This document shows positions 1 to 64,000 of a stretch of DNA of 64,000 bases, in pieces. The notes under the pieces were generated by a model. The model saw only the letters and a list, made by a program, of their open reading frames with translations. It was not told the DNA's origin and made no database searches. Positions within the stretch are counted from its first letter, which is position 1. The number at the start of each line of letters is the position of its first letter. Source of the DNA: Thermococcus argininiproducens (lineage in GTDB: Archaea; Methanobacteriota_B; Thermococci; Thermococcales; Thermococcaceae). The position numbers and the translations under genes were made by a program. The stretch spans positions 62,001-126,000 of the forward strand of contig NZ_CP080572.1 of NCBI RefSeq assembly GCF_023746595.1. Reading direction: 5' to 3'.

Positions 1-48
1 TTCCTTTAGGAACTTTACAAATCTCTCAATCATATCCTGCCTATCCAT
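1..48 (-). CDS. mcm: MCM replicative helicase, N-terminal 16 codons (partial)
   Basis: The ATG at 48-46 overlaps the TAA of the upstream gene by one base (TAATG). It opens a frame that runs off the window edge and reads MDRQDMIERFVKFLKE. This resembles the start of Pyrococcus MCM, and the Gins23-MCM gene pair is known in Thermococcales. MCM is the hexameric 3'-5' replicative helicase. Only the extreme N terminus is visible, so the call depends on gene order and this short match. Confidence 0.7.
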   Translation of the reverse strand, partial: MDRQDMIERFVKFLKE

Positions 49-542
49 TAGCTCTCCCCCAACCATTCATTTCTTATTTGAGAAATTTGAAGATATATTT
101 TTCTTTCTTCAGGTGAAAGTCTACTTAAAATCTCCAAACTCGCAGGACGAAACATTATGGCAGTTAATATTTTTTTAAATCGGAGTTTTTTCAGGTGTTG
201 ATACTTCTTCTTAAGATTGGAAAGTTTTGTCACCTTTGCATTAATGACATCTATATCGATTTCCACTTTATTCTTAACATAGTTTTCCAAGTAATATATA
301 TAAAATTCAGCCCTTGAATAGAGGCCCTCTGGAATCGGTACTATTGGTTCATTGGCTTTCTCTTCAGCAATTACTTGATCAAGCTCACGAATTATTTTTT
401 CACTTTCATCAATAATCTCTACTATCCCATTTTCCCAGAGTTCCTTCGCTTTCCAGTCTTCTATTAAGATAGTATCTCCACTTTTCCACGTCCCAAATGA
501 TCTTAGTACCTTAACTGGAATAAGGGCTTTCCCTATTAACAT
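48..542 (-). CDS. gins23: GINS complex subunit Gins23
   Basis: The protein has 164 residues. A short beta-rich B domain comes first (about residues 8-45, with GDTILIEDW and ENGIVEII), followed by a charged linker and an all-helical A domain (about 75-160). This B-then-A order is typical of archaeal Gins23; Gins51 has the reverse order. GINS links MCM to Cdc45/GAN and stimulates the helicase, and the next gene in the operon is MCM, joined by a TAATG overlap. The ATG at 542 follows a GTGAGATAGG ribosome-binding site. The divergent gene at 696 leaves about 150 bases for two promoters. Confidence 0.85.
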   Translation of the reverse strand: MLIGKALIPVKVLRSFGTWKSGDTILIEDWKAKELWENGIVEIIDESEKIIRELDQVIAEEKANEPIVPIPEGLYSRAEFYIYYLENYVKNKVEIDIDVINAKVTKLSNLKKKYQHLKKLRFKKILTAIMFRPASLEILSRLSPEERKIYLQISQIRNEWLGES

Positions 543-695
543 CCTATCTCACCCACATCGTGCAATAAAATGTTGATACTGTGATGTTCTTAAGCTTTAG
601 CCTATGCAGAAACAATCTCTCCGAAAGGTGGAAAGAGTTTTTAAACAGGATAAAAATATAAACCCATAGTTTTTGAGTATATCAGAGGTGATAAC

Positions 696-1204
696 ATGTT
701 GATAGGCATAATGAGTGACACTCATGACAACCTCCCGGCAATTTCAAAAGCTATTGAGGTTTTTAACAATGCAGGTGTGGATTTAGTGCTACATGCAGGC
801 GACTATATTGCCCCATTTGTTAAAAAAGAGTTTTCCAAACTTAATGCACCATTAAAAGGTGTTTTTGGCAACAATGATGGTGAAAGAGAAGGACTAAAAA
901 ACACAATTGGTGTAAAAGATGAGATCCTAGAAATAGACGCAGACGGTCTTAGAATTATCGTTCTCCACGGTACAGATGAAAAAATTGTAGAAGCATTCGT
1001 CAAAAGCCAGCTTTATGATGTAGTCATTAGAGGACATACTCACAAATATGAAATTAGGGAAACTGGTAGAAGCATAGTTCTCAATCCAGGCGAAGTGTGC
1101 GGCTATGTAAGTGGAATAAAGAGTGTGGCATTTTTAGACACGCGAAAGAGGGAGATAAAAATAATAGATCTTGAGAGTGGTGAACCTCTAGGCTTCATGA
1201 GCCT

Positions 1205-1208
<4 letters not shown>
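696..1208 (+). CDS. YfcE/MJ0936-type metallophosphoesterase
   Basis: This 170-residue protein shows the full calcineurin-like metal-binding set: SDTHDN (7-12), HAGD (33-36), GNND (58-61), HG in the middle and GHTH near residue 113. The family is made of dimeric, metal-dependent cytosolic phosphodiesterases whose physiological substrate is mostly unknown. A TATA element (about 650-660) and an AGAGGTGATAAC ribosome-binding site precede the ATG. Its stop codon overlaps the TTG start candidate of the next gene, so the two are probably co-transcribed. A second member of the family is at 44272-44967. Confidence 0.85.
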
Positions 1209-3884
<2,676 letters not shown>

Positions 3885-3995
3885 TTCCCTTCTCCCTCCG
3901 GGTATTTATAATTTTCCCTTCTCCCGAAGGGTTAATATATAGCAGACGAATCAGAAAAGCGAAATCAGCAGAAATGAAAGCTGAAAGTTAGAGGA

Positions 3996-4841
3996 TTACT
4001 CCTCGAGGTCTATTCCATAAACCTTTTTTGGATTTTCCACGTGGATCTTGTATGCAGTATCTTCATTCATTAACCCCTGCTGAAGAAAGGCTAAAGTTCT
4101 CTTTGGTACAGTTTTAGGTCCAAGAACTGCCCCAGGTCTTCTCCTATCGTCTATGTAATCCGTTTCCATCAAGAATCTGCTCCCTTGCATGAGAGCTTCC
4201 ATTAGAGTTTTTTTGCTTGCTAGTATAGACGGGAAGACACCCTCTTCTTCAGCCACCTTAATAAGGGGAGGAGAATAGTGCTTCACAACTTTATATGGCC
4301 TTATTCCAACTTCTCTAACAATCTGCCCAAGCTCCCTAAACTTCTTCTCATTGAAGCTTTCTGTGTGGAGTTGAACAGCGCAATCGGCCTCCTTTGCTAG
4401 GCTCATCCCATATTTCATGAGCTCTATGCTTGCTTCCCATATTTCTTCGCTAACTTCATAGTGTGGCCTTCCTATTTCCCCAATCGCTATGGCCTTTCTC
4501 TCAAAACAGAGTTTTTGGGCATATTCGAGGGCTTTCATAACCTCATTCTTAGCATACTCAAGGCCCTTCTTTTCGGCGAGATATACAAATTCAGCTGGAT
4601 GGACGCCAACTACTGCAAAAGCTTTCACAGGGCTTTCTTTGTTGATTTTTTTTACAAGCTCTAAGTGAAAATCCATGGCTTTTATGAAATCCTCCGCTTT
4701 AACTCCTGCAAATCCATAGTCATGAGCTGTCTTGTAGATTACATTCAGATGCGTTCCCCCAGCTCGATGAAATTGCTTGACTGCTTCCAAAAAGAGGCCC
4801 TTAAACGGATCCACGTGAAAATGATTATCAAATATTATCAT
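3996..4841 (-). CDS. TatD-family metal-dependent hydrolase
   Basis: The protein has about 281 residues with the TatD amidohydrolase layout: FDNHFHVDP at the N terminus (metal-binding His pair), AIGEIGRPHYE in the middle, QLHTESF, VVKHYSPP and the late ETDYIDD motif. Such enzymes are metal-dependent nucleases or hydrolases with a TIM-barrel fold; archaeal members form a distinct subgroup of unknown substrate. Several in-frame GTG/ATG codons precede it; the ATG at 4841 (MIIFDNHFH) is best placed after GGTGATGG. The gene runs in the same direction as the Pbp11/DUF257 group upstream, 43 bases away. Confidence 0.8.
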   Translation of the reverse strand: MIIFDNHFHVDPFKGLFLEAVKQFHRAGGTHLNVIYKTAHDYGFAGVKAEDFIKAMDFHLELVKKINKESPVKAFAVVGVHPAEFVYLAEKKGLEYAKNEVMKALEYAQKLCFERKAIAIGEIGRPHYEVSEEIWEASIELMKYGMSLAKEADCAVQLHTESFNEKKFRELGQIVREVGIRPYKVVKHYSPPLIKVAEEEGVFPSILASKKTLMEALMQGSRFLMETDYIDDRRRPGAVLGPKTVPKRTLAFLQQGLMNEDTAYKIHVENPKKVYGIDLEE

Positions 4842-4884
4842 CACCATCACCAAGAGAGAGTTTCCGAAAAGGGTTTAAAAGACC

Positions 4885-5190
4885 TTAGGCCTGGTAAACC
4901 TCTAGGATTTCTTCTCCTTCAACACCAAGTGTGCCTTCTAAAACGAGCCCAACACGGTCATATTCAAGAGCAAAATCCACTTTCTTCCTATCTTTTTGGA
5001 TCTCTCTTATTAAAGCGACTCCCCTCCCTTTGAGCTTATATCCCGGATATATAACTCCTTCAAGAACCTCTCCAATAATAACTTGCTTTCCTAATATATT
5101 GAGAACTTCCTCTACTTTGAATCTCCCGACAGGCTTTCTAGAGAATATCTCAACTCTTTCTCTTTTAAAGAACCTCTCAAGAATTCTCAT
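4885..5190 (-). CDS. Small EF-Tu domain-2-like (Pbp11-type) tRNA-binding protein
   Basis: This protein of about 101 residues is built as a single beta barrel resembling domain 2 of translation GTPases: GRFKVEEVLNILGKQVIIG, then GEVLEGVIYPGYKLKGRG, then a segment ending LEGTLGVEGEEILEVYQ. Thermococcales encode such a free-standing protein, annotated as the tRNA-binding protein Pbp11. No GTPase domain is attached. The ATG at 5190 is preferred over the upstream GTG because it lies just after the end of the DUF257 gene. The assignment is from family memory and fold pattern and is moderately sure. Confidence 0.6.
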   Translation of the reverse strand: MRILERFFKRERVEIFSRKPVGRFKVEEVLNILGKQVIIGEVLEGVIYPGYKLKGRGVALIREIQKDRKKVDFALEYDRVGLVLEGTLGVEGEEILEVYQA

Positions 5191-5192
5191 CA

Positions 5193-5864
5193 CTACCACT
5201 TCAGGAGTTCATCTAATGTAATTTCAAATTTCTCATTCAACCATTCTACAAAAGGAGTCTTCACAAACCGTATTTTTCCCTTTCCGTACCCTCCTTGTAT
5301 ATAAAGGACAGTTGTCGCTATTCTCTCCAACTCGGGGATTAGGTTAAACTTAAATGTTGATGCTACATTTTTATCTATTATATAAAATGCTTTTCTACTT
5401 TTGTTTCCTAAAAACCCCTGAATAGAGTTCATAACTGTGTAAAACTCAAAGGGACTCTGCATAAATGCAAACAGTCTCTCGAGACCAAGAACAAGATTTA
5501 TGTATTTCCCTTGAGAATAAACCGCCCGAGCAGCGCTTTCATAACGACTTAGGTATACTACTGGCTCGGTCTCTAAAGGGATTCTTGTAATAACTTTCCC
5601 GATATTCTTTTTCCCACCAGTTTTTATAGTAAGTACATCTGAGAAATCATCTCTTATTCCAAAAAACTCCAGATGCTTTTTTACTACGAAGAGAGAGTCC
5701 AAAACATCGTCAACAAGGATTTTCAACCCTCTCTCACGAGCGTATCTTGTCAGCAAGTACGAAGTCATTAAACTACCATATGAGGTTTCATCCTCTATAA
5801 GAACCAGATCACCAAAGGGTGTTCTATCTATCAGGTTAAAGATTGCTTCTTTTGTTATCTCCAT
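5193..5864 (-). CDS. DUF257 family protein, copy 2
   Basis: This 223-residue protein is closely similar to its neighbour at 5855-6526. Shared blocks are IFNLID..PFG/KFG near the start, the KKHLEFFGI/QKHLEFVGI segment, TIKTGGK, LGLERLFAF and GNKSRKAFYIIDKNVAS. DUF257 is largely confined to Thermococcales and is thought to have a RecA/KaiC-like fold, but no intact Walker A loop is evident here. The ATG follows GAGGTGGTAGG and lies within the end of the upstream copy, so the pair is translationally coupled. The function is unknown. Confidence 0.75.
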   Translation of the reverse strand: MEITKEAIFNLIDRTPFGDLVLIEDETSYGSLMTSYLLTRYARERGLKILVDDVLDSLFVVKKHLEFFGIRDDFSDVLTIKTGGKKNIGKVITRIPLETEPVVYLSRYESAARAVYSQGKYINLVLGLERLFAFMQSPFEFYTVMNSIQGFLGNKSRKAFYIIDKNVASTFKFNLIPELERIATTVLYIQGGYGKGKIRFVKTPFVEWLNEKFEITLDELLKW

Positions 5865-6526
5865 CCTACCACCTCTATAGGAATTTCAATACTCCTTCCC
5901 AATAGCTCCAAAGTCGTAGATTTTCTGAAAGTAAAAATACCGCTTGTAGGTGTTGGTTCTACTTCAATCACTGTAGTTGCTATGCGCCTTAGTTCTGGGA
6001 GGGGATTGAACTCACTTGAAGATGCTACATCCTTGTTGATTAAGTAGAAAGCTTTCCTTCGTTCATTGCCTAAGAAGGATTGTACAGATAAGAGCAATGC
6101 ATAAAACTCTGGAACAGAACTAACAAATGCAAATAATCTCTCAATACCAAGAACAATATTTATGGATCTCTCAAACTTTGAAAAGATAGCTCTTCCCGTA
6201 TCTTCATAGTTCTTTATATAGATGGCGGGTTCACTTACGAATTTAATCCTTGTAACAACGTTTCCCACTTCTCTCTTCCCACCAGTTTTTATAACAAATG
6301 CATCTTTAAAGTCTTCTTTAATACCCACAAATTCAAGATGCTTTTGAATAACATGAAGGGCATCAAAATTATCATCAATGATAACAGGTAACCCCTTCTC
6401 TCTTGCATAATATAGAAGACCCAGGGTTGTTAGTTCTGGAATAAAAGAGCGATAATACTCGATAAGTACAGTCTCCCCAAATTTCACTTCATCAATGAGT
6501 TTAAAGATGTCCTTTAGGGACTCCAA
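5855..6526 (-). CDS. DUF257 family protein, copy 1
   Basis: This is the 223-residue first member of the tandem pair. It starts with TTG at 6526, four bases after an AGGTGAT ribosome-binding site; a TATA box (AACTTTATATTTTT) lies around 6555-6565, in the short gap after the hydrogenase alpha gene. Conserved blocks match the second copy: FKLIDEVKFGETVLIEYY, HVIQKHLEFVGI, FVIKTGGK, LGIERLFAF, FLGNERRKAFYLINKDVAS. It has its own promoter, so it is not simply part of the hydrogenase operon, although read-through is possible. Confidence 0.75.
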   Translation of the reverse strand: MESLKDIFKLIDEVKFGETVLIEYYRSFIPELTTLGLLYYAREKGLPVIIDDNFDALHVIQKHLEFVGIKEDFKDAFVIKTGGKREVGNVVTRIKFVSEPAIYIKNYEDTGRAIFSKFERSINIVLGIERLFAFVSSVPEFYALLLSVQSFLGNERRKAFYLINKDVASSSEFNPLPELRRIATTVIEVEPTPTSGIFTFRKSTTLELLGRSIEIPIEVVGWR

Positions 6527-6588
6527 AATATCACCTATTACAAATTTCAGAACTGAAAAATATAAAGTTTTTGTAAAGAAAAAAAGTG

Positions 6589-7839
6589 CTAAAGTCTAAC
6601 AACATGTACAGAACAAGAAATACATGGGTCAAAAGCTCTTACTGTCTCCTCTAATTTCTGCAAAAATGTGCTTTCATCTGAAGTTCCATACCTTCTTTTG
6701 GCCTCCTCATAAAGGCTGAGTTCCATTATAGCGTGGTTGAATGCTGTAGGGGTAATAATATTTGAATATGCAATGTTCCCCTTTTCATCAATTTTATAGT
6801 GGTGTATCAGAACTCCCCTAGGCGCTTCAACATAGCCAATTCCCTCTCCTTCTTGAGGCTCAATGGGCACATTTTCCCCATCGATACCTTTGTCTAAGAG
6901 TTCTCTAGTTATCTCCTTGGTTCTTTCTAGTGCATAAACAAGCTCAATTGCTTGAGCTAAGTTATTTAAACTTACATAACCCTGAGCAAGTTTCTCTTTG
7001 TACTCTTCATAGAGATGTTTTGCCATTGGAGTCAACATTTCTGACTTTAGTAGGACTCTTGGAAGTGCACCAACCATGAAAATTTCGCCTTTGTACCTAC
7101 TCTGCTTTGCAAAACTATACGATAAGGCTTTCTCCTCAATGTGTTCAAAGTAGTCAAAAGTGTCTTTATCTGATGCTATGAGCTTATCTCCATAAAGATA
7201 TCCATTAACTGCAATGTAATGTACAGGTTTAGCTCCAAGTGCCTCTTGACCAGCGAATATTCCCACTCCTCTTCTTGCAAGCCTCAATAAAGCCTCACTT
7301 TGCCTTTCCATCCTCTCTAATTCCTCTACAGTGGGGTATCTTCCAAACCCTCCTGGCTTAACGTTAATTCCGTGTATCTCCCTTCCACCAATGATCTCTC
7401 GGATATAATTACCAAAGGCTTTAATCGCTAAGCCTTCTTTGACAATTTCCCCATGTTTAGTTGCCATTCGTATTGCATCCGAATAACCAAAGAGATCAGG
7501 AGCCACTAGTAGGTATAGATGCAAAGCATTACTTTCCAAAAGTTCTCCAAGAAGCCCCAGTTCTCTCAAAAGCTCTATCTCTTTTGAAACCTTGACGCCA
7601 AATGCTCTCTCTATGCCAAGTACTGAAGCAACAGAATGTGAGAGGTAACAAATCGCACATATTCTTGCTTCTAAGTCAGGGACATCCCAATAGTATCTTC
7701 CCAAGGTAAGGAGTTCAAAGAACCTCGGCCCCTCGAATATTTTAACTTTGACGTCTTTTACTTCTCCATTTTCAATGATAACTTCTGCCCCTCCGTTTCC
7801 TTCAACCCTTGTGAATGCATCTATTTCAATGCTTACCAT
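6589..7839 (-). CDS. shyA: Cytosolic sulfhydrogenase (II type) alpha subunit, [NiFe] large subunit
   Basis: This 416-residue subunit carries the Ni-Fe centre of the heterotetrameric cytosolic sulfhydrogenase, which evolves H2 from NAD(P)H or reduces sulfur. The L1 motif RICAICYLSH is near residue 60 and the C-terminal L2 motif is DPCISCSVHVVRL, giving four Cys ligands. The protein still ends VVRL after the final His, so it should need C-terminal processing by a maturation protease. It is the last gene of a beta-gamma-delta-alpha operon. The divergent nfn pair is the arrangement known for P. furiosus sulfhydrogenase II, hence the shy name rather than hyd. Confidence 0.88.
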   Translation of the reverse strand: MVSIEIDAFTRVEGNGGAEVIIENGEVKDVKVKIFEGPRFFELLTLGRYYWDVPDLEARICAICYLSHSVASVLGIERAFGVKVSKEIELLRELGLLGELLESNALHLYLLVAPDLFGYSDAIRMATKHGEIVKEGLAIKAFGNYIREIIGGREIHGINVKPGGFGRYPTVEELERMERQSEALLRLARRGVGIFAGQEALGAKPVHYIAVNGYLYGDKLIASDKDTFDYFEHIEEKALSYSFAKQSRYKGEIFMVGALPRVLLKSEMLTPMAKHLYEEYKEKLAQGYVSLNNLAQAIELVYALERTKEITRELLDKGIDGENVPIEPQEGEGIGYVEAPRGVLIHHYKIDEKGNIAYSNIITPTAFNHAIMELSLYEEAKRRYGTSDESTFLQKLEETVRAFDPCISCSVHVVRL

Positions 7840-8573
7840 CTGAGCTCACCCCTTGCAAAAGTCTTAAACTTTCTCCGAATGTATTCTTCTCCATAACCGA
7901 GCTCCTTGAGAATCTCAAATTCACCTGCTGGATTTGCTTCTTTGGGTAGTGGTCCTCTACAACCAATGCAGCCCACCTTGGACTTTATGCACACAGCGTT
8001 ACAACCTCCGAGAGTTATGGGTCCCAGACAAGGGGTACCTCTTTTTATAAGAACACATTCGTATTCATTCAGTTTACACTCTATACATACAGGATAATCC
8101 TTTGTTGGTGGTTCAACACCTTTGGCCAGATTCATGAGAATTTGGTAAATCTCGTCCTTATCATAAGGACAACCTGGTAGTGCATAATCTACTGCAACAT
8201 GCTGAACAATTGGAGTTGAGTCTAAGGCCCTCATCGGATTTGCTTTAGTCCCATAAACTTTCTCAAGTTTCTCTCTTATTTTTCCTTCCACACTGGCCTG
8301 AACATCCCCATGAGTAGCACACGTCCCCAAGGCAATGAGGTACTTAGAATGGTTCCTTGCATAATGGAGAAGGTTTAGATCCCTTTGAGTAGATACAGTT
8401 CCTGTAACCAAAGCAACGTCCAGAGTGTCATGCTCCTTAAAACTCGATGCCATGTGAAACTCTTTTATTTCATAGAACTCAAGCAAGTCAAAGAGCTTTT
8501 CATAGAGGAAGAGAATATTTAGTGCACATCCACCACAATCAGTTAGCTCAAAAACACCCAATTTGAGCATCAT
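7833..8573 (-). CDS. shyD: Sulfhydrogenase delta subunit, [NiFe] hydrogenase small subunit
   Basis: This protein of about 246 residues is the electron-transfer small subunit. FELTDCGGCALN near the N terminus gives proximal-cluster Cys ligands; further Cys groups occur at LGTCATHG, LPGCPYD, CIECKLNEYEC, PCLGPITLGGCNAVC and KVGCIGCRGP, enough for three Fe-S clusters. The ATG at 8573 overlaps the TGA of the gamma gene (ATGA), so I take this start rather than the upstream in-frame ATG at 8630. It partners the alpha subunit, whose start overlaps its end. Confidence 0.87.
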   Translation of the reverse strand: MMLKLGVFELTDCGGCALNILFLYEKLFDLLEFYEIKEFHMASSFKEHDTLDVALVTGTVSTQRDLNLLHYARNHSKYLIALGTCATHGDVQASVEGKIREKLEKVYGTKANPMRALDSTPIVQHVAVDYALPGCPYDKDEIYQILMNLAKGVEPPTKDYPVCIECKLNEYECVLIKRGTPCLGPITLGGCNAVCIKSKVGCIGCRGPLPKEANPAGEFEILKELGYGEEYIRRKFKTFARGELRW

Positions 8574-9436
8574 ATCAGCCCCCTTGTCGAAAGTGCATCC
8601 CAATACGTGAATACAGGACCATCTTTGCACACGTACTTAATTGAGGTACTTGTTCCAACGATACAGTGCCCACATTTTCCAACTCCACATCTCATTCTCC
8701 GCTCAAGAGTCATGTAGATTCTCCCCGGAGATAGCTTCCTGTCTAAGAGTTCCTTGATAACAAACTTATACATCACTGGAGGACCACATATCAAAGCATA
8801 TGTGTTGTTTACATCAAAACTCTCTCCTCTGAAGAGATCAGTAACAACTCCCTTGCAAACTCTTGGTGAGTAGCCTTTCTCTAGGTATATGCATGATGGA
8901 CTTTCTACCTCATAGGCAAGTTTCACGTGACAGTTCATGTCCTCCCCATGTTTCAGCAGATGAATTATCTCATCCCTAAAGAGAATGTCCTCGTAGGCCT
9001 TGGTACCATAGAATAGGTATATTTTTTCATATTTTCCACTATCAAGGGCATACCAAAGTACTGACCTTAGTGGCGCCATTCCTAGACCGCCCGCTACTAA
9101 GATTAACGTGCTTCCTTCCATTTTCTCCATTGGAAACCCGTTACCATATGGACCTCTTATTCCAACTATATCTCCCTCTTTCAAATTGTGCATGTATTTG
9201 GTCATTCTCCCTACTCGTCTAACACAAAGCTGGAAATATCCTTCTCTTGTGGGAGTTGAGCAAAGGCTTATTGGGAACTCTCCAAATCCTCTGATGTCAA
9301 CCACTACAAATTGCCCTGGCTTATATTTGAACTTCCTGTTAATCTCAGGATCAAGGAAACGGAGGGTGAAGAGTTTCTCTCTTGAAGTTAGCTCTTTTAC
9401 CTCTAAAATCCTTGCATCATGTGTTTGGAAGCTCAT
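8570..9436 (-). CDS. shyC: Sulfhydrogenase gamma subunit, FAD/NAD(P)-binding reductase
   Basis: This 288-residue ferredoxin-NADP reductase-like flavoprotein moves electrons between NAD(P)H and the Fe-S relay. A flavin-binding barrel comes first (KPGQFVVVDIRGFGEFPISL), then a nucleotide-binding domain (LVAGGLGMAPLRS near 130) and a C-terminal [2Fe-2S] Cys cluster (RRMRCGVGKCGHCIVG ... VCKDGPVF). It is translationally coupled to the beta gene (ATGA at 9436-9433) and to the delta gene downstream. Its architecture is also that of the NfnS subunit encoded divergently. Confidence 0.87.
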   Translation of the reverse strand: MSFQTHDARILEVKELTSREKLFTLRFLDPEINRKFKYKPGQFVVVDIRGFGEFPISLCSTPTREGYFQLCVRRVGRMTKYMHNLKEGDIVGIRGPYGNGFPMEKMEGSTLILVAGGLGMAPLRSVLWYALDSGKYEKIYLFYGTKAYEDILFRDEIIHLLKHGEDMNCHVKLAYEVESPSCIYLEKGYSPRVCKGVVTDLFRGESFDVNNTYALICGPPVMYKFVIKELLDRKLSPGRIYMTLERRMRCGVGKCGHCIVGTSTSIKYVCKDGPVFTYWDALSTRGLI

Positions 9437-10437
9437 TGCAATCCCTCCCTTACCTCATCAAGAACTTTAACGTGTTCTATTTTTGCTGGACAGAATTCAT
9501 CACATCGTCCACAACCAACGCAATTAAAGCCCGCAGATGGGTCAAAGTAACTCTTACAGTAGTAACGATGTCTAAAGCGATCTAAGCGGGTTGGTCTGAA
9601 ATTATGTCCTCCTGCCACCAAACCATGACTCTCCATGAAACAGGAATCATAGCGTCTAACTCTTACTGCTTCATATGCATTCATCCAGAGGTCACAGACT
9701 TCGTAACACCTGCATGTCGGACAAACCATATTACAGTTCCCACACCCAAGACAAATTCTCTCGTATTTCTTCCACACAGGACTGTTGTATGCTAGGTCAA
9801 GCATGTCTTCAAGTCCTTCTTTGTTAAGGTGTTTCTGGAACGAATTAGCCCTTTTTTCCTCAAATTCTCTAAAATTCTTCATGTCTTCTTCAGTTAACTC
9901 CTCAAAGAGTTCTTCAGTTCCCCATGCAATCTCATGTCCCTTTACACTCCCAACCCTGACAAGCCAGCCATCAGGAAGTTCATGTAAAAACAAGTCGAAC
10001 CCGTGCATGGCGAAATCTGTTCCAAGGCTCTTGCAGAAGCAGTATTCATCAGGCATACAGCTTATACCTATTATTATTGAATTCTCCCGTCTTTTTTTGT
10101 AGTACGGATCCACTGGATCACTCAGGTACACTTTGTCCAAAATTTCTAAGCCATGTATATCACAAGAATGAACGCCAAAGAGGACTATAGGCTCTGTGCC
10201 ATTGGCCTCTTCCCAGTGGCCCTCTTTGAGCTTAAGCATCTCGTCTTTTGGTCTTACAAAGAATTTTTTCGGCGGAAGCATAGTCCTTGTATAATCCAAG
10301 GCTATTTCTGAAACATTCTGAACTTTTTGGAATGAATAGATATTCTCTTTTTTTACTGGAGCATAGACGATGCCCCATTTCTTCAGCGAATTAAAGAATT
10401 CTTCAAAATTTTCCTCGGGTAACTTTACGTACCGCAA
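9433..10437 (-). CDS. shyB: Sulfhydrogenase beta subunit, [4Fe-4S] protein
   Basis: This protein of about 334 residues is the distal iron-sulfur subunit and first gene of the operon. It carries two ferredoxin-type Cys clusters near the C terminus, CLGCGNCNMVCPTCRC and CVGCGRCDEFCPAKIE, plus further Cys at CDIHG and SCMPDEYCFC. A GTG lies at 10446, but the TTG at 10437 sits five to six bases after GGGTGG and gives the N terminus MRYVKLPEENFEEF, so I prefer it. The promoter is at 10491-10505, with a SurR-type site directly upstream. Confidence 0.86.
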   Translation of the reverse strand: MRYVKLPEENFEEFFNSLKKWGIVYAPVKKENIYSFQKVQNVSEIALDYTRTMLPPKKFFVRPKDEMLKLKEGHWEEANGTEPIVLFGVHSCDIHGLEILDKVYLSDPVDPYYKKRRENSIIIGISCMPDEYCFCKSLGTDFAMHGFDLFLHELPDGWLVRVGSVKGHEIAWGTEELFEELTEEDMKNFREFEEKRANSFQKHLNKEGLEDMLDLAYNSPVWKKYERICLGCGNCNMVCPTCRCYEVCDLWMNAYEAVRVRRYDSCFMESHGLVAGGHNFRPTRLDRFRHRYYCKSYFDPSAGFNCVGCGRCDEFCPAKIEHVKVLDEVREGLQ

Positions 10438-10490
10438 GATAACCACCCAAAGCTATTATTCAATTTTATGTTTGTAAAGACCCGATTTAA

Positions 10491-10505
10491 GGATTTTTTA
10501 AACAG
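10491..10505 (-). promoter_or_regulatory. Promoter of the shyBCDA operon
   Basis: On the minus strand the sequence CTGTTTAAAAAATCC gives a TATA-like box, putting the start site near 10470, about 30 bases before the TTG of shyB. The SurR-type site at 10509-10531 abuts it upstream, an activator position. Confidence 0.6.
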
Positions 10506-10508
10506 ATG

Positions 10509-10531
10509 GTGACTAACCAAACGTTACAAAC
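10509..10531. promoter_or_regulatory. SurR-type operator between sulfhydrogenase and nfn
   Basis: The sequence reads GTGACTAAC, five bases, then GTTACAAAC. The established SurR target is GTTn3AACn5GTT with GTTn3AAC as core; this site keeps the core, the AACn5GTT spacing and both AAC halves, with one mismatch (GTG for GTT). SurR is the redox-sensing regulator that activates hydrogenase genes in the absence of sulfur in Pyrococcus. The site lies immediately upstream of the shyB TATA box and about 80 bases from the nfn TATA box. Binding in this organism is inferred. Confidence 0.7.
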
Positions 10532-10611
10532 ATATACTTTGAGGCACACTAATGAGGATTAATGATATTTTATAACTGGTTAGTATAATTATGAGCACCA
10601 GTGTCTCTATT

Positions 10612-10630
10612 TGGAAAAGGTTTATATTAG
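10612..10630 (+). promoter_or_regulatory. Promoter of the nfn operon
   Basis: GGAAAAGG followed by TTTATATTAG forms a clear BRE plus TATA element. The start site should fall near 10648, just before the GGTGAT ribosome-binding site at 10651 and the GTG start at 10662. Confidence 0.65.
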
Positions 10631-10661
10631 TAAACCTCAAAAGTAATTGTGGTGATGTCTT

Positions 10662-11498
10662 GTGTTCAAGATAGTTCACAAGGAAAAATTAGCGCCCCAT
10701 ATCAATCTTTTTGAAATAGAGGCGCCTAAAATAGCCAAACATGCAAAACCAGGGCAGTTTGTAGTAATCAGACTTCATGAAAGAGGGGAGCGGATCCCGC
10801 TAACTATAGCTGATAAAAATATTGAGAGGGGAACAATAACAATCGTTGCCCAAGAAGTTGGAAAAAGCACGTATGAACTTGGCACATACGAAGCTGGCCA
10901 ATATCTTCTGGATATTTTAGGACCCTTGGGCAAACCAAGCCACATAGATAACTTCGGCACTGTTGTCATGATTGGTGGTGGAGTTGGAGTCGCAGAAATT
11001 TACCCTGTAGCAAGAGCTATGAAGGAAGCAGGCAATTATGTTATATCTATTCTAGGTTTCAGAAATAAGGAGCTAGTTTTTTGGGAAGAGAAGCTAAAGT
11101 CAGTGAGTGATGAGGTAATAGTGACCACAAACGATGGCAGCTATGGAATGAAGGGGTTTACTACTCATGCCCTACAGAAGCTTATTGATGAGGGAAGAAA
11201 AATCGACATTGTTCATGCAGTAGGCCCTACAATCATGATGAAATTTGTAGCAGAATTAACAAAACCCTATGGAATCAAGACCATAGTTAGCTTAAACCCA
11301 ATAATGGTGGATGCAACAGGAATGTGTGGCGTGTGTAGGGTTACCGCTGGAGGAGAGATAAAATTCGCATGTGTAGACGGGCCAGAATTTGATGGACATG
11401 AGGTAGACTTTGATGAACTCATGAGAAGACTTGACTATTACAAAGATTTAGAAAAGATCTCTTTTGAAAAGTGGAAACGTGAGAGGGGGATGATTTAA
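10662..11498 (+). CDS. nfnS: NADH-dependent ferredoxin:NADP+ oxidoreductase small subunit (NfnS/SudB-like)
   Basis: This 278-residue flavoprotein has a reductase barrel (HAKPGQFVVIRLHERGERIP), a dinucleotide-binding domain (GGGVGVAEIYPVARA near 105) and a C-terminal [2Fe-2S] cluster (MCGVCRVTAGGEIKFACVDG). With NfnL it forms the electron-bifurcating complex that couples NADPH, NAD+ and ferredoxin. The GTG start is six bases after GGTGAT. It abuts nfnL directly and diverges from the sulfhydrogenase, as at the P. furiosus NfnI/SHII locus. The older name for the family is sulfide dehydrogenase subunit beta. Confidence 0.87.
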   Translation: MFKIVHKEKLAPHINLFEIEAPKIAKHAKPGQFVVIRLHERGERIPLTIADKNIERGTITIVAQEVGKSTYELGTYEAGQYLLDILGPLGKPSHIDNFGTVVMIGGGVGVAEIYPVARAMKEAGNYVISILGFRNKELVFWEEKLKSVSDEVIVTTNDGSYGMKGFTTHALQKLIDEGRKIDIVHAVGPTIMMKFVAELTKPYGIKTIVSLNPIMVDATGMCGVCRVTAGGEIKFACVDGPEFDGHEVDFDELMRRLDYYKDLEKISFEKWKRERGMI

Positions 11499-12902
<1,404 letters not shown>

Positions 12903-12935
12903 TCTTCTTTTTTAAATATTGTTTTAGGTGATACC

Positions 12936-13472
12936 ATGGAGTTTTTTGAAACAGTTAAAAAACGGAGAAGTATAAGAGAGTATCAAGACAAAAAAGTGCC
13001 AAAAGAGATGGTGGAGAAAATTCTTGAAGCGGCCTTTTATTCTCCAAGCTCACGAAACAGAAGACCATGGCACTTTATTGTTGTAGATGATAGGGATCTT
13101 ATAATAAAACTCTCTCAAGCTAGGAGTGCCCTCAAGTTTCTTGAAACAGCTCCTTTGGCAATAGTTGTTTGCGGAGATGAAAACATAAGTTCAGCATGGG
13201 TTTTTGATGCGAGTATTGCAGCAGAACACATACAGCTAGCGGCCACAGCATTAGATCTAGGAGCTTGCTGGGGACATGTTCTGGAAAGACAACACAACAA
13301 AGAAAAAAGTGCTGAAGAGTACATAAGAGAGCTTTTAGGAATTCCAAAACATGTTAGGATTCTATGTGTAATTGGAATAGGTTATCCTGCAGAAAGAAAA
13401 CCCGAACACAGTAAAGAGGAAATAATGTGGGAAAGAGTACACTTAAATAAATTTGGAAACGTCTTTAAATGA
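12936..13472 (+). CDS. Nitroreductase family protein
   Basis: This 178-residue protein opens with the family motif FFETVKKRRSIREYQDKKV, followed by AAFYSPSSRNRRPWHFIVV for FMN binding, and ends with a GIGYPAE segment. These FMN-dependent enzymes reduce quinones, nitro-compounds or other acceptors with NAD(P)H; the natural substrate here is unknown. The gene follows nfnL by 33 bases with a GGTGATACC ribosome-binding site. A TTTTTTAAATATTG stretch in that gap may be an own promoter or simply a T-rich terminator. Confidence 0.85.
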   Translation: MEFFETVKKRRSIREYQDKKVPKEMVEKILEAAFYSPSSRNRRPWHFIVVDDRDLIIKLSQARSALKFLETAPLAIVVCGDENISSAWVFDASIAAEHIQLAATALDLGACWGHVLERQHNKEKSAEEYIRELLGIPKHVRILCVIGIGYPAERKPEHSKEEIMWERVHLNKFGNVFK

Positions 13473-14370
13473 CCGCAGGAATTCCTGGAACTCTTGGAAA
13501 AGGTTGGACTTCCGCTATATGCTTTGCCCCTACTAAATACCTAACAAGCCTCTCCACACCAATGCCGGCTCCTGCTGAAGGCTTTAACTTCCCAGCCCTT
13601 GCAACTTCGAGATAAGGCTTAAATGCTTCCAAGCTCAATCCACTTTCTTTTAACTTTCTCAGTATCACTTCATATTCCCATTCCCTTTCTCCACCGCTTG
13701 AAACTTCTCCATAACCTTCAGGTAGTATCAAATCATAGTTCCTAAAGTGACCCGGTTTTGCAGGATCCTCTCTATCGTAAAATTCCCTGGATATGTCCGT
13801 TATCCAGAACGGCTCGCTCATAGCTTTGCTCGCCTTCTCATCGTCGCCGAATTTTTCTTCAATCTCAGCCATAGTAAAGCGCTTAAATGGTGCTTTAACT
13901 TTAGGCAAGCCTCTTTCAGCAAGTTCTTCCCAGGTTCTTGCTTCCTTAAAGAGCCCTACTATTAGTTCTTCTATAAGACTCATAACATCATCCATGGTTG
14001 CATGAGCTATCTCAAAGTCAATTTGAGTAAACTCATACGCGTGTCTCCCATCGTCCCTATCTCTCTCTTCAAGTCTTATGTTGGGAGAAAGGACAAATAT
14101 TCTTTCCAGGCCCATTGCCATAGCAAACTGTTTATGGAGAATCATGCTGTGCATTAGCTTTAACTTTGTTCCATATGCTTCAATCTCTGGAGCCCTCATC
14201 TTACTAGCTGCTGGATCGGGCCATAGAGGATCAGTTATGGAGCTTAGCATAACCGGTAAGAGCCATTTAAACCCCTTTTTAACAAAGAAATCAGTCATGT
14301 AGTCCATCACTTTCGTCTGTACTTTAATGGCGCTTTCAATATCCCTACTTATTAGTTGAACTGCGTTCAT
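13465..14370 (-). CDS. Archaeal asparagine synthetase A (asparaginyl-tRNA synthetase-related)
   Basis: This protein of about 301 residues is a class II synthetase core without the N-terminal anticodon-binding domain. Motif 2 region LEERDRDDGRHAYEFTQIDFE and motif 3 AGAGIGVERLVRYLVG are present. Such truncated AsnRS paralogs in Pyrococcus make asparagine from aspartate, ammonia and ATP. An upstream GTG/ATG series gives a longer frame, but the ATG at 14370 (MNAVQLISRDIE) lies just after GGTGATGATC and is the likely start. It overlaps the nitroreductase end by eight bases in convergent orientation. Confidence 0.82.
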   Translation of the reverse strand: MNAVQLISRDIESAIKVQTKVMDYMTDFFVKKGFKWLLPVMLSSITDPLWPDPAASKMRAPEIEAYGTKLKLMHSMILHKQFAMAMGLERIFVLSPNIRLEERDRDDGRHAYEFTQIDFEIAHATMDDVMSLIEELIVGLFKEARTWEELAERGLPKVKAPFKRFTMAEIEEKFGDDEKASKAMSEPFWITDISREFYDREDPAKPGHFRNYDLILPEGYGEVSSGGEREWEYEVILRKLKESGLSLEAFKPYLEVARAGKLKPSAGAGIGVERLVRYLVGAKHIAEVQPFPRVPGIPAVI

Positions 14371-14597
14371 GATCATCACCAATATGACAACTATCAAGGA
14401 CCTATATGTATTTTATGCAAAAAATCTTGGAGAATTGGTAATTTTGTGAAAAATATTAGGGATAATATAGAATGAAAATCAAGTTATTTATAAATAGACT
14501 TGTCAAAATTTTATGACATTTTGCTAATCCTAGGTAAAATACCAAAGAAGAACTGAAGCAGTAAAGTAAGAAAATAAAATTCAAAGGACAGAGAAGT

Positions 14598-16796
14598 TCA
14601 TTGTTGTGGACAGATGTCTTTCTCAGTTGGTGGTTTTGGATCAAGACCTTTTCTTTGCCTTATCTGCCTTATGATGTTTATAGCAAGCTCATTTGGAACT
14701 CTCTTGAAGCCTGCGTGTTCTGTACTCCATAGTGCCCTACCGCTTGTTGCACCTCTAATAGCCCCAGCGAATCCAAACATCTCAGCTACTGGAGCCTCTG
14801 AGATAATGATCATTACTTCACCCTCTTGTCTCATGTCAATAAGTTGTCCTCTTCTCTGGTTCATTTCTCTGCTAACTGAACCCATGTATTCGTATGGAAC
14901 GTTTATGATGACCTTCTGGTATGGTTCGTAAAGAACTGGGTTGGACTTCATCATTGCACAGTGTATAGCAGTTCTAATTGCTGGATAAATCTGGGCTGGA
15001 CCTCTGTGGACGTTATCTTCGTGAATCTTAGCATCCACAAGCCTTACTATGACCTTCATCACAGGTTCTTTAGCAAGTGGTCCTTCATCCATTGCTTGGT
15101 GGAAACCATCGACAAGAAGATCCATTACCTCGTTAAGGTACTGGAGACCCTTTGTGTTGTCAAGGAACATGTTTCCGTTGTAAATGTCAACGATACCTCT
15201 TGCAATATCATAATCCATTCCAAGTTCAGCAAGCTTCTTTGCAACAGCCTTTGTATCTTTTGGTCTTCCCTCAGGAATCTCACCCTCTTTAATTGCTTGG
15301 TAGATGTTATCAGGCATTGGTTCAACAACAATATAGAATCTGTTGTGCTTGTTTGGTGACTTTCCTTCAACTATTGGGCTGACCTTTGTGATGCTCTCTC
15401 TGTAAACGACGATTGGCTCTGAAACGTCAACGTCAACACCCCACTGTTCTTTGAGGTGGACTAATTTAACCTCAAGGTGAAGCTCACCCATACCGCTGAG
15501 AAGGTGTTGTCCAGTCTCTTCATCAATCTTAACGTGGAGTGTTGGATCTTCTTTAGCGAGCTGTCTAAGGGCCTCTATAAGCCTTGGTAGATCCTTAACA
15601 TTCTTGGCTTCGATAGCCACTGTAACAACAGGCTCACTTGTGTAGTGAAGTGCTTCGAATGGCTCAATTTGCTCTTCTGAGACCGTCTCACCGGCCATAG
15701 CATCCCTTAAACCAGTAACCGCAACAATGTTACCCGCTGGAACAGCTTCCATGTTAACTCTCTCTGGCCCCATATAGATACCAACTTGCTGAATTCTTGC
15801 CTTTCTCTTTGCAGTTATAAGGTGAACTTCTTGACCTGTCTTTACAGTACCACTCCAAACTCTACCTGTAGCCACTTCACCAGCGTGTTTGTCAATAATG
15901 ATCTTTGTAACAACCATTACCACCTTCCCTTTTGGATCACACTTAGCCATTGATTGCCCGATCTCGCTTTCTACCTCGCCTCTCCAGAGGTGTGGGATTC
16001 TGTATCTCTGAGCCTCTATTGGGTTTGGAAGGTGCCTAACTACCATGTCCAATACCACAACGTGGAGTGGGGCCTTCTTTCTCAATGTTTTCAAGTCGCC
16101 AGCGTTTGTTAGATCGATAATGTCCTTAAAGGAGACTCCGGTTTTCTTCATGTATGGGACGCTAAGGGCCCAGTTATAGTAAGCAGAACCAAAGGCAACG
16201 CTACCATCATTAACGTTTACTAACCATTTATCTCTGAATTCCTGGGGAGCGTATTTCCTAATTAAACGGTTTACATCTGTAATAACCTTAACAAACCTCT
16301 CCTGCATTTGCTGAGGAGTGAGTTTAAGCTCTTTAATGAGTCTATCAACCTTATTTATGAACAACACAGGTTTAACGTATTCTCTAAGGGCCTGTCTAAG
16401 AACTGTCTCTGTTTGTGGCATAACACCCTCAACAGCGTCAACTACAATTATTGCACCATCTATGGCTCTCATTGCTCTTGTAACGTCACCACCAAAGTCA
16501 ACGTGACCCGGGGTATCAATGAGGTTAATGAGGTATTTTTGTCCCTCATATTCGTGAATCATTGAAACGTTAGCTGCGTTGATTGTAATACCTCTTGCTT
16601 GTTCCTGTTCATCAAAATCAAGCACGAGTTGCTTTCCTGCGAGTTCCTCACTAATCATTCCTGCTCCAGCCAAAAGATTATCACTCAATGTTGTCTTACC
16701 GTGGTCAATGTGAGCGGCAATACCCATATTTCTAATTCTTTCAGGCTGAAGCATCAACCCCTTAATCTCCTTAATCATCTCTTCCCTCTTTCCCAT
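14598..16796 (-). CDS. fusA: Translation elongation factor EF-2
   Basis: This is a 732-residue translocation GTPase of the usual archaeal length. The GTP-binding loop is [14 protein letters not shown] near residue 28, followed by [12 protein letters not shown] and [10 protein letters not shown]. The segment [16 protein letters not shown] near residue 600 is where archaeal EF-2 carries diphthamide. The ATG at 16796 is placed after GGTGGTGCGAT; an in-frame start 14 codons upstream lacks a ribosome-binding site. A strong promoter lies at 16848-16863 and T-rich sequence follows the stop. Confidence 0.96.
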
Positions 16797-16847
16797 ATCG
16801 CACCACCTAAAAATGTTGATCGTTAGTTCATCTCTCACTTCAAAAAT

Positions 16848-16863
16848 TTAGTTATAAATCTTT
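16848..16863 (-). promoter_or_regulatory. EF-2 promoter
   Basis: On the minus strand AAAGATTTATAACTAA is a strong BRE/TATA element about 25 bases upstream of the expected start site near 16830, with a leader of about 35 bases to the ATG at 16796. Confidence 0.6.
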
Positions 16864-16869
16864 CCATGC

Positions 16870-17670
16870 TCACTTCCCAAATCTTCTACTTCTCTTCTGG
16901 TATTCCCTAATTATTCTCAGGAAATCAATCTTTCTAAACTCCGGAAAGTACACATCGACAAAGAAAAGCTCGCTATATGCGATCTGATAAATCAAGAAGT
17001 TGCTTATCCTAACCTCACCACCCGTCCTGATAACTATATCGGGATCGGACATGTTGGGTACATAAAGATACCTTTTCAACAGCTCCTCAGTTATCTCATT
17101 CTTTTCAAGTTTTCCAGCCTGAATATCATCAACAATCCGTTTCACAGCATCGACTATCTCACTTCTTCCCCCATATGCAACGGCGATATTCAAGGTATAA
17201 TTATTATATTTTCTCGTGGCCCTCTCTGCCTCCTCAGCTGCCTCTCGAACATTTTTAGGCAACAATTCTTTTCTTCCGAGAACATTAACCCTTATCCCAT
17301 ATTTATGAACTCTTTCATCATGAACTAGCTCTCTAAATTTCTTCTCAAAAAGATCCATCAGCATCTTGACCTCTTCCTTACTCCTCTTAAAGTTCTCAGT
17401 AGAGAAAGCGTATACTGTCAATGTTCTTATACCCAAATCACGGCACCATTCAAGGATCTCCTCTAACTTTTGAGATCCAAAAAGATGACCATACCACGGA
17501 GGCTTATCTAAGAGCCTAGCCCATCTCCTATTCCCATCCATTATGATCGCAACATGTTTTGGAATCTTCTCAGGTCTAGACTTGACTTTCTCAAATAGGT
17601 AAGACTCATACAGATCATACACCGGCTTAAATAAAATATGGGGAATGAAAGAGACAATTCTATAGAGCAT
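16870..17670 (-). CDS. uppS: Cis-prenyl transferase (undecaprenyl diphosphate synthase family)
   Basis: This 266-residue enzyme has the family hallmark HVAIIMDGNRRWAR near residue 40, GSQKLEEILEWCRDLGI, TVYAFSTENFKRS, and the C-terminal pair DIVIRTGGEVRISNFLIYQIAYSEL. It condenses isopentenyl diphosphate units in cis onto an allylic primer, making the long polyprenyl carrier for N-glycosylation in archaea. It follows the carbonic anhydrase-like gene by six bases in the same direction and ends just before the EF-2 promoter. Confidence 0.92.
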   Translation of the reverse strand: MLYRIVSFIPHILFKPVYDLYESYLFEKVKSRPEKIPKHVAIIMDGNRRWARLLDKPPWYGHLFGSQKLEEILEWCRDLGIRTLTVYAFSTENFKRSKEEVKMLMDLFEKKFRELVHDERVHKYGIRVNVLGRKELLPKNVREAAEEAERATRKYNNYTLNIAVAYGGRSEIVDAVKRIVDDIQAGKLEKNEITEELLKRYLYVPNMSDPDIVIRTGGEVRISNFLIYQIAYSELFFVDVYFPEFRKIDFLRIIREYQKRSRRFGK

Positions 17671-17676
17671 CTTTCT

Positions 17677-18201
17677 TCACTCAACTCTTTTTCTCTTTTG
17701 AATATGCATTTCAGCAAGCTCCATATAAATTTCAGCGTTTTTCTTGGTCATCTCAATTTCTTTTTCAGTGAGCTGCCTTACAACTTTTCCAGGAACTCCA
17801 ACAACAAGGCTGTAATCTGGAATCTCTTTTCCTGGTGGAATCAGCGCGCCGGCCCCTATTATGACATGATTTCCAATCTTTGCTCCATCCAGAACTATTG
17901 CTCCCATGCCGACGATAACATAGTTTCCGATTTTTGCACCGTGAATAACTGCATTGTGGCCTATTGTAACATATTCCCCAAGTATTGTGGGGTTTTCGGG
18001 GGAAGTGTGAACACTTACATTATCCTGGATGTTAGAGCCTTTCCCGATATATATCTGCTCTATATCTCCCCTGAGTACTGCTGATGGCCAGACGCTTGTT
18101 TTTTCTTCTAAAATTACATCTCCGATTATATAGGCATTATCATCCACAAATGCCGTCTCATGAATTTTAGGCCTCTTTCCATTTAGCTCATAAACCACCA
18201 T
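17677..18201 (-). CDS. Gamma-carbonic anhydrase family hexapeptide-repeat protein
   Basis: The protein has about 174 residues of left-handed beta-helix with hexapeptide repeats. The three candidate zinc-ligand His residues are visible in NVSVHT and TIGHNAVIHG, and LRGDIEQIYIG carries the conserved Arg-Asp. Family members may hydrate CO2 or act as transferases; many are annotated ferripyochelin-binding protein, an old misnomer. The ATG at 18201 follows GGTGG with suitable spacing; a GTG nine bases upstream is the alternative. It probably forms an operon with uppS. Confidence 0.85.
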   Translation of the reverse strand: MVVYELNGKRPKIHETAFVDDNAYIIGDVILEEKTSVWPSAVLRGDIEQIYIGKGSNIQDNVSVHTSPENPTILGEYVTIGHNAVIHGAKIGNYVIVGMGAIVLDGAKIGNHVIIGAGALIPPGKEIPDYSLVVGVPGKVVRQLTEKEIEMTKKNAEIYMELAEMHIQKRKRVE

Positions 18202-18275
18202 GATTACCACCAGTAATGGCTGGGCAAAACAACTTATAAACTTTCACACCCTAAAGAACATGTGGTGGAATATTA

Positions 18276-18680
18276 ATGAGATACCGGAAAGGTGCCAGTG
18301 CTGAGAGGGAGCTCATAAAAATGCTGGAAAAAGAGGGGTTTGCTGTTGTTAGATCTGCGGGAAGTAAAAAAGTGGATATAGTTGCCGGGAACGGCAAAAC
18401 ATACTTGTGCATAGAAGTAAAGACTACAAGAAGCGACAAACTGTATTTGAGTGAAGAAGATCTGATGAAGGTTAAGAGTTTTTCAAGCACATTTGGTGGA
18501 AGGGGAATTATTGCAGTCAAGTTCATAAACAATGGATGGTACTTCTTTGATGCTGACGACTTAAAAAAGAGCGGAAAGAACTATAAAATAAGTCTACAGA
18601 TAGCAAAACATGACGCTAAAACTTTTGATGAGGTAATTGGCAAACAGAAGTCCTTAGTTGAGGTGATTAAAAGTGGGTAG
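18276..18680 (+). CDS. hjc: Holliday junction resolvase Hjc
   Basis: This 134-residue nuclease shows the Hjc pattern: [19 protein letters not shown] (acidic residue at the N-terminal helix), then [25 protein letters not shown] with the PD-(D/E)xK-type Asp and Glu-x-Lys. It cleaves four-way DNA junctions as a homodimer during recombinational repair. A GTGGTGG sequence precedes the start region. It overlaps the following surface-protein gene by eight bases, probably only sharing transcription with it. Confidence 0.92.
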
Positions 18681-20223
18681 AAAGGTTATAATTATTCTCT
18701 TGACTATTTTTCTGCTCTCAACATATTCACCCACAAGCGCCCAGATGCCCCTTCTTCTTCAAGTTCCACAAGAATATTTTGAAGCAAGACCTGGAGAGAC
18801 TGTGTCTGTTCCAATCACATTGATAAACGTGGGGAATGAAACTGCCGAAAACATAACTGTGTACATTTCGGGCCCTCTTGTCCAAGGCCTTCTTTACAGC
18901 CAGAAATACATAAAAGAACTCAAACCAGGAGAAAGTCTAGAAGAAACTCTCTCTATCTACGTCCAAGACGTGAGAGCAGGGGTTTACGATTTGAAGGTGA
19001 TTGTGAGAAGTGGAGTTACTTTTCTTGAAGTTCCCATATCCCTGAGAGTACTAACCCAAATAAGCTATTCTGTGGATATAGATGTCCAGGAAAAATATTT
19101 ATTCGGCCAAGATGTTACTATAACCCTCCTAGTATCCTCTTCATCCAACGGAGTTATTTTTGGAGACGTATCTTATGAAATATACAGAAACAATAACTTA
19201 ATTGCCCAAAGAACACTACGCAATATTTTCCTTTACCCTGACCCACCAAGGAACAAATGGGAATACCCAATTTTTATACCGAGGCCTAGTGTAGGAAACT
19301 ATACCGTGATAATGAGAAGCACATTCAGAGGACTCTCAAAAACGGTTACAAAGAGCTTTCTTGTATACCAACGAGCACTCAGCTATGAAACCAAATTCGA
19401 GAAAGGAATAATTTACGTTAAAATAGTGGATGAAAATGGGAATGGTGTAGAGGGTATTCCCGTAACTATAGAGGGGACTCCCCTAAAAACAAACTCTTAT
19501 GGAATTGCATTCATGGAAGCAAAGGAGCCTGGCACTTATCGGATAACACTGAATTTAGATGGAAGAATAGTCGAGACCTTCGTAGAAGTCAAGAAATTGT
19601 TCGTAGATTACGAGCAAAGAAACGAAACGCTCTTAGTCTATGTGAGAGACTCCTCTGGAGTAGGAATTCCTAAAGTGAGTGTAGAAGCGATAGGACCTCT
19701 AGGAAAGTCATATGCAGCTACCGATGAGAATGGAACTGCTTTGATAAATCTAAACGAAACTGGATTCGGAAGTATTAGAATAAAGGCAGAAAGTGACGCA
19801 TATATCGGAGCAGAATCCATAATAACCGTTGAGAAACCCAAACCTCCAGAGACTGAAACTCCCTCTCCAACCACTACCCCTCTTCCAACAAATCAAACGA
19901 CGACACCAGTTCCCCCACCACAGCCAAAAGATTATGGGAACCTGCCTCTGATTTTAATACTTTCTGCACTCCTATTTGGAGGCACCTCATATGTGGCATT
20001 ATTTAGACCATTGAAATTCGAAGAACAACTAGACAAGTATTACTTTGTTAAAATAAAGGCCCCAAGACTCAGAGAGATACAGAACTTTAGATACGAAAGG
20101 GAAATAGATGCTGTAGAAGCCAGAGCAACAAAGGGAAAGGTAACCATTAAAGACGGCAAAATAATTTGGGAAATAGAAAAGCTAGAACCCAACGAAGAAG
20201 CGTTTTTGCAGGTCATTCTTTAA
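18673..20223 (+). CDS. Membrane-anchored surface protein with Ig-like/NEW3-like domains
   Basis: This 516-residue protein has an N-terminal signal peptide ([20 protein letters not shown]), extracellular beta-sandwich domains ([32 protein letters not shown] resembles NPCBM/NEW3-type repeats), then Ig/carboxypeptidase-regulatory-like segments around 260-400. A Thr/Pro-rich stalk (about 395-420) precedes one transmembrane helix ([21 protein letters not shown]). The final 75 residues are a charged cytosolic tail. The GTG start overlaps hjc. Many Asn-x-Ser/Thr sites suggest glycosylation. The role is unknown; it is most likely a cell-envelope protein. Confidence 0.75.
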
Positions 20224-20299
20224 TCCTCTTTTTTGGAAAGATTTTTAAAAGAAAAAACATCATTAAGATAAGCATCTAAACGGGGATGAGGTGGTCAAC

Positions 20300-21337
20300 A
20301 TGGTTGATTGGGAATTAATGCAAAAAATTATCGAGGCACCTGGAGTTTCTGGATACGAATTTATGGGAATAAGAGATCTTGTCATAGAGTCATTAAAAGA
20401 TTACGTAGACGAAGTAACTGTAGACAAGCTCGGGAATGTCATAGCTCACAAAAAAGGAGAAGGCCCAAAAGTTATGGTAGCTGCTCACATGGATAAAATA
20501 GGATTAATGGTCAATCACATAGATGAGAAAGGTTATTTACATGTAGTTAGAGTTGGAGGGGTTGATCCAAGAACCCTCGTAGCTCAGAGAGTTAGAATTT
20601 TCACTGAGAATGGAGAGATCTATGGAGTTGTTGGACACATTCCTCCTCACCTGACAAAGCCAGAAGAGAGAAACAAAGCTGCCGATTGGGACACCATAGT
20701 TGTAGATGTAGGTGCTGATTCAAAAGAAGACGTTGAAAAAATGGGGATTAGAGTTGGAACAATCATGGAATTCGCCCCTGCCTTCACAAGGTTAAGCGAG
20801 AATCGCTTTGCCACACCTTATCTTGATGATAGAATCTGCCTTTATGCGATGATCGAAACAGCAAAAGCCTTAGAAGAGCACCAGGCGGACATATATTTTG
20901 TAGCAAGTGTTCAAGAGGAAGTGGGCTTAAGGGGAGCAAGAGTAGCAAGTTATGCAATTGACCCAGAAATAGGAATAGCCATGGATGTAACCTTTGCAAA
21001 ACAGCCAGGAGACAAAGGTAAGTTAGTAGCAGAACTCGGAAAAGGTCCTGTAATGGACGTTGGGCCGAATATAAACCCGAAAGTAAGGGCTTTTGCTGAA
21101 GAAGTTGCTAAAAAGTATGAGATCCCACTCCAAGTAGAGCCGAGTCCAAGACCCACAGGAACAGACGCAAATATAATGCAGATAAACAGGGAAGGTGTTG
21201 CAACAGCCGTTCTCTCAATTCCAATAAAATACATGCACTCTCAAGTTGAACTAACAGACGCAAGAGATGTGGACAATACAATAAAACTGGCAAAGCACTT
21301 CCTTGAGGAACTCAAACCTATGAACCTTATTCCATGA
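20300..21337 (+). CDS. M42 family aminopeptidase (TET type)
   Basis: This protein of about 345 residues has the full co-catalytic metal set of M42 peptidases: AAHMDKIG (about 67), PYLDDR (about 180), QEEVGLRGA (about 210), the following Asp in AMDVTF, and the late YMHSQVELT. These enzymes form tetrahedral dodecamers that trim peptides from the N terminus. A promoter (AGATTTTTAAAAG, about 20238-20250) and GAGGTGG before the ATG at 20300 fix the start; a GTG at 20291 is less likely. The exact TET specificity class cannot be told from sequence by eye. Confidence 0.9.
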
Positions 21338-21382
21338 CCTAAAACCTTATCTTTTCTTAACCCCTATTATTTTTGGTGTTGT

Positions 21383-21808
21383 TTGTTGAAAAAAGGGGAG
21401 ATTAAATACAGAGTTGAACTGGCTGAAAAAAGCCTTAACCTCATAAAAAGCGCCCTTCCGCAAAATCCTGAAGAATTTCTAGAGATGGGCTTGTCCAAGG
21501 ACGGGATATATAAGAGACTAGAATTTGCGATTCAGAATATTCTAGACAGCCTTAATGAGATGGCCATTGCACTGGATCTCGGCCCTTCAATAGGCTATAA
21601 GGAGATTGTAGAAACCTTGCATAAAGAAGGGATCATTAAAGATGCTCTCAAAGAAAATCTTGAATTCCTGATCCAGCTAAGAGAAGTGTTGATTTATGAT
21701 TATGACCTTATTAGTGATGATATGGCGTTCCGAAACATGCCTGAATACCTCCAATTTATAGAGGAAAGCATGGAGTTTCTTAAATCTTTTCTGGAGGGTG
21801 AAAAGTGA
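21383..21808 (+). CDS. HepT-like (DUF86) protein with altered active-site motif
   Basis: This 141-residue helical protein has the DUF86/HepT pattern: KRLEFAIQNILDSLNEMAIALDLGPSIGYKEIVETLHKEGII followed by the C-terminal active region. In HepT RNases the motif is R-x4-6-H-x-Y; here it reads REVLIYDY, so the His is replaced by Tyr. HepT toxins are normally paired with an MntA nucleotidyltransferase, absent here. It starts with TTG (21383 or 21386) after GGTG and its stop overlaps the archaemetzincin start (GTGA). It may be an inactive or repurposed relative. Confidence 0.7.
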   Translation: MLKKGEIKYRVELAEKSLNLIKSALPQNPEEFLEMGLSKDGIYKRLEFAIQNILDSLNEMAIALDLGPSIGYKEIVETLHKEGIIKDALKENLEFLIQLREVLIYDYDLISDDMAFRNMPEYLQFIEESMEFLKSFLEGEK

Positions 21809-22356
21809 AAATTGGCCTAATCCCCCTTGTAAGGAAAGAAATTGAAGGGGAGATTTTGGAGAGCATTAGAAAGCATCTTGAAGGTTTTTACTCCCAATTT
21901 GGCTTCAACGTAGAAATACTTCCAGAGACTACAATAAAAGACTTATTCTTCTCTTACAATTCTACAAGAGAACAGTTCTTAGGAAGGTTCTTTTTAATGA
22001 AAGTAGCTGAGATTAAAGGCATTAAAAGATTATCTGCAGGGCTTGGAATTACAGATGCTGATTTATATGAAGAGGGAATGAACTTTATTTTTGGCCTTGC
22101 AAATCCCTATCTTAAGTCAGCTATAATATCCCTTGCTCGTCTAAAACCAACATTTTACGGGGAACGTGATGGAAAGCTCTTAAAAGAAAGGGCAATAAAA
22201 GAAGCAATGCACGAGATGGGTCATGTATTTGGCCTTGAACACTGCCTCAATCCAAAATGTGTCATGCATTTTTCAAATTCAATTATTGATACCGACTACA
22301 AAGGAAAAGACTACTGTGAAAAGTGCTTAAATACATTAAAAAGAAACCTGGGGTGA
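21805..22356 (+). CDS. amzA: Archaemetzincin (AmzA) metalloprotease
   Basis: This 183-residue protein carries the archaemetzincin zinc motif HEMGHVFGLEHC near residue 133, followed by NPKCVMHFSNSI with the methionine turn, and a second Cys pair DYCEKCLNTL. This Cys4 plus HExxHxxGxxH arrangement is specific to the family, whose physiological substrates are unknown. It is translationally coupled to the HepT-like gene and followed four bases later by the CYTH gene. Confidence 0.92.
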   Translation: MKIGLIPLVRKEIEGEILESIRKHLEGFYSQFGFNVEILPETTIKDLFFSYNSTREQFLGRFFLMKVAEIKGIKRLSAGLGITDADLYEEGMNFIFGLANPYLKSAIISLARLKPTFYGERDGKLLKERAIKEAMHEMGHVFGLEHCLNPKCVMHFSNSIIDTDYKGKDYCEKCLNTLKRNLG

Positions 22357-22360
22357 AAAA

Positions 22361-22912
22361 ATGATAGAAATCGAACTTAAAGGATATGCTAACGAGAAGA
22401 TATTTGAAAGAGTGAGAGCAACCTTTGAGTTTATGAGAAAGGAAATTCATGAGGATATTTACTTTAATCACCCATGTAGGGATTTTTCCAAAACTGATGA
22501 AGCACTTAGAGTGAGAATTAAACGATTTAATGGTCATTTCGAAGCTTTGCTTACATATAAAGGACCAAAAATCGATGAATTATCGAAGACAAGAAAGGAG
22601 ATCGAGGTAAACATAGATAATGTCGAGACATACATTGAACTTCTTCATGCCCTAGGATTCAAAGAGGTTCTAACTGTAAAAAAGACCAGAGAGAAATACT
22701 ACATTGAAAAAGGTGTTACCATAACCTTAGACGAAATAGAAGGACTAGGAAAGTTTGTGGAGATAGAAAAGTTAGCAAAAGATGAGAAAGAAGTGGAAAA
22801 AGAAGTTAAAAGACTGTTAAGCATTTTAAAGTCCCTTGGGATTGAACGGTTTGAGAGAAAATCCTACCTAGAGCTTCTAATGGAAAAGCTCAATCTCTCA
22901 GAAGGATCTTAA
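22361..22912 (+). CDS. cyaB: CYTH-domain protein (class IV adenylate cyclase CyaB-like)
   Basis: This 183-residue protein begins MIEIELKGYA, a variant of the CYTH signature E-x-E-x-K, with alternating basic/acidic strands that build the triphosphate tunnel (EALRVRIKRFNGHFEALLTYKG, KTRKEIEVNID, TITLDEIEGLGKFVEIEKL). Members are adenylate cyclases of class IV or thiamine/inorganic triphosphatases; archaeal ones are commonly annotated CyaB but activity is not proven here. It ends 22 bases inside the convergent ECF ATPase gene. Confidence 0.83.
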   Translation: MIEIELKGYANEKIFERVRATFEFMRKEIHEDIYFNHPCRDFSKTDEALRVRIKRFNGHFEALLTYKGPKIDELSKTRKEIEVNIDNVETYIELLHALGFKEVLTVKKTREKYYIEKGVTITLDEIEGLGKFVEIEKLAKDEKEVEKEVKRLLSILKSLGIERFERKSYLELLMEKLNLSEGS

Positions 22913-23729
22913 TGGCTTTTATCAATTCTCTATCATTAAGGGCTGCTCTTTCCAAAAATCCTTTCTTCTTTAGTTCTGCCCCTATTTTTATACTTGTGGG
23001 AATTCTAATCCCAAGACTTCTTAAAAACTCTGCTTCCTCAAACACATCCCTTGGTTTACCTTCCATGACAAGTTCACCCTTATCGAGAACAATTATTCTA
23101 TCGGCAAAGTCAAAAAGATATTCTGTATTATGCTCTACGAGAATTATAGTGATGCCCTGCTCTTTATTAAGAAGAGTTATGAGACTCAAAACTTGTTCTC
23201 TGCCAAGTGGATCTAGTTGAGAAGTAGGCTCATCCAAAACGAGTATTTCCGGCCGCATTGCTAGAACACTTGCTATTACAAGCCTCTGCTTTTGGCCTCC
23301 ACTTAAATTTGGTGGAAACTCTTTCTCAAGGCCCTCAAGGCCCGTAATCTTCAATGCCCAATAAATTCTTCTCCGTATTTCTTCCACGTCAAGGCCCAAG
23401 TTTTCAAGGGCAAATGCAACCTCCTCTTCAACTGTCATGTTGAAAAGCTGTGAGTCTGGATTTTGGAGAACTAGTCCTACCAGCTTTGAAAGCTCAGCAA
23501 CGCTGGCTTCCTTGGTATTATATCCCTTCACAAAAACGTTTCCACTAAATTCTCCCTTTATGGAGTGAGGAATTATTCCGTTAAATGTCAAACATAGAGT
23601 GGACTTTCCACTTCCACTTGCCCCAAGGATACCCAAAAATTCCCCTTTCTTAATCTTCAGGTTTATATCTTTGAGAGAGTAATCTTTGGCCCCAGCATAT
23701 TTGAAACTTAGCTCTTCTACTCTTATCAT
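22890..23729 (-). CDS. ECF-type ABC transporter ATP-binding protein
   Basis: This 279-residue ATPase has Walker A GASGSGKST near residue 37, a Q-loop LVLQNPDSQLFNMTVEEEV, signature LSGGQKQR, Walker B ILVLDEPTSQLDPLGR and a switch His in VEHN. The NPDSQLF Q-loop sequence is characteristic of energy-coupling-factor ATPases (EcfA/CbiO). No EcfT or substrate-binding S component is next to it, so the substrate is unknown. It runs two bases downstream of the TrkH gene, on the same strand. Confidence 0.85.
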   Translation of the reverse strand: MIRVEELSFKYAGAKDYSLKDINLKIKKGEFLGILGASGSGKSTLCLTFNGIIPHSIKGEFSGNVFVKGYNTKEASVAELSKLVGLVLQNPDSQLFNMTVEEEVAFALENLGLDVEEIRRRIYWALKITGLEGLEKEFPPNLSGGQKQRLVIASVLAMRPEILVLDEPTSQLDPLGREQVLSLITLLNKEQGITIILVEHNTEYLFDFADRIIVLDKGELVMEGKPRDVFEEAEFLRSLGIRIPTSIKIGAELKKKGFLERAALNDRELIKAIKILLRD

Positions 23730-23731
23730 CC

Positions 23732-25216
23732 TTACTTCCTCTCCGCCACTCTTGGTAGCATAAGGGCCAATCCGAATATAAAGACCAGAGTTGAGAATAT
23801 TTCAAGCCTTCCAATCCACATGTGAAGAATGAGGAGTATCTTCATGTCAAGGGGCAAGGTTGTTGAGGTTATTCCCACACTCAACCCAACATTTCCCTGA
23901 GCTGAGGCAACCTCAAAGAAAGCATCTGCTAAACTTGCACCAAGCCTAACCATTGTCCACACTGTACCTACAAGAAGGAGGGCAATGTAAGTCATTGTAA
24001 AACCCAAAACTTCCTGGAGATCTTCTTCTGTGAATATGTACTCCCCAATTTTTCTCTTTATAACTGCGCCTTTTGGAAGTATTGCCTGCTGTATAGTCCA
24101 TTTTAAGGTTTGGAAAGTTAATGTTATACGGATAAGCTTTATACCACCAGCGGTACTTCCAGCACCTCCACCCACGACCATGAGAAAACCTATAAGGAGT
24201 TTAGCCAGCTCTGGATATTTGCTCAAATCGGTGATGGAAAACCCAGTACAAGTAACTGCAGAAACAGCATGGAAAATTGCTTCCCTAAACGAACTAGCTA
24301 TTGAAAAACCATTTTGAGTAGTCAGAGCATATCCTATTAAAGCCACAACAGGACTCAAAAAGAAAAACATGTATTTAACCTGAATATCCCTGAAAAATGG
24401 AACAAGAGATTTCTCCTTAAACATCTTATAGTGAACCGTGAAGTTTGTGGCACCCATAATCATTAAGAAGATAGTTATGGCCTCTATGCTTAAACTGTTG
24501 AAGAAACCTATGCTGAGATCGTGGGAACTCATACCACCTGTTCCAACTCCCACCATTGAGTGTATTACAGAGTCAAAAAGGCCCATTCCATTTATATAAT
24601 AGAGATAGACCCCTAAGAGTGTTATGACAGCATAAATTTGGAATATTATTTTCGAGGTATTTGCCAAGTTAGGAAGAATCCTTTCTGTCCTTGCCTCGGC
24701 TTTGTAAAGTCTTGCAGCTGCAACCCCTGGACGAATGAGAATAGTAAGAGCAACGAGGACAATACCAATTCCGCCCAACCACTGCATCCAAGCTCTCCAA
24801 AAGAGTATTATACGTGGATAACTCTCCAAGTTGCGCATCATTGTTAACCCTGTACCAGTCCAAGCAGACATGCTCTCAAAGTAGGAATCTATAAAACTCA
24901 TGCCAGCTATCCTCATGAAGGGAACCACACTTACAAGAGATGCAAAAAGCCAAACAAACGCTGCTGATATCATGGCCTGTCTTAAGTTGACATCTTCTAC
25001 ATGTTCCGAATGCCTTGCAAGCCACGCACCAAATAGGATGCACGCAAGTCCAGGAAGGACAAAGTAATAGACGTACCTTATTTCTTCTACATAAATCCAT
25101 GTAATCAAAACCGGAATCAGATAGGCAACGCCAATACCTTGAAGAAGTGCTCCAATTAAGTTTCTTATTACAAAGATATCATCTGCAATATTGATGTATT
25201 TTCTGACTTCTAGCAT
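23732..25216 (-). CDS. TrkH-family potassium uptake protein
   Basis: This 494-residue integral membrane protein has roughly ten hydrophobic helices and four pore-loop signatures in order: SAWTGTGLT (about 118), GVGTGGMS (about 230), VTCTGFS (about 328) and AQGNVGLS (about 445). These form the K+ selectivity filter of Trk/Ktr channels. A TrkA/KtrA regulatory subunit is not encoded in the window. The gene diverges from map, sharing a 96-base intergenic region. Confidence 0.9.
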   Translation of the reverse strand: MLEVRKYINIADDIFVIRNLIGALLQGIGVAYLIPVLITWIYVEEIRYVYYFVLPGLACILFGAWLARHSEHVEDVNLRQAMISAAFVWLFASLVSVVPFMRIAGMSFIDSYFESMSAWTGTGLTMMRNLESYPRIILFWRAWMQWLGGIGIVLVALTILIRPGVAAARLYKAEARTERILPNLANTSKIIFQIYAVITLLGVYLYYINGMGLFDSVIHSMVGVGTGGMSSHDLSIGFFNSLSIEAITIFLMIMGATNFTVHYKMFKEKSLVPFFRDIQVKYMFFFLSPVVALIGYALTTQNGFSIASSFREAIFHAVSAVTCTGFSITDLSKYPELAKLLIGFLMVVGGGAGSTAGGIKLIRITLTFQTLKWTIQQAILPKGAVIKRKIGEYIFTEEDLQEVLGFTMTYIALLLVGTVWTMVRLGASLADAFFEVASAQGNVGLSVGITSTTLPLDMKILLILHMWIGRLEIFSTLVFIFGLALMLPRVAERK

Positions 25217-25300
25217 TGAGTCACCACATAGGTTAAGGAGAAAAGGGAATTAAAAAATTTTCGAGAGGCCTAGGGCGAAGTCTTTTAAAAATGAACTTAA

Positions 25301-26212
<912 letters not shown>

Positions 26213-26277
26213 AGTGCCTATTTTCCCCTTTTCTTTTGAAAGCCTCACCCTTAAAAGTAGAAAAAGTCACTCGGCGT

Positions 26278-26364
26278 TGGCGCCGGGGCGGGGATTTGAA
26301 CCCCGGCGGGACAAAGCCCAGTGGATCTCGAGTCCACCGCCTTCCCTGGCTAGGCTACCCCGGC
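26278..26364 (-). tRNA. tRNA-Ser (CGA anticodon)
   Basis: Read on the minus strand it starts GCCGGGGTAGCC at 26364. The acceptor arm closes with CCCCGGC, discriminator G and an encoded CCA at 26280-26278. The anticodon stem GTGGA/TCCAC encloses CT-CGA-GA, giving anticodon CGA for the UCG codon. A long variable arm (TGGGCTTTGTCCC) marks class II, as expected for tRNA-Ser, and the T loop is TTCAAAT. Confidence 0.96.
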
Positions 26365-26384
26365 ACCCCCAATACCAATTACAA

Positions 26385-26546
26385 TCATATATAAATTCGG
26401 CTCACGTTAGCGAATTTCTCCTTAGCAAGTGCCCACACTTCACCATCAATTATTATCTGATGCCTTTCATGAAGCCTTTTCCAAGTTCTTTTTGTACTAT
26501 TAGACGCTTTTACACGCTTTCCATGTGTACTGACACTCCCTGACAT
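26385..26546 (-). CDS. Small ribbon-helix-helix-like protein (53 aa)
   Basis: A 53-residue basic protein starts at the ATG at 26546 and ends with TGA at 26387-26385. Its C-terminal half, ERHQIIIDGEVWALAKEK followed by FANVSR, resembles the strand-helix-helix pattern of ribbon-helix-helix regulators (a strand, then E-x-W-x-x-A-K, then NVSR). It has an AT-rich TATA-like stretch (GTTTAAAAAATAATT) about 25 bases upstream and a GTGATG ribosome-binding site. The second helix is cut short by the stop, so it may be a truncated regulator. It sits between tRNA-Ser and the solitary methyltransferase. Confidence 0.45.
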   Translation of the reverse strand: MSGSVSTHGKRVKASNSTKRTWKRLHERHQIIIDGEVWALAKEKFANVSRIYI

Positions 26547-26871
26547 GTACACATCACTTCAATTATTTTTTAAACCTTATTGTCTAAATGATTCTGTTTA
26601 ACTTTAACTGGAAGCTTAAGAGAATCAAAAATAAACTTCCAAAATCAATATAGCCTTAAATCCATATAGCTCTGGGAGAAATACGCAGATTATCCGAGCA
26701 ACATCCCTGATAAGTGAGAAGGATGAATTCCATTACTTTGGAAACTCACCTTTTCCACTCCGTTTTAAATATCCAATCTAAACAAGAAAAGCTAGTAACA
26801 GTGCCAAAAGATAAATTAAAAGGAGAAAGAGGGAAATGCATGTACTAACTAAAATAGGAGCGTGATAGGTA
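26547..26871. other. Intergenic region before the methyltransferase
   Basis: This 325-base AT-rich stretch contains the promoter of the small minus-strand gene and, near its right end, sequence upstream of the methyltransferase (AATTAAAAGGAGAAAGAGG at about 26815-26835 may serve as BRE or ribosome-binding material). A short 21-codon frame from 26588 has no supporting signals. I see no RNA gene or clear repeat in it. Confidence 0.4.
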
Positions 26872-27681
26872 ATGTTAGTGAAAAGGGATAATGGGAGGAT
26901 ATTCTTTAAAAATAGTGAAAAAGGCATTGTTATAATCAAAGACGACTTTCTAACTACTGATCTAATTCCTGAAAATAGCGTTGATTTGTTGATAACTTCT
27001 CCACCGTACAATGTAGATATCAGTTATGAGTCCTACAAAGATAATATACCCTATGAAGTGTATTTAGAATTTACTCAAAAATGGTTAAGTAAGGCTTTGG
27101 ATCTCATGAAACCCGATGGGAGAATGTGCCTGAATATTCCACTCGATAAGAGCAGGGGGAGGAGTAATGAAGGGTTCCAAAGTGTCTATGCTGATATAGT
27201 TACCCTTGCAAAGAAGGTAGGTTGGAAGTACATGACGACTATTGTTTGGAATGAGAGTAACATATCCCGTAGAACAGCGTGGGGTAGCTTTGCAAAAGCT
27301 TCGGCACCTTACGTCATAGCTCCCGTTGAAATGATAGTGGTGATGTACAAAGAAACTTGGAAAAAAATGCATGGGGGAAGATCAGATATCTCCAAGAAAG
27401 AGTTCATAGAGTGGACACTTGGCTTATGGGAATTTTCCGGAGAAAACCCCAAACGAGTAAAACATCCAGCCCCATTTCCTCTTGAATTGCCTAAACGGTG
27501 TATAAAACTTTTTAGTTACGTCGGAGATACTGTCTTAGATCCATTTATGGGCAGTGGGACAACATTAGTAGCTGCTACTCTACTAGGAAGAAAGGGAATA
27601 GGTGTTGAAATAGAATCAAAATATTGTGAAATTGCTAAGAAGAGGTTAATAGAAGAAGGAAAAATCCTTGAAAAAGATTAG
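26872..27681 (+). CDS. Solitary site-specific DNA methyltransferase (probable N4-cytosine)
   Basis: This 269-residue methyltransferase has catalytic motif TSPPY (LLITSPPYNVDIS, near residue 43) early and the AdoMet-binding DPFMGSGTT motif late (about residue 223), an order typical of beta-class enzymes. SPPY rather than DPPY favours N4-cytosine over N6-adenine methylation. A target-recognition region probably lies between about 110 and 195. No restriction endonuclease gene is adjacent, so it is an orphan. The start at 26872 follows GATAGGTA; its neighbours (RHH fragment, IS-like hairpin) mark an accessory patch. Confidence 0.85.
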   Translation: MLVKRDNGRIFFKNSEKGIVIIKDDFLTTDLIPENSVDLLITSPPYNVDISYESYKDNIPYEVYLEFTQKWLSKALDLMKPDGRMCLNIPLDKSRGRSNEGFQSVYADIVTLAKKVGWKYMTTIVWNESNISRRTAWGSFAKASAPYVIAPVEMIVVMYKETWKKMHGGRSDISKKEFIEWTLGLWEFSGENPKRVKHPAPFPLELPKRCIKLFSYVGDTVLDPFMGSGTTLVAATLLGRKGIGVEIESKYCEIAKKRLIEEGKILEKD

Positions 27682-27713
27682 ACATGTATTCGAGACTGAC
27701 TTTTTCTTTTTCA

Positions 27714-27750
27714 GGCCTCGCCGTTCACTGCGGGGAGGATGTCAGCTCTG
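27714..27750 (+). mobile_element. IS200/IS605-like terminal hairpin remnant
   Basis: The sequence GGCCTCGCC, loop, GCGGGGAGGATGTCAGCTC closely resembles the hairpin found at the end of archaeal and cyanobacterial IS200/IS605-group elements (CCTCGCC...GGCGGGGAGGATGTCAG). A six- to seven-base GC stem is intact (27716-27722 with 27730-27736, allowing one G-T pair). No tnpA or tnpB is nearby, so only an end fragment remains, 33 bases after the methyltransferase stop. The assignment is from pattern memory. Confidence 0.45.
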
Positions 27751-27829
27751 AAAAATCAAGTCTCAATGCACACTACCAAACGCCCAAATAATAAAATAAA
27801 AGCTCTAGAGGAAGACAACAAATTCAAAA

Positions 27830-28840
27830 TCAGCAAACTCTAGGCACCGGATCCCCAACAGGGGGCTCTAAAAATCTCTTTCCACCAATGCCTGTCTCAA
27901 GAAGGACTTTTCCAACATACTGGTCAGTTACTTCGCCTATTATGGCCGCTTCCCTTCCAAGTTTGGTCTTTCTCATGGCCTCTAAGGCATCTTCAGCGAA
28001 TTCCCTGTCAACTATCATTACCACTTTCCCCTCGTTTGCCACTTCGTAGGGGTTTATACCAAGCATATCACTTGCAGCCCTTACTTCGGGTTTTACTGGG
28101 ATATCACTCTCCCTTACGAGAATCCCAACATTGCTCTTTCTTGCTATTTCATTTAGGGCATTACTTAACCCGCCTCTTGTGGGATCCTTCATTGCATGGA
28201 TATGCTCCCACCCTATAATTTTCGCAACGCTCTTTATAACCTCCCATATTGGTGCCACGTCACTTTTCAGCTCTGTCTCAAATCCTATGCCCTCTCTATG
28301 GCTCATTAAAGCTATCCCGTGATCTCCCACAGTGCCGCTTACCAAAACAACATCTCCCACTTTTGCCCCTGAATCACTTATTGGTCTTTCAGCTATCCCA
28401 ATCCCAGCAGTTATCACGAATATTCCAACTTTATCCTCCACGACTTTTGTATCCCCAGTCACTATCGGAACAGGTACCTCTTGAGCAGTCTTATCCATTG
28501 ATTTCAAGATCCTCTCAAAATCCTCGCCATCGAATCCTTCCTGAATTATCATTGAATTCCCTAAAGCCAAGGGCTTTGCCCCCATGACGGCTAAGTCATT
28601 CACCGTGCCACTTACCGCTAATCTTCCCACGTCTCCGCCAGGGAAAAATAAGGGCTTAACTGTGTGACCATCTATGGTGAATACTAAATGTTTATCTCCA
28701 AAAGGAATCGTTGCTCCATCATCCAAAGCCTCTAACCCAATTCCGCCTGCCGAATTCAAGGTTACATTCTTTAAAATGACCTCTTTAATAAGCTCTCCCA
28801 TTAATTCTCCACCAGCTCCATGTTCCAGCTTAATTTTCAT
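27830..28840 (-). CDS. hypE: Hydrogenase maturation protein HypE
   Basis: This 336-residue protein has the HypE features: KLEHGAGGELMGELI at the N terminus, VSGTVNDLAVMGAKPLAL (ATP binding), PIVTGDTKVVE, DPTRGGLSNALNEIA, and the essential C-terminal Cys in the ending PRVC. It dehydrates the thiocarboxamide on that Cys to thiocyanate, which gives the CN ligands of [NiFe] hydrogenases, working with HypF encoded at 30530-32842. The ATG follows GGGTGATAACTC and a TATTTAAACC promoter around 28905-28915. Confidence 0.94.
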   Translation of the reverse strand: MKIKLEHGAGGELMGELIKEVILKNVTLNSAGGIGLEALDDGATIPFGDKHLVFTIDGHTVKPLFFPGGDVGRLAVSGTVNDLAVMGAKPLALGNSMIIQEGFDGEDFERILKSMDKTAQEVPVPIVTGDTKVVEDKVGIFVITAGIGIAERPISDSGAKVGDVVLVSGTVGDHGIALMSHREGIGFETELKSDVAPIWEVIKSVAKIIGWEHIHAMKDPTRGGLSNALNEIARKSNVGILVRESDIPVKPEVRAASDMLGINPYEVANEGKVVMIVDREFAEDALEAMRKTKLGREAAIIGEVTDQYVGKVLLETGIGGKRFLEPPVGDPVPRVC

Positions 28841-28944
28841 GAGTTATCACCCTCTCAAGTGTGATTCTCCTTACACTTTGCCTGGTCTTTATAACCAACA
28901 GACGGTTTAAATACTTTCTGAAAGAGGCATTTTTGAGGGCCATT

Positions 28945-29421
28945 TTAAGCCTCACTTTCAGTCAATATCCGGAGAAGCACTCTGTAAAATAAATACGTGG
29001 AAACCAGAGGATAAATCAAACCCAACAAGTGTACGCCATAATAGGAAGCATATCCAACATATGGAAGAGAAATGAAGAGCTTTCCTATGATGTTCTCCTT
29101 GTTCACATACCAGGCATCGGCATGCTCTCTGTTATCTCCCTTTGTTATGTAAATAACTCCTTTCCCCATCTCTTTTATATCCACCACCCTATGGAGCACT
29201 TTGTATTTCTTTTTTGAAAGCTCCACCTCGTAAAGAATAACATCACCAATCTTAATGTCGTTTCTTGGAGACACTATTACCAAGGAAAAGGGCTTTATCA
29301 TAGGTTCCATAGAATCCGTTAAAACTATCACACTCTTAAATCCAAGCAAGTGAAGAAGAACAAACAATATCAACGCAAAAAATAAAATGTAACCTAAGAG
29401 GGTTTCCAAGAACTGCCTCAT
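28945..29421 (-). CDS. Signal peptidase I, archaeal/SipW type (S26B)
   Basis: This protein of about 158 residues has an N-terminal transmembrane helix (LLGYILFFALILFVLLHLLG), the catalytic Ser in VLTDSMEPMIKP, a His in VLHRVVDI where bacterial enzymes have Lys, and Asp in TKGDNREHADAWY, so it uses the Ser-His arrangement of archaeal/ER/SipW enzymes. C-terminal hydrophobic segments follow (VGYASYYGVHLLGLIYPLVSTYLFY). The ATG at 29421 follows GAGGTG; the GTG at 29430 is the alternative. It lies 36 bases downstream of a small exported protein, its likely client. Confidence 0.85.
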   Translation of the reverse strand: MRQFLETLLGYILFFALILFVLLHLLGFKSVIVLTDSMEPMIKPFSLVIVSPRNDIKIGDVILYEVELSKKKYKVLHRVVDIKEMGKGVIYITKGDNREHADAWYVNKENIIGKLFISLPYVGYASYYGVHLLGLIYPLVSTYLFYRVLLRILTESEA

Positions 29422-29457
29422 TTTCCGCACCTCAAAAAATTAAAAGAGATAATGAAT

Positions 29458-29874
29458 TCATGGCCCTTGAACAACAACTGCAACGTTTTCCACTTGGCTT
29501 ATTTGAACCTGAGTTGGAAAATTTATTGGCAGAGATGTTCCCATTGGGAGATCAACACTTGGAGTATAACTTCCAACTGCAAGTAGATTACTCGAATTAT
29601 CATAGAGCTTTACATAAATTGTTGAGCCCGCTGAAACATCCTTATCAAATGAGACCTCCACTCCGGTTATATAGTCAGGGTTTGTGCTGTTAAGCAAGAA
29701 TTTAATGTTCCCATTATCCACAGGAGAGGTCACAGGGGCAGAACCTTCACCAATGTTCTGGACGTTTAGGTTTATCACTGGAACTGCCAGAGCGGCGTTT
29801 ACTAACAAAAATGTAAGAGCTGATAACAGGGCCAAAACTTTCTTATTTCCCCCAATCAATCTTACCTCCCTCAT
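29458..29874 (-). CDS. Small exported beta-rich protein (possible TasA/camelysin-like pilus subunit)
   Basis: This 138-residue protein has a signal peptide with basic start and hydrophobic core (KKVLALLSALTFLLVNAALA) and a mature part that looks all-beta (INLNVQNIGEG, ITGVEVSFDKDVSAGSTI, YVKLYD, NVAVVVQGP). No Cys is present. It is encoded directly upstream of a SipW-type signal peptidase, the pairing seen for TasA fibres in Bacillus. The ATG follows GGGGAGGTGGCAGA and a CTTTTTAAAGGG promoter near 29920. Identity as a filament subunit is an inference from layout and secondary structure pattern. Confidence 0.6.
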   Translation of the reverse strand: MREVRLIGGNKKVLALLSALTFLLVNAALAVPVINLNVQNIGEGSAPVTSPVDNGNIKFLLNSTNPDYITGVEVSFDKDVSAGSTIYVKLYDNSSNLLAVGSYTPSVDLPMGTSLPINFPTQVQISQVENVAVVVQGP

Positions 29875-30064
29875 TCTGCCACCTCCCCAGCGTTATTCAG
29901 CAAAAGGGACTAAAGGTCTCCCTTTAAAAAGTTATCTAACTAATAATAGTAAAGAATACACGATTTACATTAATAAACATTCCAAAATTTGTTTAGCTAC
30001 TTAAACCAAAACCTTGTCACAAGGTTTATAATAGCAGAAAGGGGCAACACATAGTGGGAAAACT

Positions 30065-30523
30065 ATGAAACGGGCCATGCTTCCCTTTATAATTTTCATG
30101 CTTTTCCTGGTATGTTCTCTTGTCCTTTCCTATACCTATATCCAGATAATTCCCCAACAACTTGGAGAAGGGAGACTTTATATATGCAAACTTCCTGTTA
30201 GTTTATCCCTCCCAGAAGCAAACAAAGAATACTCCGCAGAGATTTTAATAGACCCAGAAACAGTTCCGCTCTGGGGCAAACGGGGGTATGTGTATGCAAC
30301 CCTAGATGAAAACGGCACTCAACCCATTTATTATTGGGTCAAAAACTCCACAACAATCTGGATTGATATCCCTCCCACCAACAGCACATCCATTAAAATC
30401 TTTATCTGGTATTGTGGCCTCGATAACCCATACAAGGATTACGAAAACAGTACAAAGTTTTTGAGTGTTTACAAACTCCCGCACTCCCTCGAAAACACCA
30501 CAGTATACCTAAAATTCAAATGA
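30065..30523 (+). CDS. Membrane-anchored DUF2341-like protein
   Basis: This 152-residue protein has an N-terminal hydrophobic anchor (MLPFIIFMLFLVCSLVLSYTYI) followed by an extracellular beta domain. The block QPIYYWVKNSTTIWIDIPPTNSTSIKIFIWYCG resembles the DUF2341 signature of archaeal surface proteins. Several Asn-x-Ser/Thr glycosylation sites occur. It diverges from the exported protein/signal peptidase pair and has a promoter around 30020-30035 (AAGGTTTATAATAG). It probably belongs to the same envelope-related cluster inserted between hypE and hypF. Confidence 0.6.
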   Translation: MKRAMLPFIIFMLFLVCSLVLSYTYIQIIPQQLGEGRLYICKLPVSLSLPEANKEYSAEILIDPETVPLWGKRGYVYATLDENGTQPIYYWVKNSTTIWIDIPPTNSTSIKIFIWYCGLDNPYKDYENSTKFLSVYKLPHSLENTTVYLKFK

Positions 30524-30529
30524 AAAAAG

Positions 30530-32842
30530 TTAAAGGATAAGATCCTCTCTGGTTAGATATCCCTCAAGATAAAGACCTCCAAGGAAAGCCTGTCCAACGT
30601 TTATGCCATTGTCTCCTCTTGGCACCTCGTGAGTTGTGTAAAACCTGAGACCGTTGCTTTCCACAATCTTTCTAATTGTCTTAACAATCAGTTCATTGTA
30701 AGCCACTCCACCGCTGAGAGCCACGTTTTTAATACCAAACTCCTTGGCCTTCTCAACCGTTACTTCCCCAAAGGTCCTTCCCAGAGCCAGGTGAATGGAA
30801 TACGCAATATCCGCGGGGTTTGCTTTGCTTTCTAAAACCTGTCTAAAGAGTTCTTCAATCTTGAGTTCCTCTCCCTCAACTGGAATACTGAATCCTAAGT
30901 CATTCTTTCCTCTAAATGCAACGCCTTCAAGCTTCATCGCAGGTTCTCCCTCGTAAGTCCTTCTATAAGCAACGTTAAGAAGAACGGCGAATGCATCAAG
31001 AACCCTTCCCGTAGAGGAGGCATAGCTAACGTTTATATCTCTGGCTAGCTGATTTAGGATAACATTGAACTCAACTTTTCCATACCTTAAGTTCTCAATG
31101 GCCCTTGGGCAGCATTTTCTGACTAACTCTTCTATCTCTTCCACACTGTACATCTTGTTTAAAATACCCACTAAAGCCCTTAGTGGATAATAGCTGGCTA
31201 AGTCACCACCAGGAAGAGGATAATAGCTTATGTGTGCCAATCTTTCAACATCTTCATAGCTGAGGTAGACGACTTCCCCTCCCCAAGTGTGCCCATCACT
31301 TCCATAACCAACTCCATCCAGAGCTATGCCTACAACTCCATCAAGTTTATTCTCGGCCATCACAGAGGCAACGTGGGCATAATGGTGCTGAACCTGGAGG
31401 AACTCCACCCCCTCCTCTTCCGCCATTTCCATGGCGAGCTTTGTGGTGTTGTAAAGGGGATGAAGATCGGCGACTACCAGATCTAAGTTTTTAACTCTGA
31501 GAATCTTCTTGAAGTGTGTCACCGCGTCTCTCATAAACTCCAGAACTTCCACCTTTGACGTATTTCCAATGTATTGGCTTGGATAAACTTTGGAGTTCTT
31601 TGCAATACCAAAGGCATTCATAAGCTCTGCACCAACTGCTATCCCATTATATTCAAAGGGAATCTCTACTGGAAGGGGTACAAACCCCCTGCTCCTTCTT
31701 ATTACAGCCCTCCTTCCATCAACAAATCTTATCACGCTATCATCGGTTCTGTTGAGTATTTTCCTATTGTGAAGAAGGAAGTAATCGGCCAACTCTTTCA
31801 GTTCTTTAAATGCCCTCTCGTTATCTATGACCATTGGCATTCCGGGATAATTTGCAGATGTCATAACATAAACCGGGCTCTTTGAGTAGTGGAAAAGTAT
31901 GTAATGTGTACCCGCATATGGTAGCATGACTCCGATTGTTGGGAGTCCAGGAGCCAGAGACTCCGGCAATGGGAACGGTTCTTTTTTCCTTAGAGCCACT
32001 ATTGGCTTTCTATACCCTAAAAGTTCTTGCTTTTCAACTTCATTTACTATGGCAAATTCCTCAACTGTTTCCAAATCCCTTGCCATTATTGCAAATGGCT
32101 GTTCGGGCCTGAGAATTCTCTTCCTGAGTTCTCTTACAACTTCCTCATTTGCGGCATCGCACGCTATGTGTATCCCACCAATCCCCTTTATGGCCACTAT
32201 GTAGCCTTTGTCTATTAATTCTGCAGCCCTTTTTAGGGGATCACCTGTTAGCTCTTCCCCTTCGTTGGTGTAGAGACGATAGCTTGGGCCACATACAGGA
32301 CAGCAAACAGGCTCAGCGTGATATCTTCTATTCAACGGATCCTTATACTCGCTCTCACAGTAATCACACATATCAAATTCTCTCATTGTTGTATTAATCC
32401 TGTCATAGGGCAGATCTTCTATTATAGTAAACCTGGGCCCGCAGTTGGTGCACACTATAAATGGATACATGTACCTTTTATCCGCCGGATCAAAAAGCTC
32501 TCTAAGACAATCATCACATATGCTAACATCAGGAGGTATAACCGAATCCCCTCCTCCACCGCCATTGGAACTTTTCTCAATGTAGAATCTGTCAAAACCC
32601 TGAAGCGGAAGCTCTTTTGTTTTTATCTTCTCTACCCTTGCCAGAGGAGGTGCCTTATCCTTGAGATCTTTCAAAAATGCTCTTATATTCTCCTCTTTAC
32701 CCTCAACAACAATTTCAACTCCCGCATCACCAAGATTTTTAACATAGCCTCTCAAACCGTGTTCATGAGCGATTCTGTAGATGAAGGGTCTGAAACCGAC
32801 TCCCTGAACTATCCCCTCAACGTGAATATGATAAGTTTTCAC
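30530..32842 (-). CDS. hypF: Carbamoyltransferase HypF
   Basis: This protein of about 770 residues has all HypF modules: acylphosphatase domain (HVEGIVQGVGFRPFIYRIA), two zinc fingers (CDDCLREL...CTNCGP and CDYCESEY...CCPVCGP), a YrdC-like domain (about 190-370), and a Kae1/TobZ-like carbamoyltransferase domain with VQHHYAHVASV. It transfers a carbamoyl group to the HypE C-terminal Cys. The GTG at 32842 (MKTYHIHVEG) has GGTGG five bases upstream and is preferred to the GTG at 32851. A weak TATA (AACTTTTGGTTTT region, about 32880-32900) precedes it. Confidence 0.94.
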   Translation of the reverse strand: MKTYHIHVEGIVQGVGFRPFIYRIAHEHGLRGYVKNLGDAGVEIVVEGKEENIRAFLKDLKDKAPPLARVEKIKTKELPLQGFDRFYIEKSSNGGGGGDSVIPPDVSICDDCLRELFDPADKRYMYPFIVCTNCGPRFTIIEDLPYDRINTTMREFDMCDYCESEYKDPLNRRYHAEPVCCPVCGPSYRLYTNEGEELTGDPLKRAAELIDKGYIVAIKGIGGIHIACDAANEEVVRELRKRILRPEQPFAIMARDLETVEEFAIVNEVEKQELLGYRKPIVALRKKEPFPLPESLAPGLPTIGVMLPYAGTHYILFHYSKSPVYVMTSANYPGMPMVIDNERAFKELKELADYFLLHNRKILNRTDDSVIRFVDGRRAVIRRSRGFVPLPVEIPFEYNGIAVGAELMNAFGIAKNSKVYPSQYIGNTSKVEVLEFMRDAVTHFKKILRVKNLDLVVADLHPLYNTTKLAMEMAEEEGVEFLQVQHHYAHVASVMAENKLDGVVGIALDGVGYGSDGHTWGGEVVYLSYEDVERLAHISYYPLPGGDLASYYPLRALVGILNKMYSVEEIEELVRKCCPRAIENLRYGKVEFNVILNQLARDINVSYASSTGRVLDAFAVLLNVAYRRTYEGEPAMKLEGVAFRGKNDLGFSIPVEGEELKIEELFRQVLESKANPADIAYSIHLALGRTFGEVTVEKAKEFGIKNVALSGGVAYNELIVKTIRKIVESNGLRFYTTHEVPRGDNGINVGQAFLGGLYLEGYLTREDLIL

Positions 32843-33005
32843 TACTCCCACCTATTCCAGAATCGAAAAAAGGGCATTTATACCTTTTCAAAACCAAAAG
32901 TTAAAAACTAATGAAGAGTTTTTAACCCAAGGTTGCTAGACTAAAGGTTTAACCAACAAAAAGACTAAAAATGACAAGAATTATAATTTCAATGGTGTAC
33001 CCGTT

Positions 33006-33272
33006 ATGTATATCATCGTAGTTTACGATGTGAACGTTTCTCGAGTAAATAAAGTGAAGAAGTTTTTGAGACAGCATTTAATCTGGGTTCAAAATAGCGT
33101 CTTTGAAGGGGAAGTTACACTAGCCGAATACGAGAGAATTAAAAAAGGAATTAAAGAGCTTATTGATGAGGATGAAGACTCCGTGATCATTTACAAGTTA
33201 AGATCAAGGCCAAAAAGAAAGAGTATTGGAATAGAGAAGAATCCGGTGGAGGAATTATTTAGCACATATTGA
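33006..33272 (+). CDS. cas2: CRISPR adaptation protein Cas2
   Basis: This 88-residue protein begins [23 protein letters not shown], the ferredoxin-fold start of Cas2 with Asp8, followed by [12 protein letters not shown] and an acidic middle. Cas2 dimers bridge Cas1 dimers in the spacer integrase. Unlike all other cas genes here it is on the plus strand, and its end overlaps the end of the first cas4 by 18 bases. An AATTATAATTTC element near 32978 may be its promoter. Functional partnership with the cas1 at 33954 is expected. Confidence 0.92.
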
Positions 33273-33950
33273 CCTAAAAATACACCTTTTACATTCCCAG
33301 TTAAAGCGTAGTTTCGGGTCTTTGGGGAATTCTCCATTCTCTATGGATTCAATGAGCTCAATGATGCCTCTGGCTCTCTTCAAAAACGCCTTAAATGCCT
33401 TTGAATCTTTTTTAATTTCTAGCTTTTTCCATGGAATTAGCTCATTATGTCGAAATATCCATAGGTGTCCAAATTCTGCATCAGGAAGCATGTTTAGATA
33501 CGCATTTAGCTGCTCTGTATACGCGTTCAACACACTATCCTCTTCAACATCACTAAGGTTTTCAGGTATTTTTTCGTAAGAGAACTCACTAAAGAACTTA
33601 AACTCGAACACGTGTTCTCCTATTACAAGATCAATCCTACCAGTTAAAAGCCATCCTTCTCCCAAGTCGTATGAGACTTCTTTTTCTATCTCAGGATTAG
33701 CCTCAATATCGCCCTGCAAATATGGCCATGAATCCTTGATAAGCCCTAAAAGGCCCATGTGAAGTACCTGGCCTAGTATCTTTTCCTTATTTTTCTCTCC
33801 AAAAAACCTAACGTCGTACCGAGTGGTTAAAGCTGCCCTCAAAGGACAAAAAGAAACAGAAGTCACTCTGATGGTCCTTTTAGGTCCCCTGATATTCCCA
33901 TACTTAAGAAGGTTTTCCAATCGCTTTCCAAACTCCTCTATGTTCCCCAC
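33255..33950 (-). CDS. cas4: Cas4-family exonuclease (Csa1/Cas4-2-like)
   Basis: This 231-residue protein is a PD-(D/E)xK nuclease with the Cas4 Cys arrangement: [11 protein letters not shown] near residue 33 and [10 protein letters not shown] at the C terminus, likely binding an Fe-S cluster. The nuclease core is [19 protein letters not shown] followed by the Gln-containing EQLNAYLNM. It is longer than the second cas4 at 34927 and probably plays the separate role described for Cas4-2 in P. furiosus, where the two Cas4 proteins set PAM and orientation of new spacers. It follows cas1 by three bases. Confidence 0.85.
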
Positions 33951-33953
33951 CCC

Positions 33954-35454
<1,501 letters not shown>

Positions 35455-35571
35455 TTATAAATTGATTTATAACAAATGAAACTGTAATTTTCATTATAGT
35501 TTTGGCTATAACTTGCGTTACACTTGTTATTGGAACACCAACAACTGTAATTTCTATTACTACATTCTAAT

Positions 35572-37773
35572 CTACACTATTTCCTCTTTCTCACAGACGT
35601 TAATCTCATCAATAAATTCAGATAACCTTTTGGAATCAAAGTAACCAACTTCATTCGAATAGAGAAATCTTGAACTAGACAGTGTTGGGAAGTTGTGATA
35701 CGTACTTGGAAAACTATCCTCGGAAAATAACCACCATATTGGGATTGGAGTAAGGTATTCCTTTATTTTTTGAAGTCTGTACTTACTACTGCTAGCCAGT
35801 ATATCGGCAATCTTGTCAATAAAACATTCTGGAATGACTAGGATTGTGTTTGTTTCCCTGAAATTAAGGATTTTATCTAGCTCTTTATCGTTTAAATCTA
35901 TTGAGAAAAAGTATCTTGTATCATTATCCCATTTTTGAATGTATTTGTCAATCTCTTTTAACTTGGTTTTATCTAGTTTTAATGAACTCTCTTTAAACTG
36001 CTCTATTAGTTCAAATTCTGTTTTAATATTTCCATCAAACTCCTCTAAAATGGTTTTCGCTAAGCTTAATTCATCTAAATTGTAAGGATAACGTCTTCTA
36101 TCATCTAGTTCGGACGGTTTTAGGATTTTTACATTTTCATTATTTGTGAAAGTTGAATACCTATTAACTCTTCCGAACCTCTGAATTAAGGAAGATAGTG
36201 GCGCAAGTTCTGTGAATAGATAATCAAAAGACATATCAAGGCTTACTTCAGCAACCTGTGTAGAAACAAAAACAAAACCTTTAGACATCCTTGAGAACTT
36301 TTCTAATTGGATTTCTTTTTCTTTTCTGTCCTTGTATGTAAATCTTGAGTGTAGGATAAGTATCTCCCTGATCTTATAGTGATGTTTTAGTAAAAGATAG
36401 ATTTTGATGGCTTTTTCTACTGTGTTACATACAACTAATACATTTCCATCCTGTGTTCTTTCTGCTATTTTCTCGAGAGTAGTAGGATCAGTAATATCTT
36501 CTTCACTAATAGAATATATATATCTCCTTCTTCTTTTATATTCTTCAGTAAAATCAAATGAAGTCGGAGATATATAGAAGCTAACCAAGTTTTCTAACGC
36601 TGGGTGCACAGTAGCTGACATAAACACTGTTTTGATATTGTAGTTGAACTCTTGGTTATATTTCTGTATGAAATTCAGGAGGATGTAGAGTCCACTTATC
36701 GGATAAAGATGAAACTCATCGAAGATAAATATTGAATTTCTAAAGTGAAATCTTTTGAGGAAATATTTCCCTACGTGAAGGAAAGTTAAGATTATCTGAT
36801 CAAGCGTTGTTAAAGTAACAGGACTCATAAATGATCTTGAAATAAAAAGTTCCCAATCAACACTTCTTTCATAATCTTTCTGTTTTGTTACTTTTTCAAC
36901 ATCGGCAAAATAATAATTATCCTCAACCTTCATTTTCAGGATTTTTTTAATTGTTTCTTTCATTTTCCTTATTGATGTTATTGTCGGAAGAACATAGATT
37001 ATATGAGTTGGAGTTTTGGTAGAGGCTATTGTTAAAGAGGCAAACGTTTTTCCCCATCCAGTAGGAGCTGAGAATAAGATATGTTCACCAGAGTTTGCCA
37101 TATTCAGGAATAGCTCCCACTTTTTCTCATTAAATTGTAACCCTTTATCTTTTACATATCTTTGTAATCCTTGTTTAATATCTGTTTCCCTAAAAGAAGG
37201 TTTCTCTTTAATAATTTCGTTTTCACTTTCAAACATTGCTGAAACAATGTCTGTGGTCTTAAAAATTCCAAAGAGATCCACATAAATCACATTTTCTCTT
37301 TTGTTCCTTTCAATGAATTCATTAAGTTGTTTCGTTTCTTGATAAATTAAACGAAATACACTATTGTAGTCAATAGGGAACTGTATTCTTCCAAGGACAT
37401 TTTTAGCTAGGTAATTTGGATGTGAAAGAATTGGAGTTAAATGGGAATGATGCCTTAAGATGAAATAAAATATTTTAGGATCTTTAATGTTAGAATATCT
37501 TAAAAACAGATAAGCTGAAAGCGCAGAATGAGGTGGTTTTTTCTTTTTAGTTATGTCCCATCTTGGATTCAACTTCCCTAAATCATGCCACCATGCCAAT
37601 GTTTTTAATATTTTTTCATGATCTTGTAGCCTATGCTTCTGTGCCAGAATCTTAGAAACTCTAATAATTTCCTCAATATGTTGCTTTAATGATTTTTCTT
37701 GTTGCTCGTTTTTATGTGATGTTTTTGAGAGTATATCCAATCCTAAATTTAGCAACATCTTTTCATTTATCAT
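35572..37773 (-). CDS. cas3: CRISPR type I helicase-nuclease Cas3
   Basis: This 733-residue protein fuses an N-terminal HD nuclease (LKTLAWWHDLGKLNPRWD, near residue 62) to a superfamily 2 helicase: Walker A LFSAPTGWGKT (about 237), FIFDEFHLY (DExH box, about 355), MSATVHP (motif III) and QRFGRVNRYS (motif VI, about 545). It degrades target DNA after Cascade recognition. It overlaps cas5 by one base, as the last gene of the interference operon. Both catalytic parts look intact. Confidence 0.94.
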   Translation of the reverse strand: MINEKMLLNLGLDILSKTSHKNEQQEKSLKQHIEEIIRVSKILAQKHRLQDHEKILKTLAWWHDLGKLNPRWDITKKKKPPHSALSAYLFLRYSNIKDPKIFYFILRHHSHLTPILSHPNYLAKNVLGRIQFPIDYNSVFRLIYQETKQLNEFIERNKRENVIYVDLFGIFKTTDIVSAMFESENEIIKEKPSFRETDIKQGLQRYVKDKGLQFNEKKWELFLNMANSGEHILFSAPTGWGKTFASLTIASTKTPTHIIYVLPTITSIRKMKETIKKILKMKVEDNYYFADVEKVTKQKDYERSVDWELFISRSFMSPVTLTTLDQIILTFLHVGKYFLKRFHFRNSIFIFDEFHLYPISGLYILLNFIQKYNQEFNYNIKTVFMSATVHPALENLVSFYISPTSFDFTEEYKRRRRYIYSISEEDITDPTTLEKIAERTQDGNVLVVCNTVEKAIKIYLLLKHHYKIREILILHSRFTYKDRKEKEIQLEKFSRMSKGFVFVSTQVAEVSLDMSFDYLFTELAPLSSLIQRFGRVNRYSTFTNNENVKILKPSELDDRRRYPYNLDELSLAKTILEEFDGNIKTEFELIEQFKESSLKLDKTKLKEIDKYIQKWDNDTRYFFSIDLNDKELDKILNFRETNTILVIPECFIDKIADILASSSKYRLQKIKEYLTPIPIWWLFSEDSFPSTYHNFPTLSSSRFLYSNEVGYFDSKRLSEFIDEINVCEKEEIV

Positions 37774-38429
37774 TAAATCACCATAAATGGTGGATATAAT
37801 GGAACTCCATCTATAGTCGAAATCTTTTGTTTTAGGTTTAATTCAACATTCCATCCCATAATAACGAATTTAGGTTCACCTGAATACACATAAGGGAGAT
37901 TGTAAACGATTCCGTTGTCTAATATTCTCAGTGAGTTTAATAATGATTGAGGCACATAGGAATCTTTTATAGTGTCTTTTTCTTCATACTCATCATACAG
38001 CTGAGGGTTTTCAATTTCTGAGATAATGAACTCACTTATTCCACCGTATGGTACAAACTCAAAATCAAAAGTTTGAATTCGCTCATAGAGATTATTAATG
38101 AGTTTCTGCTTACCCCAAATTGCAAAGCGGTATTTTGGCTTTACTAAAAGCATAAGTTCTTCAGTAGTCCTATCTTCTCTTCCTCTCTTTAACTTTAATA
38201 ACTGTGCATTTTCCCTTGCAATTCCATTTATGCTAAGCAGCTTAGCACCTGCTTTAAATTGTTCTCTCTCCCTAATGTACGCCTCTCTACTTTTTCCAAG
38301 AATAGAAAAGAAGAACCCAAGGACTGTTGTTGGTAATGGTATTAAGTAGGATGTCCTGCTTTTCATGGTTGTGTGAACCCTAAAGTGTGCCAAGTCAAAT
38401 AAAACATCAACTGTTAACCCTTTTTCCAT
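37773..38429 (-). CDS. cas5: Cascade subunit Cas5 (type I-B, Cas5t-like)
   Basis: This protein of about 218 residues has the RAMP-type Cas5 opening LTVDVLFDLAHFRVHTTMKSR and the LPTTVLGFFFSILG block, followed by a middle rich in charged residues. Cas5 caps the crRNA 5' tag. The in-frame codon at 38447 gives a longer form, but the ATG at 38429 lies after GGTGAGTGGAGT and is the probable start, overlapping the cas7 end by 16 bases. Confidence 0.87.
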   Translation of the reverse strand: MEKGLTVDVLFDLAHFRVHTTMKSRTSYLIPLPTTVLGFFFSILGKSREAYIREREQFKAGAKLLSINGIARENAQLLKLKRGREDRTTEELMLLVKPKYRFAIWGKQKLINNLYERIQTFDFEFVPYGGISEFIISEIENPQLYDEYEEKDTIKDSYVPQSLLNSLRILDNGIVYNLPYVYSGEPKFVIMGWNVELNLKQKISTIDGVPLYPPFMVI

Positions 38430-39298
38430 ACTCCACTCACCAGCCAAGTTGCCAGTTTTTCAATATCTTTTTTAGGAACTAAGCCTTTTTTCAATTCATA
38501 TGTTTCTAAAAATTCCTTTTTTTCATTAATTTGGTAAGGCACAAGCTCTTTTTTGAATTGATATTCTTCAGATGCTTTCCAAACAGGATACAATCTTTCT
38601 CCGGCATAGATAATTGTTGAGATGTGCTCTGCCATAGCGAAGTAGTTTGTTCTTCTAGGATATGCCCAGCCTTCATTTAGCAAAATTTCTAATAATGCAC
38701 TTACCCGTTTTATCCTTTCTTCGTCAGGAAGGATATACGTATTATCTTGCTTTGTTATCCTGCCTTCTTTAGTGTATTCATCCCATTTTTTAACTTGGTC
38801 AGTCTTTTCATTTTCAGCAAATATTCCCACTCTTTCTGTAATTACAATTTTCATAAGACCAATAAAGTCGGCAACTTCTGTCTCAAATGGTGTTGGATTC
38901 ACACTACCTACCTTCTTTGGAAATCTGCCTCCAAAGTCAATTTGTATTGGCGTGTGTTCTACTGCAATTACTGGAGACAATGAAACCGGGGCTTGTCTTG
39001 GTTTTTGTTGATTTCCTTTGATATAAAGATACCCAAATAAGTCGTTATCTACATATTTTATTGGGTCACCACTATCAGCAAGTTTGTTACCTTCTCCAAT
39101 TCTAAATGGATCAACTTCAAATCCCCATTCTGCAAGCTTTTCTCTTATTCCTCTTTTGACAGCTCTTGCAGAGACAAACGGATAGACTTCTCCACTTGTA
39201 GATACTAACTTCTTTATCCTTATTCTGTCCCCATCAACTTCATTTGCATTTACATTCCCAGAGACACGAGTTAATAGCCCAATAACGATTTTTCTCAT
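38414..39298 (-). CDS. cas7: Cascade backbone Cas7 (Cst2/DevR family)
   Basis: This protein of about 294 residues starts MRKIVIGLLTRVSGNVNANE, with YPFVSARAVKRGIREKLAEWG, the pattern of the Cst2/DevR group of Cas7 proteins. Multiple copies coat the crRNA spacer. The ATG at 39298 follows GGGGGGTGAAAAAC; the GTG at 39307 is an unlikely start. The Cst2 subtype is what defines the locus as the Cst (Tneap) branch of type I-B, present in P. furiosus next to its Csa and Cmr systems. Confidence 0.88.
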   Translation of the reverse strand: MRKIVIGLLTRVSGNVNANEVDGDRIRIKKLVSTSGEVYPFVSARAVKRGIREKLAEWGFEVDPFRIGEGNKLADSGDPIKYVDNDLFGYLYIKGNQQKPRQAPVSLSPVIAVEHTPIQIDFGGRFPKKVGSVNPTPFETEVADFIGLMKIVITERVGIFAENEKTDQVKKWDEYTKEGRITKQDNTYILPDEERIKRVSALLEILLNEGWAYPRRTNYFAMAEHISTIIYAGERLYPVWKASEEYQFKKELVPYQINEKKEFLETYELKKGLVPKKDIEKLATWLVSGVWKKG

Positions 39299-39303
39299 GT
39301 TTT

Positions 39304-41438
<2,135 letters not shown>

Positions 41439-41440
41439 TC

Positions 41441-41453
41441 AATATATTTAAGG
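41441..41453 (-). promoter_or_regulatory. Promoter of the cas6-cas8-cas7-cas5-cas3 operon
   Basis: On the minus strand CCTTAAATATATT is a good TATA element. It places the transcript start near 41420, giving a short leader of about 27 bases with GGAGGT before the TTG of cas6. Confidence 0.6.
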
Positions 41454-41514
41454 TTTACGAAAATGGTTTGAAAAAGCCTCTAACTGCAGGAGATGGGTTT
41501 TATTTTAAATCTTA

Positions 41515-41760
41515 GAGAAAGCATATAAAACGGAAAAAGAACCCAATAAATGAGGATATTTTAACTATATTATTACTGGGACAAGAGAGTCCTTCAAAAG
41601 ATACCGCAGATCCAAAGGAATACCCCTAAAAAAGGCAAGCCAAAAGGCCTTGGAAAAGTGTTAATACTGGTTCAGTGCGCTATTTAGACAAAGTGGGATC
41701 AGCGAAAATGTGATACAAAAGAAGTTAGAAAACTTCCAGACCCCTATTAACGTTTCTTTT
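41515..41760 (+). pseudogene. Decayed winged-helix regulator fragment
   Basis: This 350-base gap has no intact gene, but plus-strand translations in successive frames look like one broken winged-helix protein: NPINEDILTILLLGQESPSK in one frame, then GIPLKKASQKALEKC in another, then LFRQSGISENVIQKKLENF in a further frame. The order (helix, short LLGQESP turn, GIP-LKK-S-KALEKC recognition helix) is that of ArsR-like DNA-binding domains. At least two frameshifts and several stops interrupt it. This is judged by eye from short peptides. Confidence 0.35.
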
Positions 41761-41774
41761 TCTGTTTGCCTGCG

Positions 41775-42266
41775 TTATAAAAATTCCTCGATGAATTCTT
41801 TTGGTGTTAAGATGTAGAACTCATGGGAATTCAGCCTGAATTTTCTTGTTTTATCCCTGATTTTAAGCAAGTGTTTTCTATCGTAAGTTATCAAGAACCC
41901 AGCTTTAGCATTGTAAACAACATCAAGAAACGGAATATCATTTTCATCTTTCACAAGCTCCTTAATGCGTTTACTCCGTTGGAAGCTCTTTTTGACGGGG
42001 ATCCTCTTAGAAAATGTTAGCATGATTTCAAGGTATCTCATGGCTTCATCCATGGATAAATGTTTGAGAACCTTCTTAGATTGTATTTTAGCTTTATACT
42101 CACGAAGTGTTTTTAGAGAAGCATAATTAACAACATTGCCTTCAACTAATAGTTTTAGAAGATCAAAAGCATATCCTCTAGTAGAAATCGCACCAGCAAT
42201 TAAAACAGAGGTATCAATGACTACTCTAAACCGAGTTTTTTGAGCTTTCTTTCGATTTCTCTCCAT
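41775..42266 (-). CDS. PIN-domain toxin-like ribonuclease
   Basis: This 163-residue protein has the PIN acidic set: VIDTSVLIAG near residue 16, a Glu in TLREYKAKI, ENDIPFLDVVYNA near 115 and LITYDRKHLL near 130. Such proteins are Mg-dependent RNases, usually toxins. It overlaps the upstream 101-residue gene by 46 bases and has no better internal start codon, so translation is probably coupled. It lies between the cas operon and the array on the same strand as both. Confidence 0.8.
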   Translation of the reverse strand: MERNRKKAQKTRFRVVIDTSVLIAGAISTRGYAFDLLKLLVEGNVVNYASLKTLREYKAKIQSKKVLKHLSMDEAMRYLEIMLTFSKRIPVKKSFQRSKRIKELVKDENDIPFLDVVYNAKAGFLITYDRKHLLKIRDKTRKFRLNSHEFYILTPKEFIEEFL

Positions 42267-42526
42267 CTCTTGATTTCCTCCTCAGCCTCGTAATAAATCC
42301 TAACGGCCTCTCCTTCACTAATCTTTCTCTTTCCTTCCTGAGACTTAAGGAATTCTAATGCATCCTTCTTACTTATCTTCTTGGTCTTAATCTTCTTTAA
42401 GTTGGCTTTCCATTCATAATACTCAATAAGCTCTTTAGGCGAAACGCCAACAGCCTTTGCAACTTCATTAATGAGAAGTCTAACACCTTCCGAGTTTTTT
42501 ACTTTTGTAGCCACCCAACTCACCAT
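42221..42526 (-). CDS. Probable antitoxin partner of the PIN protein
   Basis: This 101-residue, highly charged helical protein has an N-terminal segment (SEGVRLLINEVAKAVGVSPKELIEYYEW) that could be a helix-turn-helix and a long helical C terminus (EAVRIYYEAEEEIKRWREIERKLKKL) suited to wrapping a toxin. I do not recognise a named antitoxin family (it is not an obvious AbrB or RHH protein). The role is inferred from size, position directly upstream and the overlap with the PIN gene. A TTTTTAAATAATT element near 42541-42553 indicates a near-leaderless transcript. Confidence 0.65.
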   Translation of the reverse strand: MVSWVATKVKNSEGVRLLINEVAKAVGVSPKELIEYYEWKANLKKIKTKKISKKDALEFLKSQEGKRKISEGEAVRIYYEAEEEIKRWREIERKLKKLGLE

Positions 42527-42626
42527 TCTAACTTTTGCATTAATTATTTAAAAATTTGGTGAAAAAGAGATAGAATTCAAGGCTTATACATACTTCTCAT
42601 TAATAGTATATTACAGTGGAGTCGTG

Positions 42627-42925
42627 CTTTCAATTCTTCTAAAGTCTTATTGGAACTTTGAGATAAAAGAGTATCAGCATTCTGAACTAGAAGCCTTTCA
42701 ATTCTTCTAAAGTCTTATTGGAACTTTTAGAAATAGCAAAAATGGGAGCTAGGTATGTGACTTTCAATTCTTCTAAAGTCTTATTGGAACCTGGCCAACT
42801 CGATAAGTTTGGCCTTATCAACTTTCTTCTTTCAATTCTTCTAAAGTCTTATTGGAACCCTCCCTTCGTGGTCATAGAGCTTATTGATAATGAATCTTTC
42901 AATTCTTCTAAAGTCTTATTGGAAC
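42627..42925. repeat. 299-base block duplicated within the CRISPR array (copy 1)
   Basis: Five repeats and four spacers from 42627 to 42925 are identical base for base to 43294-43592, a displacement of 667 bases. Six unique spacers lie between the copies and three unique spacers lie on the leader side. Confidence 0.95.
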
Positions 42926-43293
42926 TATTGGGCTTTGAGCGATGAGTTTGGCTCAAAGCTTCTTTCAATTCTTCTAAAGTCTTATTGGAACGACGAATTC
43001 AAAAAATCTGAAGTAGCACTAATTTTCTTTCAATTCTTCTAAAGTCTTATTGGAACGGTTACGAATTGGCTGAGACCATCAAAGAAATACCTGCTTTCAA
43101 TTCTTCTAAAGTCTTATTGGAACAAGACAAATTAGATTTTACTAAAATGACTGTTAACGACTTTCAATTCTTCTAAAGTCTTATTGGAACGAAGAGCAAA
43201 ATTACTACTTCAGTCTTGTATATTCCTTATCTTTCAATTCTTCTAAAGTCTTATTGGAACGTATATCTACATAAGGGTACAGCAAACATACAA

Positions 43294-43592
43294 CTTTCAA
43301 TTCTTCTAAAGTCTTATTGGAACTTTGAGATAAAAGAGTATCAGCATTCTGAACTAGAAGCCTTTCAATTCTTCTAAAGTCTTATTGGAACTTTTAGAAA
43401 TAGCAAAAATGGGAGCTAGGTATGTGACTTTCAATTCTTCTAAAGTCTTATTGGAACCTGGCCAACTCGATAAGTTTGGCCTTATCAACTTTCTTCTTTC
43501 AATTCTTCTAAAGTCTTATTGGAACCCTCCCTTCGTGGTCATAGAGCTTATTGATAATGAATCTTTCAATTCTTCTAAAGTCTTATTGGAAC
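43294..43592. repeat. 299-base block duplicated within the CRISPR array (copy 2)
   Basis: This is the leader-proximal copy of the four-spacer block at 42627-42925. Because it is nearer the leader, its crRNAs should be the more abundant ones. Confidence 0.95.
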
Positions 43593-43792
43593 TTTATCTC
43601 GGGATCATGAGTGCATTAATCCCACTTAGCTTTCAATTCTTCTAAAGTCTTATTGGAACGAAAATTTCAGATTTGCTGAAAGCTCACATTCTGATCTTTC
43701 AATTCTTCTAAAGTCTTATTGGAACCTAGCTTTTGGGCCTTATTCATTCCCTCCGCACTAATCTTTCAATTCTTCTAAAGTCTTATTGGAAC

Positions 43793-44271
43793 AGGGGCGA
43801 ATTTTCCTCTAAATCCCCTATAAAACTATTAGAATACTTGAATTATATAAGGTTTTCTCCAAAGGGTCAATAATTGGGTCCCCACGAGCCTTTAATTCAG
43901 GAGCCTACATTAAACCCCAAGCGAATTAACCCCCTCAAAAATTTGGAAAATTTTAAGGTACGATATTGTTCACGAGACTTCCAGAGAACATATGGAATTC
44001 CAAATTAAAATTAAATGCATTATAAAATCTTAAAAGTGAAAAGATTCATTTTCCACTAGGAGAAAGTATTAAAGAAGTCTCAAGAACCCTCCACTCAGAA
44101 TTTCGAAAAAAATTCGTTACAAAAATTTAGAATTCTTGTAACCATTTGGGTGATAGTAACAAATGGTAACTAAAGACTTCCAAATTACCCAGAATACCCT
44201 AAATCCAAAAACAAACACTCAAAAAAGAGAAAACCAAAAAATAAGGCTTCCGAACAAGTATCGAAAAATTT
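43793..44271 (-). promoter_or_regulatory. CRISPR leader and upstream intergenic region
   Basis: This 479-base AT-rich gap holds the array leader. On the minus strand AACCTTATATAATT at 43841-43854 is a strong TATA element that would start the pre-crRNA near 43820, about 28 bases before the first repeat. Further out are an inverted repeat GTTACAA (44116-44122)/TTGTAAC (44136-44142), a perfect 8-base hairpin ACCATTTG (44141-44148)/CAAATGGT (44160-44167), and TTTCGAAA motifs. No convincing gene is present; a 70-codon plus-strand frame from 44163 has low-complexity content. Confidence 0.7.
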
Positions 44272-44967
44272 TCAATAACCCTCATAAAGCCTGTAGGCCA
44301 AAAACTTTGGAAGGCCCGCATCAATTATCTTTTTTACAGCCTCATCAATGTCATACTCCACCCTCTCAAAGATAATCTCATTACTATCAGTGTCTATGAA
44401 AGCATAGGCCGCCCTCCAGTCCCCATCCCTCGGTTGGCCCACTCCACCGGGGTTTATTATTCTCCTATTTCCAATCTCCTTAAGCATCTGCATGTGTGTA
44501 TGGCCCAAAATAAGGTTTCTCTGCTTAAAATATTTCAAAATCTCTAAAAATTCACTATCAGGGTACCAGGGAAATACATATTCATCCAGAGGGGCCCGTG
44601 GGGAACCGTGGATTATAAGAAAACTCTCGCCATCAACGTCAAATAACTGCCTTACAGGGAGTTTCCGGATAAATTCAAGGTTCTCAATGGTCATAACTTT
44701 CTCATGCCATCTTATTGCCTCTCTTGCATAGGGGTTAAATCCCCAACTTATACCAAAAGCAATTGCATTATCATGGTTTCCCCTAACGCATAGAATTTCC
44801 CTCTTCTCCATTTGCTCTTTAAAAAAGTCCACAACTTCGTTTGGGTTGGCCCCATAACCGACCAAATCGCCCATGCAAAAAATCACATCTGCTTTTTTAA
44901 CCTCTCTCCAGACTGCCTCTAGGGCCTCTAGGTTTGAATGGATGTCGCTTATGAGTCCAATCAGCAT
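44272..44967 (-). CDS. Metallophosphoesterase (YfcE/MJ0936-like)
   Basis: This 231-residue protein shows SDIHSN (7-12), CMGDLVGYG (about 31), VRGNHDNA (about 61), HGSPR (about 125) and LGHTH (about 153), the complete set of calcineurin-like metal ligands. Family members hydrolyse phosphodiesters; the substrate is unknown. It is larger than the paralog at 696-1208. Its transcript runs toward the CRISPR leader, and a hairpin at 44141-44167 could help end it. Confidence 0.87.
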   Translation of the reverse strand: MLIGLISDIHSNLEALEAVWREVKKADVIFCMGDLVGYGANPNEVVDFFKEQMEKREILCVRGNHDNAIAFGISWGFNPYAREAIRWHEKVMTIENLEFIRKLPVRQLFDVDGESFLIIHGSPRAPLDEYVFPWYPDSEFLEILKYFKQRNLILGHTHMQMLKEIGNRRIINPGGVGQPRDGDWRAAYAFIDTDSNEIIFERVEYDIDEAVKKIIDAGLPKFLAYRLYEGY

Positions 44968-45002
44968 GATATTTAATTGTCACAAAAGATTAAATCATTT
45001 TC

Positions 45003-46277
45003 TCAGCAGATTTTCTTAACTTCACCTACATAGCTTGGACTCACCTCATAAAACTCCTCTATAAGCCTCTGAAGTTTCTTTGATAGTTCAATTTGGACTC
45101 CCCACGAACCTTCGATGTATCCTTTGGCTGCCATCCTCCCAAGAAACTTCTTCATCTCCTCGCTTAATGGAGAAGGCTTGCATCTAGCCCAGGGCGTTCC
45201 CGGCAGGGGCATGAAGTAATGGGCTCTCACTTTTCCTCCTTTGCGCATTATCCATTTCATGAACTCAATACTCTTTCTCTGGCTTTCCTCGTTCTCGTTT
45301 GGAAGGCCCACTATAAAGTCCACCACTGGCTCTATGTCGTATTCAAGCATGTATTCGACAGCCTGTTTTACATGTTCCGTTGTATGCACGCGATGCATTG
45401 CTCTAAGCATATCATCATCCCCACTTTGGGCTCCTATGGCCAGTCTCCTATTGTCGGCATACTTCAAGAGAAGCTCTAGCGTTTCAGGTTTGATGAATTC
45501 CGGCCTTACCTCACTTGGGAAAGTTCCGTAGAACAATCTCCTTCCTTCTTCCCTGAGGGGTTGAAGGGCCTTTAAGAGGGCTTCAAGTTTGTTCAGGTTT
45601 AAAATAGCTCCAGGAGATCCGTAGGCGAAGGCGTTTGGAGTTATGTAGCGCATGTCTTTCATTCTCTTGGAGTACTTCACTATCTGATCTATCGGCCTGT
45701 GGCGCATTCTAAAGCCTTTGACGTAGGGAGTCTGACAGTAATAGCAACCAAAGGGACATCCCCGACTTATTTCTATTGGAGCTATTAAGCGGGAACTTTC
45801 GGCAAACGGAGGGAACTTTGTGAAGTCATCAACCCTAGCAAAGCCTGTAAAAGTAAACTCATCGTTTAAATAGAAAGCCAACCCTTGAATATTTAACAAA
45901 TCTCTCGTCAGTCTAAAATCGCTCCTCTTTAGCAGACTCAAGAGCTGAAATATGATCTCCTCTCCCTCACCAATGGCCGCTATGTCAAAACCCAGATGAT
46001 TTAAGGTGTGCTTTGGCATTGCAGTTGCGTGATAACCACCAGCAACTAAAAGAGCATTGGTATTTTCTTTTAGGATTTTAACTTCTTCCTGAACGTCCCA
46101 TATCTCTTCAGTGAAGAAAGAGTAAAGAACTACTTTGGGCCTTGCCTTTAAAATCTCGGCAAAATCTTTTGTTATCAGAAGCTCGCCAATATCGAAACCC
46201 TGGGCTTCTAAAGCTCCCAAGAGATGCACAAAAGCATTGTGATTGCGGCGTGTCATTCTAATAGCTATCCCATGCAT
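45003..46277 (-). CDS. B12-binding domain/radical SAM protein (MJ0865 family-like)
   Basis: This 424-residue protein has an N-terminal cobalamin-binding-like Rossmann domain (about 30-130: LLVAGGYHATAMPKHTL, AIGEGEEIIFQL) and a radical SAM core with GCPFGCYYCQTPYVKG (CxxxCxxC, about 175), followed by AFAYGSPGAI, RRLAIGAQSGDDDML and DFIVGLPNENEE. The reaction is unknown. The ATG at 46277 lies close to the expected start site from the AAATATTTTAAAACCC promoter around 46293-46308, suggesting a short or absent leader. Confidence 0.85.
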   Translation of the reverse strand: MHGIAIRMTRRNHNAFVHLLGALEAQGFDIGELLITKDFAEILKARPKVVLYSFFTEEIWDVQEEVKILKENTNALLVAGGYHATAMPKHTLNHLGFDIAAIGEGEEIIFQLLSLLKRSDFRLTRDLLNIQGLAFYLNDEFTFTGFARVDDFTKFPPFAESSRLIAPIEISRGCPFGCYYCQTPYVKGFRMRHRPIDQIVKYSKRMKDMRYITPNAFAYGSPGAILNLNKLEALLKALQPLREEGRRLFYGTFPSEVRPEFIKPETLELLLKYADNRRLAIGAQSGDDDMLRAMHRVHTTEHVKQAVEYMLEYDIEPVVDFIVGLPNENEESQRKSIEFMKWIMRKGGKVRAHYFMPLPGTPWARCKPSPLSEEMKKFLGRMAAKGYIEGSWGVQIELSKKLQRLIEEFYEVSPSYVGEVKKIC

Positions 46278-46347
46278 GATAAAAACTCAGAAGAGGGTTT
46301 TAAAATATTTGCCCAAATTGTAGAAAAGACAAAAGAAAGAAAGGCTA

Positions 46348-46551
46348 TCAAGCTTTGATAGCGAGTTTGATGTCCTCTGCTTTGACTGTCTTTCTGCCGG
46401 CGTGCTTTGCAAGGTCAACGGCCTTCTTAGCGATCTCCATAGCCTTCTCCTCAAGGTGCTCGGCCATAACCTTTGCAGCCTCTTCACTAACTCTTGGTGC
46501 ACCAGCCTTTCTAATCAACCTATCAATTGGGGCAATTGGCAACTCAGCCAT
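46348..46551 (-). CDS. Archaeal histone
   Basis: This 67-residue protein is a complete histone fold: [20 protein letters not shown], then [20 protein letters not shown], then [19 protein letters not shown]. It forms dimers and extended histone-DNA filaments. The ATG at 46551 (MAELPIAP) follows AGGAGGTG; upstream in-frame GTG/TTG codons are not used. A strong promoter is at 46609-46625, and a T-rich run after the stop (about 46322-46345) is a likely terminator. Confidence 0.96.
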
Positions 46552-46608
46552 ACCCAACACCTCCTAAAGTTGTGTAAATTGGTATTTGCATTTTATTTTA
46601 TGAAAGAA

Positions 46609-46625
46609 GTTATATATAAACCTTT
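46609..46625 (-). promoter_or_regulatory. Histone gene promoter
   Basis: On the minus strand AAAGGTTTATATATAAC is one of the strongest BRE/TATA elements in the window, followed by a leader of about 40 bases with GGAGGTG. Confidence 0.65.
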
Positions 46626-47008
46626 CGGAAAAGAGGCCCTTTTAGGCAAATACTCGGATAGTCACCATACATTTGGGGACAGTTAAAACATCTCACCAGT
46701 GGATAAAGAGAGTGAGAAATTTTATAGGGTTTGGTCTCTACAGTTCGAAAATAGAGGAATCCCCACAGTTGCTGATTTCTTTTATATTTATCACCCTTTG
46801 ATTTGATGTTTAGCATTATTGACCATACAGATCCAGAAAAACATTGCAAAGTATGTAGCAGTTTAGCAAGAATGAATCATGGGGCAGAGCGGCCTATATT
46901 GGAGTGGAATAGGGTCCCCTTTACTATTTTTCTTTTCCACATATATGTCCCGCAATGGTTATATTATCCTCTGCAAATTCTATTCTATAAAGTATCGAGG
47001 TGGTAAAA
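46626..47008. other. Intergenic region between histone and RuBisCO genes
   Basis: This region of about 380 bases holds the RuBisCO promoter (TTATATTAT near 46959-46967, start site about 46985) and a second AAATTTTATAGGG box near 46711-46723 that could drive a longer transcript. A plus-strand frame from 46806 to 47006 encodes 66 residues with one CxxC pair and ends inside the RuBisCO ribosome-binding site; it has no ribosome-binding site and I do not call it a gene. Confidence 0.45.
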
Positions 47009-48343
47009 ATGCCAGAGAAGTTTGATAAGATATACGACTACTATGTCGACAAGACCTACGAGCCCAACTTCAAAAGAGATATTGTAGCTGTTTTCAGAGT
47101 GACTCCTGCAGATGGCTACACTATAGAACAAGCCGCCGGTGCTGTGGCAGCCGAAAGCTCCACCGGGACATGGACTACTCTTTACCAATGGTATGAAGAG
47201 GAAAGATGGAGCGATCTCTCAGCAAAGGCCTATGATTTCCATGACATGGAAGACGGAAGCTGGATAGTGAAAATAGCCTATCCGGCCCATGCCTTTGAAG
47301 AATGGAACCTCCCCGGCCTTCTTGCATCAATAGCAGGTAATGTCTTTGGGATGAAGAGAGTAAAGGGATTAAGGCTCGAAGACCTTTACCTACCGGAAAT
47401 AGTGCTCCGAGACTTTAGCGGACCCAATAAGGGTATCGAAGGAGTAAGAGAAATACTTGAAATCAGAGACAGGCCCATTTATGGTGTAGTCCCCAAACCA
47501 AAGGTTGGCTACTCCCCCGAAGAGCTAGAAAAACTATCTTATGAACTTCTATCTGCAGGGGCAGATTATATGAAAGACGACGAAAACCTGACTGGCCCCT
47601 GGTACAACCGCTTTGAAGAAAGGGCTGACGTAATGGCAAGAGTTATAGACAAAGTGGAATCAGAAACTGGAGAAAAGAAAACATGGTTCGCAAACATAAC
47701 CGCTGATATCAGGGAAATGGAAAACAGACTTGAGATTCTAGCCGAATACGGCCTGCCCCACGCAATGGTCGATGTTGTAATAGTCGGATGGGGCAACTTA
47801 GAATATATACGAGATCTAGCAGAAGACTATGACATCGCTTTACACGCCCACAGAGCCATGCATGCCACCTTCACAAGAAACCCCTACCACGGAATATCAA
47901 TGTTCGTCCTTGCAAAACTCTACAGGATAATCGGCCTTGATCAGCTTCACGTTGGAACTGCTGGGGCTGGAAAGCTCGAGGGTGGAAAGTGGGATGTTAT
48001 ACAAAATGCCAGAATCTTAAGGGAGAAGCACTATAAACCGGAAGATAATGATGTATTCCACTTGGAGCAGAAGTTCTACCACATTAAGCCAGCATTCCCA
48101 ACAAGTTCCGGTGGACTTCACCCTGGAAACTTGCCTGCAGTCATAGAAGCCCTTGGAACTGATATAGTCCTCCAATTGGGTGGAGGTACATTGGGACACC
48201 CAGATGGGCCAGCTGCTGGAGCCAAAGCAGTTAGACAGGCATTGGATGCCATCATCCAAGGAATCTCACTGGATGAGTACGCAAAGACTCACAAAGAGCT
48301 AGCAAGGGCCCTCGAAAAGTGGGGCCATGTCACTCCAGTTTGA
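47009..48343 (+). CDS. rbcL: Ribulose-1,5-bisphosphate carboxylase large subunit, type III
   Basis: This 444-residue protein is of the archaeal form III class. The active-site Lys carbamylation motif is GADYMKDDENLTG near residue 185; GAGKLEGG, HAHRAMHATFTR and GGGTLGHPDGPAAGA supply substrate-binding loops. In Thermococcales the enzyme works in AMP/nucleoside salvage, turning ribulose bisphosphate and CO2 into 3-phosphoglycerate. The ATG at 47009 follows GAGGTGG by five bases; the GTG nine bases before it overlaps that site and is rejected. No small-subunit gene is present, as expected. Confidence 0.96.
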   Translation: MPEKFDKIYDYYVDKTYEPNFKRDIVAVFRVTPADGYTIEQAAGAVAAESSTGTWTTLYQWYEEERWSDLSAKAYDFHDMEDGSWIVKIAYPAHAFEEWNLPGLLASIAGNVFGMKRVKGLRLEDLYLPEIVLRDFSGPNKGIEGVREILEIRDRPIYGVVPKPKVGYSPEELEKLSYELLSAGADYMKDDENLTGPWYNRFEERADVMARVIDKVESETGEKKTWFANITADIREMENRLEILAEYGLPHAMVDVVIVGWGNLEYIRDLAEDYDIALHAHRAMHATFTRNPYHGISMFVLAKLYRIIGLDQLHVGTAGAGKLEGGKWDVIQNARILREKHYKPEDNDVFHLEQKFYHIKPAFPTSSGGLHPGNLPAVIEALGTDIVLQLGGGTLGHPDGPAAGAKAVRQALDAIIQGISLDEYAKTHKELARALEKWGHVTPV

Positions 48344-48434
48344 CGGATTTTCTCTCTTCTTTTTGTCTCTTATTCGAACATTACTCCCAAAAGCCATTTA
48401 TTACCTTCCATTAATTTGAAAATGGTGAAAGCTC

Positions 48435-49013
48435 ATGCATCCAGAAGGGTTCTTAGAAGTTATCACAGGTCCCATGTTTGCCGGAAAAACAAGCGAGCTC
48501 ATTAAGAGGATTGAAAGGCAAATATTTGCAAAAAGAAAAGCGGCCCTTTTCAAGCCATCTATAGATAATCGCTACAGTGAAGATAAAGTCGTGGCCCATA
48601 ACGGACTAAGCTACGAAGCTTTTGTTGTGCCGACAACGGAAGAAGGAGTTGAGATGATATACCGGAAAACTAAAGAAGAAGGCTTTGAGGTTATAGGCGT
48701 CGATGAAGTGCAGTTCTTCCCTATGTCAATAGTAGGAATTCTCAACAAACTGGCCGATGAGGGCATTTATGTCATCGCTTCTGGACTTAACTTAGATTTC
48801 AAAGGGGACGCTTTTGAGGTTACGAAAGAACTACTGGCAATGGCGGATAACATAGTGTATCTAACAGCAATATGCAGTGTTTGTGGAGGAGAGGCCACAA
48901 GAACCCAAAGACTCATAAATGGAAAACCAGCTCCCCGTGACTCACCTAGAATACTCGTGGGTGGAATGGAGGCCTATGAAGCAAGATGCAGGAAACATCA
49001 CATAGTACCTTAG
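48435..49013 (+). CDS. tdk: Thymidine kinase
   Basis: This 192-residue type II enzyme has the P-loop [14 protein letters not shown] (about 12-25), Walker B-like [10 protein letters not shown] (about 90), a zinc-binding lasso with [14 protein letters not shown] and a C-terminal CRKHH pair. It phosphorylates thymidine in pyrimidine salvage. The ATG follows GGTGAAAGCTC. Its stop overlaps the end of the convergent alaX gene by four bases. Confidence 0.94.
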
Positions 49014-49456
49014 ACTACATCGAAGCTTATCTCCAAAAGCTCTTTGCTTTTCCTAAACCTAACTTTCCTGATCTTTATCTCCCCAATTTCTCCGGTTGTT
49101 TTTGTATGGTCTTTGTTGCAAGCATTCACGTTCCATCCCTCAATAACAACTATCTTGAGCGTTCTCACTTCAGATGGAATTGGAAAGAGGTCATACATAT
49201 CCTCCCCAAATCTGCTTTCTGCCTCTTCTCTTGGGAGCTCATATACTTTAATTGGAACATTTTCTTTGATTTTCCTATTAGCAAGCCCTTCGATCATTGT
49301 AATCTCCTCTTTCGTAGGCTTTCTGTTGAACTTAACCGTTAATCTCCCATGATTACCATCTACATGAACGCTTGCCGTCCACTTGGCCCCTTCACCCAAA
49401 ACCCTCACAACGGCCCCTTTAAGGACATGAAGAGCCGTATGAGTTTTGATCTCCAT
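49010..49456 (-). CDS. alaX: Alanyl-tRNA editing protein AlaX, short form
   Basis: This 148-residue protein is a free-standing editing domain: [12 protein letters not shown] (HxxxH, residues 5-13) and [15 protein letters not shown] (C-x3-H, about 115) provide zinc ligands that hydrolyse Ser- or Gly-tRNA(Ala). It lacks the N-terminal glycine-rich domain of larger AlaX forms. It is preceded by the threonine operon on the same strand with a gap of 14 bases, so it may be co-transcribed with asd. Confidence 0.88.
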
Positions 49457-49470
49457 TTCACACCCTCCCT

Positions 49471-50478
49471 TTACAAAATTCCTTTTCTATAAGCTAGCTC
49501 GGCATTTAAAATTGAACCCCCAGCGGCTCCCCTAATAAGATTGTGTCCTAAAGTGACATATTTAAACTCCCCTTCACCAATTCTTTCCAATCTTCCAACC
49601 GTAACCGTCATACCATTGCCCAAATCCCTATGAAGCCTCGGCTGTGGGATTTCTTCATAGACAATCGGCTTTGCATATGAGGGCAGTTTCAGCTCTTTCA
49701 ATGGGTCAAAGCAACCTAATACTTTTTTAAGCTCCTCAACTTCGGCATCTTCCTCAAGTTCTATGAAAACAGCTTCTGTGTGTCCATGTAAAACCGGAAC
49801 CCTCACGGTCAAGGCCGAGATTTTGAGCCTTGCTGGAGTTATCCTATCTTTTTCAAATCTTCCCAGTATTTTCCTCGATTCATTCTCAATTTTCTTCTCT
49901 TCTCCCTCTATGTAGGGTATGACATTATCAAAAATCTGTACTGCACTTAACCCTTTAAAACCCGCTCCTGAGATTGCCTGCATGGTTGCAACGTTAACTT
50001 TCTTTAACCCAAAGCCCGAGAGTGCTTTAACAGATAACACGAGTATGGCCGTAGAACAGTTCGGATTCGTGATTATGAACCCCTCCCAGCCACGCTTTTC
50101 CCTCTGCACTTCAACCAAACTTAGGTGTTCCCCGTTTATCTCAGGAACTAAAATAGGAACATCTTCTTCATATCGGTGTGAGGAGGCATTGGAAAATACT
50201 GGAATTTTCTCTGCAAGCTTTTTTTCAACTTTTCCAGCAATTGAAGAGGGAAGGGCCGAGAAGACTAAATCTGCATTTCCATCAAACTCTTCCAGGCTTT
50301 CTATCCTCATCTCTCCTATCTCCTCAGATACCTCCCACGTAGCGAGTTCTCTAAACCTCTTCCCTCTCGATCTCTGGGAAGCTATGAGGTATTTCACATC
50401 AAACCAAGGATGGTTCTCCAGGAGTCTTATAAAGCTCTGGCCCACCAATCCCGTTGCTCCTAAAATTGCTATCTCCAT
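49471..50478 (-). CDS. asd: Aspartate-semialdehyde dehydrogenase
   Basis: This 335-residue enzyme has the NADP motif [14 protein letters not shown], the catalytic Cys in [11 protein letters not shown] (about 137), AISGAGFKG and the late His in [11 protein letters not shown]. It reduces aspartyl phosphate to aspartate semialdehyde for threonine synthesis. It is the last of four overlapping genes (aspartokinase, thrB, thrC, asd), its start overlapping the thrC stop by one base. Confidence 0.94.
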
Positions 50479-51650
50479 TAAAGAACCTCCTTGAATGCCT
50501 CTAAGCTTGGCTCTATTGGTTCTGGAAGCTCAAAGCCCTCAAGAATTATGTTAGGATCCTTTAGCCCGTGTCCCGTCGTTATCAGAACCACGCTCTCATC
50601 TTCTTCGATTTCATTCCTTAGCTTCATTAACCCGGCAAGAGAGGAAGCAGATGCTGGCTCAACAAATATTCCTTCCTTCGATGCAAGCATTTTCTGGGCT
50701 TTCAGTATCTCTTCATCACTCACACTCTCCAAAACCCCTCTAGACTCTTCAACGGCCCGCCAGGCTTTTGGCCAGTTGGCTGGATTTCCAATTCTTATAG
50801 CAGTTGCAACTGTCTCGGGCTTCTCAAGGGGTTTGAACTCCCTCCTCTCCTTCCACGCTCTAGCCAGAGGTGATGCTCCCTCCGCCTGGATTCCAATCAT
50901 TTGAGGGAGTTTATCTATAAAACCAGCTTCGTAAAGCTCTTTAAATCCTTTCCAAATTGCCGAGATGTTTCCCGCATTTCCCACGGGCAGGATAACCTTA
51001 TCAGGAACAAACCCAAGCTGATCGAAGATTTCAAAAGCTATGGTCTTTTGGCCCTCTAACCGGAAGGGGTTTATGGAATTGAGCATGTAAACGCCCAACT
51101 CACTGCTGGCCTCCACCACGACCTTTAGCGCATCATCAAAGTTCCCTCTAACCGGAACCACTTTCGCACCATAAACTATTGCCTGTGCAAGCTTTCCTAA
51201 TGCAATTTTTCCGCTTGGGACTAAAACATAGGCTTTTATGTTTGATTTGGCAGCATAGGCCGCTAAAGATGCTGAGGTATTGCCTGTAGAGGCACAGATC
51301 ACCTTATCCATGCCAAGCTCTAGGGCTTTGCTAACTCCCACAGTCATCCCCCTATCCTTAAAAGAGCCCGTTGGATTGGCACCTTCGTTTTTCACGTAGA
51401 CTTCTTTCATCCCAAGCTCAGTTTGCAGGTTCTCTAAGCGGTAGATGGGTGTTCCACCTTCGTTAAGTGAGACCCTTTTTTCAACCGGAATGAAGCTCTT
51501 GTATTTCCAGAGCGTTATATTTTTGCCATCGAAGATGTTCTCAACTTCCCCTAGATCTACGAGGACTTCAAGCAGACCACCACATTCACACCTGTATCTG
51601 ACTTCTTCTGAACTATATTCTCTTCCACATTCTATACACCGCAAAATCAT
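50478..51650 (-). CDS. thrC: Threonine synthase
   Basis: This 390-residue PLP enzyme has an N-terminal Cys-rich segment (LRCIECGREYSSEEVRYRCECGG), the PLP-binding Lys in GANPTGSFKDRGMTVG (about 105) and the phosphate-binding glycine loop PVGNAGNISAIWKG. It converts O-phosphohomoserine to threonine. The start overlaps the thrB stop (ATGA-type) and the gene is second to last in the operon. Confidence 0.95.
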   Translation of the reverse strand: MILRCIECGREYSSEEVRYRCECGGLLEVLVDLGEVENIFDGKNITLWKYKSFIPVEKRVSLNEGGTPIYRLENLQTELGMKEVYVKNEGANPTGSFKDRGMTVGVSKALELGMDKVICASTGNTSASLAAYAAKSNIKAYVLVPSGKIALGKLAQAIVYGAKVVPVRGNFDDALKVVVEASSELGVYMLNSINPFRLEGQKTIAFEIFDQLGFVPDKVILPVGNAGNISAIWKGFKELYEAGFIDKLPQMIGIQAEGASPLARAWKERREFKPLEKPETVATAIRIGNPANWPKAWRAVEESRGVLESVSDEEILKAQKMLASKEGIFVEPASASSLAGLMKLRNEIEEDESVVLITTGHGLKDPNIILEGFELPEPIEPSLEAFKEVL

Positions 51651-52522
51651 TCTGCTCCTCCTCCAACTCCGCTTATAAAGTATTCAGCTTTAATACCCTC
51701 CTCTTCAAAGGCTTCTACAACAGCCTTTCCAATTTCTTTAAGATTATCTCCAAGGGCAAATACCGCGGGCCCAGAACCAGAAATTGATAGCCCATAAGCC
51801 CCATTCTCCAGTGCCGCCCTTCTAACTTTATCGAACCATGCGATCAGGGGTTTCCTATATGGAATTGCCAGATAATCATCCAATAATCTCCCTGCCTCTT
51901 CTATATCCCCCTCTTCCAAAGCTAACACCAAAGAACTGGCAAGGGCTAAATTTTTGACGGCATCACGCAACGGTACGTATTTTGGTAAGAGTTCCCTTGC
52001 TTTTTTAGTACTCACCTTCACTTCAGGTAGCACTACAACTAGTTTGAGCTTTACATCAATTTTAACCACATTAAGGGGGAACAGAGAGTTCAGAACTACA
52101 AATCCCCCAAATAGGGCAGGAACTACATTATCTCCATGAGGAGTTCCAGAAGCCACTTTTTCTCCTTCCAAAGCTGCCCTTAGAATTGTCTCCTTATCCT
52201 CTACCCCTAAGAGCTTTGCGATTGCTAAGGCGCCACCTAAAGCAGAGGCTCCAGAACTGCCAAGCCCACTCGTTGGTCTTATTCCTTTCTTAATCTTCAT
52301 TTTAAAGCCACTCTCAACTCCAACTTCCCCTAATAGAGATAAAGCCGAAACAGAGGCAACATTCCTACTCGGATCCTCTGGAACCTCATAACCCTCAACC
52401 TTCACCTCAACCTCATCGGCTAATTTGACCTCAATCACGTCCATTGGTTTTTCCAGACAAAGGCCAAAAACATCGAATCCTGGTCCAAAGTTTGCTATCG
52501 TAGCAGGAGCAGATACTTTCAT
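51647..52522 (-). CDS. thrB: Homoserine kinase
   Basis: This 291-residue GHMP-family kinase has the ATP loop PTSGLGSSGASALGGALA near residue 88 and the C-terminal GLSISGSGPAVFALGD motif. It phosphorylates homoserine for threonine synthase, encoded immediately downstream. Its start overlaps the aspartokinase stop by four bases. A homoserine dehydrogenase gene is not in the window and must lie elsewhere. Confidence 0.94.
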   Translation of the reverse strand: MKVSAPATIANFGPGFDVFGLCLEKPMDVIEVKLADEVEVKVEGYEVPEDPSRNVASVSALSLLGEVGVESGFKMKIKKGIRPTSGLGSSGASALGGALAIAKLLGVEDKETILRAALEGEKVASGTPHGDNVVPALFGGFVVLNSLFPLNVVKIDVKLKLVVVLPEVKVSTKKARELLPKYVPLRDAVKNLALASSLVLALEEGDIEEAGRLLDDYLAIPYRKPLIAWFDKVRRAALENGAYGLSISGSGPAVFALGDNLKEIGKAVVEAFEEEGIKAEYFISGVGGGAE

Positions 52523-53574
52523 TTAAAGATCACCTCGTGTAAATCATTTAAGCTATTCTCAAGTTCTTCTCTCTTCACTAGAAAGGAAATCCAATTCTTA
52601 CCTTTTTTATAGATCGGAGCGTTGAAGTTCACTTCTCTAAGGCCCACAACCCCTATACACGCAAAATTTTCATTAACAGGCTTGTAGGTCAATATTGGAA
52701 CTTCAGCACTGATATCTGAGACAAACGTCCCCAGGCGATAACTATCTGTTTTCCCAAGGATTACCGGCAGTCTACCCATTACGGGGCAGATAGACTTCTC
52801 GTGCAAAGCTCTCATTCCAAGCGCTGAAGCATTCAAAGCTTCTTCATATGATACAAACGGAAGAAGCTTGGCATCCTTAACTATCCTTGGATCAGCAGTG
52901 TATATTCCTCTGACGTCGCTCATTATCAAAACGGCCCTTGCTTCCAAGAGCGAGCCCAAGATCGTTGCAGTATAATCGCTCCCCCCTCTTCCAAGCGTTG
53001 TCCTAAGGCCCTTATAGCCTCCCAAAAACCCTGTAACAACTGGAACCTTTCCTTCGTTTAACAGCTTTTCAATGAGTTTTATCCTTTTTGCCGTCCCAGA
53101 GAAGTCCACTGCTGCATTCCCAAAGTTATCATCCGTTTTGATTACGTGCAAGGCGTCTACCACTTCACTTCTTATTCCTGAGTTCTCAAGGGCGTTTGCA
53201 AATATAATCACCGAAAGTCTTTCCCCAAAGGATAAAACATGATCTATGAAAGCCCCCTTATTTGGGAAGCGTCTCTCATTTTTCAGAACACATTCAAGCT
53301 CGACAAAGAGAGGTTCAAGTATATCACAGTCAACCCCGCTCTCATCAGCCAATATACTGTGTTTCCTTGCAATTTTGCCAATCACTGATTTATCCTTACT
53401 TTCAGCTAAACCCAAAAGAGCGTCTGTGACTCCCCTAAGGGCCGAAAGTACAACCACAACTTCATTCTCCTCGTGTAACTTCAAAACAAACTCTAAAGCT
53501 TCCCTAAAAGAGTCCTTGATAGAGCTTCCTCCAAATTTAACGACTATTCTCTTGTTGGAGAGTTTGTAAATCAC
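52519..53574 (-). CDS. Aspartokinase (short form)
   Basis: This 351-residue kinase begins IVVKFGGSSIKD, the aspartokinase signature, with TLGRGGSDYTATILG and ADPRIVKDAKLLPFVSYEEA further on. The C-terminal regulatory part (about 285-351) is shorter than the usual pair of ACT domains, so at most one ACT-like unit remains. It makes aspartyl phosphate at the head of the thr operon. The GTG at 53574 is used; AGGTGG lies ten bases upstream. An ACT-domain regulator is encoded divergently. Confidence 0.9.
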   Translation of the reverse strand: MIYKLSNKRIVVKFGGSSIKDSFREALEFVLKLHEENEVVVVLSALRGVTDALLGLAESKDKSVIGKIARKHSILADESGVDCDILEPLFVELECVLKNERRFPNKGAFIDHVLSFGERLSVIIFANALENSGIRSEVVDALHVIKTDDNFGNAAVDFSGTAKRIKLIEKLLNEGKVPVVTGFLGGYKGLRTTLGRGGSDYTATILGSLLEARAVLIMSDVRGIYTADPRIVKDAKLLPFVSYEEALNASALGMRALHEKSICPVMGRLPVILGKTDSYRLGTFVSDISAEVPILTYKPVNENFACIGVVGLREVNFNAPIYKKGKNWISFLVKREELENSLNDLHEVIFK

Positions 53575-53741
53575 CCATAATAGACCACCTATACAAGGAT
53601 TCTTAACTCAAATATAACTTTTTTTGCAAATTTTTTGTCAGTAAGACGGAAATAATAGGGCCATATCTTCCAATACAGACAATATGTTGGATTTCTTTCT
53701 GTTTTTCTAATTCATGACAACCTCCTTAATTGGGTAAGAAA

Positions 53742-53755
53742 GTGTCAAATGACAC
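53742..53755. promoter_or_regulatory. Palindromic operator candidate upstream of the ACT regulator
   Basis: The 14-base perfect palindrome GTGTCAAATGACAC sits directly upstream of the BRE/TATA element AAAAGTTATATATTATC (53757-53773). Half-sites TGTCA (53636-53640) and TGACA (53715-53719) occur in the same 226-base divergent region, toward the aspartokinase promoter. Autoregulation and control of the thr operon by the ACT protein is a reasonable guess. Confidence 0.5.
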
Positions 53756-53800
53756 AAAAAGTTATATATTATCACATAATATTTCCTGCCAGGTGAGAAT

Positions 53801-54484
53801 ATGGCAGAAGAAAAAGTTAGTGTTGCAAAGATTGTGAAAGAGATCGTCCTCTCCCGCCCAGCAATCAAAGAATGCTTGATTTTAGATGTTATAAATTACA
53901 GTGCCCTAGCAAGAGTTATTTTAAAAGAACTGGAAAAAGAAAACATCAAAACCTCAGCCGGAGCTGTAAAAATGGCTTTGATAAGAATAGGAGAGGACTT
54001 AAAGAAAGAGAGAACTTTCTTTGAAAAGAAAATCAAAAATGTGGTTGCAAAGACCGTTATTGAGCTCCAATCTGATCTAACAGTAATAACTGCCGAACGG
54101 AGAGCTGTATTAAATAATCTTGAACACCTCTTCAAAGTAATGGAAAACGCACGGTTTTTCCAACTTACTCAGGGAGTTGAGACATTTACACTAGTCCTTT
54201 CAAGCGAAGAAAAGGAGAAAGTACTTGAGATTATACAACCAAAGGCCATAGTTGATCTTATTGAGGAACAGACGGCAATAATTCTAATAAGCCCAGAAGA
54301 GATAATTGAGACCCCTGGAATTATCGCCATCATGACTTCAACCCTTTCATCAAGCGGAGTGAACATAACACAGGTAATATCCTGTCACAAAGATACAATA
54401 TTTGTTCTTAACCGTAGGGATGCTCCAAAAGCATACCAGATACTTGAGGACATAATCCTAAAGATGAGAAAGACTTCAAAATAA
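53801..54484 (+). CDS. ACT-domain regulator of amino acid metabolism (COG2150-like)
   Basis: This 227-residue protein has a helical N-terminal half (about 1-95: SRPAIKECLILDVINYSALARVILKEL) that may bind DNA, and a C-terminal half with ACT-like beta-alpha-beta pattern (VITAERRAVLNNLE ... ETPGIIAIMTSTLSSSGVNITQVISCHKDTIFVL). ACT domains bind amino acids. It is encoded divergently from the threonine operon, with a palindrome just upstream of its promoter, which supports a regulatory role. DNA binding is not proven. Confidence 0.75.
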   Translation: MAEEKVSVAKIVKEIVLSRPAIKECLILDVINYSALARVILKELEKENIKTSAGAVKMALIRIGEDLKKERTFFEKKIKNVVAKTVIELQSDLTVITAERRAVLNNLEHLFKVMENARFFQLTQGVETFTLVLSSEEKEKVLEIIQPKAIVDLIEEQTAIILISPEEIIETPGIIAIMTSTLSSSGVNITQVISCHKDTIFVLNRRDAPKAYQILEDIILKMRKTSK

Positions 54485-54551
54485 CTCTAGACTATCTTTT
54501 TCTTTCTGCTAAGTCCCACATCATGATTCACTGAGTCCGAATTTTGTTATA

Positions 54552-54592
54552 TTTGTAACATTATTTGTAAATTTTAATATATTAGTTACAAA
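54552..54592. promoter_or_regulatory. Operator candidate of the arg operon
   Basis: TTTGTAAC (54552-54559) and GTTACAAA (54585-54592) form an 8-base inverted repeat with 25 bases between, and a related TTTGTAAA lies between them. The right half abuts the TATA element AAATATAAAAACG (54593-54605) of argG. The same GTTACAAA box occurs just upstream of the lysW TATA element (62410-62417). Confidence 0.5.
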
Positions 54593-54634
54593 AAATATAA
54601 AAACGTTCTCTTTATCTCCACTTTGGTGATCTGT

Positions 54635-55867
54635 ATGAAAATAGTTTTGGCCTATTCGGGAGGTCTGGACACCTCAATTATATTAAAGATGATGCAGGAG
54701 AAAATGAATGCCGAAGTGATTACAGTTACTGTAGATGTAGGACAAAAGGACGATTTTGAAAAGATCGAGGAGAAAGCACTCAAGCTTGGTGCATTAAAAC
54801 ACTATACTATAGATGCAAAGGCAGAATTTGTCGAGAAATACATTTTCAAAGCAATAAAGGCAAATGCACTTTATGAAGGATCCTACCCATTAGCCACAGC
54901 ATTAGCCAGGCCTTTAATAGCAGAGAAAATTATTGAGGTAGCTAAAAAAGAAAACGCTGATGCAGTGGCCCATGGTTGTACTGGAAAGGGAAACGATCAA
55001 GTCAGGTTTGATTTGGCAATTAAAGCCCTCTACCCAGAAATTAAAATAATCGCTCCTGTTAGGGAGCTTAATCTTACAAGGGACTGGGAAATGGAATATG
55101 CAAAGAAAAATGGGATACCGGTTAAGGACAAGATCTACAGCATTGATGAAAATCTTTGGGGACGCTCAGTAGAAGGAGGAATTTTAGAAGATCCTTTTGA
55201 GGAGCCTCCAGAGGAGGTTTTTGAATGGACTCTTTCTCCTGAAAAAACACCAGAAAAACCGGAGTACCTTACAATAGACTTCGTAAATGGTGTTCCTATA
55301 GGGCTAGATGGAAAGAAAATGAATCCCGTGGAACTTGTAGAAACCTTAAACTTCATAGCAGGAAAGCATGGAGTCGGCAGGATAGATCACATTGAGGATA
55401 GGGCCGTTGGAATAAAGAGCAGGGAAGTCTATGAAGCCCCAGCAGCAATTACCCTAATAAAGGCCCATAAGGACCTAGAAAAGTTGATTCTCACAAAATG
55501 GGTTCTCGAGTTTAAGGAGATCGTTGATTCAAAATGGGCATGGCTCATTTATAATGGTCTCTGGTTCGAGCCACTTAGGGAGGCTCTAGATGCCTTCATA
55601 GATGAAGTTGAAACAAATATTACTGGATCTGTCAAAGTAAAATTCTACAAAGGGAGTATCAGCATAGTTGGAAGGTCGTCTGAGAATGCTCTTTACGATA
55701 CAAAGCTTGCAACCTATGAAAAGTTCAGTACTTTTGATCAAAGGCTTGCAGTTGGCTTTATTGAGCTCTTTGGATTGCAGAGTGTTTTAGCTTACAGCAC
55801 AAAACACAAGATAAACTCTCTATACACTCCCTCAACACCAGTGAAGGCAAAAAAGGTAGTTAGCTAG
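54635..55867 (+). CDS. argG: Argininosuccinate synthase
   Basis: This protein of about 410 residues starts [20 protein letters not shown], the ATP-pyrophosphatase loop SGGLDTS, with [15 protein letters not shown] near 113 and [16 protein letters not shown]. It joins citrulline and aspartate. The ATG at 54635 lies after GGTGATCTGT; the GTG twelve bases before has no ribosome-binding site. It heads argG-argH-carA-carB and is followed by argH after eight bases. Confidence 0.96.
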
Positions 55868-55875
55868 GTGGTGTT

Positions 55876-57237
55876 ATGTATAGGAAAAACCTGCTAGGTG
55901 ATGCTGACTTTAATATTCTAACTTACACTTCATCAATGGAGGAGGATAAGGAGATAGTTGGTGAAGTCATTGAAAGTCTAATCGTCCATGTAAAAGTGTT
56001 AACTACCCAAGGCCTGATTCCAGCGGGAAAAGGGCATAAAATATTGGAAGAACTCAAAAAACTCCTTCAAAATCCATCACCGTTATTTTCCATTAATTCT
56101 GAAGATATACATGAAGCTGTTGAGATTTATTTGAAAGAAAAGCTTGGGGATGATGAGGGATATTTAGCTTTGGGAAAAAGCAGGAACGATCATGTTTCAG
56201 CGGCCCTAAGGTTAAAGGTAAAGAAACTCTTAATTGAGCAGCTGAAAGAACTAATAACTCTAAGGAGAGTCCTTCTGGAGAAAGCAGAAGAGCATGTATA
56301 TACAATAATGCCGGCTTTCACTCATTTACAACCAGCGCAGCCTTCAACTTTTGCCCACTACCTATGTTATATAGAAGAGGTCTTGGCTGATTATACAAAA
56401 TCCTTGTTCTTTGCCCTCGAGATAGCCGATAATTCTCCTTTAGGAGGAGGTGCAGTTGGTGGAACAAGCGTTCCTCTGGACAGGAAGGCCCTAGCCAATG
56501 AGCTATTTAGTGGGATAGTAATTAATTCAATTAAGGCAACAAGCAGTAGGGATTTTCTGAGTATAGCATCGTCAATAGATGTTAACCTATCAGTATTCCT
56601 ATCACGAATAGCTGAAGATATTGTTATCTTTTCAACACCCCAATTTGACTATTTGGTTTTACCCAAAGAGCATCTGGCAACAAGCAGCATGATGCCCCAG
56701 AAGAAAAATCCAGTAACCATGGAAATAGCTAGGGCTTGGGGTGCTGAAAGCATTGGATATCTAACAGCTTTGCTAGGAATCCTAAAAGCCCTTCCAACCG
56801 GTTACAATCTAGACATGCAAGAAGCAAATAAACATGCATTAATAATCTTAAAGAGGACTTTAGAAACGTTAAAAATTTTCTCAGACTTTTTCAAAAAGAT
56901 TGGAGTCAATGAGAAAAAGTTGTTGATCGATTCAGAGATTTTCCCAATTTTAGCAACCGACATAGCCGAAAAAGTTTCTCTAAAAGAAGGAAAACCATAT
57001 AGAGAAGTCTATGGAGAGATAGCAAAGCTGATAAAAGATTCTAAGAGTGTCGAGGAGCTCTATACTAAAGTTGAAGAACTTTACGGGATCAAAACAAACC
57101 TAGAGGAGGGTGTTAAGAAACCAGTTTTAGGTTCTCCAAATCCAACTAAGGTCAAGGAATACATTAAATTGGCAAAAACGGCCCTCAAAGAAGATCTTCT
57201 CAAGTTGAAGGAGGTGACCACATGCATGCATATTTGA
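55876..57237 (+). CDS. argH: Argininosuccinate lyase
   Basis: This 453-residue enzyme of the fumarase/aspartase superfamily has SRNDHVSAALRLK near residue 105, TIMPAFTHLQPAQPSTFAHYL near 150 with the catalytic His, and the signature SSMMPQKKNPVTMEIARAWG near 275. It splits argininosuccinate to arginine and fumarate. Its end overlaps the carA start by 16 bases; the GGAGGTGA ribosome-binding site for carA is inside argH. Confidence 0.95.
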   Translation: MYRKNLLGDADFNILTYTSSMEEDKEIVGEVIESLIVHVKVLTTQGLIPAGKGHKILEELKKLLQNPSPLFSINSEDIHEAVEIYLKEKLGDDEGYLALGKSRNDHVSAALRLKVKKLLIEQLKELITLRRVLLEKAEEHVYTIMPAFTHLQPAQPSTFAHYLCYIEEVLADYTKSLFFALEIADNSPLGGGAVGGTSVPLDRKALANELFSGIVINSIKATSSRDFLSIASSIDVNLSVFLSRIAEDIVIFSTPQFDYLVLPKEHLATSSMMPQKKNPVTMEIARAWGAESIGYLTALLGILKALPTGYNLDMQEANKHALIILKRTLETLKIFSDFFKKIGVNEKKLLIDSEIFPILATDIAEKVSLKEGKPYREVYGEIAKLIKDSKSVEELYTKVEELYGIKTNLEEGVKKPVLGSPNPTKVKEYIKLAKTALKEDLLKLKEVTTCMHI

Positions 57238-58382
57238 CAGCAGAAACTCAGGAAGGGCCAGAGAGCGGGAAAGAAGCATACTTAGTCCTAGAAGACGGCA
57301 GTATTTTTAAAGGCAAAGGATTTGGAAGTGAAGGCGTGAAGTATGGGGAGGTTGTTTTTACAACTGGAATGGTAGGTTACCCAGAATCGCTGACTGATCC
57401 CTCATACAAGGGGCAGATTCTAACCATGACGTATCCACTAATCGGAAACTATGGCGTTCCAAGCAAAAAAATAGCAGAAAATGGAGTTCCTATTCACTAT
57501 GAATCAGATAAGATACAGGTCGAAGGATTCGTAGTTTCAAAACTCATGAAAAGCAATCACTGGGCAAGTGAAAAGAGTTTAGATAAATGGCTCGAAGAGG
57601 AAGGTATTCCCGGAATAGAAGGGATTGATACAAGGGCTTTGGTGAAAAAAATAAGGGAAAAAGGAGTCATGATGGGAGCTTTGGTTGTGGGGGATTATGA
57701 ACTTAATAAAGTCACGGAGAAAGTGAAGAAGCTAAGCTACGATGAGATGAATTTCATAGACAAAGTTACTCCAAAAGAAATAGTTATTCATGAGTCCAAA
57801 AACTCAAATAAGAGTATTGTTATAGTCGATTGTGGGATTAAATATGGAATTCTACGGGAATTGCTGAAAAGGGGATTTGATGTAATAAGAATTCCTTATT
57901 ATTACGATCCGATTGACGTCTTAGAGGAATTCAGTGCAGATGGAATTTTATTTAGCAATGGGCCTGGAAATCCTGCCTTGCTTAAAGAGTTAGTAAAAAA
58001 AGCTCAAGCGGTCATTGAGTACGACATTCCGACAATGGGGATCTGTTTGGGAAGCCAAATACTCTCCTTGGCAGACGGAGGAGAAATTTATAAGCTTAAG
58101 TATGGACATAGGGGAATTAACAAGCCAGTCAAAGACTTAAAGAGCGGAAAAGCATTTGTTACAACTCAAAATCACGGATATGCCGTGAAACCCAAAAGTT
58201 TAAATGAATTTAAAGTCTGGATGGTTAACATCGATGACGGGAGTGTTGAAGGAATTTATCATCCAAACAAACCAATAATTGCAACTCAATTCCACCCTGA
58301 AGCATCTCCCGGTCCCTTAGACTCAACATGGGTTTTTGATGTTTTTTCAAAGATGATTGAAGGTGAGGTTCATGGTTTCTAA
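57222..58382 (+). CDS. carA: Carbamoyl-phosphate synthase small (glutaminase) subunit
   Basis: This 386-residue protein has an N-terminal CPS domain ([34 protein letters not shown]) and a C-terminal class I amidotransferase with catalytic Cys in [11 protein letters not shown] (about 275), then the QNHGYAV and FHPEASPGP segments. It supplies ammonia from glutamine to CarB. The ATG at 57222 follows GGAGGTGACCAC and gives about 18 residues more than the usual N terminus. It overlaps argH and carB. Confidence 0.95.
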
Positions 58383-61300
58383 AGTTCTTGTTCTGGGTTC
58401 TGGGGCAATAAAAATTGGCGAAGCTGCTGAATTTGATTACAGTGGGAGCCAAGCTTTAAAGGCCTTAAAAGAAGAAGAAATAGAAACAATCCTGATCAAT
58501 CCTAATGTCGCAACAATTCAAACGAGCCACGAGATGGCAGACAAAGTTTACCTCCTTCCTCTTGAGGTTAAATTTGTTGAAGAGATTATAAAAAAAGAGA
58601 AACCAGATGGAATTTTGCTAGGATTTGGGGGGCAAAGTGCTCTATCTCTGGGTGTGGCCTTACATGACTATGGGATTCTAGAAAAGTACAACGTCAAAGT
58701 TCTTGGGACTCCTGTAGAGGGAATAAAGAAAGCCCTGAATAGGGAAAAATTTAGGGAAACAATGATCAAAAATAATCTCCCAATACCCCCCAGTAAAGCT
58801 GCCAAAAGCGTTGAAGAAGCCCTAAAGGTGGCCCAAGAGATAGGGTTCCCAGTCATGGTTAGAGTTAGCTTTAACTTAGGCGGAAGGGGGTCTTTTGTCG
58901 CTTGGAATGATGAAGAGTTTAAGGAATATATAATCAAGGCCTTCGCACAAAGTGAAATTGGTGAAGTCTTGGTAGAGAAGTACCTGAAAGGATGGAAGGA
59001 GATAGAATTCGAGGTCGTGAGGGATAAAGAAGGTAATGCCGTTGCTGTAGCATGTTTGGAGAATTTTGACCCAATGGGAGTTCATACAGGAGATTCCATA
59101 GTTGTTGCTCCCTCCCAAACTCTAACAAACAGAGAATATCAACTCCTGAGGAGTGCGGCCATAAAAGTTGCCGAGGCCATAGAGCTTATTGGAGAGTGCA
59201 ACGTCCAGTTAGCCTTAGATCCCAAATCAGAAAAGTTTTACATAATCGAGACAAATCCAAGGATGAGCCGCTCTTCAGCTTTAGCAAGTAAAGTAACGGG
59301 TTATCCTTTAGCATACATAGCAGCAAAGTTAGCTTTAGGCCATACCCTGGATGAGCTTTCAAATGGAGTGACGGGAGTTACAACCGCTTTGTTTGAGCCA
59401 AGCCTAGATTATGTTGTTGTTAAAATGCCGAGGTGGGATTTAGAGAAGTTTGAGAACGCGAACAAGAAAATAAACACCGAGATGAAGAGTATTGGAGAAG
59501 TCATGGCAATAGGAAGGAATCTCCATGAGGCCTTCCAAAAAGCTATCCGAATGGTAGGGATTGGAGATGAGCTTATAGGAAAGTACTACGAGAGTGAAGA
59601 ACCCTTGGAAAAGGTTATGGGCAGGATAAAGAATTACGAGCCTTATATGCCCATGCATATTGCAAAAGCTCTGAAATTGGGAGCAAGTGTCGACGAGATT
59701 CACCAGCTTACTGGAATAGATAAGTTTTACATTTACATAATTGAGGATCTCGTTAAAATCGCAGAAGCTTTGAAAAATCCAGACGAAGAAACAATAATAG
59801 AGGCCAAAAAGCTTGGATTTAGTGATGCACAAATAAAGGCCTTATCTGGCAGTGTCATTAAAAATACACTTCCATTTGTCAAGCAAATAGATACTTTGGC
59901 TGGAGAAGTACCTGCAAGGACGAATTATCTGTACATGACCTATGATGCACAAGAAAACGACATCCCCTACACAGAAAAGCCAAAGGTATTAATTTTGGGT
60001 GCAGGCGTGTTTAGGATTGGAGTTAGTGTGGAGTTCGACTGGGCTGTTGTAAATTTCGCAAATGCTGCAAAAAAGATGGGTTATGAGGTCATAGTTTTGA
60101 ATTACAACCCAGAAACAGTTTCAACAGACTGGGACATTAACGACAAGCTCTATTTTGAGGAGATAACTCTTGAAAGAGTTTTGGATATTTACAATTTTGA
60201 GAACCCCGAGGGTGTCGTTGCCTTCGCCGGTGGACAGCTTGCAAATTCCTTGGCTAAAAAGCTTGAACAAAATGGAGTTAGGCTTCTGGGAACAAGAGGA
60301 ACCAGTGTGGACATAGCCGAAAATAGAGCAAAGTTCTCAAAACTCTTAGAAAAGCTCAATATAAAACAACCGCCTTGGATTGAAGCTAAAAGCATTAAGG
60401 AAGTCTTAGATTTTGCTGATGAAGTGGGTTATCCTTTAATGATAAGGCCGAGTTATGTGTTGAGCGGAACTGCCATGAAAGTTGCCTACAACGAAAAGGA
60501 ACTAAAAGAGTACCTCTCTTTGGCAGCAAACGTTTCTCCAGAACACCCCATTGTGGTCTCAAAGTTCTTAAACGCAATTGAAGCCGAGATAGATGCTGTT
60601 TCAGATGGAAAAAAGGTAGTTGGAATTACATTAGAGCATATAGAAAAAGCGGGAGTTCACAGCGGAGATGCCACAATGGTTACTCCCTATCGCTATCTAA
60701 AGGAGGAGCATGTGAAAAAGATGCATGAAATAGTCCTAGAGCTTGCATTGGCTTTAGGGATTAAGGGGCCCTTTAACATACAATTCCTAGTCAATGATGA
60801 TGTCTATGTGCTTGAGCTAAATCTGAGGACGAGTCGCTCTATGCCCTTCTCAAGTAAATCTAGGGGAGTTAACTTGATGGAGCTTTCAGCTCATGCAGTC
60901 TTTGGTGGGAAACTCCCATTAGGAAATGACTACGAGTATTACGAAGTCCCAGCAAAAGCCTTTGCTGTTAAAAGCCCTCAGTTTTCCTGGTCCCAGCTAC
61001 AAAATGCATATCCTTTCTTGGGACCAGAAATGCGATCAACGGGAGAAGTTGCAAGTCTGGGATTCGACTTTGAGGATGCTCTGCTAAAAAGCTGGCTCTC
61101 TGTAAAACCAAACAAAATGCCAAAGTCAAATATCTTGGTCTATGGTTACGGTAAAGACTTACCAACATTATTGGAAACTGCAAAACTTCTCGAAACCTTG
61201 GGATATAATGTTTTTACATTAGAGGATAGCCTAATTTATGGAAATACTTTAAGCAAAGAAAAGGCGATAAATTTAATGAAATCAGGGAAAATTGAGCTGG

Positions 61301-61521
61301 TCATGACTTCTGGCCATGCAAAGGAGAAAGATTATCTTGTTAGGAGGACTGCAGTAGACTTAAATATCCCGATTGTCTTAGATGCAAACTTGGCTTATGA
61401 GCTTTCAAAAGCTTTTGCTTGGGCCAAACACAATTGCTTTGAGGTTAAAGAAGTTTCTGAGTATTATGCTCCAAAATTGCAAAAGACTATTAGCGAACCT
61501 TTAAAAGAGGTTATCTTTTAG
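58372..61521 (+). CDS. carB: Carbamoyl-phosphate synthase large subunit
   Basis: This protein of about 1049 residues has the duplicated ATP-grasp architecture: first half with [22 protein letters not shown] and [15 protein letters not shown], an oligomerisation section (about 400-545), second half with [19 protein letters not shown] and [15 protein letters not shown], and a C-terminal MGS-type domain (about 930-1049). It makes carbamoyl phosphate for citrulline and pyrimidines. The ATG at 58372 ([11 protein letters not shown]) after AAGGTGAGG is preferred to the in-frame ATG 15 bases earlier. Confidence 0.95.
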
Positions 61522-61522
61522 G

Positions 61523-61552
61523 GAAGAATCCTTCCGAGAGGGAGGGGATGCA
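61523..61552 (+). repeat. GC-rich hairpin just after carB (IS605-end-like or terminator)
   Basis: GAATCCTTCC, GAGA loop, GGGAGGGGATGC can fold into an imperfect hairpin. It starts two bases after the carB stop. It resembles the GAATCC...GGGGATG hairpins at ends of IS200/IS605 elements, but could equally be a simple operon-end structure; no long T-run follows. Confidence 0.3.
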
Positions 61553-61574
61553 AACACTCTAAAAAGTGAGCACT

Positions 61575-61589
61575 GAAAAGTTTAAATAC
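61575..61589 (+). promoter_or_regulatory. Promoter of the ncRNA gene
   Basis: GAAAAG followed by TTTAAATAC is a strong BRE/TATA element. The start site should be near 61609, at the beginning of the GC-rich structured segment. Confidence 0.6.
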
Positions 61590-61608
61590 TCTTGCCAATA
61601 GTAATTAG

Positions 61609-61766
61609 TAGTTCAACAATTTGAAAAGTAGCCGGCGATTCTCCCGTTAGGGGGATAGCCGGTAGTGGCCGTGTGAACCGGCCCGTGAGAGTGAGGATTG
61701 TCCCGGTGAACTCTCACGAAGCCCCACTCGCAAGGGCGGGGCAGTTCACATTCATCAATTTTTTCT
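61609..61766 (+). ncRNA. Structured ncRNA resembling a solo IS605/TnpB omegaRNA
   Basis: This GC-rich island in AT-rich sequence has its own promoter and ends in TTTTTT (61759-61764). Stems visible: GCCGGC (61631-61636) with GCCGG (61658-61662), enclosing CTCCC/GGGGG; GGCC/GGCC (61667-61683); a perfect 9-base stem CGTGAGAGT (61684-61692)/ACTCTCACG (61710-61718); and GCCCC (61721-61725)/GGGGC (61738-61742), followed by AGTTCAC. The last part, GAAGCCCC...GGGGCAGTTCAC, matches the right end of IS200/IS605-family elements, where it forms the 3' scaffold of the TnpB guide RNA. No tnpB is in the window. It may belong to one of the GC-rich Hgc RNA families described in Pyrococcus; I cannot confirm which. 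Confidence 0.7.
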
Positions 61767-62255
61767 TGCACTGTGAAACTTCAAGTCTAAGTGTACGAAA
61801 AAATTTTCGAAACAATAGTATAGAATTTAGAAATATTATTTACATTTGACTGAGTTTAAGAAAAGATTTTCGAAAAATACCTAAGTTTTCCGAAAGATTT
61901 ATATACCCTTCTTGAAATTTATGCTTGGTGATGCCTATTAAGGAACGCTCAAATACACTTTTTGGATCCAACACTAAGAGAGGAAGAGCAATCACCAACA
62001 GTCAGCTTTAATCTAGCTCAGAGACCAGAGACAACTATAGTTTTTGACTGTTTTAACGTTGGTTTTGTGGAGTTAGACTCTCCAGCAGTATATAGAGACG
62101 TTTCAAATGGAATAAACCAACAGCGCAGAATAACCGGGGCTGTTTTGAATGATGCCGTTCTTTTGGATTATTCGGGCCTAAATAGGAGTAATCCGGAATG
62201 CCGTCAAAAATCGAGTAAAGAGGGCAATTCAGCGTCTAACCTGGAGGTGGACACA
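61767..62255. other. Region between the ncRNA and the small protein: promoter, repeated TTTTCGAAA motifs, uncertain frames
   Basis: TTTTCGAAA-like motifs occur at 61805-61813, 61867-61876 and 61886-61896, the last running into a strong BRE/TATA element GAAAGATTTATATACC (61893-61908). A start site near 61930 would make the ATG at 61931 leaderless; it encodes only 26 residues (MPIKERSNTLFGSNTKRGRA and six more). A different frame stays open from 61932 to 62369, but its only early start is a TTG at 61962 with no ribosome-binding site and its translation looks unlike a protein before 62256. This may be a long leader, a leader peptide or a frameshifted gene. Confidence 0.4.
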
Positions 62256-62369
62256 ATGAACACGAACGTTGCAAATGGAGTAATCCCAGAAATTGACCCA
62301 ATAGAGTGGGATGAACTCTGGGTCGAGGAGATAAGAATCAATACCATTCCCACGTTATTCAGGAAATGA
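62256..62369 (+). CDS. Small acidic protein upstream of lysW (37 aa)
   Basis: The ATG at 62256 is preceded by GGAGGTGGACACA, one of the best ribosome-binding sites in the window. It encodes 37 residues: MNTNVANGVIPEIDPIEWDE, then LWVEEIRINTIPTLFRK. I do not recognise it. It has no signal peptide and is rich in Ile, Glu and Asp. The transcript probably starts from the promoter near 61900, giving a leader of more than 300 bases. It lies about 110 bases before lysW, which has its own promoter. Confidence 0.5.
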   Translation: MNTNVANGVIPEIDPIEWDELWVEEIRINTIPTLFRK

Positions 62370-62409
62370 TGTTATATTTAGAACAGAATATAGAAATTTA
62401 AAATTAGAT

Positions 62410-62431
62410 GTTACAAAAGAAATTTAAATCT
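62410..62431 (+). promoter_or_regulatory. lysW promoter with GTTACAAA box
   Basis: GTTACAAA (62410-62417) is followed by GAAATTTAAATCT (62419-62431), a BRE/TATA element. The layout, box then TATA, is the same as in front of argG at 54585-54605. The start site is expected near 62450. Confidence 0.55.
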
Positions 62432-62477
62432 TCCAAATCTCGTGCAAATTAAAGAGATAGAAAATGGAGGTGGAAAA

Positions 62478-62639
62478 ATGATTGAATGCCCTGTTTGTGG
62501 AGTTGAACTGGAAATCGGTAGTGTGGAAATACATGAGATAGTTGAATGCCCTGTTTGCAGTTCAGAACTTGAAGTGGTTAGTTTAGAACCGGTGATCTTA
62601 GAGGAACTCCCTGAGGTGGAAGAAGACTGGGGAGAGTAA
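62478..62639 (+). CDS. lysW: Amino-group carrier protein LysW
   Basis: This 53-residue acidic protein has two CPVC pairs (MIECPVCGVE and VECPVCSSE) that bind zinc, and ends with EDWGE; the C-terminal Glu carries aminoadipate or glutamate during lysine or ornithine synthesis. The ATG at 62478 follows GGAGGTGGAAAA; an in-frame non-canonical start 36 bases upstream is rejected because LysW begins right before the first CxxC. It heads lysW-lysX-lysY. Confidence 0.95.
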   Translation: MIECPVCGVELEIGSVEIHEIVECPVCSSELEVVSLEPVILEELPEVEEDWGE

Positions 62640-62682
62640 CATTCCCAAATTAAAGCTTTCATACCGTCTTGGAGGCCAAACA

Positions 62683-63504
62683 ATGAAAATAGGCATAACA
62701 TACACAATAATGCGCAAAGAGGAAATAATGCTTAGAGATAGAGCAAAAGAATATGGAGAAGTCTTTATGCTTCACGATAGAGAAACGATATTCCCAGAGA
62801 ACTTTGACCTAGACGTCGTGATAATAAGAAACGTTAGCCACTTCAAAGCTCTGTACATGGCAAAGCTTTTTGAAAGTCATGGAATCCCAACGGTTAATCC
62901 ATTCAATATAATTCTTGAAGCCGGCGATAAACTCTTTGCAACACTAAAACTTAGCGAAAAAGTCCAAGTGCCAAGATGGGCTGCCGCATTTGATAAAGAA
63001 AGTGCAATACAAGCAATGGAGAGAATTGGATATCCTGTGGTCATAAAACCTGTCTTTGGAAGCTGGGGAAGGATGGTTAGCAAAATAAACGATTTAGATG
63101 CAGCTGAAGGAATTGTCGAACATCGACAATGGATGGGAAATCCCCTTTACAAAGTTTATTACATCCAAGAATACGTTGAAAAACCTGGTAGAGACATCAG
63201 GAGCCATGTTATCGGAGGAGAATTCGTAACCGCTATTTACAGGTATTCTGACCATTGGGTAACTAACACTGCAAGAGGAGGAAAAGCTATTCCATGTGAA
63301 GATGAAGAAGTTAAAGAGATCTCAATCAAAGCATGGGAAGCTTTTGGAGAGGGGGCATTGGCAATAGACATATTTGAGAGCGATAGAGGATTGCTCGTTA
63401 ATGAAGTCAATCCTGCCATGGAGTTCAAAAACGTGGTGAGAGTTACCGGTGTTGATGTAGCTAAAAAAATCGTTGAATATGCCGTTGAGGTGGCTAAGAA
63501 ATGA
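62683..63504 (+). CDS. lysX: LysW ligase LysX (alpha-aminoadipate/glutamate-LysW ligase)
   Basis: This 273-residue ATP-grasp ligase attaches the substrate amino group to the LysW C-terminal Glu. ATP-grasp blocks: PVVIKPVFGSWGRMV (about 118), YYIQEYVEKPGRDIR (about 160), the AIDIFES segment and VNEVNPAMEFKN (about 238) with metal ligands. In Thermococcales one LysX can serve both lysine and arginine branches; since argG and argH are nearby, dual use is plausible. It overlaps the next gene by four bases. Confidence 0.93.
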   Translation: MKIGITYTIMRKEEIMLRDRAKEYGEVFMLHDRETIFPENFDLDVVIIRNVSHFKALYMAKLFESHGIPTVNPFNIILEAGDKLFATLKLSEKVQVPRWAAAFDKESAIQAMERIGYPVVIKPVFGSWGRMVSKINDLDAAEGIVEHRQWMGNPLYKVYYIQEYVEKPGRDIRSHVIGGEFVTAIYRYSDHWVTNTARGGKAIPCEDEEVKEISIKAWEAFGEGALAIDIFESDRGLLVNEVNPAMEFKNVVRVTGVDVAKKIVEYAVEVAKK

Positions 63505-64000
63505 TAAAAGCAGCTGTTATCGGTGCAAGTGGTTACATTGGAGGAGAACTAGTTAGACTTTTGGCCATGCACCCAGAAGTTGAGATAAGTGCAGTAACCT
63601 CAAGACACCACAATGGGAAGAAAATCCACAAAGTTCATCCAAATTTAAGAGGACTAGACCTTAGGTTTACCAATAACTACAACTTTGATGCAGATGTGGT
63701 ATTTTTAGCCGTTCCACACGGAACTTCAATGAAAATAATAGACGATTATGTGGAGAGTGCTAAGATAATTGACCTAAGCGCAGATTTTAGAGTAAGCTTA
63801 AATCTCTACAAAGAGTATTATGGAGAGCATTTAAAACCAGAGCTTATAGATGAGTTCGTTTATGGTTTGCCAGAAATTCATAGAGAGGAAATCAGAAGAG
63901 CAGAACTTATCGCAAATCCTGGTTGCAATGCAACAGCCGTAATTTTAGCGTTGTATCCATTTAAAGGAGAAATTAGTGAGGCCATAGTGGATTTAAAGGT
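63501..64000 (+). CDS. lysY: [LysW]-aminoadipyl/glutamyl phosphate reductase LysY (partial)
   Basis: The ATG at 63501 overlaps the lysX stop (ATGA). The frame is open to the window end, 166 codons. It begins MIKAAVIGASGYIGGELVRL, an NADP-binding loop, followed by FLAVPHGTSM, IDLSADFR, YGLPEIHREEI and the catalytic Cys in IANPGCNATAVILA, as in ArgC-type N-acetyl-glutamyl-phosphate reductases. In this context it reduces the LysW-bound acyl phosphate. The C-terminal part lies beyond the window. Confidence 0.94.
   Translation, partial: MIKAAVIGASGYIGGELVRLLAMHPEVEISAVTSRHHNGKKIHKVHPNLRGLDLRFTNNYNFDADVVFLAVPHGTSMKIIDDYVESAKIIDLSADFRVSLNLYKEYYGEHLKPELIDEFVYGLPEIHREEIRRAELIANPGCNATAVILALYPFKGEISEAIVDLK

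Follow-up and report, generated by a model that had tools for sequence, protein, structure and literature searches.

A Thermococcaceae gene module between hypF and hypE that appears to encode a surface fibre or surface complex

Only three small genes lie between hypF and hypE in the analyzed window, i.e., the whole stretch of 64,000 nucleotides of Thermococcus argininiproducens DNA. They encode a signal peptidase, a small exported β protein, and a divergently transcribed exported partner that resembles DUF2341 proteins (Table 1). The divergent intergenic region carries a TATA-like box in each direction, TTTATAAT at positions 30025-30032 on the plus strand and TTTAAAAA at positions 29923-29930 read on the minus strand; both boxes were recognized by eye and are retained across five aligned genomes of the same genus. 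A scan for bacterial-type promoters and terminators gave no matches above the level of shuffled sequence. Beyond hypF, the genes at window positions 33006-37773 read as CRISPR-Cas-like (cas2-, cas4-, cas1-, and cas3-like), and on the other flank, the open reading frame at positions 26872-27681 contains the SPPYN and DPFMGSGTT motifs, which we take to indicate a likely DNA methyltransferase.

Table 1. Features of the interval between hypF and hypE and of its flanks (window positions)
Feature	Position	Strand	Remarks
hypE	27830..28840	-	AIRS/AIRS_C Pfam domains; left flank of insertion
SipW/Sec11-type signal peptidase, 161 aa	28945..29430	-	TIGR02228; start probably ATG 29421
Small exported β protein, 138 aa, proposed repeating subunit	29458..29874	-	
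Predicted Ig-like β-sandwich domain of the small protein, six strands, residues 53-138	29461..29718	-	AlphaFold2 and structure matches
Conserved mature N-terminal strand AVPVINLNVQNIGEG of the small protein, residues 30-44, proposed donor strand	29743..29787	-	
Divergent intergenic region, 190 bp, TATA-like boxes both ways	29875..30064		Boxes recognized by eye
Divergent exported DUF2341-like partner, 152 aa, proposed cap/starter/adhesin	30065..30523	+	
Matching strand motif SYTYIQIIPQQLGEG at the mature N terminus of the partner	30128..30172	+	
hypF	30530..32851	-	HypF Pfam domains; right flank of insertion

An earlier proposal that this cluster splits hypE from hypF as an inserted unit was borne out by the spacing of these two genes in module-free congeners. 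The small protein was found by profile search in 6 of the 13 same-genus genomes, and hypE was detected in 11 of the 13. Six module-free genomes have a hypE match, and in five of them it lies 63 to 76 bp from that of hypF, so that the trio can be regarded as an insertion at this junction. The order hypF, DUF2341-like gene, small-protein gene, peptidase gene, hypE is common to five module-bearing congeners, including the one analyzed here; in the sixth, G004, the peptidase gene is cut by the contig end. The remaining module-free genome, G003, has ∼1.5 kb between hypF and hypE, with open reading frames that read as a broken TnpB. These TnpB-like, apparently broken frames (L165:4564-5857, by eye) sit at the junction that is used by the module in its relatives.

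The peptidase scored 92.3 bits with TIGR02228, the profile of the archaeal/ER-type signal peptidase I, passing its cutoff of 51.85, and 68.7 bits with the SipW equivalog NF046067, which is below the cutoff of 190. The LTDSM, LHRV, and KGDNR motifs are present in the alignment, and their Ser, His, and Asp residues, respectively, are presumably the catalytic ones. Judging from the sequence, the more likely start is the ATG at position 29421, with GAGGTG ahead of it, rather than the GTG at position 29430. The open reading frames and the TIGR02228 match confirm what the sequence-only reading had proposed, namely, that a Ser-His signal peptidase is encoded just after a Cys-free exported β protein.

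The latter had been described as having about 110 mature residues. Indeed, it comprises 109 residues from the conserved AVP onward, lacks Cys, has a single, N-terminal hydrophobic segment, and is predicted to form a β domain. Mean column identity within its family is 31%. The AlphaFold2 model of this protein shows pLDDT values of 82 to 94 in blocks of ten from residue 51, with values below 50 for residues 22-48, so that the N-terminal strand is unplaced in the monomer model. Among the structure matches listed, most are Ig-like, weak, and tied (Z of 6.9 or less); the top rows hold GH2 enzyme domains and a repeat from an adhesin, which we take to be Ig-like folds, with unrelated proteins lower. 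Chains of TasA, AbpA, and the archaeal threads are absent among the matches listed, all of which have weak scores, and a Foldseek search with the same model gave no match at E of 0.001 or better. The match to domain 2 of LacZ (3vd4_A; Z of 5.6) covers residues 218 to 318. This domain presumably ends at residue 334, and a match that stops before that end would fit a missing last strand in the small protein.

Sequence searches point in the same direction for some members of the family: Ig-like Pfam matches were found among 35 small-protein relatives for Big_1 (E of 9.7e-6) in 1 and for Invasin_D3 in 4, and DUF4082 matched 5 of the 35. For the window protein itself, no Pfam family matched at E up to 10. 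A PDB sequence search with the single protein gave no match, and the best match with the 35-row family profile was a copper-transport protein (E of 0.034), with no thread chain among the matches listed. Kinship with fimbrin/FimA was rejected, as the corresponding profile matches (E of 1.6 to 1.9) are at chance level. The product of G000:C1:716083 was also rejected as a paralogue, its match being weak (E of 0.098) and the strand motif being absent by eye.

The partner had been taken for a divergent DUF2341-like membrane protein. Its divergent orientation and its similarity to DUF2341 hold, but the only hydrophobic segment is at the N terminus, so the partner looks like an exported protein rather than a membrane protein. 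Pfam DUF2341 (PF10102) did not match it at E up to 10, and the genome scan likewise gave PF10102 matches at another place (C1:618429-619217) and none here. The similarity comes from profile comparison: hhalign gave 96.8% against the N-terminal 150 residues of the DUF2341 proteins of Thermococcus modules, with a shallow alignment of the partner (5 rows, Neff of 1.3) and a comparison alignment of 7 proteins, of which the 2 scanned by Pfam were both over the DUF2341 cutoff. In some loci of the genus designated g3, DUF2341 proteins of 370 aa are encoded between the small protein and the peptidase. In two loci (L110:3510-4598 and L122:2750-3037), the DUF2341 gene at this position appears by eye to be broken up.

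Both exported proteins of the window start, after the signal peptide, with the strand motif xIx[VL]x..Qx[IL]GxG, which is likewise found at the start of the 370-aa DUF2341 class and of the large proteins. In an alignment of all protein classes, the Q and G of the motif are invariant in all 16 rows chosen. In the small family, mature residues 1-15 are the most conserved stretch, with a mean entropy of 1.12 bits versus 1.77 bits for the best other 15-residue window; positions 5, 7, 9, and 12 are hydrophobic in all 35 rows, and positions 4, 6, 8, and 11 are hydrophobic in 40%, 3%, 6%, and 0% of them, respectively. This strand of the small family, conserved and alternating, lies outside the domain that is folded in the monomer model. 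The alternation is imperfect in the partner class, where position 9 (Pro or Ser) is hydrophobic in none of the 5 sequences and positions 4 and 8 are hydrophobic in 5 and 4 of them. Direct profile comparison of the small family gave a weak 56% with the partner class and 86.7%, over the N-terminal part, with the 370-aa DUF2341 class. A genome search with a motif profile that included both window sequences gave no third significant match, the next one being at C1:303413 (E of 0.08).

As a single query, the small protein matched sequences in 11 of 61 genomes, and the profiles of its family found members in 51 of 94 Thermococcaceae genomes. In a set of 396 genomes from 216 genera, such matches were limited to 50 genomes of 3 genera, all of them Thermococcaceae. 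Of the 11 genomes encoding the small protein, 10 gave a peptidase match of at least 106 bits, versus none of the 50 others (like the other co-occurrence counts given here, raw numbers, uncorrected for relatedness), and the 11th genome, G004, has an 85%-identical piece of the peptidase at a contig end. For a closer look at gene neighborhoods, 39 regions with presumed small-form matches were taken; three of these (L128-L130) proved to be large-form genes or a remnant, leaving 36 loci in addition to that of the window. In all 36, the small gene is followed on its own strand by the gene of a peptidase that belongs to the module clade, at a distance of no more than 150 nt in 20 loci and of 1,746 nt at most. 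In one of the loci (G065, L123:1370-2668), a TnpB-like open reading frame was seen by eye between the two genes. In other genera, the module occupies different sites: by pattern matching, 32 of 36 g3 loci have a radical-SAM gene within the stretch taken and 35 have a cupin-like gene, and in G020, the module adjoins a gene whose sequence reads as a sugar-nucleotide epimerase.

A tree of 56 peptidases (57 rows minus one duplicate) places 45 module members on one side of a branch with support of 98/95, with a long-branch warning that includes the branch leading to the genus of the window. The motif LT[DN]SM is found in all 45 module peptidases and in none of the 11 others. The locus is a conserved module of the Thermococcaceae. 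In G020, one cluster encodes the small protein, the peptidase, and then a strand-motif protein in frame with the peptidase. There, the peptidase and the exported strand-motif protein share a single open frame of 421 aa (L055:6364-7629), which represents either a fusion or a read-through.

Many g3 genomes encode an additional large protein at a separate site, with open frames of 279 to 796 aa, most of them at least 460 aa; in G014, G064, and G114, it spans no more than ∼280 to 300 aa. The three such loci that were read have prefoldin-like and epimerase genes as neighbors. Among seven large, 370-aa, or fused proteins scanned against Pfam, four (L056, L058, L060:5251, and L061) were over the DUF2341 cutoff, and three (L060:6781, L062, and the L055 peptidase fusion) were not. 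The large form was found in 37 of 40 g3 genomes with the small form versus 4 of 21 without it (Fisher P of ∼1e-8, uncorrected for kinship); restricting the comparison to genomes with a completeness of 90% or more gave 36 of 38 and 2 of 12. The four large-form genomes without the small form include G088 with a 60-aa remnant, G107 with a contig-end cut, and G097 with a 28-residue small-type piece.

The tandem alignment comprised 21 of the 26 large-protein segments, leaving out L060:6850, L062, L130, and L148:2348, which lack DUF2341 by eye, and also L147. All 21 tandems consist of the first strand motif and a small-type domain followed by a second strand motif, which lies ∼105 to 140 residues downstream of the first and keeps its Ile/Phe and Gly in every sequence; alternation is imperfect in these internal copies as well, where hydrophobic residues occupy one of the inner positions in 48% and one of the outer positions in 52%. 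By profile-profile comparison, the window small protein matches the first half of the tandems at 99.6%, and the window partner matches the second half, i.e., the strand copy plus DUF2341, at 96.1% (hhalign, with a shallow alignment). Relatives of the window organism thus fuse, one after the other, the counterparts of its two separate products. In an AlphaFold model of a natural tandem, built from a shallow, 21-row alignment (mean pLDDT of 66.9), residues 111-136 with the second strand had pLDDT below 50 and were left unplaced, which speaks weakly against the predicted insertion of this strand into the preceding domain.

A fibre role for the locus is plausible. There is about an even chance that the module produces a donor-strand-exchange fibre or a capped oligomer and works like TasA-TapA-SipW with an unrelated subunit. 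In favor of this reading are the gene linkage, the peptidase clade, the strand motif common to both proteins, and their natural fusion in relatives; the unplaced second strand of the tandem, the imperfect alternation in the partner class and the internal copies, and the weak direct profile match between small family and partner class count against it. The dedicated peptidase would trim both exported proteins, so that each of them would begin with the same exposed β strand. The small protein could be an Ig-like domain short of one strand, with the gap filled by the N-terminal strand of a neighboring subunit, and repeated filling might then build a thin fibre outside the cell or an oligomer that is short and capped. 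Since the partner has the same strand on a different head, it would be able to plug the open groove of the small subunit and might serve as a cap, a starter, or a surface-binding tip, comparable to TapA in relation to TasA or to the part proposed for Saci_0405 in threads. A broader version of this proposal, to which we give somewhat less than an even chance, is that of a hitherto undescribed donor-strand fibre class, so far confined to the Thermococcaceae and unrelated to TasA/AbpA, threads, or type IV pili. It would combine a fast-evolving Ig-like rod, a universal plug strand, its own peptidase clade, and interchangeable DUF2341 heads, either separate or socket-fused.

The same linkage, shared strand, and fusion would also be expected if the two exported proteins form just a small surface complex of a subunit and a DUF2341 adhesin, strand-mediated or not, with no fibre at all. 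To judge from the two-domain fusions, a single small domain may be enough for each DUF2341 head. However, the small protein is likely both a donor and an acceptor, which invites chains, and in 37 of the 40 g3 genomes that have the small protein, its gene exists separately, in addition to the large form. Such a complex is a less likely but serious alternative. A fairly improbable option is that the main purpose of the N-terminal stretch is recognition by the dedicated peptidase, the proteins being ordinary secreted ones or sources of released peptides. All protein classes do have the motif directly behind the signal peptide, and peptidase linkage holds for each small-form locus examined, but the second copy of the motif inside all 21 aligned tandems is remote from any signal peptide, and the alternating pattern of the small family fits a buried strand better than a cleavage site.

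The sequence-only reading saw in this locus a possible biofilm fibre of the TasA/AbpA family with its own SipW, mirroring the SipW-TasA pair of Bacillus. With respect to arrangement, the parallel stands: a linked SipW-type peptidase, an exported β subunit, and a DUF2341-like partner form one inserted unit, the gene order is like that of tapA-sipW-tasA, and the SipW profile matches the peptidase, albeit under its cutoff. TasA is likewise a β-sandwich with a donated N-terminal strand, and its filamentous form is similar to Ig domains (PMC10151520, available part), so that the fold cannot separate it from the small protein. Sequence profiles do separate them, and kinship of the small protein with TasA or AbpA is not supported: the small-family alignment scored 0.4% and 0.5% with two alignments of TasA homologues from the same archaea, which scored 99.2% with each other as a positive control and both matched the TasA PDB chains 5of1 and 8aur. 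Neither Pfam nor NCBIfam gave a PF12389 or other TasA/camelysin match to the window protein, and PF12389 is absent from the 25 of 28 Pfam families listed for the 35 relatives. The genome's own TasA/camelysin-family protein (PF12389, over the cutoff) is encoded elsewhere, at C1:602319-602843 (L198:4739-5347), with no peptidase seen by eye beside it among the open reading frames of at least 90 aa. PF12389 matches occur in 73 of the 94 genomes of the family, over the cutoff in 71, and these include at least 16 genomes that lack the small protein (7 in g2, 5 in g1, and 4 in g6). All this makes a TasA/AbpA-family fibre scarcely credible.

The patchy presence of the module in three different chromosomal settings, together with the Ig-like folds and divergent subunit sequences, could also be reconciled with a cargo of a conflict or self/non-self system such as VARTIG, whose secreted Ig-fold proteins are patchily distributed in Thermococcales (available part of PMC8416519). 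Unlike VARTIG, the window locus is not headed by a large hypervariable Ig protein and has no variable downstream array; what stays constant is the pair of small protein and peptidase, and some loci have a DUF2341 gene next to this pair or within it. Such a cargo seems very improbable.

With a donor-strand fibre or capped oligomer as the preferred reading, several known systems provide useful comparisons. In 2022, Wang et al. reportedly described the bundling pili of Pyrobaculum calidifontis, built from the TasA-related AbpA, as an archaeal extracellular fibre formed by strand exchange. The fibre proposed here would be of the same general kind, but the window protein shows no profile relation to TasA and is set apart from AbpA by description only. 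The TasA-TapA-SipW system of Bacillus subtilis is a fibre operon with a dedicated signal peptidase (PMC9674648 and PMC10151520, available parts), in which TapA donates its N terminus to the TasA β-sandwich (PMC10151520). Shared with it, as far as those parts go, are a major secreted β-sandwich, a second secreted protein as N-terminus donor, the dedicated signal peptidase, and, in our proposal, the donated strand. In contrast to TasA, the window subunit is unrelated by profile and, with its 109 mature residues, about half the size of the TasA chains of 210 to 234 residues; further differences are the DUF2341-like partner and the separate TasA homologue elsewhere in the genome.

The Saci_0406/Saci_0405 threads are made of an exported β subunit that has an N-terminal donor strand and for which a signal peptidase I site is predicted, and Saci_0405, which has a donor strand and a non-accepting head, has been proposed to cap them (PMC9715654, available part). 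These features parallel the exported β subunit, the proposed N-terminal donor strand, and the second, putatively capping donor protein of the module. However, thread homologues have in common an N-terminal Asp and a YYY motif, and the available part of the same source makes no mention of a dedicated peptidase (PMC9715654), whereas the window family starts with AVPxIxV, and the window protein and its 34 relatives all begin with AVP and have no mature N-terminal Asp or YYY. DUF2341 proteins encoded in archaeal type IV pilus loci have been proposed to be pilus-tip adhesins (PMC4858521, available part), a role similar to that suggested here for the DUF2341 head. Unlike in those proteins, the head in the module comes after a donor-like strand, and a signal peptidase is encoded in linkage with it.

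The locus appears to represent an undescribed surface-fibre or surface-complex module of the Thermococcaceae; a literature search reaching a minority of subscription papers found no published description of it, which is a weak absence. If the donor-strand reading is true, the dedicated-peptidase fibre plan of Bacillus would have been reached in archaea with an unrelated subunit, in hosts most of which also possess a TasA-family protein, as is the case for 40 of 47 small-protein genomes of the family. The module would explain a set of unannotated exported proteins, its plug motif would predict which surface proteins belong together, and, with its two or three genes, it makes a ready target in Thermococcus.

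In six genomes, a signal peptidase of another kind, with open frames of 310 to 355 aa, is encoded at ∼0.5 to 2.1 kb from PF12389 matches. These pairs are G033 C1:1633644 and 1635943, G014 C1:1781216 and 1783526, G019 C1:121744 and 124070, G023 C1:793577 and 795645, G020 C13:129998 and 132224, and G010 C1:456421 and 455451. The two peptidases of this kind that were read (L170 and L034) have SGSM, and the combination of PF12389 with the second signal peptidase looks like the real tasA-sipW pairing of the Thermococcaceae.

What the first reader, a model, noticed from the sequence alone, without database searches (positions are those of the whole stretch)
61575..61768. Solo omegaRNA-like ncRNA with its own promoter and terminator, no TnpB gene
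A structured GC-rich segment has the hallmark 3' end of IS200/IS605 TnpB guide RNAs (GAAGCCCC, hairpin, GGGGCAGTTCAC), a perfect 9-base stem before it, a strong archaeal promoter about 25 bases upstream and a T6 run about 10 bases after. Normally such RNA overlaps the 3' end of tnpB; here the nearest upstream gene is carB and no tnpB is present. A free-standing, separately expressed RNA of this kind could be a domesticated guide RNA acting with a TnpB elsewhere, or an RNA with a new role. The bases after AGTTCAC (from 61750) would be its guide.
Basis: partly seen in the sequence, partly recalled or inferred. Interest (0 to 1): 0.75.

Follow-up and report, generated by a model that had tools for sequence, protein, structure and literature searches.

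The report
Guide-RNA-only jumping element lacking TnpB
The segment is one of about 15 copies in this Thermococcus-like genome of a tiny, gene-less jumping element that has lost the TnpB nuclease gene but kept a promoter and a well-conserved guide RNA, so it probably borrows its transposase and nuclease from sister elements elsewhere in the genome.

Summary
61627-61749 is a real omegaRNA scaffold: fold z = -4.1, 11 covarying base pairs among 57 relatives, and no Rfam match. The unit is larger, though, and it is mobile. 61515-61749 (235 bp) is a non-autonomous, palindrome-associated (PATE/MITE-type) derivative of an IS200/IS605-group element. It consists of a left end, a TATA/BRE promoter and the omegaRNA/right end of a 'class B' tnpB element, with tnpB removed. 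The genome holds about 15 solo copies against 5 next to class-B tnpB genes (3 intact) and one Y1 TnpA. A relative with 95% identity at carB has the empty site ...CTTTAT|ATTCATCAATTTTTTC. The insertion is therefore exact, has no target duplication, and lies next to TTTAT. The 'terminator' T-run is pre-existing flanking DNA. Eight of nine other copies also have empty sites in relatives. In other Thermococcaceae a second solo subfamily, derived from another TnpB lineage, reaches about 25 promoter-plus-omegaRNA copies. Shorter promoterless and ends-only forms also occur, so mobility does not need the omegaRNA. Likely mechanism (inferred): TnpA moves it in trans, and a class-B TnpB loaded with the solo omegaRNA cuts the vacated TTTAT+flank site, restoring the copy. 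Not a domesticated single-copy RNA. A new, guide-bearing variant of a known kind.

The parts
61510..61514 (+). Left flank GTTAT, remnant of the TTTAT target/TAM; the relative G009 has CTTTAT here, and the window strain lost 17 bp between TTAT and TTTAT
   Evidence: empty-site comparison; TTTAT before 8 of 10 solo copies
61515..61749 (+). Whole non-autonomous IS200/IS605-group element (PATE/MITE-type, 235 bp)
   Evidence: shared boundaries of solo copies and empty sites in relatives
61515..61572 (+). Left end: CTTTTAGGGAAG, hairpin CCTTCC-GAGA-GGGAGG (61530-61545), hairpin CACTC-TAAAAA-GTGAG (61555-61570); same left end as class-B tnpB elements
   Evidence: CTCCTTCCGAAAGGGAGG also in the left end of the TnpA-bearing IS
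61573..61588 (+). Archaeal promoter BRE/TATA (CTGAAAAGTTTAAATA), the tnpB promoter of the parent element; predicted start about 61608-61612
   Evidence: conserved in solo and class-B tnpB copies; also in the second solo subfamily. Transcription not tested
61627..61749 (+). omegaRNA scaffold (RNA model R1 match, 131.6 bits)
61631..61663 (+). Stem 1 GCCGGC/GCCGGT with inner TCTCCC/GGGGGA; replaced by CCCC/GGGG in the second subfamily (compensatory)
61667..61683 (+). Stem 2 GGCCG/CGGCC
61684..61718 (+).
61721..61742 (+). Right-end hairpin GCCCC..GGGGC
61743..61749 (+). Right-end terminus AGTTCAC, last bases of the element
61750..61765 (+). Flanking DNA that would serve as the guide (ATTCATCAATTTTTTC); [quoted passage not shown]
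   Evidence: identical in the empty site of G009; all listed copies have different guides
58375..61521 (+). carB (start uncertain); its last bases CTTTTAG are supplied by the element (..EVIF*; the relative ends ..EVI*)

Best explanation
61515-61749 is a non-autonomous, guide-bearing mobile element: the left end, promoter and omegaRNA/right end of a class-B IS200/IS605-group tnpB element with the tnpB gene deleted. It inserted at the 3' end of carB next to a TTTAT target. Shown by sequence: identity, boundaries, multiplicity, empty sites, conserved promoter sequence and conserved RNA fold. Inferred: the genome's single Y1 TnpA excises and inserts it in trans; its promoter transcribes the omegaRNA plus about 16 nt of flank; a class-B TnpB made elsewhere takes up this RNA and cuts the vacated donor site TTTAT+ATTCATCAATTTTTTC, so that repair from the sister chromosome restores the copy and keeps the element from being lost. 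Confidence: element identity about 0.95; use of its RNA in trans by TnpB about 0.6.
For: Solo copies share both ends and the same internal junction, and differ only in flanks. The left and right ends match class-B tnpB elements in the same genome. About 15 solo against 5 tnpB-linked scaffolds. Exact empty sites with TTTAT kept and no target duplication at carB and for 8 of 9 other copies. One Y1 TnpA lies in an IS with the same left hairpin and AGTTCAC end. Solo-only alignment: 98.6% of cells paired, 8 pairs with double changes, 0 of 500 shuffles reach the covariation score. A second subfamily with a different left end, traceable to another tnpB lineage (L206), keeps TATA and omegaRNA; of 47 left ends found by pattern, about 25 have promoter plus omegaRNA, 11 a shorter promoterless omegaRNA, 5 ends only, 1 tnpB (one double count corrected by hand). 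Ends-only copies show the omegaRNA is not needed for mobility, yet most copies keep it. Donor-site cutting next to the TAM is the model for ISDra2 TnpB (PMC8612924).
Against: No transcript, RNP or transposition was observed. Class-B TnpB has a rearranged RuvC-II (IGEL where canonical TnpB has VEDL; IGKL in one copy) and lacks the zinc-finger cysteines; such rearranged clades are mostly untested, with one active example (PMC10278001). The short stem-3 loop of the window copy is shared in this genome with one tnpB-linked scaffold (L024, a broken tnpB) and one solo copy (L048), so loading by the intact TnpBs is assumed. The stem-1 swap of the second subfamily is already present in its tnpB-bearing parent L206, so it is not proof of selection after tnpB loss.
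Confidence: 0.78

Rival explanations
1. Passive PATE/MITE: the element is moved by TnpA because of its ends; the omegaRNA is a leftover of the parent IS, not expressed or used.
For: Ends-only and promoterless copies exist and have TTTAT flanks. Solo copies may be too young for the RNA to decay. The right-end hairpin doubles as a TnpA signal.
Against: Internal stems not needed for TnpA ends stay 98-99% paired in solo-only sequences, with double changes. Copies with promoter plus omegaRNA are the commonest class in the left-end census. The TATA is kept in two subfamilies with different left ends.
Confidence: 0.27
2. Domesticated single-locus regulatory guide RNA (TldR-like), directing a TnpB to bind DNA and control a gene, for instance carB or a distant target.
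For: Class-B TnpB has an unusual RuvC-II and may be a weak nuclease. The element sits next to carB.
Against: Site empty in a 95%-identical relative. Many dispersed copies with unrelated guides. No second own-genome site matching TTAT+guide with 0-1 mismatch; the best non-self site has 2 mismatches. RuvC-I and RuvC-III aspartates are kept.
Confidence: 0.05
3. Unrelated structured RNA (H/ACA, Hgc or another Rfam class) resembling an omegaRNA by chance.
For: GC-rich structured RNA in a hyperthermophile relative; such screens first found snoRNA-like RNAs (own knowledge).
Against: No Rfam family above noise. Up to 91% DNA identity to scaffolds directly following tnpB genes.
Confidence: 0.01

Closest known systems
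PATEs (palindrome-associated transposable elements) of Haloquadratum walsbyi (PMC3119063)
   Same: Transposase-less mobile repeats with palindromes near the ends, related to IS605-type transposons, no target duplication, a target oligonucleotide kept at one side
   Different: As described there they are ends with palindromes; the passages read do not mention a promoter plus omegaRNA. Here most copies carry a covarying omegaRNA and a promoter
ISDra2-type TnpB/omegaRNA (reRNA), IS200/IS605 family (PMC8612924)
   Same: omegaRNA made from the right end, guide is the flanking DNA, TAM equals the insertion target
   Different: No tnpB in cis; target TTTAT instead of TTGAT; the cognate class-B TnpB is a derived type with NADVN and a rearranged RuvC-II
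sotRNAs/omegaRNAs of haloarchaeal IS1341-type tnpB (Rfam RF02656/RF02657; PMC12558985)
   Same: Archaeal omegaRNA at the right end of tnpB elements
   Different: Those overlap tnpB; no Rfam hit for this scaffold
Stand-alone omegaRNAs reported for IscB (Altae-Tran et al. 2021; from memory, not checked)
   Same: Guide RNA loci without the nuclease gene, thought to act in trans
   Different: IscB rather than TnpB, bacterial; not verified here
SMN1-like non-autonomous IS605-group elements of Sulfolobus (from memory)
   Same: Archaeal non-autonomous IS200/IS605 derivative
   Different: omegaRNA content not known to me

Membership tests
IS200/IS605-group non-autonomous element (PATE) | Dispersed multi-copy element too short to code for a transposase | tested here: met
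   225-247 bp, about 15 solo copies
IS200/IS605-group non-autonomous element (PATE) | Insertion 3' of a fixed short target, no target duplication | tested here: met
   TTTAT then flank intact in empty sites
IS200/IS605-group non-autonomous element (PATE) | Subterminal hairpins at both ends, no terminal inverted repeats | tested here: met
   CCTTCC..GGGAGG near the left end, GCCCC..GGGGC near the right end; ends CTTTT../..AGTTCAC are not inverted repeats
IS200/IS605-group non-autonomous element (PATE) | Y1 TnpA available in trans and acting on these ends | tested here: inconclusive
   One TnpA in an IS with similar ends; activity not testable
TnpB omegaRNA | Scaffold homologous to the right end directly 3' of tnpB genes | tested here: met
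   five class-B tnpB genes in the same genome and others in relatives
TnpB omegaRNA | Conserved secondary structure supported by covariation | tested here: met
TnpB omegaRNA | Scaffold ends at the element's right end so the flank becomes the guide | tested here: met
TnpB omegaRNA | Binds TnpB and guides DNA cleavage | not testable with these tools
   needs RNA-seq, pull-down or cleavage assay
Domesticated guide RNA / TldR-type regulator | Fixed orthologous locus with conserved guide | tested here: not met
   site empty in a 95% relative; all guides differ between copies
Rfam Hgc / H/ACA families | Covariance-model match | tested here: not met
   only a chance mir-148 hit on the other strand, well below cut-off

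The most novel reading that the evidence does not exclude
Guide-only elements are a distinct, selected class of selfish DNA. They parasitise both TnpA and TnpB in trans, outnumber the nuclease genes, and together reprogramme a few TnpB proteins with a genome-wide dispersed set of guides that defends every insertion site.
Probability: 0.45. Interest if true: 0.7.

Novelty: new variant of a known kind. Interest (0 to 1): 0.52.

Why it matters
If the solo omegaRNAs are loaded by TnpB in trans, TnpB homing is a shared good exploited by gene-less elements, much as MITEs exploit transposases. It would explain why few intact tnpB genes serve many copies. The existence of full, promoterless and ends-only versions in one set of genomes makes the retention role of TnpB directly testable by comparing how well each version persists. 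It also supplies natural, separately encoded TnpB guides from thermophiles with a TTTAT-type motif.

Tried and rejected
Rfam search: no family. A strict RNA-end pattern with the wrong spacing found only the TnpA/TnpB element, so it was dropped for BLAST and a covariance model. Domesticated or distant-target idea: TTAT+guide searched in the genome with up to 3 mismatches gave no match with 0-1 mismatch. I first took the CCCC/GGGG stem swap as selection after tnpB loss; rejected as proof because L206, a tnpB-bearing parent, already has it. 'Own terminator' rejected by the empty site. The regular-expression labels were unreliable and were replaced by tblastn checks. Literature searches found PATEs and TnpB papers but none describing omegaRNA-bearing TnpB-less elements in Thermococcales; subscription papers were not searchable, so priority is not settled.

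Full report
WHAT WAS CHECKED. The RNA folds at -66.2 kcal/mol, z = -4.1, 0 of 200 shuffles as stable. No Rfam family matches the strand.

IT IS A REPEATED ELEMENT. BLAST of 61560-61780 against the genome and 40 relatives gives 19 listed places in the own genome and hits in 15 of 41 genomes. Some hits start inside the query and lie directly behind tnpB genes; others run over the whole query. Alignment of the latter shows common left and right boundaries with unrelated flanks. The left end CTTTTTGGGAAGACTCCTTCCGAGAGGGAGGGGATG.. is preceded by TTTAT in 8 of 10 boundary-mapped copies (CTTAT and GTTAT in the other two); the right end is ..AGTTCAC, after which every copy differs. In the window this is 61515-61749, 235 bp.

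EMPTY SITES. In relative G009 (95% identical over the carB end) the site reads GAGGTTATTTAAACTATCTCTTTAT|ATTCATCAATTTTTTC. The element sits exactly after TTTAT and before ATTCATC, without target duplication; the window strain additionally lost 17 bp between the two TTAT/TTTAT motifs. The T6 run taken for a terminator is present in the empty site, so it belongs to the flank. The relative's carB ends GTT ATT TAA; in the window the element supplies the end of ATC TTT TAG. Joined empty sites of nine other solo copies were searched in the genus: eight have matching sites without the element, and the junctions keep TTTAT (CTTAT for L039) followed by the flank. L043 again shows a left-flank loss, of 30 bp, between two TTTAT motifs.

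PARENT ELEMENT. The genome has 19 TnpB-type genes and one Y1 TnpA. Five TnpB genes ('class B': at 668445, 916534 broken, 567805, 419583 truncated, 1481085) have the same left end, promoter and right end as the solo element. The three intact ones are 89-91% identical. The solo element is therefore the parent with tnpB removed: left end, promoter and a few 5' bases fused to the omegaRNA/right end. The TnpA lies in another IS (class C, 517605-519202) with a similar left hairpin CTCCTTCCGAAAGGGAGG and the same AGTTCAC end. Four solo copies (L044, L045, L046, L050) have a class-C-like left end on the same right end.

HOW MANY. A covariance model of the scaffold finds 20 matches above 65 bits in the genome, five of them the class-B tnpB ends, leaving about 15 solo; 34 of 61 family genomes have at least one match. 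Guaymas MAGs B5_G13 and B45_G15 (named) and the T. sibiricus-sized genome carry a second subfamily with another left end, CTCCCTGTTGCTTGCAAGACTCC.., again after TTTAT, with TATA GGTTTAAATACTCT, two extra small hairpins and the same scaffold with stem 1 rewritten from GG/CC to CC/GG. Its tnpB-bearing parent is L206 (about 64% identical to class-B TnpB). A search by left-end pattern, blind to the omegaRNA, found 47 sites in four genomes: about 25 with promoter plus omegaRNA, 11 with a shorter promoterless scaffold, 5 with ends only (about 45-50 bp), 1 with tnpB, 5 cut or unclear (L247 re-assigned to ends-only because the script picked the neighbouring copy L241).

STRUCTURE UNDER CONSTRAINT. In 57 scaffolds 98.3% of cells pair, 11 of 31 pairs have double changes, and the covariation score is 0.222 against 0.132 in shuffles and at most 0.087 for slid partners. 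In 33 solo scaffolds alone the values are 98.6%, 8 pairs and 0.203. Many single changes are G-C to G-U, as expected for RNA. The stem-1 swap predates tnpB loss in the second subfamily, so this is conservation in solo copies, not proof that compensations arose after the loss.

MECHANISM. Shown: identity, ends, target, multiplicity, empty sites, conserved promoter sequence and fold. Inferred: (i) TnpA moves the element in trans as single-stranded DNA, as in ISDra2/IS608; (ii) the promoter makes the omegaRNA with the flank as guide; (iii) class-B TnpB takes it up and cuts TTTAT+guide when the element has left, as proposed for ISDra2 (PMC8612924), so repair restores the copy. The existence of ends-only and promoterless copies shows (ii) and (iii) are not needed for movement; that most copies nonetheless keep promoter and scaffold favours a benefit. 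Weak points: no expression data; class-B TnpB keeps the RuvC-I and RuvC-III aspartates but has IGEL (IGKL in one) instead of VEDL in RuvC-II and no zinc-finger cysteines. PMC10278001 defines rearranged RuvC-II clades and reports one active member.

ALTERNATIVES. A passive PATE with a relic RNA is the main rival. A domesticated regulator is unlikely: the site is empty in a near relative, guides differ between copies, and no own-genome site matches TTAT+guide with 0-1 mismatch. Unrelated RNA classes are excluded by identity to tnpB-linked ends.

COMPARISON. PATEs were described in Haloquadratum (PMC3119063) and an ends-only IS605 sequence in Halanaerobium (PMC7290912); omegaRNAs overlapping archaeal tnpB are known (PMC12558985). 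I found no paper in the searchable library on omegaRNA-bearing TnpB-less elements, but subscription papers were not searchable, and stand-alone omegaRNAs for IscB are remembered from Altae-Tran 2021 (not checked). Verdict: a PATE-type element that still carries an intact guide RNA and promoter; a new variant of a known kind, of moderate interest because it makes trans use of TnpB testable.

Noticed in passing
61510-61514, and L043 left flank: Two of ten solo insertions have lost 17 or 30 bp of left flank between an upstream TTAT/TTTAT and the original TTTAT, compared with empty sites; possibly TnpA-related or slippage.
   Followed up: partly
61515-61521: The element supplies the last bases and stop codon of carB (..EVIF*), replacing the native ..EVI*.
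   Followed up: yes
L199, L201, L209, L247, L255: About 45-50-bp ends-only elements (single hairpin between TTTAT and AGTTCAC or a close variant) in relatives; very small for IS605-type units.
   Followed up: partly
G000:C1 class-B TnpB genes (L051, L053, L054): Class-B TnpB lacks zinc-finger cysteines and has a rearranged RuvC-II (IGEL; IGKL in the copy at 668445).
   Followed up: partly
L044, L045, L046, L050: Solo copies with a class-C-like left end (GGGCGGGAAG..GAGAGCCC) joined to the class-B right end: hybrid elements.
   Followed up: partly
L196 (G011:C45:1-900) and L044: One solo insertion beside a tRNA-like sequence is at the same place in two species, the others tested are not; shared old insertion or repeated use of one TTTAT.
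   Followed up: no
61962-62369: 135-aa ORF between carB and the LysW-like gene (62442-62639, ends EDWGE) with no assigned function.
   Followed up: no
G000:C1, eight class-A TnpB genes (e.g. L001, L003, L005): A second tnpB-only family ending GGGAGGAGGTCAG with another target context (TTTAC-like); no matching TnpA seen in the genome.
   Followed up: no
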